Shown here: positions 1-30,715 of the stretch, one piece after another
Layout: every line of letters begins with the position of its first letter
Numbering within the stretch: position 1 is the stretch's first letter
Origin: a virus
Virus record (IMG/VR): IMGVR_UViG_3300021091_003447
Span: 1 to 30,715 of that record
Reading direction: 5' to 3' (one strand)
DNA length: 30,715 bases
The notes under the pieces: model-generated
Told to the model about the DNA's origin: nothing
The model's input: only the letters and a program-made list of their open reading frames with translations
The model's database searches: none
Program-made: the position numbers and the translations under genes

Positions 1-25
1 TCAGTTCTTTGGTTGCGGCTTTCAT
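1..25 (-). CDS. Start of an unidentified protein (partial, runs off the left edge)
   Basis: Only the first eight codons are visible, reading MKAATKEL. The start is supported by a ribosome binding site (GGAGAA, 5-8 nt upstream) and by a strong sigma70 promoter further upstream. The rest of the gene is outside the window, so no function can be given. It is separated from the hemF-hemE-oxygenase operon by a terminator, so it is the first gene of the next leftward unit. Confidence 0.5.
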
Positions 26-87
26 TTATGTTCTCCAAGTATGTTTTTGTTTATTAACACGGTAGCTTTAACTCGCCACTTATTATT

Positions 88-116
88 ATAATATAGGAAA
101 TTTGTTGAAATGTCAA
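88..116 (-). promoter_or_regulatory. Sigma70 promoter for the leftmost gene
   Basis: On the minus strand: -35 TTGACA (111-116), 17-bp spacer, -10 TATTAT (88-93). It lies just beyond the terminator of the preceding operon and about 60 nt ahead of the MKAATKEL start codon. Confidence 0.8.
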
Positions 117-118
117 CT

Positions 119-148
119 ATAAAAAAAAGTCTTATGTTTCAAAGACTT
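119..148 (-). terminator. Rho-independent terminator of the hemF-hemE-oxygenase operon
   Basis: On the minus strand a 7-bp stem (AAGTCTT / AAGACTT, arms at 142-148 and 127-133) with an 8-nt loop is followed by a run of T residues. The first arm overlaps the stop codon of the oxygenase-like gene. Confidence 0.85.
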
Positions 149-827
149 ATAACACTAGTGTACTGGTGCTGTCACCCACTTTGCCGCTTACCCAAGTGTT
201 GAATGCGAGACTGTATCTTTCTTTTTTAGGATTGCTTTTGTTGGTTTGCACAGAATGTGTGAGCCATGAAGGAAAGAAAACCACGTCCCATTTCTTAGGT
301 CTCAGACTCCAACCCTGTGCATTGAAAACATTGAACTTGTCTGGATTAAAATTATAGTCAATACGCACCACATCAGGAAACACATTGGTCCAATGTTTGT
401 CTTTGTGAAACACAATGTCACCTGTGTCCTCCACATCACTGAGATACAACACACCTGATATGAGACTGTTTGAATGATAGTGTTCTCCAGAATAATCAGT
501 GTCCAAGTATTGATTCATCCAACTGGTGTTTATTCTAAATTCATGTTTGACATCCACATCTAAAAATCCATGTAAAAAATCTTTCAATCGATTGGTCAAT
601 GCATCTTTGAGTGGTCTGCAGATAGGATCATCCAGCACAAATAGACCAGCAGAATTTTTAGCATTACTGTAGATCAGTCTCTTGTATTCAAGTTTGTTCA
701 ACAAGTAATCCACAATCACACTGCTTTGCGGTTCAATGCGTGTTTGACACACAGGCACAGCAAACAATGGAATTACATTTTCTCCAGTGATAGGTTCCAG
801 TGGCATGCAATTACTTACTCCATTCAC
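147..827 (-). CDS. 2OG-Fe(II) oxygenase-like protein (first of two paralogues)
   Basis: The 226-residue protein resembles the putative 2OG-Fe(II) oxygenases common in marine T4-like phages (TIGR02466-type). Visible features are a PLFAVP segment near residue 21, a histidine pair at H116/H118 followed by the conserved SGVLYLS strand, a distal histidine H191 after FFPSWLT, and an arginine near 204, which fit a double-stranded beta-helix dioxygenase. Whether it binds iron is not proven: the usual HxD motif is replaced by HYHS. It overlaps the end of hemE by 17 bp and is the last gene of the operon. A second start at position 806, just after the hemE stop with GGAG about 11 nt upstream, is equally plausible. 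A paralogue is encoded at 13841-14488. Confidence 0.75.
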   Translation of the reverse strand: MNGVSNCMPLEPITGENVIPLFAVPVCQTRIEPQSSVIVDYLLNKLEYKRLIYSNAKNSAGLFVLDDPICRPLKDALTNRLKDFLHGFLDVDVKHEFRINTSWMNQYLDTDYSGEHYHSNSLISGVLYLSDVEDTGDIVFHKDKHWTNVFPDVVRIDYNFNPDKFNVFNAQGWSLRPKKWDVVFFPSWLTHSVQTNKSNPKKERYSLAFNTWVSGKVGDSTSTLVL

Positions 828-1797
828 GCACTGCTGCGATTAATTTTTGAACAGTGATGGGTTTGGTTTGTTTCAATATGCCATGTCCTAGATTGAACAC
901 ATAGGGATGATCCTTGAAAGCAGTGATATATTTTTTGGCACTCTCCAACATGTGTTTTTCATTGCCCAATAATATTTTTGGATCCAAGCCACCCTGTATG
1001 GGTTGATTGGGCAACATGGTGCTGATGTAGGCAGGGTCCTGGGTGTAGTCTATGCTGAGTCCATGTGGTTGCACTTGTTGAGCAAATTTGACCAATTGTG
1101 CAGGTTTTAGACCTTTAGCAAAACTGATCACAGGCACATGTGGAAATTTTTCTTTGATATGATCAATAATTTGAGTGTGTGGTTTTATGCACCAATCTTC
1201 CACTTCCTGATCCAACAATTCTCCTGCATGACTGTCAAATATCTGTATCACATCTGCTCCAGCCTGTATCTGTGCTACCACATGCTGTATGATTTGATGT
1301 GTGAGTCGATGCCTCACAGCGTCCATGTGTTTCAATTGTAGATCCAATGTGTGCGGATCAAACATGTAATGCATCAGTGTGTAGGGTGCTGCCACAAATC
1401 CTATCAAAGATTTTTCTGTGGACAGTCTACGTCTAGTTTTTACGATGCCATCATACACACACAATAATTTTTTGGTGAATTGACTGTCAGGAGTGTCAAA
1501 AAATATCTTTTCTTTGAATTCACCCAGTTGTGGTCCTTGACTGGAGAACTCTAGATCCTGACCCATGGCCCAAGGAATCAACAGTATGTCTGAAAATATA
1601 ATAGCAGCATCCAAATCATATCTCTGCACCGGCTGCAGAGTGATTTCTGTCACAAGATTGCTGTTGGTTACTTTGTCCATGAAGTTGAGATTGTTCAACA
1701 CTCTATACTCAGGCAGGTATCTACCAGCTTGACGCATGAACCAAATAGGTTTGATGTCCTTGCGTTTGTGAATTAAAACTTCATGCAGTGTGGTCAT
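811..1797 (-). CDS. hemE: Uroporphyrinogen III decarboxylase HemE
   Basis: HemE decarboxylates the four acetate side chains of uroporphyrinogen III to give coproporphyrinogen III in cytosolic haem synthesis. The N-terminal signature WFMRQAGRYLPEYR (residues about 19-32) and the AIIFSDIL segment with its catalytic-site aspartate are intact, as are the GGLDP and LGHGIL segments near the C terminus. At 328 residues it is slightly shorter than typical bacterial HemE (about 340-355) but shows no internal break. The start codon follows the hemF stop directly (TAAATG), so the two are translationally coupled. Its product is the substrate of the upstream gene's product, HemF. This is clearly a host-derived metabolic gene. 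Confidence 0.96.
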   Translation of the reverse strand: MTTLHEVLIHKRKDIKPIWFMRQAGRYLPEYRVLNNLNFMDKVTNSNLVTEITLQPVQRYDLDAAIIFSDILLIPWAMGQDLEFSSQGPQLGEFKEKIFFDTPDSQFTKKLLCVYDGIVKTRRRLSTEKSLIGFVAAPYTLMHYMFDPHTLDLQLKHMDAVRHRLTHQIIQHVVAQIQAGADVIQIFDSHAGELLDQEVEDWCIKPHTQIIDHIKEKFPHVPVISFAKGLKPAQLVKFAQQVQPHGLSIDYTQDPAYISTMLPNQPIQGGLDPKILLGNEKHMLESAKKYITAFKDHPYVFNLGHGILKQTKPITVQKLIAAVREWSK

Positions 1798-2631
1798 TTA
1801 CCACTCCGCTGTGGGTGGCATGCTCATAAGAATGGCTTCTATGTTGCCATTGGTGTGCAGACCAAATTTGGTGCCTCTATCATGCAACAGATTGAATTCA
1901 GCATATCTAGATCTCTTACGAGCTTGTATCTGTCTATCCTCTTCGGTGTATTCATGGTTTCTAGTGTCATTGATGGTCCTGCATGACAGTTTGAGAAACA
2001 ATTCACCCATAGCCTTTGTGAATTTGAATTTATTTTGAAATTCTTGCATGTCTGCACAGTAGTCATGATCATAAAATATGCCACCTATGCCTCTGGGTTC
2101 CTGTCTGTGTGACAGATAGAAATATTCATCACAATCCTTTTTAATTTTGCTATATTGTTCAAAGCTCATGTATTCTGTGCATTTGCTTCTGATTTTGTCA
2201 TGCCATCTACCTGTGACTTCAATCATGGGATGACTTGGAGTCATGTCCATGCCACCTGCCAACCAACTCTTGTGAGTGGTTTGAATGTGCCTTGTGTTGA
2301 AGTGCATGGCAGGCACATAAGGATTCATTGGATGGATTACCACACTGATGCCAGTGGCCCAATACTTGCCGTCCTGTTCACCGCCTGGTAGATGATATCT
2401 GTGCTGTTCTGACATCACGCCACTCACAGTGCTCACATTCACACCCACTTTTTCAAATGTGTCTCCCAATCGCATCACACGCATCACACCACCACCATCT
2501 TCCTCCACATAGCTGCGGCGCCAAGACTTTTCTTCGAATCTTGCTGATTTTTCGTAGCTTTCAAAGTCATCGCACAAATGCAATTGCAATTGTTCGAACC
2601 ATTCGCGGGCGATAGTTTTGGCTTCTTGCAT
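1798..2631 (-). CDS. hemF: Oxygen-dependent coproporphyrinogen III oxidase HemF
   Basis: HemF uses O2 to convert coproporphyrinogen III to protoporphyrinogen IX. The 277-residue protein is close to full family length (about 280-300). Conserved blocks are visible in order: SWRRSYVEEDGGGVMRV, the QHRYHLPGG and ISVVIHPMNPYVPAMHFN stretch, SWLAGGMDMTP with the catalytic-region aspartate, PRGIGGIFYD, and the C-terminal RYAEFNLLHDRGTKFGL followed by ILMSMPP. The oxygen-requiring isoenzyme fits an aerobic marine host. No strong ribosome binding site or private promoter is visible; transcription probably comes through from the lipoprotein promoter at 2852-2880. A 16-bp palindrome lies in its upstream gap. 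Confidence 0.97.
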   Translation of the reverse strand: MQEAKTIAREWFEQLQLHLCDDFESYEKSARFEEKSWRRSYVEEDGGGVMRVMRLGDTFEKVGVNVSTVSGVMSEQHRYHLPGGEQDGKYWATGISVVIHPMNPYVPAMHFNTRHIQTTHKSWLAGGMDMTPSHPMIEVTGRWHDKIRSKCTEYMSFEQYSKIKKDCDEYFYLSHRQEPRGIGGIFYDHDYCADMQEFQNKFKFTKAMGELFLKLSCRTINDTRNHEYTEEDRQIQARKRSRYAEFNLLHDRGTKFGLHTNGNIEAILMSMPPTAEW

Positions 2632-2672
2632 GTGACTGTGTTGGTTGCTTTGTTGTAATTATTGTGATTATT

Positions 2673-2688
2673 TTGGCCAATTGGCCAA
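2673..2688. repeat. Perfect 16-bp palindrome upstream of hemF
   Basis: TTGGCCAATTGGCCAA is a perfect palindrome made of two tandem copies of the palindrome TTGGCCAA. It sits between the lipoprotein stop and the hemF start. No T run follows on either strand, so it looks more like a protein-binding site than a terminator. Confidence 0.6.
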
Positions 2689-2702
2689 GTTGAATCTAAG
2701 TA

Positions 2703-2846
2703 TTATTTGCAGACGCCAAACACGCAGCCAAGTGCTTTGCCAAGATCACCCATGGGTGAACTGTTTGGTGTCTTTTCAGTTTGAGTGGGTGTGCTGGCAC
2801 ATGCTGTGAACAGCAACACACTTAGAATCAAAATTGTTCTTCGCAT
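2703..2846 (-). CDS. Small lipoprotein (47 aa)
   Basis: The 47-residue ORF has a basic N terminus (MRRT), a short hydrophobic stretch and the lipobox LFTAC, so the mature protein should start at Cys16 and be lipid-anchored. The short mature part (about 32 residues) contains two further cysteines near the end (LGCVFGVCK). No family is recognised. The start codon lies only 5 nt after a perfect TATAAT -10 box and has no ribosome binding site, which predicts a leaderless mRNA. It is the first gene of the operon containing hemF, hemE and the oxygenase-like gene. Confidence 0.75.
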   Translation of the reverse strand: MRRTILILSVLLFTACASTPTQTEKTPNSSPMGDLGKALGCVFGVCK

Positions 2847-2851
2847 GACAC

Positions 2852-2880
2852 ATTATAGCAGCAAATATTCAAAAAGTCAA
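2852..2880 (-). promoter_or_regulatory. Sigma70 promoter of the lipoprotein-hemF-hemE operon
   Basis: On the minus strand: -35 TTGACT (2875-2880), 17-bp spacer, -10 TATAAT (2852-2857). The lipoprotein ATG begins 5 nt downstream of the -10 box, about where transcription should start. The promoter begins right at the end of dnaK. Confidence 0.85.
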
Positions 2881-2882
2881 TA

Positions 2883-4805
2883 CTACTTGTCTTTTTTGAC
2901 TTCTTCAAATTCGGCATCCACCACTTTGTCCTCTTTGGGTTGAGATTGAGCTTGGTCCTGTGCCTGTGCTTGCTCCTGCTGTTGACTCTTGTACACAGCT
3001 TCACCCATTTTGAATGATGCCTGTGTGAGTGCTTCTGTCTTACTTTTGATTTCTTCTGTGCTGCCAGATTTCATAACTGCCTTCAATTCTTCCATTGCTT
3101 TGTTGATGGCATCTTTGTCTGCATCAGACACTTTGTCTTTGTGTTCTTTGAGACTCTGTTCCACACTGGCCATCAGTGCATCTGCGTGATTTTTGGCATC
3201 TACTTCATCGCGTTTCTTTTGATCCGCTTCCTTGTTGGCTTCTGCCTCTTTGATCATTCTATCAATATCAGCATCACTCAAACCAGAATTGGCCTGTATC
3301 TGTATCTTCTGTTCCTTGCCCGTGCCCTTGTCTTTAGCACTCACATGCACTATGCCATTGGCGTCGATGTCAAATGTGACTTCAATCTGTGGCATGCCTC
3401 TTGGGGCTGGTGCTATGCCGGTGAGTTCAAAGTTGCCCAGCAGTTTATTGTCTGCGGCCATCTGTCTCTCACCTTGGAATACTCTTATGCTCACAGCTGG
3501 CTGATTGTTTTCTGCTGTGCTGAATACCTGACTTTTCTTTGTGGGTATGGTGGTGTTCTTTTCAATCAATCTGGTGAACACGCCACCTAATGTTTCAATA
3601 CCAAGCGACAGTGGAGTGACATCTAATAACAACACATCCTTCACATCACCTTGCAAAACTCCTGCCTGTACAGCAGCACCCAATGCCACTACTTCGTCAG
3701 GATTAACTCCTTGATTGGGATCTTTGCCAAAGAAGTTCTTTACCACTTCAACAACTTTGGGCATTCTGGTCATACCACCCACCAACAGCACTTCTTGAAT
3801 GTCAGCAGCATTAACTCCTGCGTCCTTCAATGCTGTGCGGCAAGGTTCTATGGTTTTCTGTATGAGATGATCCACTAAACTTTCTAATTTGGCACGAGTG
3901 ATCTTCATGTTCACGTGCTTAGGACCAGTCTTGTCAGCACTGATAAATGGCAGATTGATTTCAGTCTGTGTGCTGGATGACAGCTCAATTTTGGCTTTTT
4001 CAGCTGCTTCTCTTATTCTTTGTGTGGCTAATCTATCACCTCTAAGATTTATGCCTGATTCTTTTTTGAATTCATCTGTGATATAATCCTGTATCACTGA
4101 GTCAAAGTCTTCACCACCCAGTGTTGTATTGCCGTTGGTGCTCTTAACTTCAAATATGCCATCACCCAACTCTAATACAGAAATATCAAATGTGCCTCCA
4201 CCCAAGTCATACACTGCAATGGTTTTTGCTTGTTTCTTATCCATTCCATATGCCAGTGCGGCTGCTGTGGGTTCATTGATGATCCTCAAAACTTCCAATC
4301 CTGCAATTTTGCCTGCGTCTTTGGTGGCTTGTCTTTGTGCATCGTTGAAGTATGCTGGCACTGTAATCACTGCCTGTGATACAGTTCTACCTAAATATTT
4401 TTCTGCAGTTTCTTTCATCTTGGTCAACACATAAGAGCTGATCTGTGGTGGAGAGTATTTTTTGTTTTTACTTTCTACCCAAGCATCTCCATTGTCTGAT
4501 CTCACAACTTTGTATGGTAATTTGGAAATGTCTTTCTGTAATGATGGATCTTGGAATGTTCTTCCGATCAATCTTTTCACAGCAAAAAAAGTGTTTTCAC
4601 TGTTGGTGACTGCTTGACGTTTGGCTGAATGTCCAACCAATGTTTCTGAATCTGTGATTGCCACCACTGATGGTGTGGTTCTGTAACCTTCTTGATTTTC
4701 TAAAATTTTTGGCTCTTTGCCGTCCATTATGGCCACACATGAGTTTGTGGTGCCCAAGTCTATGCCAATTACTGGCCCTTTGATTAAAGTGTCTGCGTTT
4801 TTCAT
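2883..4805 (-). CDS. dnaK: Hsp70 chaperone DnaK, full length
   Basis: The 640-residue protein is a complete DnaK. It has the ATP-binding phosphate loop [12 protein letters not shown] near residues 14-25, the [14 protein letters not shown] and [10 protein letters not shown] segments, phosphate-2 [10 protein letters not shown], the adenosine motif [11 protein letters not shown], the interdomain linker [13 protein letters not shown], a beta-sandwich substrate domain, a helical lid, and a Gln-rich tail ending [11 protein letters not shown]. The start at 4805 was chosen because AAGGAGAAC lies just upstream; an upstream start at 4844 lacks this. No dnaJ or grpE is nearby, so it would depend on host co-chaperones. 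The promoter is sigma70-type, with no heat-shock promoter seen. A whole dnaK is unusual in a phage. Confidence 0.97.
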
Positions 4806-4862
4806 TTGTTCTCCTTTGTAAGCAAGTTTTACACACAAGCTCATAAAGCCAAGTGTGTATAG

Positions 4863-4892
4863 ATTATATAAGCAGTGTTATGTAAATGTCAA
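4863..4892 (-). promoter_or_regulatory. Sigma70 promoter of dnaK
   Basis: On the minus strand: -35 TTGACA (4887-4892), 18-bp spacer, -10 TATAAT (4863-4868), both perfect hexamers. It is about 57 nt upstream of the dnaK start codon. Confidence 0.85.
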
Positions 4893-4913
4893 TGGGTTTT
4901 GGCAGAATTATTT

Positions 4914-4941
4914 GTGTTTGGGGCATTATGCCCCAAATCAC
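4914..4941 (-). terminator. Strong hairpin after the small secreted-protein gene
   Basis: TTTGGGGCAT and ATGCCCCAAA pair across a very short loop (4917-4937), and flanking GTG/CAC can extend the stem past a one-base bulge. It lies immediately after the stop of the secreted-protein gene. No good T run follows, so it may end transcription inefficiently or protect the mRNA 3' end. Confidence 0.55.
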
Positions 4942-4949
4942 ACGCGAGC

Positions 4950-5150
4950 TTACTTCTTAGCAGGTTCAGCTGGCTTCTTTTCGTCTTTCTTAGGCGCTTC
5001 TGGACACTTGATTACTTTACCATCTTTGTCCTTGCACTCTTTTACTGCAGCTGGTTTGTCAGCTGGTTTTGGTGCATCTTTCTTTTCTTGTGCGATTGAC
5101 ACAGAAACAGAAAATAATATAGCCATTAAAAACACTATAATGTTTTTCAT
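4950..5150 (-). CDS. Small secreted Lys/Pro/Ala-rich protein
   Basis: The 66-residue protein starts with a signal peptide (MKNIIVFLMAILFSVSVSIA, then QEKK), predicting export and cleavage after Ala20. The mature part is highly charged, with repeated KPA/PAK elements and one cysteine pair (ECKDKDGKVIKCPE). No family is recognised; a periplasmic or metal-binding role is only a guess. The start is supported by AAAGGAG about 7 nt upstream. It has its own promoter and a downstream hairpin, so it is a single-gene unit next to dnaK. Confidence 0.75.
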   Translation of the reverse strand: MKNIIVFLMAILFSVSVSIAQEKKDAPKPADKPAAVKECKDKDGKVIKCPEAPKKDEKKPAEPAKK

Positions 5151-5210
5151 TGGTTTACTCCTTTGTTGTTGATTTGATATCTAATCTTATGTGTGTGTCT
5201 AAGTGTATTT

Positions 5211-5239
5211 AGTATAGCTTTAATTCAATACAAATACAA
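5211..5239 (-). promoter_or_regulatory. Promoter of the secreted-protein gene (sigma70, overlapping a late-type motif)
   Basis: On the minus strand: -35 TTGTAT (5234-5239), 17 bp, -10 TATACT (5211-5216). The -10 box runs into CTAAATAC, which resembles the late-promoter motif seen in the right arm, so both promoter types may overlap. Confidence 0.6.
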
Positions 5240-5248
5240 CCGATTTTT

Positions 5249-5647
5249 TTACCAAATATCAAGAGGACCTTTGATGTCACCCAATTTGCCTGCCAGTTGA
5301 TGCGTCAACATTGTTTTAGATAATTTTTTGTTCTTCATTAGTTTTTTCTTAAGTTCCATGTAGTGGTCGCGCCAAATTATTTGTTTATCTCCCACCAGCA
5401 TGTGCACCATCAGTTTGATTTTTTTATTGGGATAGATGTAGGCTTCTGCCAGTCTATCTCTAAGAGTGAACCAAGTGATGAATCTACAGCCCACTTTGGT
5501 TAGATCACGCCAGGGAGGTGAATCAGCTTGATCTGCCAGTGTGTGATACACAAACACTTTTTTGTACTTTTCAAAAATAGCAGTAAGGTTGCCACCCATG
5601 TTGCCTGCATCAAACCGACGACCTTTGCGTAACTTAATGTATGACAT
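5249..5647 (-). CDS. Hypothetical protein (132 aa)
   Basis: No family is recognised. The 132-residue protein is basic, with a Lys-rich C-terminal third (LKKKLMKNKKLSK) and aromatic patches (FITWFTLRDRL), and has no signal peptide or membrane segment. It overlaps the preceding gene by 14 bp and is last in a four-gene operon of small phage proteins. Confidence 0.65.
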   Translation of the reverse strand: MSYIKLRKGRRFDAGNMGGNLTAIFEKYKKVFVYHTLADQADSPPWRDLTKVGCRFITWFTLRDRLAEAYIYPNKKIKLMVHMLVGDKQIIWRDHYMELKKKLMKNKKLSKTMLTHQLAGKLGDIKGPLDIW

Positions 5648-5831
5648 CTTTGTCTGTGGGGCAACTGTGCTCTTCTATATGGGATATATCATGCCATTGT
5701 AAATCTAATATGTTTTCTTTGAGAGTCAGCATCATGTCTTGAGTGTCCATGGCATACACATCAATGGGTTCCTGTGCTGTTTTAAAAAACACACAGAACA
5801 GTTTTGTTTCATATTGATATGTGCGTGGCAT
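5634..5831 (-). CDS. Hypothetical protein (65 aa)
   Basis: The start was placed at an internal ATG (MPRTYQYETKLFC), because the longer reading frame would overlap the upstream gene by over 100 bp. This start leaves a 16-nt gap after that gene. The product is acidic toward the C terminus (DISHIEEHSCPTDKDVIH). No domain is recognised. Confidence 0.6.
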   Translation of the reverse strand: MPRTYQYETKLFCVFFKTAQEPIDVYAMDTQDMMLTLKENILDLQWHDISHIEEHSCPTDKDVIH

Positions 5832-5847
5832 ATCAATATTTATCTTA

Positions 5848-6075
5848 TTATTTTTTCTTTGCTTTGTTGAGTCTGCGTTTGTATGCGAGTGGTGATGTGA
5901 CTGAAGGTGGATTATAGAATGCGTGTGGGTTGGCAGATCCGAAAGGCACACTGGTGACCCCATAAGGAATGCATTCTACTTTGCCGCCCTTGGCTAGAAA
6001 TTCTTTCATGAGACGCTCAAGTTCCGCCTGCTTGGCTGGCTTGTTTTCAGGTTCTGTTGAATCGTAGGATCTCAT
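5848..6075 (-). CDS. Hypothetical phage protein (75 aa)
   Basis: The charged 75-residue protein has a helical N-terminal half ending in MKEFLAKGGKVECIPYG and a basic tail (YKRRLNKAKKK). A 'FLAKGGK...PYG' motif recurs in small proteins of marine T4-like phages (from memory). Function unknown. The start codon sits inside one arm of a 7-bp inverted repeat (6068-6074 with 6104-6110), which could mask translation initiation. Confidence 0.65.
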   Translation of the reverse strand: MRSYDSTEPENKPAKQAELERLMKEFLAKGGKVECIPYGVTSVPFGSANPHAFYNPPSVTSPLAYKRRLNKAKKK

Positions 6076-6117
6076 GGTTCACTTGTAGTTATGTTAGTGA
6101 CTGTGAGATCTACTGTA

Positions 6118-6261
6118 TTAAGACTTTTTAATTGTGGTAGATAACCAGTCCAACACATACACCGTGGTATTCTTTGCCCATACAATCGCATCATGGATGC
6201 TTTCTGGATGTACCAAGTATATGTAGGTTGCTAGTGCGCCTATAATTATACCTTTTATCAT
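6118..6261 (-). CDS. Small single-pass membrane protein (47 aa)
   Basis: The 47-codon ORF starts MIKGIIIGALATYIYLVHPE, a likely N-terminal membrane segment, followed by a soluble tail ending in TIKKS. It is preceded by AAAAGG and by a good sigma70 promoter with about 20 nt of leader, which makes it a convincing gene despite its size. First gene of the operon reaching to 5249. Function unknown. Confidence 0.7.
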   Translation of the reverse strand: MIKGIIIGALATYIYLVHPESIHDAIVWAKNTTVYVLDWLSTTIKKS

Positions 6262-6284
6262 ATTTTGCCTTTTCTTATGTGTGT

Positions 6285-6313
6285 ATTGTAGCGGAGTTTG
6301 ACTGACAAGTCAA
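6285..6313 (-). promoter_or_regulatory. Sigma70 promoter inside a nested palindrome
   Basis: On the minus strand: -35 TTGACT (6308-6313), 17 bp, -10 TACAAT (6285-6290). The -35 box is one arm of an inner inverted repeat (TTGACT-TGTC-AGTCAA), and the -10 box abuts the outer repeat. Confidence 0.8.
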
Positions 6314-6329
6314 TCTATAAAACTCCGCT
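6290..6329. repeat. Nested inverted repeat overlapping a promoter
   Basis: The outer arms AGCGGAGTTT (6290-6299) and AAACTCCGCT (6320-6329) are perfectly complementary over 10 bp. Between them an inner 6-bp repeat pairs the -35 box with its complement. It lies between the stop of the Bax-inhibitor-like gene and the next leftward operon, so it could be an operator, or an RNA hairpin at the 3' end of the upstream mRNA. Confidence 0.65.
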
Positions 6330-6345
6330 AAAATAAAGATTTTTT

Positions 6346-7029
6346 TTAGTCTCGTTTGCCAAAAAGTTGCAAAATAGACACAAAAATGTTGAGAAAGTTT
6401 AGATACAGTGACAATGCTCCAAACAGTCTTGTTTTGAACGAATCACCTTCTTGATAGTATAGGTCTTTCAATCTCTGCATGTCATAGGCAGTCAACCCTG
6501 TGAATATCAACACGGCCAACACATTCACCACGAAACTGATGATGCCCATGCCCAACCAGATATTTGCAATGCTGGCAATTATTATGCCAATCAAACCCAC
6601 TAGGAGAAAAGTGCCCATACTGGACAGATCTCTTCGAGTGGTATAGCCAAACAGAGCAAAAGTGGCAAACAGTATGGTGCTGATTAAAAATGCACTCACA
6701 ATGCTGTGAGCTGTGAACACAAATAATATTGCGCCCAAACTCAATCCTTGAGCTGCCGAAAAAGCTGACAACATCACAACCAAACCTGTGTTGCTGAAAT
6801 GCTGATGAGCAAAACTCAGTGCCAGTATGAAAGCCAACGGTGACAATACCACTATCCAAGTCAGTGCTCCGCCTGCGTACAATATTGGCATCTTCATACC
6901 AATATATGCAAACACAGCAGATATCAACATGGCAGTAGTCATCATGGAAAATATATCATTGAAATGTGATCGTAATCCTAAATCAATGGAGGTATTTCCA
7001 ATCGCTGATTGTCTTATGCTTGTTTTCAT
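6346..7029 (-). CDS. Bax inhibitor-1 (TMBIM/YccA-like) family membrane protein
   Basis: The 227-residue protein is almost entirely hydrophobic, with about seven predicted membrane segments after a polar 25-residue N terminus. The family signature ILIFTGLTAYDMQRLKDL near residues 170-190 contains the conserved YD.Q element, and SAAQGLSLG matches the second conserved loop. Relatives are pH-sensitive Ca2+ leak channels or, for bacterial YccA, inhibitors of the membrane protease FtsH. It has a good ribosome binding site (AAGGAGAAC). It is the last gene of a 13-gene chain that encodes several small membrane proteins, which suggests a role in host membrane modification. Confidence 0.9.
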   Translation of the reverse strand: MKTSIRQSAIGNTSIDLGLRSHFNDIFSMMTTAMLISAVFAYIGMKMPILYAGGALTWIVVLSPLAFILALSFAHQHFSNTGLVVMLSAFSAAQGLSLGAILFVFTAHSIVSAFLISTILFATFALFGYTTRRDLSSMGTFLLVGLIGIIIASIANIWLGMGIISFVVNVLAVLIFTGLTAYDMQRLKDLYYQEGDSFKTRLFGALSLYLNFLNIFVSILQLFGKRD

Positions 7030-7042
7030 TTGTTCTCCTTTG

Positions 7043-7348
7043 TTATATTATTAGATTTGTTGGACCTAATAAATTTTTTAAAAATATGTATGCACTGGCT
7101 CCCATAGCCAGTAGGAAAATTATATTTATGGCTATCACAATGTAGCTAACTACCAAACTGATTATGGCCATGCTGTGAAACACATTGCCTATTTGATAAT
7201 TTTTTATCTTGCCTTGCAGTTTGAGATACACATGTCCCAGCACCAAAGCAATGATCTGCATGAAGAAAGGCATGACAAATGCCATCACCAATCCAACAAT
7301 GCTGAATACAAAACTGGTCACTGCCAGTAAATTAAAATTAGTTTTCAT
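7043..7348 (-). CDS. Small multi-pass membrane protein, DUF4190-like
   Basis: The 101-residue protein has three to four hydrophobic segments (FVFSIVGLVMAFVMPFF, IIALVLGHVYL, SLVVSYIVIAINIIFLL and a short C-terminal one). The GLVMAF...LGHVYLK pattern recalls small DUF4190-type membrane proteins. Overlaps its upstream neighbour by 11 bp. Role unknown. Confidence 0.7.
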   Translation of the reverse strand: MKTNFNLLAVTSFVFSIVGLVMAFVMPFFMQIIALVLGHVYLKLQGKIKNYQIGNVFHSMAIISLVVSYIVIAINIIFLLAMGASAYIFLKNLLGPTNLII

Positions 7349-7592
7349 AAAATTTTCTAAATATGCCTGTGCCTACAATTATCACATACCAAAACCACAA
7401 TATCCAGCACAGATAAAATATTGGGTGACTGTTTTTTAGCCAAATAATCACAAACCATAGACTGAAGGCCAATAGCACGTGAGTGAATATTTGTGAGTCC
7501 ACATAAGTTTTAATTTTGTTGGTGCCAGACTCAAAACAGTTAAATGCCCAATCTAAAATTCTGTCCGAGTAATTAGTGTGTTGATTGTTCAT
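7338..7592 (-). CDS. Small membrane protein (84 aa)
   Basis: The start is set at MNNQHTNYSDRI because its ATG overlaps the upstream stop as ATGA, the coupling pattern used throughout this operon. An amphipathic N-terminal region is followed by two strongly hydrophobic, Trp-rich segments (VLLAFSLWFVIIWL and FYLCWILWFWYVIIVGTGIF). Unknown family. Confidence 0.65.
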   Translation of the reverse strand: MNNQHTNYSDRILDWAFNCFESGTNKIKTYVDSQIFTHVLLAFSLWFVIIWLKNSHPIFYLCWILWFWYVIIVGTGIFRKFYEN

Positions 7593-7759
7593 TTCTTTTT
7601 TGTCAAATATCTTTGTTTGTACCATTTGTAAAACACAGGATCATTTTCCCACATTTCATACACTTCAGAAGCTGGCACTTGATCACTGCGTATGCACATG
7701 GCAATGGACTCAAAGTCTTTGATAGGAATAGGTTGTGTTTTATTTTTTTTCTTGTACAT
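7589..7759 (-). CDS. Hypothetical soluble protein (56 aa)
   Basis: A basic N terminus (MYKKKNKTQ) leads into an acidic helical segment (DFESIAMCIRSDQVPASEVYEMW) and a basic end. The start is uncertain: an ATG at 7771 would add four residues. It overlaps the preceding gene by 20 bp and the following one by 4 bp. No domain recognised. Confidence 0.6.
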   Translation of the reverse strand: MYKKKNKTQPIPIKDFESIAMCIRSDQVPASEVYEMWENDPVFYKWYKQRYLTKKK

Positions 7760-7955
7760 CTTTTTCTTCATATTCTGTAAAATCCACAAAAAATATCACT
7801 GCACTCAGCAACAACAGTGTCACAGATAAAACCAAACCGAATGCCCAATCCCACTGCGGCATATTAGTAAGCCAACCAAACATGGGTGCTGTCCATAATG
7901 CTGCGGCCATTAAAATTATTCCCACCACAAAACTCAATATGCCTAATATGTTCAT
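7740..7955 (-). CDS. Two-pass membrane protein (71 aa)
   Basis: Two hydrophobic helices (ILSFVVGIILMAAALW and FGLVLSVTLLLLSAVIFFV) flank a short Trp-rich loop, with an acidic and lysine-rich C-terminal tail. Its ATG overlaps the upstream stop by 4 bp. The hairpin topology would also suit a holin-type protein, but its place in an early-type operon does not favour that. Confidence 0.65.
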   Translation of the reverse strand: MNILGILSFVVGIILMAAALWTAPMFGWLTNMPQWDWAFGLVLSVTLLLLSAVIFFVDFTEYEEKDVQEKK

Positions 7956-8059
7956 TTGATCTTTTTGTAAATTTTATATGTTTCATACACCAACAATGCC
8001 ACACACACTATCAGCACCAGCCATACTGCCCAATTATCTCTTAATAGTGTCTCTTTCAT
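7952..8059 (-). CDS. Single-pass membrane microprotein (35 aa)
   Basis: The 35-codon ORF has a polar N terminus (MKETLLRDNW), one membrane helix (AVWLVLIVCVALLVYETY) and a lysine-rich end. It overlaps both neighbours by exactly 4 bp (ATGA), so it fits perfectly into the coupled chain, which is strong evidence that it is translated. Confidence 0.65.
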   Translation of the reverse strand: MKETLLRDNWAVWLVLIVCVALLVYETYKIYKKIK

Positions 8060-8373
8060 TGATATCTGTTTCTATAATATATGTATGTGTTTTTGCACCA
8101 AGACAACAACTGTTTGAATCCCAGCACATAGTCATAATTTAACACGAAAATTATCATTTTGTCAATGGCAATTAACAGTTTAACCAACAAAGTTTTATTA
8201 TTCCATGTCAACCGTCTATGATCCAACAACTGACTGCACACATTTTTGAATCGTTGTTCTGCAATCACCAATCTATTGTTTGGATTCCTGCGTAAATCTA
8301 AAAAATCTATGGCCATCCACATATAAAATATCAAAAACAACACACTCACAAGCACATTTACAAACCAGTCCAT
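8056..8373 (-). CDS. Membrane-anchored protein (105 aa)
   Basis: One N-terminal membrane helix (WFVNVLVSVLFLIFYMWMAIDFL) is followed by an about 75-residue basic, aromatic region, presumably cytoplasmic. Start and stop codons overlap the neighbours (TGATG upstream, ATGA downstream). Family unknown. Confidence 0.65.
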   Translation of the reverse strand: MDWFVNVLVSVLFLIFYMWMAIDFLDLRRNPNNRLVIAEQRFKNVCSQLLDHRRLTWNNKTLLVKLLIAIDKMIIFVLNYDYVLGFKQLLSWCKNTYIYYRNRYQ

Positions 8374-8627
8374 CAGTGTATCTTGCGTGGAGGTATTGAC
8401 AGTGCGTCTGCAAAACTTTTTACTGACTTGGAAGATTGTTGAATGGATTCAATCATTTTTTCAAAGTCTTCATTGGTCAAAGTGGTTTTGTACAACCTTA
8501 GTGCCAAAGCCATCAGTGTGCCTGAAATCATCTGACAGTTTTCCTCTGTGATTATTTGAGCCAACAAATCAAAAAATTTATTGTATATGTCCTGCAGTTG
8601 AGCTTCTTTAGAAAGTTCATCCATCAT
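8373..8627 (-). CDS. Hypothetical helical protein (84 aa)
   Basis: A soluble, mainly helical, acidic N-terminal region (MMDELSKEAQLQDIYNKFFD) is followed by a Ser-rich end. No domain recognised. It is coupled to its upstream neighbour by a 4-bp overlap, with two candidate start codons side by side. Confidence 0.6.
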   Translation of the reverse strand: MMDELSKEAQLQDIYNKFFDLLAQIITEENCQMISGTLMALALRLYKTTLTNEDFEKMIESIQQSSKSVKSFADALSIPPRKIH

Positions 8628-8833
8628 ACTTCTGTCAATCTTTCCAGTTTGGTCTGCAGTTGTTGATTGATCATTCTACAATCATAAAGATCTGACTCCA
8701 GTTGCCTAATGCGTTGGCTTAACTCCTGCACAATTTGTTGATAGTCTTTGTTTTGAAAATCTAAATTCTCCAGTTGGGCAGTGGAGTTGGCAATCTGTTG
8801 CATCAATTCTTTTTCTCTATTGTAGGATGTCAA
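8624..8833 (-). CDS. Coiled-coil protein (69 aa), probable TTG start
   Basis: The sequence is a long Gln/Glu/Leu-rich coiled coil (QQIVQELSQRIRQLESDLYD). The TTG start at 8833 is preferred because GGGAG lies about 7 nt upstream and the TTGA overlaps the preceding stop by 4 bp, as in neighbouring genes. An internal ATG at 8803 is the alternative. Possibly a scaffold or adaptor for nearby small proteins. Confidence 0.55.
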   Translation of the reverse strand: MTSYNREKELMQQIANSTAQLENLDFQNKDYQQIVQELSQRIRQLESDLYDCRMINQQLQTKLERLTEV

Positions 8834-8982
8834 TTTAATCTCCCGTAGGTCTTCTGTAGGTAATGCAACACATCTAACCAATATTTTTTAAATTGTTCAT
8901 TGTGTGCAGTTTGATATGCTCTGCGAGCATTTGCTATCAGTCTATCACAGTGTGGTCTATATGTTCTTATCAGTGTGTTCAT
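8830..8982 (-). CDS. Small basic protein (50 aa)
   Basis: The 50-codon ORF begins MNTLIRTYRPHCDRLIANAR and continues as a basic, Tyr-rich helical peptide. It overlaps the upstream gene by 26 bp and the downstream gene by 4 bp, filling what would otherwise be a gap in the coupled operon. No family recognised. Confidence 0.6.
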   Translation of the reverse strand: MNTLIRTYRPHCDRLIANARRAYQTAHNEQFKKYWLDVLHYLQKTYGRLN

Positions 8983-9169
8983 TTTGTGGTCTTTTTTTTA
9001 AAACAATTTCAATATTTTGTAAATTGGGTTTGTCAGGACTGCCAAAGATGCCTGTGTCAATCAAATCTGATATCAAGTTCTTCAGTGTGCGTTCTTTGCC
9101 AGCAACATATCCCACATAGAAACTCACTGCCACCAAACCCAACACATACAAAGCAAATTCTAAAATCAT
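8957..9169 (-). CDS. Membrane-anchored small protein (70 aa)
   Basis: An N-terminal membrane helix (ILEFALYVLGLVAVSFYVGYV) is followed by a soluble region with lysine and acidic clusters. TAATG overlap with the upstream gene. Function unknown. Confidence 0.65.
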   Translation of the reverse strand: MILEFALYVLGLVAVSFYVGYVAGKERTLKNLISDLIDTGIFGSPDKPNLQNIEIVLKKRPQNEHTDKNI

Positions 9170-9408
9170 TATCTAAATTTGCTCTCCAAATGTGACAGGT
9201 GGCACTCGCACCAGTCCGCCAGCTCATCAGCCATGCCCGAAACTTCTTCTGCGTCGAATCCTTTGCTCAGAGCATCTTTGGTGAATTCTTTCTTGAATGT
9301 TTCTGGTGACATCAACCCCTCGCCGCCATCCCAGCCGCAGTAGCCCTCCACGAAGTTGCCCTCGCAGTAGCTATCTACATATTCATCATACAAATGTTGC
9401 AGTTCCAT
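9169..9408 (-). CDS. Acidic soluble protein (79 aa)
   Basis: Strongly acidic, with cysteine-containing patches (YCEGNFVEGYCGWDGGEG and DWCECHLSHLE). The Cys/His pairs could bind a metal, but no known zinc-ribbon pattern is clear. It sits 2 nt downstream of the first gene of the operon. Unknown function. Confidence 0.65.
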   Translation of the reverse strand: MELQHLYDEYVDSYCEGNFVEGYCGWDGGEGLMSPETFKKEFTKDALSKGFDAEEVSGMADELADWCECHLSHLESKFR

Positions 9409-9410
9409 GA

Positions 9411-9605
9411 TTACTTCTTGCTGTTGTAGGGTTGAGTGAGCAGCATGATGCTGTGGATAACTTCCATCAGTTCATTCTCTAAAATTGATCTTGCTGTGAA
9501 TCCTTGAGTGTATTCCAATCTGTCTTCCAAGTCTATTTTTTGTCTAGTGAGATTGGCAATTCTGTCTTTTACATGTTCTGGCATGGTGTCTATCAGTGTG
9601 TTCAT
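9411..9605 (-). CDS. Hypothetical protein (64 aa), first gene of the 13-gene operon
   Basis: The ATG at 9605 was chosen because GAGG lies 5 nt upstream; a longer GTG-initiated frame at 9632 would start at about the transcription start predicted from the promoter and is rejected. The product is helical, with charged heptads (DRIANLTRQKIDLEDRLEYT). Function unknown. Confidence 0.65.
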   Translation of the reverse strand: MNTLIDTMPEHVKDRIANLTRQKIDLEDRLEYTQGFTARSILENELMEVIHSIMLLTQPYNSKK

Positions 9606-9634
9606 GTGTGCCTCTATAGTTGTTTTATACACTT

Positions 9635-9663
9635 AATATACAGCATTTTACTACCAAAGTCAA
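9635..9663 (-). promoter_or_regulatory. Sigma70 promoter of the 13-gene operon
   Basis: On the minus strand: -35 TTGACT (9658-9663), 17 bp, -10 TATATT (9635-9640). No other promoter of this quality is visible between here and the end of the Bax-inhibitor-like gene. Confidence 0.8.
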
Positions 9664-9711
9664 GGCAGCAGTGTGCAAATGCTGTTAAGTGTTTGAATTT
9701 GCTGGCTTTTA

Positions 9712-9897
9712 TTATTTTGCCCAGCCCTCGTGAAATCTTCTCTGTGCTGCGAAAGGTTCGTTGGGTATGAAAATCCAAGAACTGTGTTCCATAGACTGCT
9801 TTTCATTGCCGAACAACCACTCTGAGTAGGTGCTACTGCAGGCGTTCAGATTGAACACAATCACAAGTAGCAAAAAAATCTTTATCAATCGACTCAT
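9712..9897 (-). CDS. Small lipoprotein (61 aa)
   Basis: Starting at MSRLIKIFLLLVIVFNLNAC, the protein has a classic lipoprotein signal ending in LNAC at residue 20, then a short polar mature domain (SSTYSEWLFGNEKQ...). The longer frame upstream of this ATG covers the promoter and is rejected. The ATG lies 7 nt after the -10 box with no ribosome binding site, so the mRNA should be leaderless or nearly so. No family recognised. Confidence 0.7.
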   Translation of the reverse strand: MSRLIKIFLLLVIVFNLNACSSTYSEWLFGNEKQSMEHSSWIFIPNEPFAAQRRFHEGWAK

Positions 9898-9904
9898 ATG
9901 ACAC

Positions 9905-9933
9905 ATAATACAATAAATTTTTTCACAAGTCAA
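9905..9933 (-). promoter_or_regulatory. Leftward sigma70 promoter of the switch region
   Basis: On the minus strand: -35 TTGACT (9928-9933), 17 bp, -10 TATTAT (9905-9910). The sequence after the -10 box (GTGTCAT then ATG) nearly matches the one after the 2852-2880 promoter. Confidence 0.8.
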
Positions 9934-9946
9934 GCAGAAATAATTG

Positions 9947-9975
9947 TTGACATGAGCGGATATCTGTAGTACATT
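9947..9975 (+). promoter_or_regulatory. Rightward sigma70 promoter of the switch region
   Basis: -35 TTGACA (9947-9952), 17 bp, -10 TACATT (9970-9975). It is divergent from the lipoprotein promoter, with the two -35 boxes only 13 bp apart. Confidence 0.65.
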
Positions 9976-9981
9976 ACTACA
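9965..9981. promoter_or_regulatory. Operator-like palindrome over the rightward -10 box
   Basis: TGTAGT (9965-9970) and ACTACA (9976-9981) are perfect inverted repeats separated by 5 nt, and they cover the -10 box. This is the usual layout of a repressor site that blocks RNA polymerase. Confidence 0.5.
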
Positions 9982-9997
9982 AAAGAATGAAAATTAC

Positions 9998-10026
9998 AAA
10001 AAGTTTTTACTTTTTAAATTTTTTTT
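9998..10026 (+). terminator. AT-rich terminator-like hairpin in the speD leader
   Basis: AAAAAGT and ACTTTTT pair around a 4-nt loop, followed by AAA and a run of eight T. The stem is weak, but the tail is typical. A rightward transcript stopping here would be only about 45 nt long. Confidence 0.4.
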
Positions 10027-10038
10027 ATCCACAAATAC

Positions 10039-10064
10039 AAGCCACATTAAAGGCTTACTTTTTT
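10039..10064 (+). terminator. Second terminator-like hairpin in the speD leader
   Basis: AAGCC and GGCTT pair around an 8-nt loop and are followed by ACTTTTTT. With the hairpin at 9998 it suggests that transcription from the sigma70 promoter is stopped before speD. Confidence 0.45.
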
Positions 10065-10073
10065 CCATCAGAT

Positions 10074-10081
10074 TATAAATA
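10074..10081 (+). promoter_or_regulatory. T4-type late promoter of speD
   Basis: Perfect TATAAATA, the T4 late -10 consensus, 5 nt upstream of the speD-like start codon and downstream of both hairpins. No ribosome binding site lies between it and the ATG. Confidence 0.75.
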
Positions 10082-10086
10082 AATTC

Positions 10087-10464
10087 ATGACAACTTTACT
10101 TCAACACAAACACATATTGATTCGGGCAGAAGTTGAAGACCCACCTAAAGACGAAGACCAGGCCACCCTGTGGCTGAAAAATCTAGTTAAAGACATCAAC
10201 ATGAAAATACTAATAGGTCCAATTGCCAAGTACTTGGATGTGCCGGGCAACAGAGGACTTACTGTGGCAGCTATCATAGAAACTTCACACATTGTTATGC
10301 ACTGTTGGGACGAATGTTCTCCAGGACTGATACAGTTGGATGTGTACACCTGTGGTAGTTTTGATCCCAAAACAGTGCTGGATGCCATTGAGCAATTCAA
10401 AGTAGTAAAAATTGATTACAAGTATCTGGATCGCGAGTCTGGATTTCAAGAATTAACTTTATAA
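10087..10464 (+). CDS. speD: S-adenosylmethionine decarboxylase-like proenzyme (SpeD family)
   Basis: Class 1b AdoMet decarboxylases make decarboxylated AdoMet for spermidine synthesis after cutting themselves to form a pyruvoyl group. The 125-residue length matches the short bacterial form. Visible motifs are ETSHIVMHCW, with the pyruvoyl serine S67 and H72, and LDVYTCG with the conserved cysteine C89. The residue before the serine is Thr rather than the usual Glu, which might affect self-cleavage. Some phage SpeD homologues are known to have switched to decarboxylating arginine or ornithine, so the substrate is uncertain. No spermidine synthase gene is present here. Expression looks late and leaderless. 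Confidence 0.85.
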   Translation: MTTLLQHKHILIRAEVEDPPKDEDQATLWLKNLVKDINMKILIGPIAKYLDVPGNRGLTVAAIIETSHIVMHCWDECSPGLIQLDVYTCGSFDPKTVLDAIEQFKVVKIDYKYLDRESGFQELTL

Positions 10465-10477
10465 TTTTTTCCGATAG

Positions 10478-10497
10478 TTTCTAATTGCTGCTAGAAA
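10478..10497. terminator. Weak inverted repeat between convergent genes
   Basis: TTTCTA and TAGAAA pair around an 8-nt loop between the convergent speD-like and 10513-10749 genes. There is no T run directly after it on either strand, so a terminator role is only suggested by its location. Confidence 0.3.
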
Positions 10498-10512
10498 TAC
10501 AATGTGTATGGT

Positions 10513-10749
10513 TTAAGCAAAAGGTCTGCCCGGCAGTAGTCCACCTGCATTGGCGTTGTCTACCTTATTGGCTGTGTTATTATCGCCCACAGCATATCGG
10601 GTAGGCAGTTGTGTGGCATCAGCACTGGTATCTGCATAACGTCCTGGTGTGACCGCATTTACTGCTGCTCTGTCATTTCCAGCAAGTGCTAATTTTGCAT
10701 CTTGTCTAGCTCTTTTGGTGGCTAGTGTTGAAATACCATTTGCTGCCAT
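10513..10749 (-). CDS. Small Ala/Asn-rich phage protein (78 aa)
   Basis: The sequence begins MAANGISTLATKRARQDAKL and is rich in Ala, Asn, Asp and Thr with little hydrophobic core, suggesting a disordered or virion-associated protein. Short proteins with this opening are familiar from marine T4-like phages (from memory). AAGGAG lies 8 nt upstream of the start, and an ATAAATAA late-type motif lies about 25 nt upstream. It is a minus-strand gene inside the rightward arm. Confidence 0.75.
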   Translation of the reverse strand: MAANGISTLATKRARQDAKLALAGNDRAAVNAVTPGRYADTSADATQLPTRYAVGDNNTANKVDNANAGGLLPGRPFA

Positions 10750-10821
10750 TTGTGAACTCCTTGTGCTTATTTATTATTTTTTGTAAATACTTTATCAATT
10801 AGCATCCATTCGGAGGGCACT

Positions 10822-11019
10822 ATGAATCTAAGAAAAATCAGTATAGACCTATCAATAGGACAACAGATACAATTGGGACAACACGTGGCCACCATTACCA
10901 AAATCGAACAGCACAGCAGTGGAGACATCAGTATTGGCACCACTCGTGGCAGTCGTAAAGTACTCACATTTAGACTGCTGCCGGATTCACGCTCTAGCTC
11001 GGCGGACTCATACAGATAG
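10822..11019 (+). CDS. Hypothetical small basic protein (65 aa)
   Basis: A beta-rich, Thr/Ser/Ile-rich sequence (GQQIQLGQHVATITKIEQHS) ends in a Ser/Arg tail. A strong GGAGG precedes the ATG, which distinguishes it from neighbours with no ribosome binding site. A longer minus-strand frame over the same bases is rejected. Function unknown. Confidence 0.65.
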   Translation: MNLRKISIDLSIGQQIQLGQHVATITKIEQHSSGDISIGTTRGSRKVLTFRLLPDSRSSSADSYR

Positions 11020-11026
11020 CTAAATA
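11020..11026 (+). promoter_or_regulatory. Late-type promoter motif
   Basis: CTAAATA ends 5 nt before the ATG at 11032, the same spacing as at the speD and hemA genes, with no ribosome binding site. Confidence 0.6.
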
Positions 11027-11031
11027 TTTTC

Positions 11032-11274
11032 ATGAAGGTACAAGAAATTGTGTCAGACGTCACTCAGGAAGTCAAAGCCTCCAAGGAGCTGTGCAAAAGT
11101 GCCAAGCCCAGCAGTGCATTGGGTGCCAGTCAATTGGCCTCATGCAAAAGTCAAGGTCTTAGACCACGTGAAGGCAACAAGAGTTTCAAAATAGGCAACA
11201 AACGTGTGAGAGTGGGAGGCAAACGCATTCGTGGACGCCCTTACGGTGGACCACTGCCTTTGTACAGCCGATGA
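11032..11274 (+). CDS. Basic protein with MKhxEh N-terminal tag (80 aa)
   Basis: The first residues MKVQEIVSDV match a tag shared with three genes at 21.4-22.3 kb and resemble the capsid-targeting sequence of T4 internal proteins. The C-terminal half is very basic (KIGNKRVRVGGKRIRGRPYGG), as expected for a DNA-binding or DNA-condensing protein. Function not proven. It overlaps the YqgE-family gene by 4 bp (ATGA). Confidence 0.7.
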   Translation: MKVQEIVSDVTQEVKASKELCKSAKPSSALGASQLASCKSQGLRPREGNKSFKIGNKRVRVGGKRIRGRPYGGPLPLYSR

Positions 11275-11813
11275 TAAGATTTTTAAATAAAGTGTTGGTC
11301 AGCACGCCCATCATGGGCACTGATGCCACTTTTGATAAGTCAGTGATACTCATATATGAAGAAAGTCTACAGCACGTGGCTGGAGTGATTCTCAACAAGC
11401 CCAATATTACCACAGTGCATGAAGTGTTTAGAATCAAAGGATTCAAGACCACAGACTTTCGCAGAGACAAATTGTTTATGGGAGGACCTGTAAATCACGA
11501 TCATGTGATGGTGCTGCACACTGAAGAATGGAAGAGCAACAACACCATGAGACTGGGCAATGGATTCTCCATGACCAGCGACCATCAGATGATGGACAAA
11601 TTTTATCTAGGCAATAGACCTAGTTTGTGGAGGATGATCTGTGGCATTAGTCTATGGACTCCGGATCAATTAGAAAACGAAATTAAAAGAAAATTTTGGA
11701 TGATATTGGATAATCCCAGCAGAGATCTCATATTGAACACCAAGTGGGCACAGCAGTGGCAGAGATCTGTGGATCAAGTCAGCCAACAAACCATAGATAG
11801 ATTCTTTAATTAA
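11271..11813 (+). CDS. YqgE/AlgH (UPF0301) family protein
   Basis: The 180-residue protein matches the YqgE family over its length: an N-terminal [20 protein letters not shown], the VILNKP element, the hallmark [14 protein letters not shown], then MTSDHQMMD and [14 protein letters not shown]. The biochemical role of the family is unsettled. It is widespread in proteobacteria, including alphaproteobacteria, so this copy is probably host-derived. It is coupled to the preceding basic protein by ATGA and lies 20 bp before hemA. Confidence 0.93.
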
Positions 11814-11820
11814 ACCACCC

Positions 11821-11833
11821 TATAAATACTATC
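11821..11833 (+). promoter_or_regulatory. Canonical T4-type late promoter of hemA
   Basis: TATAAATACTATC directly precedes the hemA ATG. It matches the extended late promoter consensus known from T4. Transcription should start at about the first base of the start codon, and there is no ribosome binding site, so hemA mRNA is predicted to be leaderless. Confidence 0.8.
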
Positions 11834-13036
11834 ATGCTGCCAATTGACAAATTCACACGCATCACGGAAAACCTTAAAACTAAGGGCAATTATCGTGTGT
11901 TCAATGACATTAATAGAGAGCGTGGTAGCTATCCAAATGCTCTCTGGCACAGCAAATACAATGTCAAAAAAGTTATCAATTGGTGTTCCAATGACTATCT
12001 TGGCATGGGCCAGCACAAAATTGTGTTGGATGCCATGCGTACTGTGTTGGACCATGTGGGTGCAGGCTCTGGGGGAACCAGGAATATTTCCGGTACTACT
12101 CAACACCACATTGCATTAGAAAAAGAATTGGCTGCGCTACATCGCAAAAGTGCCGCGTTGTTGTACACGTCCGCTTATGTCGCTAACGAGTGGACTCTGG
12201 TCAGTCTACAAAAAATCATTAATGATGTTGAATTTGTGAGTGATGAAAAAAATCACGCCAGCCTCATTCAAGGTATGAGGAATAGTAGGGCGATAAAACA
12301 CATTTTTCGACACAATGACATGAATGACCTAGAAGCCAAACTGAAAACTGTCAAAGGCACAGCCTGTATTGTTTTTGAATCTGTGTATAGCATGGACGGC
12401 AGTGTGAGCAAAGTGAAAGAAATATGCGATCTTGCTGATCGTTACAAAGCAATCACATACATCGACGAAGTACATGCGGTTGGTTTGTATGGTCAGCAGG
12501 GAGAAGGCATAGTGGGGCAGATGGGACTGCATGACAGAGTGGACATTATCAATGGCACACTGGGTAAGGCTTTTGGAGCCCAGGGTGGCTACATTGCAGC
12601 ACCTTCTGAATTTATTGATGCCATACGTTCCATCAGCTCAGGATTTATTTTTACCACCAGTCTTCCGCCAGTGATTTGTGCAGGTGCCACAGCAGCCATA
12701 CGTTATTTGAGAGATGAAACTGGAGTCGTGTTGAGAGAAAAACATCAAACAGTGGTGCGCATGGTAAAGACTGCTTTGGCTGGCGCAGGACTAGATGTGA
12801 TGTTCAATCCCACTCACATTGTGCCAGTGATGGTGCGTGACCCAGTCAAATGTAAAATGATTAGTGATTTTTTATTGTATGAATATGATTCATACATACA
12901 GCCCATAAACTATCCCACAGTGCCTGAAGGCACAGAAAGATTGAGAATAGCCCCCACACCAAATCATTCGGCAGACATGATAGAACGATTAGTGAAAGGT
13001 ATGGTGGCAGGCTTCGATAAGTACTTGAAAATATAA
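11834..13036 (+). CDS. hemA: 5-aminolevulinate synthase HemA (ALAS)
   Basis: ALAS is a PLP enzyme that condenses glycine with succinyl-CoA, the first and usually rate-setting step of haem synthesis in alphaproteobacteria. The 400-residue protein is full length. Diagnostic segments are [51 protein letters not shown], the PLP-lysine segment [25 protein letters not shown], and the ALAS-specific [17 protein letters not shown]. These separate it from the related Kbl and BioF enzymes. It is controlled by a T4-type late promoter, whereas hemE and hemF are in a sigma70 operon. Confidence 0.97.
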
Positions 13037-13096
13037 AACAAATGGTTATTACCAAATAATTTTATGATTCTACTCAATAAAACAGAGGTAAAAACT

Positions 13097-13687
13097 ATGA
13101 CTTCTCAAGAAAGAATTGCAGGATTACATCAAGCGCTGATTTCTGTGTATGAGAATAAAGTTCCTGGTGATTTTGTTGAATGTGGGATTTACAAGGGAGG
13201 CAATGTTATAATTGCAAAAAAATTTTTTGATAGCATTAACGAAACAACAAAAAAATTTTTTGCTTTTGATACTTTTGAAGGTATGACTGCCCCCGGAGTC
13301 AACGATCCTAAAAATGCACACAGGACTTGGCAGAATAAAAATGCGTGTATAGCACACCTTGATGAAGTGACTGAAGAGTTCAAAAAGCATGACATACTAG
13401 ATGATAGAGTGTTGTTTGTTGTTGGAGATGTTTGCAAAACTTTAAAAGAAGACAACATACCTGAAAAAATTGCTATATTGAGATTGGACACGGATTGGTA
13501 TGAGTCAACTAAAATTGAATTAGAAATACTATATGAAAAACTAACTGTTGGGGGTTATCTAATAATTGATGATTATGGACACTGGTCTGGGTGTAAAAAA
13601 GCGGTTGATGAATTCTTTGGTTTAGAATTTGTAAATAAATATTTTACAAAACTAGATTACACAGGCATAATGTATAAAAAACAATAA
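13097..13687 (+). CDS. TylF/MycF-type SAM-dependent methyltransferase
   Basis: The protein (about 196 residues) has the TylF-like order of motifs: GDFVECGIYKGGNVIIAKK (SAM-binding loop), FFAFDTFEGM, FVVGDVCKTL, AILRLDTDWYESTKIELE and GGYLIIDDYGHWSG with metal- and substrate-binding aspartates. Relatives O-methylate sugars in macrolide or surface-polysaccharide synthesis. The start at 13097 is preferred because AGAGG lies about 8 nt upstream; 13064 is the alternative. The gene is visibly more A/T-rich than its neighbours, which suggests recent acquisition. It might modify a surface glycan, but the substrate is unknown. Confidence 0.88.
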   Translation: MTSQERIAGLHQALISVYENKVPGDFVECGIYKGGNVIIAKKFFDSINETTKKFFAFDTFEGMTAPGVNDPKNAHRTWQNKNACIAHLDEVTEEFKKHDILDDRVLFVVGDVCKTLKEDNIPEKIAILRLDTDWYESTKIELEILYEKLTVGGYLIIDDYGHWSGCKKAVDEFFGLEFVNKYFTKLDYTGIMYKKQ

Positions 13688-13703
13688 AAATATTACCAAT
13701 AAT

Positions 13704-13835
13704 ATGTTAAAAAAACTAAAAAACAGCATCGCTAGATTGACTCTGTATCATTGGCCTTTGGGTGTGGACGCTGTGTTTGGTATCCCACATTTTAGATCAA
13801 AACAAAAAGCATCACGCAGAATCAGTCGTAAATAG
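13704..13835 (+). CDS. Small basic protein (43 aa)
   Basis: The ORF reads MLKKLKNSIARLTLYHWPLG and ends in a basic tail (SKQKASRRISRK). It lies 16 nt after the methyltransferase gene, and its final codons contain the late-type motif of the next gene. No family recognised; real but unproven. Confidence 0.45.
   Translation: MLKKLKNSIARLTLYHWPLGVDAVFGIPHFRSKQKASRRISRK
13829..13834 (+). promoter_or_regulatory. Late-type promoter motif of the second oxygenase-like gene
   Basis: TAAATA ends 6 nt before the ATG at 13841, with no ribosome binding site between. Confidence 0.5.
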
Positions 13836-13840
13836 TTGTA

Positions 13841-14488
13841 ATGAACTATCAAGTCACGCCTTTGTTTGCGATTCCATTGTTCACCATGCAATTGCCGCCA
13901 CTGCAAGACAGCACTAAAAAATTTATCCTACAATCTGAATACACAAGATTTCCTGCAGGTAATGGTTATGGCACTGCCAACAAATACTATTTGGATCAAC
14001 CCGAACTGCGCACTCTGCGAATAGACATAATGAAAGCCTGCTCAGTGTTTTTAAAAGAAGTGTTAGATGTGTCAGATCAGATGGAATTTCAAATGACCAA
14101 CAGCTGGGCTGTGAAGCATGTAAAAGGAGATGAGTCAGGAGCACATGTGCATGACAATGCCATGCTGAGTGGAGTGTATTATGTGCAAACAGATGAACAC
14201 AGTGGTGATATAGTGTTTCAAAAAGATAAAAATCATCACAATGTTTTTACTCCCACTGTGGCAGTGCCTTTTAACAATCGCAACCACAATTGTTTCAACA
14301 CAGACAGTTGGATGATCAAACCTAAAGACAATCTATTGATTTTATTTCCCAGCACTTTGGATCATGGGGTGATGCCCAGCCAAAGCAATCAAGATCGATA
14401 CTGTGTTGCATTCAATCTATTTGCATTTGGAAAATTTGGATATGATCAAGTCACACAGTTGCATCTAGTGAACGGAGAACGTTTGTAA
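13841..14488 (+). CDS. 2OG-Fe(II) oxygenase-like protein (second paralogue)
   Basis: The 215-residue protein is related to the product at 147-827. Shared features are PLFAIP at the N terminus, a NSW segment near residue 87, histidines H102/H104 in AHVHD followed by AMLSGVYYVQ, GDIVFQKDK, a distal FPSTLDHGV histidine, and a nearby arginine. This fits the TIGR02466-like putative dioxygenases of marine phages. Possible targets (host or phage proteins, or nucleic acid) are unknown. Here the first histidine group reads HVHD, closer to an iron-binding HxD arrangement than in the paralogue. Expression appears late. Confidence 0.78.
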   Translation: MNYQVTPLFAIPLFTMQLPPLQDSTKKFILQSEYTRFPAGNGYGTANKYYLDQPELRTLRIDIMKACSVFLKEVLDVSDQMEFQMTNSWAVKHVKGDESGAHVHDNAMLSGVYYVQTDEHSGDIVFQKDKNHHNVFTPTVAVPFNNRNHNCFNTDSWMIKPKDNLLILFPSTLDHGVMPSQSNQDRYCVAFNLFAFGKFGYDQVTQLHLVNGERL

Positions 14489-14490
14489 GC

Positions 14491-14727
14491 ATGGATGAAG
14501 ATCCAATCATGTACGAGACAGTCAGTCTTGAACAGATATTTCAGGAAGAAATAGATGCTTTGGAGGAATCTATCACTGCACTAAAACTACTGCCTCCCAG
14601 TCCAGAAAATCAAGCCACCATACTAAAGCACGAAATTGTGAAAGACTATTTTGAAGCTAGACTGGCCTACATGCCCAAAGCAGATCCCGTATCTAAGAAG
14701 ATAGCTAAAAATAACAAACTACACTAA
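14491..14727 (+). CDS. Acidic hypothetical protein (78 aa)
   Basis: An acidic helical N-terminal half (LEQIFQEEIDALEESI) is followed by a more basic C-terminal end. It begins 2 nt after the oxygenase-like stop codon, so it is likely coupled. It converges with the cytochrome b gene 7 bp downstream. No domain recognised. Confidence 0.65.
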   Translation: MDEDPIMYETVSLEQIFQEEIDALEESITALKLLPPSPENQATILKHEIVKDYFEARLAYMPKADPVSKKIAKNNKLH

Positions 14728-14734
14728 TTGTAAA

Positions 14735-16039
14735 TTACTTGGAACCGAATATGTTGATGCTTTTAATCTTGCCTTCTTTTTTCCACTGCTCATACTCGTG
14801 AATGCTGCCGGGCATGGGCAATGGCTTTTCTGTCAAAGCCACCAATGGAGCAATAATCAAAAAGAATGCAAACCAGTATGCTGTGCCCACTCTGCTGATC
14901 AACAGATATATGCCTTCTGCTGGCATAGCACCCACATACATCAGCACAAAGAAGTCCAGCACAAATAAAAACACAAATTGTTTCCAAATGGGTCTAAACA
15001 CACAGGATCTCACTTTGCTCATGTCCAACCAAGGCAGCAGGGCCAGTATGCCTATGCTAGAGACCATTGCTATCACGCCTAATAGTTTGTCTGGAATGGC
15101 TCGCAGTATGGCATAGAATGGTAGGAAGTACCACTCTGGCACAATGTGTGCTGGAGTAACCAGTGGATCTGCTGGAATATAGTTGTCAGGGTGACCCAAA
15201 TAGTTTGGTGCATACATCATCACCACCACAAAAATTAAAAGAAACACCAGTATTGCCACCAAATCCTTGCTGGTTGTGAAAGGTGAAAAGCTCACTGTGT
15301 CTCTGGTGTCCACAGGTTCTATGCCGGATGGATTGTTGGAGCCCACAATGTGTAGAGCAATCACGTGAAACACCACCACACCCACTATGCCGAAAGCAAT
15401 CAGCCAGTGCAGCACATAAAACCTATTCAAGGTGTCATCACCCACTGAATAGTCACCCCACAGCCAAGTCACAATATGTTCACCCACCAATGGTATGGCA
15501 GAGAACAGATTGGTGATCACTGTGGCTCCCCAATAGCTCATCTGCCCCCATGGCAGTGTGTAGCCTAGGAAAGCAGTGGCCATCATCATGAAGAATATTA
15601 TGATGCCAAATATCCACATCAATTGACGTGGTTCTTTGTATGATCCATAGTACAGTCCTCTAAAGATGTGCAGGTACACTGCAATGAAGAAGAAACTGGC
15701 GAGGTTCATGTGAGCGTATCTGATCAGCCAACCATAGTTGACGTCACGCATAATTTTTTCCACAGAATCAAATGCATACCTTGCATCTGGTTTGTAATGC
15801 ATGCCAAGTGCTATGCCTGTCACTATCAACAGTATGAGACACAGCATCAGTATGCCACCAAAACTCCAAAAATAGCTCAGTGTTTTTGGCACTTGAAAAT
15901 CCAAGTATTCGTGTTTGAACATTCTGATCACAGGCAATCTGTTGTCAATCCAACCCAGCACACCTGTGAAAGGTGAGCCACCAGTCTTATTGGTATGCAC
16001 AGGTTGATATTCTGTGTTTGATTTATTTTCTTCAGTCAT
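14735..16039 (-). CDS. petB: Cytochrome b subunit of the bc1 complex
   Basis: Cytochrome b carries the two haems and the quinol and quinone sites of complex III in the inner membrane. The 434-residue protein is full length, including the N-terminal extension typical of alphaproteobacteria and about eight membrane helices. Two H-x13-H pairs are intact (H110/H124 and H211/H225), as are [16 protein letters not shown] and the Qo-site PEWY motif (301-304). The usual HxNGAS block reads HMNLAS. Neither the Rieske protein nor cytochrome c1 is present, so the product would have to join host subunits. The gene lies in a minus-strand island inside the rightward arm, preceded by two tiny membrane ORFs. 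Confidence 0.97.
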
Positions 16040-16109
16040 GTGTTTTCACGTTGGATTTTAGAAATAGTATAGCTAAAAATATAACCACAATTGTGCCATC
16101 AGCAATCAT
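16032..16109 (-). CDS. 25-aa membrane microprotein overlapping cytochrome b
   Basis: The ORF encodes [20 protein letters not shown] and five more residues, almost entirely a single membrane helix. Its stop overlaps the cytochrome b start by 8 bp, so translation could be coupled. Single-helix microproteins are known to stabilise respiratory enzymes (CydX, about 37 aa, in cytochrome bd). No ribosome binding site of note is seen; coding status is inferred from position and composition. Confidence 0.4.
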
Positions 16110-16111
16110 AG

Positions 16112-16279
16112 TTAAAAAAAAGATTTAATTGAAACTAATATACCCAGAATCAGCATGGAGCTGATTACTATGCCGACCATGGCCACATACAAAGGGGTTT
16201 TACCTTCGCGTGTGGGCTTACTTTGTGTGCTCAGCATGTCATTTTCGTATTCGTTGTATGGCCACATTATTGATGTCAT
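16112..16279 (-). CDS. Small membrane protein upstream of cytochrome b (55 aa)
   Basis: From MTSIMWPYNEYENDML the protein has a polar N-terminal half and one C-terminal membrane helix (YVAMVGIVISSMLILGILVSI). A GTG at 16309 would extend it through a hairpin and is less likely. It ends 2 nt before the 25-codon ORF, making a compact three-gene membrane cassette with cytochrome b. Confidence 0.6.
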   Translation of the reverse strand: MTSIMWPYNEYENDMLSTQSKPTREGKTPLYVAMVGIVISSMLILGILVSIKSFF

Positions 16280-16282
16280 GGT

Positions 16283-16310
16283 AGTAGTGGGGTATTTAGC
16301 CCCCACCACT
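16283..16310 (-). promoter_or_regulatory. 10-bp stem with a late-promoter motif in its loop
   Basis: On the minus strand AGTGGTGGGG and CCCCACTACT pair (one G-U pair as RNA) around the 8-nt loop GCTAAATA, which is the late-type -10 motif. It lies just after the stop of the 16323-16706 gene and 3 nt before the next ATG, so it may separate transcription of the two and give the cytochrome b cassette a late promoter. Confidence 0.55.
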
Positions 16311-16322
16311 CACAGTGATTGA

Positions 16323-16706
16323 TTACTTGGTTACCACACCATTAACAAATGCTTTGGTGAATTTGTCCACGTTGGACTGAAATTCTTTCACATTGTTAAG
16401 AATTGTTTCTGGCTTGAATGATTCGTTCACTTTTTCATTGAACTTTTTCATACTTTCCATCAACGTCTGTGTGTTTTCTGCATATGATTGACCGTTGGTT
16501 ACAAATTCATTGAATTTTTTTGCCATATCGATCACATCTTCTGCTTGAACGGTTGGGTACTTGAACTCAGTCACTAATTGATCGCCTTCTTTCTTTGACG
16601 TCATCTCGTACTGATTCAGTTTGATTTGATAATTGAACTCGGCGATTTGTTTCGCAAGTCCTAATAGATCGGCACGTATTTCGTAGCCGTTTCTTGATGT
16701 AGACAT
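16323..16706 (-). CDS. Helical phage protein (127 aa)
   Basis: The protein begins MSTSRNGYEIRADLLGLAKQ and is helical throughout, with heptad-like stretches in the last 60 residues. It resembles a conserved hypothetical protein of marine T4-like phages (from memory), possibly virion-associated. It has a strong ribosome binding site (AAGGAGAAC) and its own sigma70 promoter. First gene of the leftward unit that contains cytochrome b. Confidence 0.75.
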   Translation of the reverse strand: MSTSRNGYEIRADLLGLAKQIAEFNYQIKLNQYEMTSKKEGDQLVTEFKYPTVQAEDVIDMAKKFNEFVTNGQSYAENTQTLMESMKKFNEKVNESFKPETILNNVKEFQSNVDKFTKAFVNGVVTK

Positions 16707-16770
16707 TTTGTTCTCCTTGTTTGTGTGTTTGTGTGTCTAGTGCTATATCCACTTGATACAGCATATCAGT

Positions 16771-16799
16771 AATATAGCAATGATATTTATCAAAGTCAA
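16771..16799 (-). promoter_or_regulatory. Sigma70 promoter of the cytochrome b island
   Basis: On the minus strand: -35 TTGACT (16794-16799), 17 bp, -10 TATATT (16771-16776), with a leader of about 60 nt before the ribosome binding site. Confidence 0.8.
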
Positions 16800-16853
16800 C
16801 CACTTTTATGCTGCAACCGCACATTTTTGTTCGCCAAAATAACAAGCCCACAA

Positions 16854-16859
16854 TAAATA
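16854..16859 (+). promoter_or_regulatory. Late-type promoter motif
   Basis: ATAAATAC with TAAATA ending 10 nt before the lipoprotein ATG. No ribosome binding site is visible in the short gap. Confidence 0.45.
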
Positions 16860-16869
16860 CGCACATAAT

Positions 16870-17250
16870 ATGAAAAAAATAGCTGTAATAATAAGTGCGT
16901 TGTTAATGTCAGGCTGTGTGAGCTTGATACCCAGTTTTTGGGACGACAATCAGAGCAGGGTGATTGTGGATGTGCGTCAAAGCACAATCAATCTCAACTG
17001 TAAGGCAGCACATTTACCACAGGTTGTGCAGCTACAAAGTCAACTGCAGTGGTTCCAACTGTATTCTGAAAGCAAAGGGCAGCGTCAGCAGGATGTGTTG
17101 GCTCTCATCAAACCCATGCAGGAGACTGTGTCAGATTTTGTCACACGCAGTCAACAGCAGCAAGGATCTGACGCCTACTGTGAGTTGAAAAAGCGTGTGC
17201 TAATTCAACAATCCACAGCAGCGGCCAGTGCTGTGCTGGGGAGATTTTAA
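16870..17250 (+). CDS. Lipoprotein (126 aa)
   Basis: A signal of 15 residues ends in the lipobox LMSGC, so the mature protein begins at Cys16. The rest is a Gln/Ser-rich helical domain with two further cysteines (NLNCKAAH and YCELKKR). It lacks the Pro-rich look of Rz1 outer spanins and has no C-terminal membrane helix, so a lysis role cannot be claimed. The next gene begins directly after its stop codon. Confidence 0.75.
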   Translation: MKKIAVIISALLMSGCVSLIPSFWDDNQSRVIVDVRQSTINLNCKAAHLPQVVQLQSQLQWFQLYSESKGQRQQDVLALIKPMQETVSDFVTRSQQQQGSDAYCELKKRVLIQQSTAAASAVLGRF

Positions 17251-17484
17251 ATGACAGAACAATTAAAAACACTGCTGAACTGTGGACGTCCATGGGCAGC
17301 ACACAGAGCTCAAACAGCGTTGGACGTCAAGACAGCGTTTGACAATGGTGAAATCAGCGAATCTGAATACAAAGAACTGTTGCAGGATTTGGTACGCACA
17401 GACAAATTGGACGCAGAAGCTGATGACATGGAGACAAAAGCCCTGTTGGTGACTGGTATATATGCACTCTTGCAATTGGTGTAA
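17251..17484 (+). CDS. Small acidic protein (77 aa)
   Basis: The acidic helical protein follows the lipoprotein without a gap (TAAATG). It contains NGEISESEYKELLQDLVR, reminiscent of short oligomerisation helices, and a hydrophobic C-terminal 12 residues (LLVTGIYALLQLV). Unknown function, possibly associated with the lipoprotein. Confidence 0.65.
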   Translation: MTEQLKTLLNCGRPWAAHRAQTALDVKTAFDNGEISESEYKELLQDLVRTDKLDAEADDMETKALLVTGIYALLQLV

Positions 17485-17493
17485 TTTAAACAT

Positions 17494-17522
17494 TTGACAA
17501 GAACATCATACCCTGTTAATAT
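17494..17522 (+). promoter_or_regulatory. Sigma70-like promoter
   Basis: -35 TTGACA (17494-17499), 17 bp, -10 TAATAT (17517-17522). A perfect inverted repeat AAACAC-ATG-GTGTTT (17524-17538) lies across the expected start of transcription, as an operator or 5' hairpin. Confidence 0.5.
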
Positions 17523-17573
17523 TAAACACATGGTGTTTCCGTGCAGGTTCTCACGGTAAATATGATTATTGCT

Positions 17574-17840
17574 ATGAAAAAACAAACTAGATCCATACTG
17601 CAGGAATTGAACAATCTATACAGGAGTCAAAACATTGACCATCTGGTGGAGGCCAAAGGCAGCAACATCATAGAGAGTGCTATCAATCTGTTTCAGATGA
17701 TTCACGAAAATTATGACAAAGAGACTGCGGAAGAATTAGAGAGAAGATTCATCAACAGCATACGCAATGGTGACAGTAAAAAATTCAAGACTGGCATTAA
17801 AAAAATTCAAAATCAATCTGACAATGATCATGCTGAATGA
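17574..17840 (+). CDS. Conserved hypothetical phage protein (88 aa)
   Basis: The start MKKQTRSILQELN was chosen because TAAATA (17557-17562) ends 11 nt upstream; other starts fall in or before that motif. The sequence is helical and charged (IIESAINLFQMIHENYDKETAEELERRF). It resembles small conserved proteins next to structural genes in marine T4-like phages (from memory). No catalytic motif. It overlaps the nucleotidyltransferase gene. Confidence 0.68.
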   Translation: MKKQTRSILQELNNLYRSQNIDHLVEAKGSNIIESAINLFQMIHENYDKETAEELERRFINSIRNGDSKKFKTGIKKIQNQSDNDHAE

Positions 17841-18579
17841 AGGCGGTAATATTTTCAAAGACAAGCAAGGTCAAGCAGCCACCACAAACATAGTACAAGC
17901 AGATGTGTCTGACACTGTGAAGTGGTTGGAGACTATCACAGGTTTGGATCTCAAAAACAATCAACTGGGCAGTACTGGCAAAGCTGCTGTCAGCAGTGAT
18001 ATAGATTTGGGAGTGGATGAAGAAAAAATCAGCAAAGATGATTTGACCAGCAAATTATCTCAGTGGGCCAGCAGTCAAGGCTTGGATGCCAAAGAATATG
18101 TGCGTAGGAGTGGCATCAGTGTGCATTTTAAAACTCCCATCAAAGGTGATGCCAAATTGGGTCATGTGCAAACAGATTTCATGTTTGGTGATCCCAAATG
18201 GCAAAAATTCAGTCTGCAGGGTGGTCAACCTGGCAGCGAATACAAAGGCATGGACCGTCACATATTGTTGGCCAGCATCAGCAAAGCATTAGGCTACAAA
18301 TGGAGTCATTTGTATGGTTTGATCAATCGCACCAGCAATCAACCTGTGACCAAGGATCCAGATCGCATAGCACAATTGTTGTTGGGACAAGGACACACAG
18401 CAGATGATCTTAGCAGTGTGGAGAGCATACACAAATTGATACGCAGTAGATCAGACTATGATCAACTGGTGGCTGACGCAGTGGAATCATTTGGCAAAGC
18501 TGGCAAGAAGCTGCCTGAACACTATGTGGAAGGATCCAACCTATGGTTCCGCAACATGATGAATAGGATATCTCAATGA
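17830..18579 (+). CDS. Nucleotidyltransferase, DNA polymerase beta superfamily fold
   Basis: The 249-residue protein contains the pol-beta-type nucleotidyltransferase signature GSTGKAAVSSDIDLGVD, with GS at residues 48-49 and catalytic-type aspartates D57 and D59. A third acidic residue is well placed in HVQTDFMFGD (D116). The family adds nucleotides to RNA, proteins or small molecules; the substrate is unknown. The start could also be 17824. Its stop overlaps the start of the ligase-like gene by 4 bp, so the two are probably made together, pointing to a joint nucleic-acid modification or repair role. Confidence 0.7.
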   Translation: MLNEGGNIFKDKQGQAATTNIVQADVSDTVKWLETITGLDLKNNQLGSTGKAAVSSDIDLGVDEEKISKDDLTSKLSQWASSQGLDAKEYVRRSGISVHFKTPIKGDAKLGHVQTDFMFGDPKWQKFSLQGGQPGSEYKGMDRHILLASISKALGYKWSHLYGLINRTSNQPVTKDPDRIAQLLLGQGHTADDLSSVESIHKLIRSRSDYDQLVADAVESFGKAGKKLPEHYVEGSNLWFRNMMNRISQ

Positions 18580-19715
18580 AGTTGGTAGAGATCAAACCGA
18601 TCAGAGGCAGAGTCAATATTATATTGGAAGAAGCACGCATACAGCACTTGGAAGATTTTGTGATCTTTGAAGGCAGTAGAGGAGCCAAACAGGCTTTAGA
18701 AGCACTGTACAACATCAACAAGAATATGAAAAATATCACTATCAAATGGGATGGTGCAGTGGGCGTGGTGTTTGGTCGTGATCCCAACGGAGAATTTATA
18801 TTCACTGACAAATCAGGTTTTGTGGCCAAAGGCTATGATGGCAGAAGCACCAGTCCAGAAGATTTGGAAGCTATGATAATGGCTCGAGCCAAAGATCCAA
18901 AGAAACTGGATTCCTACAAACAATTTGCAGCCAAGATGAAAAACATATATCCTGTGCTGCAGGCTGCTGTGCCTGAAGACTTGGAAGGTTACTATGAATC
19001 AGATGTTTTATATTTTCAAACACCACAGTTGATTCAAGATAGATATGTGTTCAAACCCAACGTGGTCACCTACAGTGTGGCCAAGGACAGTGATTTGGGC
19101 AAACGCATAGGCAGAAGTCAAGTGGGAGTGGTGGTGCACAGATTGTTCAACGAACAGGGTGCCACACAGGCAATGCCTAATAAGATAGAAGTCAAAGGCA
19201 ATGACCTATTAATCTTGCCACCTGTCACAGTGAGCAAGGCAGTGGAACTGGATACCACTGTGCTGGATACTATCAAATCTCAAATCAACACTCAAGCATT
19301 GGCTGTGGACACACTGCTGGATCAAAACAAACTGAGTGCTATGAAAGTCACAGATTTTTCCAACATACTGTACACCTATGTGAACAGCAAGGTGATCACC
19401 GGCATGAAAAATGTGGGGCAGGATTTTGCCAAATGGCTCAGCAACAGTGCTGTGTCACGCAACAAGCAAGCCAAGATATTGGAATACATCAAACAGTATG
19501 CTGCAGGTTTCACAGCACTGTGGAACATATGGAATGCTCTGCAGGCAGCCAAAAACAATGTGATAGGACAATTGGATTCACAAGCAGCAGATGTCACTGC
19601 CACCACAGGCGATCAACCAGGTGGTGAGGGCTATGTGATACAGACAGCACAGGGTGCTATCAAGTTGGTGAACAGAGCAGGCTTCACAAGGGCTAATTTT
19701 TTACTAAATAGATAG
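18576..19715 (+). CDS. Ligase-like protein with KxDG motif (379 aa)
   Basis: The sequence shows the order of motifs of covalent nucleotidyl transferases (ATP-dependent DNA/RNA ligases). Motif I is IKWDG with K57 as the candidate AMP-accepting lysine. FIFTDKSGF follows, and near the C terminus come EGYVI (E351, motif IV) and AIKLV (K363, motif V). The distance from motif I to IV is larger than in classic ligases, and no OB-fold domain is evident. It also starts with MKLVEI, like the MKhxEh tag of other genes here. It may be a divergent phage ligase or a non-catalytic relative. It is coupled to the nucleotidyltransferase gene by ATGA. Confidence 0.6.
   Translation: MKLVEIKPIRGRVNIILEEARIQHLEDFVIFEGSRGAKQALEALYNINKNMKNITIKWDGAVGVVFGRDPNGEFIFTDKSGFVAKGYDGRSTSPEDLEAMIMARAKDPKKLDSYKQFAAKMKNIYPVLQAAVPEDLEGYYESDVLYFQTPQLIQDRYVFKPNVVTYSVAKDSDLGKRIGRSQVGVVVHRLFNEQGATQAMPNKIEVKGNDLLILPPVTVSKAVELDTTVLDTIKSQINTQALAVDTLLDQNKLSAMKVTDFSNILYTYVNSKVITGMKNVGQDFAKWLSNSAVSRNKQAKILEYIKQYAAGFTALWNIWNALQAAKNNVIGQLDSQAADVTATTGDQPGGEGYVIQTAQGAIKLVNRAGFTRANFLLNR
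19705..19710 (+). promoter_or_regulatory. Late-type promoter motif
   Basis: CTAAATA ends 6 nt before the ATG at 19717, no ribosome binding site between. It overlaps the last codons of the ligase-like gene. Confidence 0.5.
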
Positions 19716-19716
19716 T

Positions 19717-20115
19717 ATGGTAAAAGCCAAAGATTTCATTCCACAAAATGTACGCATAATGGATCCAGCAGATGATCCTGACGCAGGACTAGACAAAGAA
19801 TTTCGTCAAGATACCATGTTCAATCAATTGGGCAAGGTGTTGGACAGCAAAAACAATCCCAAACCCATCACTCATGTGATCACAGATGACGGTGCCAAAC
19901 ACATGGTAAATCCTAGACAGGCCAACGCACTGAGAATGCTGGCCACTTCAGACAAAATCAAACCTGCAGTAAAATTGCAGTTCACCAAGGACATACAAAC
20001 CAGCAAAGGATTGAAAAGATTCCTGGATCTACAGGACATCAAACAGTATGTGCCCACTTTTGTTGATGTGTACATGAAGGATCAAGAACCCTACCAACCT
20101 GTCACAAACTATTAA
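19717..20115 (+). CDS. Hypothetical phage protein (132 aa)
   Basis: A soluble, charged protein beginning MVKAKDFIPQNVRIMDPADD, with a central PITHVITDDGAKHMVNP and a helical C-terminal half. No domain recognised. It lies 1 nt after the ligase-like gene and may belong to the same functional module. Confidence 0.65.
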   Translation: MVKAKDFIPQNVRIMDPADDPDAGLDKEFRQDTMFNQLGKVLDSKNNPKPITHVITDDGAKHMVNPRQANALRMLATSDKIKPAVKLQFTKDIQTSKGLKRFLDLQDIKQYVPTFVDVYMKDQEPYQPVTNY

Positions 20116-20153
20116 AATATTAACTATCTAGAGAATTTTTGGTGCTAAACCGC

Positions 20154-20159
20154 TAAATA
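20154..20159 (+). promoter_or_regulatory. Late promoter with a structured leader
   Basis: CTAAATAT precedes a leader of about 50 nt that starts with a stable hairpin and ends in AAAGGAG. This differs from the leaderless late genes around it. Confidence 0.6.
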
Positions 20160-20168
20160 TTCACAACC

Positions 20169-20187
20169 AATCCACTGAGCGTGGATT
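20169..20187 (+). promoter_or_regulatory. 5' leader hairpin
   Basis: AATCCAC and GTGGATT form a perfect 7-bp stem with loop TGAGC, extendable by CCA/TGG with a bulge. It lies within a few nt of the predicted mRNA 5' end, where such hairpins commonly protect transcripts from decay. Confidence 0.55.
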
Positions 20188-20215
20188 TGGCCATTAACGA
20201 TAAAGGAGAAAAACA

Positions 20216-20581
20216 ATGGCAACAGTAACAAAAGTAAACGGTTTCCTGAATAAATTTGTAACAGGAACTGTGTTTCAAAATGCCAACCTCGGCTTCTATC
20301 AAGCAACAGTAAGATCAACTAGCAATGGTGCAAACACCGCAGTGAACTTACAGGTTGAAGATGGAGATGCTGCAGGTGAAGCAGATCAAATAGTAGAGTT
20401 AATTGTGAAAAACACAAACGCTATAGCATACTTTACTCCATCTGCTGCGCTTGGTAAGATTTCGTTGGTTGTGGACGATTCACAACACAATGCTGCCTCT
20501 TTGGCCGCACTCATCGAAACTATCTCAGGTGTAGGCACAGATACAATAGTAGAAGTAGCTGATCAATTAACATTCAAGTAA
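20216..20581 (+). CDS. Probable abundant structural protein (121 aa)
   Basis: The protein begins MATVTKVNGFLNKFVTGTVF and is Ala/Val/Thr-rich and beta-prone, without lysine-rich or membrane segments, like small capsid-decoration or tail proteins. No catalytic motif. The gene has its own late promoter, a leader hairpin, a strong AAAGGAG site and a textbook terminator, a layout that implies high and independent late expression. The identity as a structural protein is inferred from this layout and composition only. Confidence 0.72.
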   Translation: MATVTKVNGFLNKFVTGTVFQNANLGFYQATVRSTSNGANTAVNLQVEDGDAAGEADQIVELIVKNTNAIAYFTPSAALGKISLVVDDSQHNAASLAALIETISGVGTDTIVEVADQLTFK

Positions 20582-20596
20582 TATTTTGAATGTGTC

Positions 20597-20628
20597 AAGG
20601 GCGTTCAGGAAACTGGACGCCCTTTTTT
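20597..20628 (+). terminator. Rho-independent terminator
   Basis: AAGGGCGTTCAG and CTGGACGCCCTT form a 12-bp stem (one G-U pair) closed by a GAAA tetraloop and followed by TTTT. The strongest terminator in the window. Confidence 0.95.
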
Positions 20629-20637
20629 AATGAGCAT

Positions 20638-20643
20638 TAAATA
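20638..20643 (+). promoter_or_regulatory. Late-type promoter motif
   Basis: TTAAATA ends 6 nt before the ATG at 20650, directly after the terminator, with no ribosome binding site. Confidence 0.5.
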
Positions 20644-20649
20644 TCCATC

Positions 20650-21045
20650 ATGTTCCAAGTGTACACACTCATAGACATAACCAAAACTGATCAGCATCGT
20701 CACAAGAGTGATGATCGATGTGCCATAGATCAGCAAAGCAACTACAATGTGTTTGAACAGTGTCTCATGCTGAGAAGCAATGTGAACGCCTTGGGTAGGC
20801 CCGTGCAGTTGCACAAGAACATTTCAGATTTGGGATTTGGTAAGAGATATCAAGGCACTCATCATGTGTGGTTTGTGGAGTTCATGGCAGAACGCACTGA
20901 CGCAGTCACCGTGGATCAGCTGCAGGAAGACTTTAATTTGGTGCCTATGATAGGTGGGTTGAAGGAAAGTATCAACATAAATAACAATGTGTTTATTACC
21001 AAAGATCAGGACAACACAAACATTGTATTTTATAAAAACACTTAA
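20650..21045 (+). CDS. Conserved hypothetical phage protein (131 aa)
   Basis: The sequence MFQVYTLIDITKTDQHRHK followed by QQSNYNVFEQCLMLRSNV matches the pattern of a conserved hypothetical protein in marine T4-like phages (from memory). Single domain, no membrane segment. It is transcribed separately from the previous gene, because a strong terminator and a new late-type motif lie between them. Confidence 0.7.
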   Translation: MFQVYTLIDITKTDQHRHKSDDRCAIDQQSNYNVFEQCLMLRSNVNALGRPVQLHKNISDLGFGKRYQGTHHVWFVEFMAERTDAVTVDQLQEDFNLVPMIGGLKESININNNVFITKDQDNTNIVFYKNT

Positions 21046-21060
21046 TATAATTTTCGATCG

Positions 21061-21080
21061 TACAATAATAAATAATTGTA
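21061..21080. repeat. Inverted repeat with ATAAATA loop
   Basis: TACAAT and ATTGTA flank the 8-nt loop AATAAATA in the gap between 21045 and 21156. It repeats the stem-plus-late-motif design seen at 16283-16310, although the stem here is weak. The rest of this 110-bp gap holds no convincing gene. Confidence 0.4.
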
Positions 21081-21155
21081 TTAGGCTCAAAATGGCAGTA
21101 AATTAGGCCCTTCCCAAGATAAAATATAACAAACAAACATGGAAGTGATAGTAAG

Positions 21156-21386
21156 ATGAGCAGATTAGAGAGAGAAAATTTAGAAGCACATGTGGATCTG
21201 TGTCAACACAGATACGAACAGCTGGATAATCGACTCACCAAGATTGAAGAAAAAGTAGAAAGCATTCACAACGAGATTGCCAGCGGCAATCAGAACATGA
21301 TCAAAGTGATCATAGGTGCCACAGGCACCATAATGGCAGGACTGGTCAGCACCATCATAGTGCTGTTGGTCAAATTTCCAGGTTAA
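21156..21386 (+). CDS. Coiled-coil protein with C-terminal membrane helix (76 aa)
   Basis: A charged coiled coil (LDNRLTKIEEKVESIHNEI) is followed by a C-terminal membrane helix (VIIGATGTIMAGLVSTIIVLLV). This layout resembles XhlA-type holin-associated proteins found in many phages. No endolysin gene is present in the window, so a lysis role is only suggested. No ribosome binding site stands out. Confidence 0.65.
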   Translation: MSRLERENLEAHVDLCQHRYEQLDNRLTKIEEKVESIHNEIASGNQNMIKVIIGATGTIMAGLVSTIIVLLVKFPG

Positions 21387-21399
21387 CACACACCATACA

Positions 21400-21405
21400 T
21401 AAATA
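21400..21405 (+). promoter_or_regulatory. Late-type promoter motif
   Basis: ATAAATAAG located 20 nt before the ATG at 21426, followed by a short leader with AGGGG as a probable ribosome binding site. Confidence 0.5.
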
Positions 21406-21425
21406 AGTGCATAACAGGGGCACCT

Positions 21426-21749
21426 ATGAAAATAGCAGAAATTGTATCAGAATCAGTGGTCAATGTGTGGGGACGCAGTGCGGGCAAATTGACACGCAGA
21501 TACAGATGCACATCAGGCATACGCAAAGGTAGAATAGTGTCCAACCCAGCCACCTGTGCTAGACCCAGAGATCTTAAAAGAAGTGTGGCCTTCAAGAGAA
21601 CCATGGGCAGAAGGGGCAAGGCTGCTAGAGTGAAAGCCAGCAGAACCAAACGTGCCACATTTTCAGCCAGATTGAGAAGATTGAATGTGGGTTCAGGTAG
21701 ACAAAAATTAGGAGGCTTTAGACCCAGCAAACGAAAACCTATAAAATAA
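21426..21749 (+). CDS. Highly basic protein with MKhxEh tag (107 aa)
   Basis: After MKIAEIVSESV the protein is extremely rich in Arg and Lys (about one residue in three), for example RRGKAARVKASRTKR and RLRRLNVGSGRQK. Such composition fits a DNA-binding or DNA-packaging protein. The N terminus resembles the T4 capsid-targeting sequence (MKTYQEFIAE) cut by the prohead protease. An internal protein injected with the DNA is therefore plausible but not shown. It overlaps the next gene by one base. Confidence 0.72.
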   Translation: MKIAEIVSESVVNVWGRSAGKLTRRYRCTSGIRKGRIVSNPATCARPRDLKRSVAFKRTMGRRGKAARVKASRTKRATFSARLRRLNVGSGRQKLGGFRPSKRKPIK

Positions 21750-22123
21750 TGAAGATAAAAGAAATAGCACCAGACAACTATCTGCAAACAGTTTTGAAAA
21801 AAATTGGGCCAGGCATCAAACAGGGTGAACCCATGCCTAAAAATATCATGCCCAAAGGCACCATACGTTCTCCACAAGCCAAACAAATGGCCATGAGAAC
21901 CGGTCGCACAGCACAAAACAATCTCATCAAAACTTCCGGCAGTACCCTGCCTATTCCTGTGGGTCCCAACAAAGAAAAAAATATGATGGTCAAACCCATA
22001 GGTTCTGACAAAGTGCAAATCACTGATCCCAAACCTGACAAAGGCAAAGACAGCACAGTGACCATTAAGAAAAAAGATTTAGATCCTGTGATCAATAATC
22101 TCATACAGAGAGGTATGAAATAG
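21749..22123 (+). CDS. Basic protein with MKhxEh tag (124 aa)
   Basis: Begins MKIKEIAPDNYL and continues as a lysine-, proline- and methionine-rich, probably disordered chain (PMPKNIMPKGTIRSPQAKQM), then a C-terminal segment with alternating charge. No domain. The N-terminal tag and position suggest the same destination as the neighbouring tagged proteins, possibly the capsid interior. Confidence 0.68.
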   Translation: MKIKEIAPDNYLQTVLKKIGPGIKQGEPMPKNIMPKGTIRSPQAKQMAMRTGRTAQNNLIKTSGSTLPIPVGPNKEKNMMVKPIGSDKVQITDPKPDKGKDSTVTIKKKDLDPVINNLIQRGMK

Positions 22124-22339
22124 ATGAAGATCAACGAATTAATATCAGATTTTGAAGTGTACGTCAGCAACGAAGAATCCGCTCTGCTGTCTCAATTGAC
22201 ACAACCTACTCCTATAGAGAGTTTCAGTGAACGAGAACAGTTCATAATTGAAGGTATGATACGCAAAAGTGTTGTAACTAAAATTGTAAGAAACAATCAA
22301 ACGTTGGTGGTGCGCAATGATCAAAACCCAAGTTGCTAA
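22124..22339 (+). CDS. Small protein with MKhxEh tag (71 aa)
   Basis: Begins MKINELISDFEVYV, the third consecutive gene with this tag. Unlike the two before it, it is not basic in its first half. It follows the previous stop codon directly and overlaps the next gene by 23 bp. Function unknown. Confidence 0.65.
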   Translation: MKINELISDFEVYVSNEESALLSQLTQPTPIESFSEREQFIIEGMIRKSVVTKIVRNNQTLVVRNDQNPSC

Positions 22340-22739
22340 ACAATTGCTACAATTGATTGACAGTGAAACACACAAGGTGTGTTTGCCCATTCAGAAAGGC
22401 AACAGTATCAGAATAAAACACATGGTGGTGCGTGAAAGTCGCAGGGGTTATTTGGTGTTTGATATTTTGAATGGCTCTCAGGTGGCCTGCACTTTCAGCA
22501 AAACTGCTGCAGTGGCCATTGCCAAAAATCACGCAGAAGGCTGCATGAATGAAACACACCGCATACTGCAATTGGATGATGAAATCATGCAAAAATACAA
22601 TGATGCTGTGCATTTTAAATACACCATACAATGCACAGATGATGAACAGCGTAGAGCCAGTGCCCGCATACGCTATGATATTGCTTGGGAGGATGTGCTT
22701 ACTTTAAGGAGTGAACTGGATCACTATATATTTGACTAA
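22317..22739 (+). CDS. Conserved hypothetical phage protein (140 aa)
   Basis: Segments such as RRGYLVFDILNGSQVACTFSKTAAVAIAKNH and the C-terminal IRYDIAWEDVL...YIFD match a conserved hypothetical protein found near structural genes of marine T4-like phages (from memory). Soluble alpha/beta composition, no catalytic motif. The start inside the previous gene is the first ATG in frame; a slightly later start cannot be excluded. Confidence 0.68.
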   Translation: MIKTQVAKQLLQLIDSETHKVCLPIQKGNSIRIKHMVVRESRRGYLVFDILNGSQVACTFSKTAAVAIAKNHAEGCMNETHRILQLDDEIMQKYNDAVHFKYTIQCTDDEQRRASARIRYDIAWEDVLTLRSELDHYIFD

Positions 22740-22742
22740 ATA
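22737..22742 (+). promoter_or_regulatory. Late-type promoter motif
   Basis: CTAAATAA overlaps the end of the preceding gene, 20 nt before the ATG at 22763. The leader has no evident ribosome binding site. Confidence 0.45.
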
Positions 22743-22762
22743 AATTACAAAGCAATAAATGT

Positions 22763-23605
22763 ATGCAATTTAAAGATTTAAATCAAACTGTAAAGTCAGA
22801 AGACATCAACAATAGGGTGGCGCAGATGTTTGGCTCACGCATCAATCTAGACTCATTCACCACAGAACAACTGCAGGCAGCCAAAGACAAAATTGGCCTA
22901 GCATTAAAAGCATTGGAAGGTCATTCATCATTTGACGCAATCAACAGCAATGACGTGTATCAAAAAAATAGATTATTTTTACAAGTGATTGAAAAAAGAA
23001 TTCAAGAGTTAGAAGAAAAGAAATCTAAGCCAGATTTTTTAGACATGGACAAAGATGGCAACAAGAAAGAGCCTATGAAGAAAGCCGTCGCTGACAAAGA
23101 GAAAAAAGAAGTGAAAGAAAGTGCTGAAGACGAAGCCAGCATCATAATGGCAGCAAAAGAAATTGTTAACAAAGTAACAGGTTGGATGGAAAGCACAGCA
23201 TCCATGCAGACAGAAGTCATATTAGAATTAGGCGATCAAATACGCAACGCAATGGGTTCAGAAAAATCAGAACAATACATCAACACCATGAAACCGGCTC
23301 TAGAAGCCTTGTACGCTCAACTTGAAAGCTCGAGAAAAACTTTCACAGACGGTGTAGCCGTGCTGACAGGCGAACAACAAGCACCAGAAACTATGGGTGC
23401 TGATAACACAGATGATATCGCAGATTTAGAAAAAGATGTGGCACCAGAAGTAGAACCAGATACAGCAGATGACTTCACTGCCAGTGAACCAGCTACAGGC
23501 GGTGAAGAACCTGCAGACAGAAAAAAAAGAGAATCCATTTTGAGACGCTCACCCAGACTAGCAGAAATGTTGTCCAAACCGTTTTTTGGAAAAAAAAAGG
23601 TTTAA
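22763..23605 (+). CDS. Structural-type phage protein, zero-frame product (280 aa)
   Basis: An N-terminal helical region leads to the motif PDFLDMDKDGNKKEPMKKA, common in marine T4-like phage virion proteins (from memory), then VTGWMESTASMQTEVILELG and MKPALEALYAQLES. A long acidic linker follows, and a basic end (KKRESILRRSPRLAEMLSKP). The overall design suggests a scaffold, core or tail-associated protein. The gene ends on a run of nine A in the frame A AAA AAG, after which the -1 frame stays open for 110 codons, so a longer fusion product is possible. Confidence 0.8.
   Translation: MQFKDLNQTVKSEDINNRVAQMFGSRINLDSFTTEQLQAAKDKIGLALKALEGHSSFDAINSNDVYQKNRLFLQVIEKRIQELEEKKSKPDFLDMDKDGNKKEPMKKAVADKEKKEVKESAEDEASIIMAAKEIVNKVTGWMESTASMQTEVILELGDQIRNAMGSEKSEQYINTMKPALEALYAQLESSRKTFTDGVAVLTGEQQAPETMGADNTDDIADLEKDVAPEVEPDTADDFTASEPATGGEEPADRKKRESILRRSPRLAEMLSKPFFGKKKV
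23593..23599 (+). promoter_or_regulatory. Candidate -1 ribosomal frameshift site (A AAA AAG)
   Basis: Zero-frame codons GGA AAA AAA AAG GTT TAA contain the slippery heptamer A AAA AAG, the type used in E. coli dnaX. Slipping back one base just before the stop enters the downstream frame, which is open to 23931. No clear stimulatory hairpin is visible. A missing A in the nine-A run would look the same. Confidence 0.5.
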
Positions 23606-23679
23606 TCATCGAGGCTGACAACAGCAAACTAATTCAAGTACTGAAAAATTTTATTGACACTGCCAACAGTCGTGATCAA

Positions 23680-23931
23680 ATGGCCTACGTGAATTATCTC
23701 GCATTGAACAAATTGATGAGCAATGTGGGTGGCACACAGTATGATTTTGATGCTGTGAAATCAGCATATGACAGTGACGCCGCAGTGAAATCATTGATTC
23801 GCAATTTTGATAAGAATGGCATAGCACTGAAAACTGACAAACAAGATGTCAAAGACAAAGTGGTCAAAGCCAAAAAAACATCTGTGGATCAGATGGCACT
23901 CAAAGCTGCCAAAACACATCTCAAAAGATAG
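23680..23931 (+). CDS. Downstream frame (83 aa alone, or C-terminal part of a frameshift fusion)
   Basis: The reading frame is open from the slippery site at 23599 onward. The first ATG is only at 23680 and has no ribosome binding site, so independent translation looks weak. From 23599 it encodes 110 residues: helical (NSKLIQVLKNFIDTANSRDQ), then a lysine-rich end. A fusion with the preceding gene would total 389 residues. Alternatively it is a separate small gene with a non-ATG start. No domain recognised. Confidence 0.6.
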   Translation: MAYVNYLALNKLMSNVGGTQYDFDAVKSAYDSDAAVKSLIRNFDKNGIALKTDKQDVKDKVVKAKKTSVDQMALKAAKTHLKR

Positions 23932-23932
23932 A

Positions 23933-23961
23933 TTGACAAAAACTCAAATAAATCATATACT
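23933..23961 (+). promoter_or_regulatory. Private sigma70 promoter of the Nfu-like gene
   Basis: -35 TTGACA (23933-23938), 17 bp, -10 TATACT (23956-23961), then 6 nt and the ATG. It is one of only a few sigma70-type promoters in the rightward arm. Confidence 0.8.
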
Positions 23962-23967
23962 TGTGCT

Positions 23968-24342
23968 ATGACTGTGAGAACTAAAGAAGAAATAATGTCC
24001 GACATTAGGACAGTGATAGATCAATATCTAGCTCCAGGCGTGGGTCAACATGGTGGTGAAATTGTGTTGTTGGATTATGATATCAACAGTCACACAGTGA
24101 AACTGCAGATGTCAGGAGCGTGTTCAGGTTGTGCCGGCAGCAAACAAACTTTGAGCAACGCTGTGGAAAAAATGATAAAATATTATGTGAAAGAAGTGCA
24201 ACACATAGAGGCAGAGGATGATCCCAACAGCACTGTGGATCCATACTTTGCACATCCTATAGACTATCCCAGCGCAAATGAAATGTTGGATGAACTGACT
24301 CAATTATCGAATTTTGTAAAAGAAAAAGACAACAACAAATAA
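23968..24342 (+). CDS. Nfu/NifU C-terminal domain Fe-S scaffold protein
   Basis: NifU-like C-terminal domains bind a [4Fe-4S] cluster between two subunits and hand it to target enzymes. The domain spans residues about 8-90, with the signature KLQMSGACSGCAGSKQTL containing the CxxC pair. HGGEIVLLDYD precedes it, as in bacterial NfuA. A further 30 acidic residues follow. The total of 124 residues is the domain with little else. Its own sigma70 promoter and probable leaderless start suggest early expression separate from the late genes around it. It overlaps the nuclease gene by one base. Confidence 0.9.
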   Translation: MTVRTKEEIMSDIRTVIDQYLAPGVGQHGGEIVLLDYDINSHTVKLQMSGACSGCAGSKQTLSNAVEKMIKYYVKEVQHIEAEDDPNSTVDPYFAHPIDYPSANEMLDELTQLSNFVKEKDNNK

Positions 24343-25022
24343 TGTCTCTGCTAATCAATAGGTACGCATATCATAATCTTGAACGCACTCTAGTGGCTGG
24401 CAAAAGACTTTATGTATCACCAGATGGTAAAAGTTTGCCCAGTGTGACCACAATATTAGACAGCACCAAAGACAAGACACATCTGAAAGAATGGCGTGCT
24501 AGAGTGGGAGAAGAACAAGCCAATCTTATCACCAAAGAAGCCAGTGGTATTGGAGCTCGAATGCACAAATATTTAGAAAAATATGTGACCACAGGTGTAT
24601 GGCCCGAAGCTGGCAGCAATCCCTATGCCAAACAGGCCTATGACATGGCACACATAGTAAAAAACAATGCTGTGGATCACATGGATGAAATTTGGGGCAG
24701 TGAAATCAGTCTCTATTATCCGGAAATATATGCAGGCACCACAGACATAATCTGCAGCTACAATGGTGCGCCTGCTATTTGTGATTTCAAACAGGCCAAC
24801 AAAATGAAACTGCGTGAATGGATACAGGACTATTTTTTGCAGTTGGCAGCCTATGCAGAAGCACACAACAAGGTTTACAACACCAACATACAACATGGCT
24901 ACATTTTCATGTGCAGCAGGGACATGCAATTTAAACAATTTGAAATAGATTCAGTCAGCTACAGAAAATATGCAGACAGTTGGTGGCGCAGGGTAGAACA
25001 CTACTACAACAAGCAAAATTAA
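24342..25022 (+). CDS. PD-(D/E)XK superfamily exonuclease
   Basis: The 226-residue protein shows the PD-(D/E)XK order: an early LPSVTTILD segment, GIGARMHKYLEKYV, then the catalytic core AGTTDIICSYNGAPAICDFKQANK with the aspartate in GTTD and the D-x-K pair, and the trailing QLAAYAEAHN helix. Homologues occur as recombination or DNA-processing exonucleases in phages. It is coupled to the Nfu-like gene by TAATG. Some RecB-type nucleases carry an Fe-S cluster, but no four-cysteine set is evident here. Confidence 0.85.
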   Translation: MSLLINRYAYHNLERTLVAGKRLYVSPDGKSLPSVTTILDSTKDKTHLKEWRARVGEEQANLITKEASGIGARMHKYLEKYVTTGVWPEAGSNPYAKQAYDMAHIVKNNAVDHMDEIWGSEISLYYPEIYAGTTDIICSYNGAPAICDFKQANKMKLREWIQDYFLQLAAYAEAHNKVYNTNIQHGYIFMCSRDMQFKQFEIDSVSYRKYADSWWRRVEHYYNKQN

Positions 25023-25037
25023 TTGATATCATCACGA

Positions 25038-25043
25038 TAAATA
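25038..25043 (+). promoter_or_regulatory. Late promoter of the tail fibre gene
   Basis: GATAAATACACTT, 25 nt before the GTG start, with an AAGGAG ribosome binding site in the leader. Confidence 0.6.
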
Positions 25044-25068
25044 CACTTGTTATAACAAGGAGTTTAAA

Positions 25069-26685
25069 GTGGCCATTGTATCCATTTCAAGAATACAGGT
25101 AAGAAGAGGTCAAGCCGGTGCCGGCTCAGGCGTGCCACAATTGGCAGGCGGTGAGTTTGGATGGGCTGTGGACACTCAAGCATTGTTCATAGGCAACGGT
25201 TCTGTGTCAGAAGGCGCACCTGCTGTGGGCAACACAAAAATACTCACAGAACATGATAATCTGTTTGAACTCAGCAGCGAATACATCTATGGCAATGAAA
25301 ATCTAGTGCAAACTGGTGCCACTTCAGGCACACCCATACAGCGTACCTTGAAAGCAAGATTGGATGACTATGTGAGTGTGAAGGCTTTTGGCGTGGCAGG
25401 TGATGGCATAGCAGATGACACAGTTGAACTGCAGAGAGCCATAGATCAACTTTTTATTAATCCAGGCACAGTGGGCAATGCCAGCAGCAGAGTGTATCTG
25501 ACCATACCAGCCGGCACATATCGTATCAGTAATTCAATCAAACTGCCACCCTTTACCACACTGATAGGTGATGGCAGTGACAAAACAATCTTTGTGCAGA
25601 CTGCCAATGCAGATATTTTTAAAACTGTGAACGGTCTCAGCACTCCTGGCATTCCTGGTAATGATGCTGCCACAACCACTCTTAATCAAGCAAGACACAT
25701 TCATTTGAAAGGCATGACACTGACCACCAACGGTGACAACTGTGGCATCTATCTTTATTCCTGTGCAGACAGTAGTTTTGAAGATATTAAAATTTTAGGA
25801 GATTGGACATACAGTGCCAGTTTTGTAGATAATTTTGCCATCAAGATGGATGCCCTCAGCACCTTAGTAACCTGCGGTAATAACAGTTTTCGCAGCATAA
25901 AAATAAATGGATTTGATCAAGCAGTGCATTCAGACTTTGATGTTATAGAAAATCATTTCACAAATTGTGTGATAGCCAACTGTCGTTATGGAGTAGTGTT
26001 TGGAGAAAATACCACCATAGGTGCTCCAGGTCAGGCTTCTGGACCAATCAACAACAGTTTTTTACAATGTGAATTTTCGGATATCAATCGCAATGGAATT
26101 TGGGTACGCAAAGGCACAAGCAACAACAGTGAACTGAACACTTTTATCAGCGTGGGCAATGACGGTGGTACAGAATCTAATGCCACATACAGTTGCATTA
26201 AATTTGAAACTTTACAAAATTCATCTTTCAACGATTATTTCGATCGCACCAAAAAATTAGCCACTGAATCTAGTTTCCTAGCGAGCACACCTTATGTGCC
26301 GGAAATAGAAGGATTTGTGGACAACACCACCACATACAGTTTTGTAGTGAATGTGGGTTACACAGTAGGTTTTGTGACTTCATTTAGATTGCCAGCCAAT
26401 GTGACCAAGACCTACATCATAAACTATCTCTTCAAGAGCACATTTGTGAATGCAGTGAGAAAAGGCACATTGGACATTGCTGTGAACAAGAACAACAACA
26501 CCACCAGTTTAACTGACACATATGATTATGTGGGCGATGTGGTGTATGCTACCAATTTGGACTTTCAAGCCCAACTGACAGACATCAATGGTGATGCAAA
26601 CTTGGAGACTTTATTAGTAAAAGTTAAAGACATCACACTAAATGACACAGCCACCATACTCTTCCAGATCCAGGTCAAATCATAA
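25069..26685 (+). CDS. Tail fibre/spike protein with pectate-lyase-like beta-helix
   Basis: The start is a GTG after AAGGAG, which gives MAIVSISRIQVRRGQAG. Residues 1-55 form a small N-terminal domain (GGEFGWAVDTQALFIGNG) typical of phage tail-fibre attachment regions. Residues about 100-135 (VSVKAFGVAGDGIADDTVELQRAID) match the Pectate_lyase_3 entry motif. Repeated short beta strands with NNSF, NHFTNC and NSFLQC turns follow, as in right-handed beta helices. The last 130 residues form a separate C-terminal domain. The protein probably binds or cleaves a surface polysaccharide; catalytic residues cannot be assigned. Confidence 0.85.
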   Translation: MAIVSISRIQVRRGQAGAGSGVPQLAGGEFGWAVDTQALFIGNGSVSEGAPAVGNTKILTEHDNLFELSSEYIYGNENLVQTGATSGTPIQRTLKARLDDYVSVKAFGVAGDGIADDTVELQRAIDQLFINPGTVGNASSRVYLTIPAGTYRISNSIKLPPFTTLIGDGSDKTIFVQTANADIFKTVNGLSTPGIPGNDAATTTLNQARHIHLKGMTLTTNGDNCGIYLYSCADSSFEDIKILGDWTYSASFVDNFAIKMDALSTLVTCGNNSFRSIKINGFDQAVHSDFDVIENHFTNCVIANCRYGVVFGENTTIGAPGQASGPINNSFLQCEFSDINRNGIWVRKGTSNNSELNTFISVGNDGGTESNATYSCIKFETLQNSSFNDYFDRTKKLATESSFLASTPYVPEIEGFVDNTTTYSFVVNVGYTVGFVTSFRLPANVTKTYIINYLFKSTFVNAVRKGTLDIAVNKNNNTTSLTDTYDYVGDVVYATNLDFQAQLTDINGDANLETLLVKVKDITLNDTATILFQIQVKS

Positions 26686-27103
26686 ACCACTACTGTTTCA
26701 CGGAGATTATTATCAACGACTGCACTATTGGCGACATCTGCGTGATCAACTGCAGGTGAGTGTGCAACCTCTGCAGGATCTCATGCACATTTACAAACAA
26801 TGTCCACTCACATACACCAAAACAAACTTTTTTGATCGCAACAGTTGGATACAACCGTGGTTGCAGATTCAAAAAAATGAGTACAATGAAGTGGACAGAT
26901 TGATTCACATGTGGCACACACTCAAATTAACAGAAAATTTCAGTGAAAAAAGTTTTGAATTGATACAATGTGAACAAAATTCAAAAACATTTTATATTAT
27001 GTGCGTAGAAAACCAATTCTGTGTTGTGGAAAACTCCACCATTTACACAAAAAAAGAGTTTGACAAAAATTATATTTCTACTTATAATCACAATAAACTT
27101 TAA
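26642..27103 (+). CDS. Conserved hypothetical phage protein (153 aa)
   Basis: The DRNSWIQPWLQIQKNEYNEVDR segment resembles a conserved motif (WPTPWELI..N.Y) of small proteins in marine T4-like phages (from memory). It is aromatic-rich and soluble. The assumed ATG overlaps the tail fibre gene by 44 bp; a later start is possible, but no ribosome binding site decides it. Function unknown. Confidence 0.65.
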   Translation: MTQPPYSSRSRSNHKPLLFHGDYYQRLHYWRHLRDQLQVSVQPLQDLMHIYKQCPLTYTKTNFFDRNSWIQPWLQIQKNEYNEVDRLIHMWHTLKLTENFSEKSFELIQCEQNSKTFYIMCVENQFCVVENSTIYTKKEFDKNYISTYNHNKL

Positions 27104-27109
27104 AAAAGA

Positions 27110-27115
27110 TAAATA
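27110..27115 (+). promoter_or_regulatory. Late-type promoter of nrdA within a small hairpin
   Basis: GATAAATATAC, 25 nt before the nrdA ATG. TAAATA lies in the loop of an AAAAG/CTTTT stem (27104-27108 with 27118-27122). The leader lacks an evident ribosome binding site. Confidence 0.5.
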
Positions 27116-27140
27116 TACTTTTAATTACTTACTAATCATA

Positions 27141-29480
27141 ATGAATTCATCCACAATCAAAGTTAAAAAACGCACAGGCGCATTGGAACCACTTGATATC
27201 AACAAGATGCATTTTGTTGTGGAGGAGGCTTGTGAAGGATTGACGGGAGTATCAGCATCTCAAATAGAAATGAATGCCAACATACAATTTTATGATGGCA
27301 TCAGCACTAGAGACATACAGAATGTTTTGATTAGAAGTGCAAATGATCTTATCACTTTAGAAAATCCTAATTATCAATACGCGGCTGCAAGACTTTTGTT
27401 GTATGATCTACGCAAACAAGCACATGGAGATTATGAGTATCTGCATCTTGCAAAACTGATCATCAGAAATGTGAGACATGGTGTGTATGACAAAGCAATT
27501 TTAGACAAATACAACAAAACTGAAATCAAAAAACTCAACACGTGGATACGCAGAGACAGAGACTTGGACTTTACCTACGCAGGATTAAGACAGATTGTGG
27601 ACAAGTATTTGGTGCAGGACAGGAGCTCGGGCCAGTTGTATGAGACACCACAAGACATGTACATGATGATTGCAGCCACTTTGTTTATGAACTATCCAGA
27701 AAAAGAAAGAATGAAATATGTTAAAAAATATTATGACGCTATCTCAACACATAAGATTAACATTCCAACGCCTGTCATGGCGGGCGTTAGAACTCCTATC
27801 CGTCAGTTTGCTAGTTGTGTGCTTGTTGACAGCGATGACACTCTCCCTAGCATTTTCAGCAGCGACATGGCTATTGGTCTCTATGTGGCGAGGCGCGCGG
27901 GCATTGGCATCAATGCTGGCAGGATCAGGGGCATCAACTCAAAAATAAGAGGTGGTGAGGTACAACACACAGGAGTGATTCCATTCCTTAAAAAATTCGA
28001 AAGCACTGTGAGATGCTGCACACAGAATGGAGTGAGAGGCGGCAATGCCACTGTGCATTTCCCCATCTGGCATTCGGAGATACAGGACATATTGGTGCTG
28101 AAGAACAACAAAGGCACAGATGACAATCGTGTGAGAAGAATGGACTACAGCATACAGATCAGCAAATTGTTCTATGAAAGATTTATCAACGATGAAGATA
28201 TCACACTGTTTTCACCACATGAAGTGCCTGGACTGTATGACGCATTTGGCACAGATCAGTTTGATGCAATGTATCTAAAGTATGAAGCAGATAAAAAAAT
28301 ATTAAAGAAAACCATTGGTGCACAGGAATTATTTTTTGATTTACTGAAGGAAAGAGCAGAAACAGGACGCATATACATCATGAACATAGATCACGTGAAT
28401 ACACATTCATCCTTCAAAGACAAAGTGAACATGAGTAATTTGTGCCAAGAAATCACATTACCCACTAAACCCATTCAACACATAGACGACACAGAGGGTG
28501 AAATTGCACTGTGCATACTGAGTGCCATCAACGTGGGTGTGCTGAATGAAATCAGTGAATTGGAAAATTTGTGTGATCTCAGCGTGAGAGCTTTGGAAGA
28601 AATCATAGATTATCAACAGTATCCTGTCAAAGCAGCAGAGATCAGCACCAAGATGAGACGCAGTTTGGGCATAGGATATATTGGTTTGGCACACTATCTG
28701 GCCAAATTAGATGTGAAATATCATCATAAAGCAGCCTGGGAGGCCGTGGACAAACTCACAGAAGCATTTCAATTCTATCTGCTCAAAGCCAGCAATAATT
28801 TGGCACAAGAGCGTGGAGCCTGTGATGGATATCATCGCACCAAATATGCAGAAGGACTGTTGCCCATAGATCATTACAAACGTGAAGTGGATGAAATTGT
28901 GCCTGCCAAACAGAGAATGAATTGGGAACAGTTGAGACGCGACATTGGCAAGTATGGATTGAGACACAGCACACTGAGCGCACAGATGCCAAGTGAAAGT
29001 TCTTCAGTGGTCAGCAATGCCACCAACGGTATAGAACCACCCAGAGCACTGCTGAGCATTAAGAAAAGTAAAAAAGGACCGTTGAAACAAGTGGTCGCTG
29101 GATTTCCCAAACTGAAAAATTCATATACCATGCTGTGGGACATGCCCAACAATGATGGTTATATCAAGATAGTGTCAGTGATGCAGAAATACTTTGATCA
29201 GGCCATATCCGGCAACTGGAGTTATAATCCTCTCAACTATGAAAACAACGAAGTGCCACTGAGTGTGATGGCCACTGATATGTTGAATGCGTATAAATAT
29301 GGTTGGAAAACATCTTATTATCAAAACACTTATGATTTTAAAGGTGAAGAAGTAGATGTACAACCTTCCGGTTTACCAATTAATGATAACAATGAAGAAT
29401 CGGAAGACTTGACATTGAACGGCTTAGATGTTAAAGTAAAAAGCGGCAGTGACACAGAGTGTGAAGCCTGCACAATATAA
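27141..29480 (+). CDS. nrdA: Ribonucleoside-diphosphate reductase alpha subunit NrdA (class Ia)
   Basis: NrdA reduces ribonucleotides to deoxyribonucleotides with NrdB and supplies dNTPs for phage replication. From the chosen ATG it has 779 residues. An ATP-cone-like N terminus (KVKKRTGALEPLDINKM) is followed by the active-site cysteine in FASCVLVDSDD, the radical-site NMSNLCQE, the partner cysteine in ALCILSAINVG, SESSSVVSNATNGIEPP, and a C-terminal redox pair CEAC. Longer in-frame starts were rejected because they extend into the previous gene. NrdB starts 9 nt downstream. Common in large lytic phages. Confidence 0.97.
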   Translation: MNSSTIKVKKRTGALEPLDINKMHFVVEEACEGLTGVSASQIEMNANIQFYDGISTRDIQNVLIRSANDLITLENPNYQYAAARLLLYDLRKQAHGDYEYLHLAKLIIRNVRHGVYDKAILDKYNKTEIKKLNTWIRRDRDLDFTYAGLRQIVDKYLVQDRSSGQLYETPQDMYMMIAATLFMNYPEKERMKYVKKYYDAISTHKINIPTPVMAGVRTPIRQFASCVLVDSDDTLPSIFSSDMAIGLYVARRAGIGINAGRIRGINSKIRGGEVQHTGVIPFLKKFESTVRCCTQNGVRGGNATVHFPIWHSEIQDILVLKNNKGTDDNRVRRMDYSIQISKLFYERFINDEDITLFSPHEVPGLYDAFGTDQFDAMYLKYEADKKILKKTIGAQELFFDLLKERAETGRIYIMNIDHVNTHSSFKDKVNMSNLCQEITLPTKPIQHIDDTEGEIALCILSAINVGVLNEISELENLCDLSVRALEEIIDYQQYPVKAAEISTKMRRSLGIGYIGLAHYLAKLDVKYHHKAAWEAVDKLTEAFQFYLLKASNNLAQERGACDGYHRTKYAEGLLPIDHYKREVDEIVPAKQRMNWEQLRRDIGKYGLRHSTLSAQMPSESSSVVSNATNGIEPPRALLSIKKSKKGPLKQVVAGFPKLKNSYTMLWDMPNNDGYIKIVSVMQKYFDQAISGNWSYNPLNYENNEVPLSVMATDMLNAYKYGWKTSYYQNTYDFKGEEVDVQPSGLPINDNNEESEDLTLNGLDVKVKSGSDTECEACTI

Positions 29481-29489
29481 TATTTAATT

Positions 29490-30587
29490 ATGAAAACAGT
29501 ATTCAATAGGAACGAAGTAGATTGGAGTAAAGAACCCATGTTCTTTGGTGAAGATCAATCTGTGCAGAGATATGATGTGTTTAAATATCCGCAATTTGAC
29601 AAACTTAATCAAACCATGTTGGGTTATTTTTGGAGACCAGAAGAAGTCAGTTTACAAAAAGATAGATCAGACTATGCAAATTTTCGACCAGAACAAAAAC
29701 ATATTTTTACTTCAAATTTAAAATATCAAACATTGTTGGATTCTGTGCAAGGTCGTGGACCCAGTCTGAATTTTTTACCTTACTGTTCAAGTCCAGAATT
29801 GGAAGGCTGCATAGTGACTTGGGATTTTTTCGAAACCATACACTCCAGAGCCTACACACACATCATGAAGAATGTGTATGCTGATCCATCAGAAGTTTTC
29901 GATACCATACTCAATGACAAGGAGATATTGAAACGAGCAGTGTCAGTCACTGAAAACTATGACAAGTTTGGTGAACTAGCATTGCAATTCACTGTGAACA
30001 ACAAAGGCAGTGCGGAAGAACTAAAAAGACAACTGTATTTGGCCATGGTGAATGTGAATCTATTGGAAGGATTAAGATTCTATGTGTCCTTTGCGTGTAC
30101 TTTTGCTTTTGGAGAATTAAAACTGATGGAAGGATCTGCTAAGATACTTTCACTGATAGCACGTGATGAAGCCACTCATTTGAATTTGACCACCCATGTG
30201 ATCAAGGCATGGCAAAAAGGTGACGACAAAGATATTTTAAAAATTATCAAACAGGAAGACAAAACTGTGATAGAAATGTTTAAAAAATGCGTGGAAGAAG
30301 AAAAAGCATGGGCCAAACATTTATTCAAAGACGGTAGTATCATTGGACTCAATGATAGACTATTGGGACAATATGTGGAACACATTGCCAATAAAAGATT
30401 GAGGGCTTTGGGTTTTGATTCTGAATTTGAGACTTCAGCCACAAACAATCCTCTACCTTGGACTCAACATTGGTTGAGTTCAAAAGGCATGCAGGTGGCT
30501 CCACAGGAAACGGAAGTAGAATCCTACATAGTAGGTGGTATCAAACAGGATGTCAAAAAGGACGACTTCAAAAAATTCAAACTGTAA
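29490..30587 (+). CDS. nrdB: Ribonucleoside-diphosphate reductase beta subunit NrdB (class Ia)
   Basis: NrdB holds the di-iron tyrosyl radical. The 365-residue protein has the iron ligands in order: the aspartate in YQTLLDSVQG; Glu and His in FFETIHSRAYTH, which also contains the radical tyrosine; LLEGLRFYVSF with a further Glu; and ARDEATHLN with the last Glu-His pair. The C-terminal DDFKKFKL is the NrdA-docking tail. The ATG follows the nrdA stop closely; TATAAT 8 nt upstream could serve as an extra -10 box, but no -35 box goes with it. Confidence 0.97.
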   Translation: MKTVFNRNEVDWSKEPMFFGEDQSVQRYDVFKYPQFDKLNQTMLGYFWRPEEVSLQKDRSDYANFRPEQKHIFTSNLKYQTLLDSVQGRGPSLNFLPYCSSPELEGCIVTWDFFETIHSRAYTHIMKNVYADPSEVFDTILNDKEILKRAVSVTENYDKFGELALQFTVNNKGSAEELKRQLYLAMVNVNLLEGLRFYVSFACTFAFGELKLMEGSAKILSLIARDEATHLNLTTHVIKAWQKGDDKDILKIIKQEDKTVIEMFKKCVEEEKAWAKHLFKDGSIIGLNDRLLGQYVEHIANKRLRALGFDSEFETSATNNPLPWTQHWLSSKGMQVAPQETEVESYIVGGIKQDVKKDDFKKFKL

Positions 30588-30599
30588 TCCAAAAACCGT

Positions 30600-30628
30600 T
30601 TGACAATCACAGCACAACACATTATAAT
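30600..30628 (+). promoter_or_regulatory. Consensus sigma70 promoter of tRNA-Gly
   Basis: TTGACA (30600-30605), 17 bp, TATAAT (30623-30628): perfect at both hexamers. The tRNA begins 12 nt after the -10 box. Confidence 0.92.
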
Positions 30629-30639
30629 TAAATCGAACT

Positions 30640-30714
30640 GCGGGTGTAGCTCAGTGGTAGAGCGAATCGTTGCCAACGATTAGGTCGTGGGTTCAATTCC
30701 CTTCACCCGCTCCA
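30640..30714 (+). tRNA. tRNA-Gly (anticodon GCC)
   Basis: The 7-bp acceptor GCGGGTG/CACCCGC, D stem GCTC/GAGC, and anticodon stem AATCG/CGATT with loop TTGCCAA (anticodon GCC) are all intact, and the 3' CCA is encoded. The T stem (GTGGG/CCCTT) contains one U-U mismatch and one G-U pair, slightly weaker than usual. It reads GGC and GGU codons. Confidence 0.95.
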
Positions 30715-30715
30715 A

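Follow-up and report, generated by a model that had tools for sequence, protein, structure and literature searches.

In bacteriophage T4 the protease gp21 cuts head proteins after the sequence L/I-X-E, and the internal proteins of the head carry capsid-targeting propeptides of 10-19 residues; IPI-III and Alt have such a short N-terminal propeptide, are cut after L/I-X-E and are injected (PMC9026906). A second relevant system is that of RlaP, a Pol-beta nucleotidyltransferase (NTase) whose pairing with ATP-dependent RNA ligases in phages has been published, together with the prediction that it restores lost nucleotides before RNA cut by host defences is sealed (PMC7824862). The locus described here has features of each, as a Pol-beta-type NTase is coupled to a ligase-like protein, and both proteins bear a leader and cut motif of the T4 kind. 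It also departs from each: IPI-III are small basic proteins and Alt is an ADP-ribosyltransferase, neither polymerase nor ligase, and none of them is released from a precursor of fused enzymes, whereas no prohead-protease leaders were seen in the passages on RlaP that were consulted (PMC7824862). We regard the chances as about even that the locus encodes a two-enzyme, virion-packaged nucleic-acid end-repair module of T4-type phages, with RNA a likelier substrate than DNA.

The stretch of DNA analysed (the window) is a 30,715-b fragment from an IMG/VR virus record. As the initial annotation had reported, it contains two open reading frames that overlap by four bases at ATGA; the features of the pair and its surroundings are as follows, with a slash marking a predicted cut.

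17541 to 17840, plus strand: gene of a virion structural protein family (phrog_11854, PHROG E 1.3e-13), its 3' end inside the NTase start
17830 to 18579, plus strand: NTase, Pol-beta or family X-like, 249 aa (AF2 pLDDT 93.4; Foldseek matches; outside Pfam and PHROG families)
17830 to 17841, plus strand: predicted NTase leader MLNE, cut before GGNIFK (L-N-E/G), from the [LI]xE/G sites of relatives and the MGG or MSG starts of leaderless ones
17968 to 18006, plus strand: NTase active site GS...SSDID (G47 to D59), from conservation
18175 to 18177, plus strand: third catalytic Asp of the NTase, D116
18576 to 18579, plus strand: ATGA, the 4-b overlap of NTase stop and ligase start
18576 to 19715, plus strand: DUF6267 ligase-like protein, 379 aa (PF19782, E 1.1e-40; AF2 pLDDT 92.3)
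18576 to 18632, plus strand: predicted capsid-targeting leader MKLVEIKPIRGRVNIILEE, ahead of ARIQH, cut after E18 or E19, from leader statistics and low model confidence
18744 to 18755, plus strand: ligase motif I, K57-W-D-G (W58 in 88/90 relatives)
18804 to 18818, plus strand: ligase motif Ia, TDKSG, from sequence (K79 in 75/90)
18987 to 19013, plus strand: ligase motif III, GYYESD143VLY
19254 to 19577, plus strand: helical insertion, residues 227-334, between ligase motifs IIIa and IV, from model secondary structure
19626 to 19637, plus strand: ligase motif IV, E351-G-Y-V
19662 to 19676, plus strand: ligase motif V, K363-LVN-R367 (R367 in 89/90)
19717 to 20115, plus strand: downstream gene, whose apparent syntenic counterpart in a 148-kb relative (G001) begins with the leader-like MKAKEFIKE

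The NTase reads from ATG 17830 (alternatively 17824) to the stop at 18579, and the -4 overlap is kept in 28 of 39 split cluster representatives. Elsewhere in the window lie host-type genes (811-4844, minus strand; 11834-13036, plus; 14735-16039, minus) for hemE, hemF, dnaK, an ALAS-like aminotransferase and a full-length respiratory-chain cytochrome b; heme synthesis and cytochrome b together on a virus fragment are unusual.

By its AF2 model, the upstream protein has the fold of a Pol-beta superfamily NTase. Its motif GSTGKAAVSSDIDLGVD, with D57 and D59, and a third Asp in VQTDFMF (D116) give the superfamily pattern hG[GS]..D-h-D plus third Asp on a palm fold, and across an alignment of 71 relatives built from IMG/VR loci these residues scarcely vary (G47 71/71, D57 70/71, D59 71/71, D116 70/71). 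In a Foldseek comparison of the model with the PDB all 50 listed matches were family X polymerases (Pol mu, beta, lambda, TdT, PolX; prob 0.92-1.00, best E 1e-3, TM 0.34-0.48 by query); since the PDB is rich in family X structures, these neighbours firmly show the superfamily and less so the subfamily. The pol-beta assignment that had been made from SSDID and the third Asp is thus borne out by conservation and by fold. Family X DNA polymerases (Pol beta, mu, lambda, TdT) have in common with the NTase the catalytic fold and the GS...GDxD motif with its third Asp, but at 249 aa the window protein is too short for full lyase and finger domains, and its sequence similarity to them is undetectable. 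Against Pfam and PHROG it matched no family and no PolX Pfam domain, and a Pfam scan with the NTase consensus gave no match; DNA_pol_B_thumb matched weakly in 8 of the 71 relatives (best E 0.008) and in none of the ten relatives scanned singly. PADLOC returned no match, which argues against a known defence family. An identity with RlaP (PF10127) was considered and rejected, as PF10127 matched neither the window protein nor 17 of 18 relatives' records; the sole match, in Atu_ph07, lies at another locus than its NTase homologue, such that this phage carries both a true RlaP and a window-type NTase at different places.

The downstream protein is a member of Pfam DUF6267 (phrog_455 of T4-like cyanophages), its profile match of 140.6 bits against a cutoff of 27 spanning residues 22-379. 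The family occurs in 74 phage records, mostly of T4-like cyanophages (21-26% identity among the matches listed), and at no fewer than 586 IMG/VR loci. A scan of genome_contigs for a cellular origin gave three loci, one in a Rickettsiales MAG and two in a single Neomarinimicrobiota MAG, which are possibly phage contigs binned with their hosts. The ligase motifs of the window protein (K57-W-D-G, E351-G-Y-V-I and A-I-K363-L-V, with Ia and III between the first two) stand in the order expected, and an alignment of 90 relatives from IMG/VR loci shows K57, D59, G60, D143, E351, G352 and K363 in 90/90. The strands of the AF2 model likewise run through motifs I, Ia, III and IIIa, the helical insertion, IV and V to the end of the protein, which places motifs I (KxDG), III, IV (EG) and V (K) on the strands proper to the covalent nucleotidyltransferase superfamily. 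As such, the order of motifs I, IV and V put forward in the initial annotation holds, and the residues and fold on which it had hung its proposal did not fail: the NTase fold was found, D57 of the NTase varies in one relative of 71, and D59 of the NTase and K57 and E351 of the ligase-like protein are invariant.

From these motifs and this topology we infer that the protein is a ligase. Comparison of the model with the PDB gave no solved structure at E<0.001, the first-ranked entry, Trl1 tRNA ligase, reaching only E 0.14, and phmmer and hmmsearch over PDB sequences found no match. Its first BFVD neighbours are DUF6267-type, unnamed or cytidyltransferase-annotated phage proteins, and the named matches beyond these are mainly RNA ligases with weak scores (Atu_ph07, prob 0.91; an erythrocytic iridovirus-like virus; marseilleviruses). 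With hhalign no match to T4 Rnl1 or Rnl2 was seen, a result that says nothing, as the positive control of Rnl1 against Rnl2 likewise failed. It might be proposed that a protein of this fold instead has a protein or a small molecule as the acceptor of its AMP, or that it serves as a head component with no part in end repair; in S-PM2, unlike in the window copy, DUF6267 shares a polypeptide with a cytidylyltransferase-like domain (CTP_transf_like), as it does on a weaker match in L194, and the helical insertion is unusual. Given the full ligase motif set with its invariant residues and the recurrent pairing with Pol-beta NTases, we hold such a structural or nucleotidylating role to be very unlikely.

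That pairing was assessed in 80 ligase clusters formed at 85% identity. Of these clusters, 40 have the NTase as a direct neighbour of the ligase, 20 have the two fused and 6 have the NTase within 4 kb; in the other 14, among them S-PM2, MED4-213, Melnitz and DLP_6, it is absent beside the ligase. At least four changes between split and fused states are counted on the tree, an approximate figure in that the reverse-order fusions L085, L092 and L198 and the truncated L137 were scored as split, and fusion or splitting has therefore recurred. The fusions occur in both orders, with the ligase ahead of the NTase in L198 and in L085/L092. Two three-domain arrangements were also observed: the protein at L085:3918-6890 (L085/L092) joins a ligase, an apparent second Pol-beta NTase and an NTase of the window type, and that at L194:4356-6803 a cytidylyltransferase-like domain (PF01467, E 0.037, below cutoff), an NTase and a ligase. 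Furthermore, distant NTase homologues are independently linked to ligase-like genes in three jumbo-phage lineages. In Atu_ph07 and Phosso an RNA_ligase-like gene comes first and overlaps the NTase homologue (PF09414, E 0.002 and 0.085, neither of which reaches the curated cutoff), and in PA5oct a protein with KIDG...EGYVIRT...VKIVDK lies three genes upstream (hhalign prob 74.5 to DUF6267). Adjacency, repeated fusion in either order and the recurrence of the link among jumbo phages that are unrelated support a functional coupling of NTase and ligase, as read from gene arrangement, and the original observation of overlapping NTase and ligase-like genes is right and stronger than it was stated.

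Whether such a pair would be directed at RNA or at DNA depends largely on the ligase. In cells, family X polymerases and ligases cooperate during base-excision repair and end joining, and a packaged pair of PolX and ligase type that fills gaps in the phage genome and seals it, on entry or after fresh damage, would fit this partnership as well as the fold neighbours of the NTase, which are family X DNA polymerases throughout the 50 listed, albeit in a list biased by the abundance of such structures. We nevertheless consider this use on DNA rather unlikely. By sequence and model the protein ends 12 residues past R367, right after motif V, and the OB-fold domain that follows motif V in DNA ligases is absent; the linked jumbo-phage ligases resemble PF09414 RNA_ligase; and the relative G001 carries an ATP-dependent DNA ligase of its own (phrog_114). 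The missing OB domain, the RNA-type character of the nearest ligases and the separate DNA ligase of this relative favour RNA over DNA for the proposed end-repair module.

The evidence for packaging comes chiefly from the protein starts. The motif counts given here were made after the pattern had been spotted by eye, with positions in the same proteins as controls, and as such they describe a pattern and are not a blind test. In 62 of 65 non-redundant NTase relatives with residues upstream, [LI]-X-E directly precedes the conserved GG start, with X varying freely, and four leaderless relatives start with Met right before GG or SG, which is the same mature residue; the free X and these leaderless starts argue for a cut site over a constraint of the fold. 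In the ligases [LI]-X-E lies within 12 residues of the core in 52/62 (strict) or 58/62 (loose), against 7% and 12% (loose 11.5%) for the protein-body control, and 50/62 begin M[KR]x(1-3)[EDQ][FIL], for example MRAFEFLTE/A. Among the fused proteins, 18/18 have the strict motif no more than eight residues from the ligase core (control 4%), and multi-domain fusions show [LI]xE/G or A between domains as well (LITE/GGN, MITE/AAEARIQH, PELTE/GGN). Both window proteins have an N-terminal leader ending in L/I-X-E, as T4-type capsid-targeted proteins do; that of the ligase, residues 1-19, is disordered in the model (pLDDT <50), and that predicted for the NTase has only four residues. Similar leaders occur on a limited gene set in three long relatives.

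Several further starts may be mentioned. Small, often basic window proteins (11032-11274, 21426-21749, 21749-22123 and 22124-22339) begin MKVQEIV, MKIAEIVSES, MKIKEIA and MKINELI, which resemble capsid-targeting leaders, and are on these starts likely to be additional virion-internal proteins. The ligase leaders of L185, L180, L184, L188 and L172 have in common a basic, Cys/His-bearing stretch, KYKRSINCSNPKGFSQKAHCAGRKK, between two [LIV]xE sites, which to judge from its composition is possibly DNA-binding. In Melnitz (L053) gene 15, before DUF6267, has the leader-like start MQGFKTFLSE/AKVK.

Were the motifs to have some other purpose, the two proteins could be coupled repair enzymes that stay out of the virion and act inside the infected cell. 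The classical cyanophage DUF6267 genes conform to this, as they adjoin replication genes and have no leader, and the copies examined in S-PM2 and MED4-213 lack the NTase partner too, unlike the window pair. Against it, the fusion junctions and NTase starts match the gp21 rule exactly, with P2 variable, the leaderless NTases begin at the mature residue, and the NTase homologue of PA5oct (EST35_0231) is annotated by its depositors as 'structural protein, ESI-MS/MS', although EST35_0231 is a single homologue and has no leader, and the annotation does not extend to the ligase-like protein. We deem action in the cell by unpackaged enzymes unlikely. With regard to the protease that packaging with cleavage would call upon, an S77 prohead protease is present in 7/7 named relatives and in 1/15 IMG/VR relatives, most of which also have no gp23 match, such that these fragments may miss head genes or carry divergent ones; no S78 protease was found in the relatives, and the window's own prohead protease lies outside the fragment. 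The idea that the pair is packaged into virions, previously raised from its place among structural genes and the start of the ligase-like protein, has thus gained protease-type sites, capsid-targeting-like leaders and one mass-spectrometric annotation, and for the copy in this phage it stands as a prediction.

For the packaged module, the following course of events may be postulated. Both enzymes would be encoded and expressed with the structural genes, and their leaders would direct them into the prohead core, where the prohead protease would cut after [LI]-X-E to free NTase and ligase, fused versions being converted into separate enzymes. Injected with the genome, they would act before any phage gene expression: the NTase, as a small family X-like polymerase of palm and C-terminal subdomain, would add nucleotides to an end, and the ligase, of the covalent nucleotidyltransferase superfamily, would take AMP on K57 and seal it. 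The likelier substrate would be RNA, such as tRNA of host or phage origin that defences have cleaved, with DNA ends next. We infer ligase activity, packaging in this phage, injection, substrate and purpose alike. The association of the pair across phages and the T4-type cut sites suggest that a nucleic-acid repair kit, ready for use, probably enters the cell with the injected phage DNA; that the fused relatives are protease-processed virion polyproteins, in which polymerase and ligase are loaded into the head, cut apart and delivered as an RNA (or DNA) end-repair kit, we judge to be an evenly balanced proposition.

In the open-licence literature, as far as searched, no paper names DUF6267, and neither its function nor its recurrent fusions or head-protease sites are described. 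The present analysis offers a testable function for this widespread unnamed family and for a partner NTase that lies outside the Pfam and PHROG families. Furthermore, the leader rule provides a simple way of listing virion-injected proteins in uncultured T4-type phages. If the pair is packaged, repair would arrive with the genome and so counter defences that cleave tRNA or DNA as soon as infection begins.
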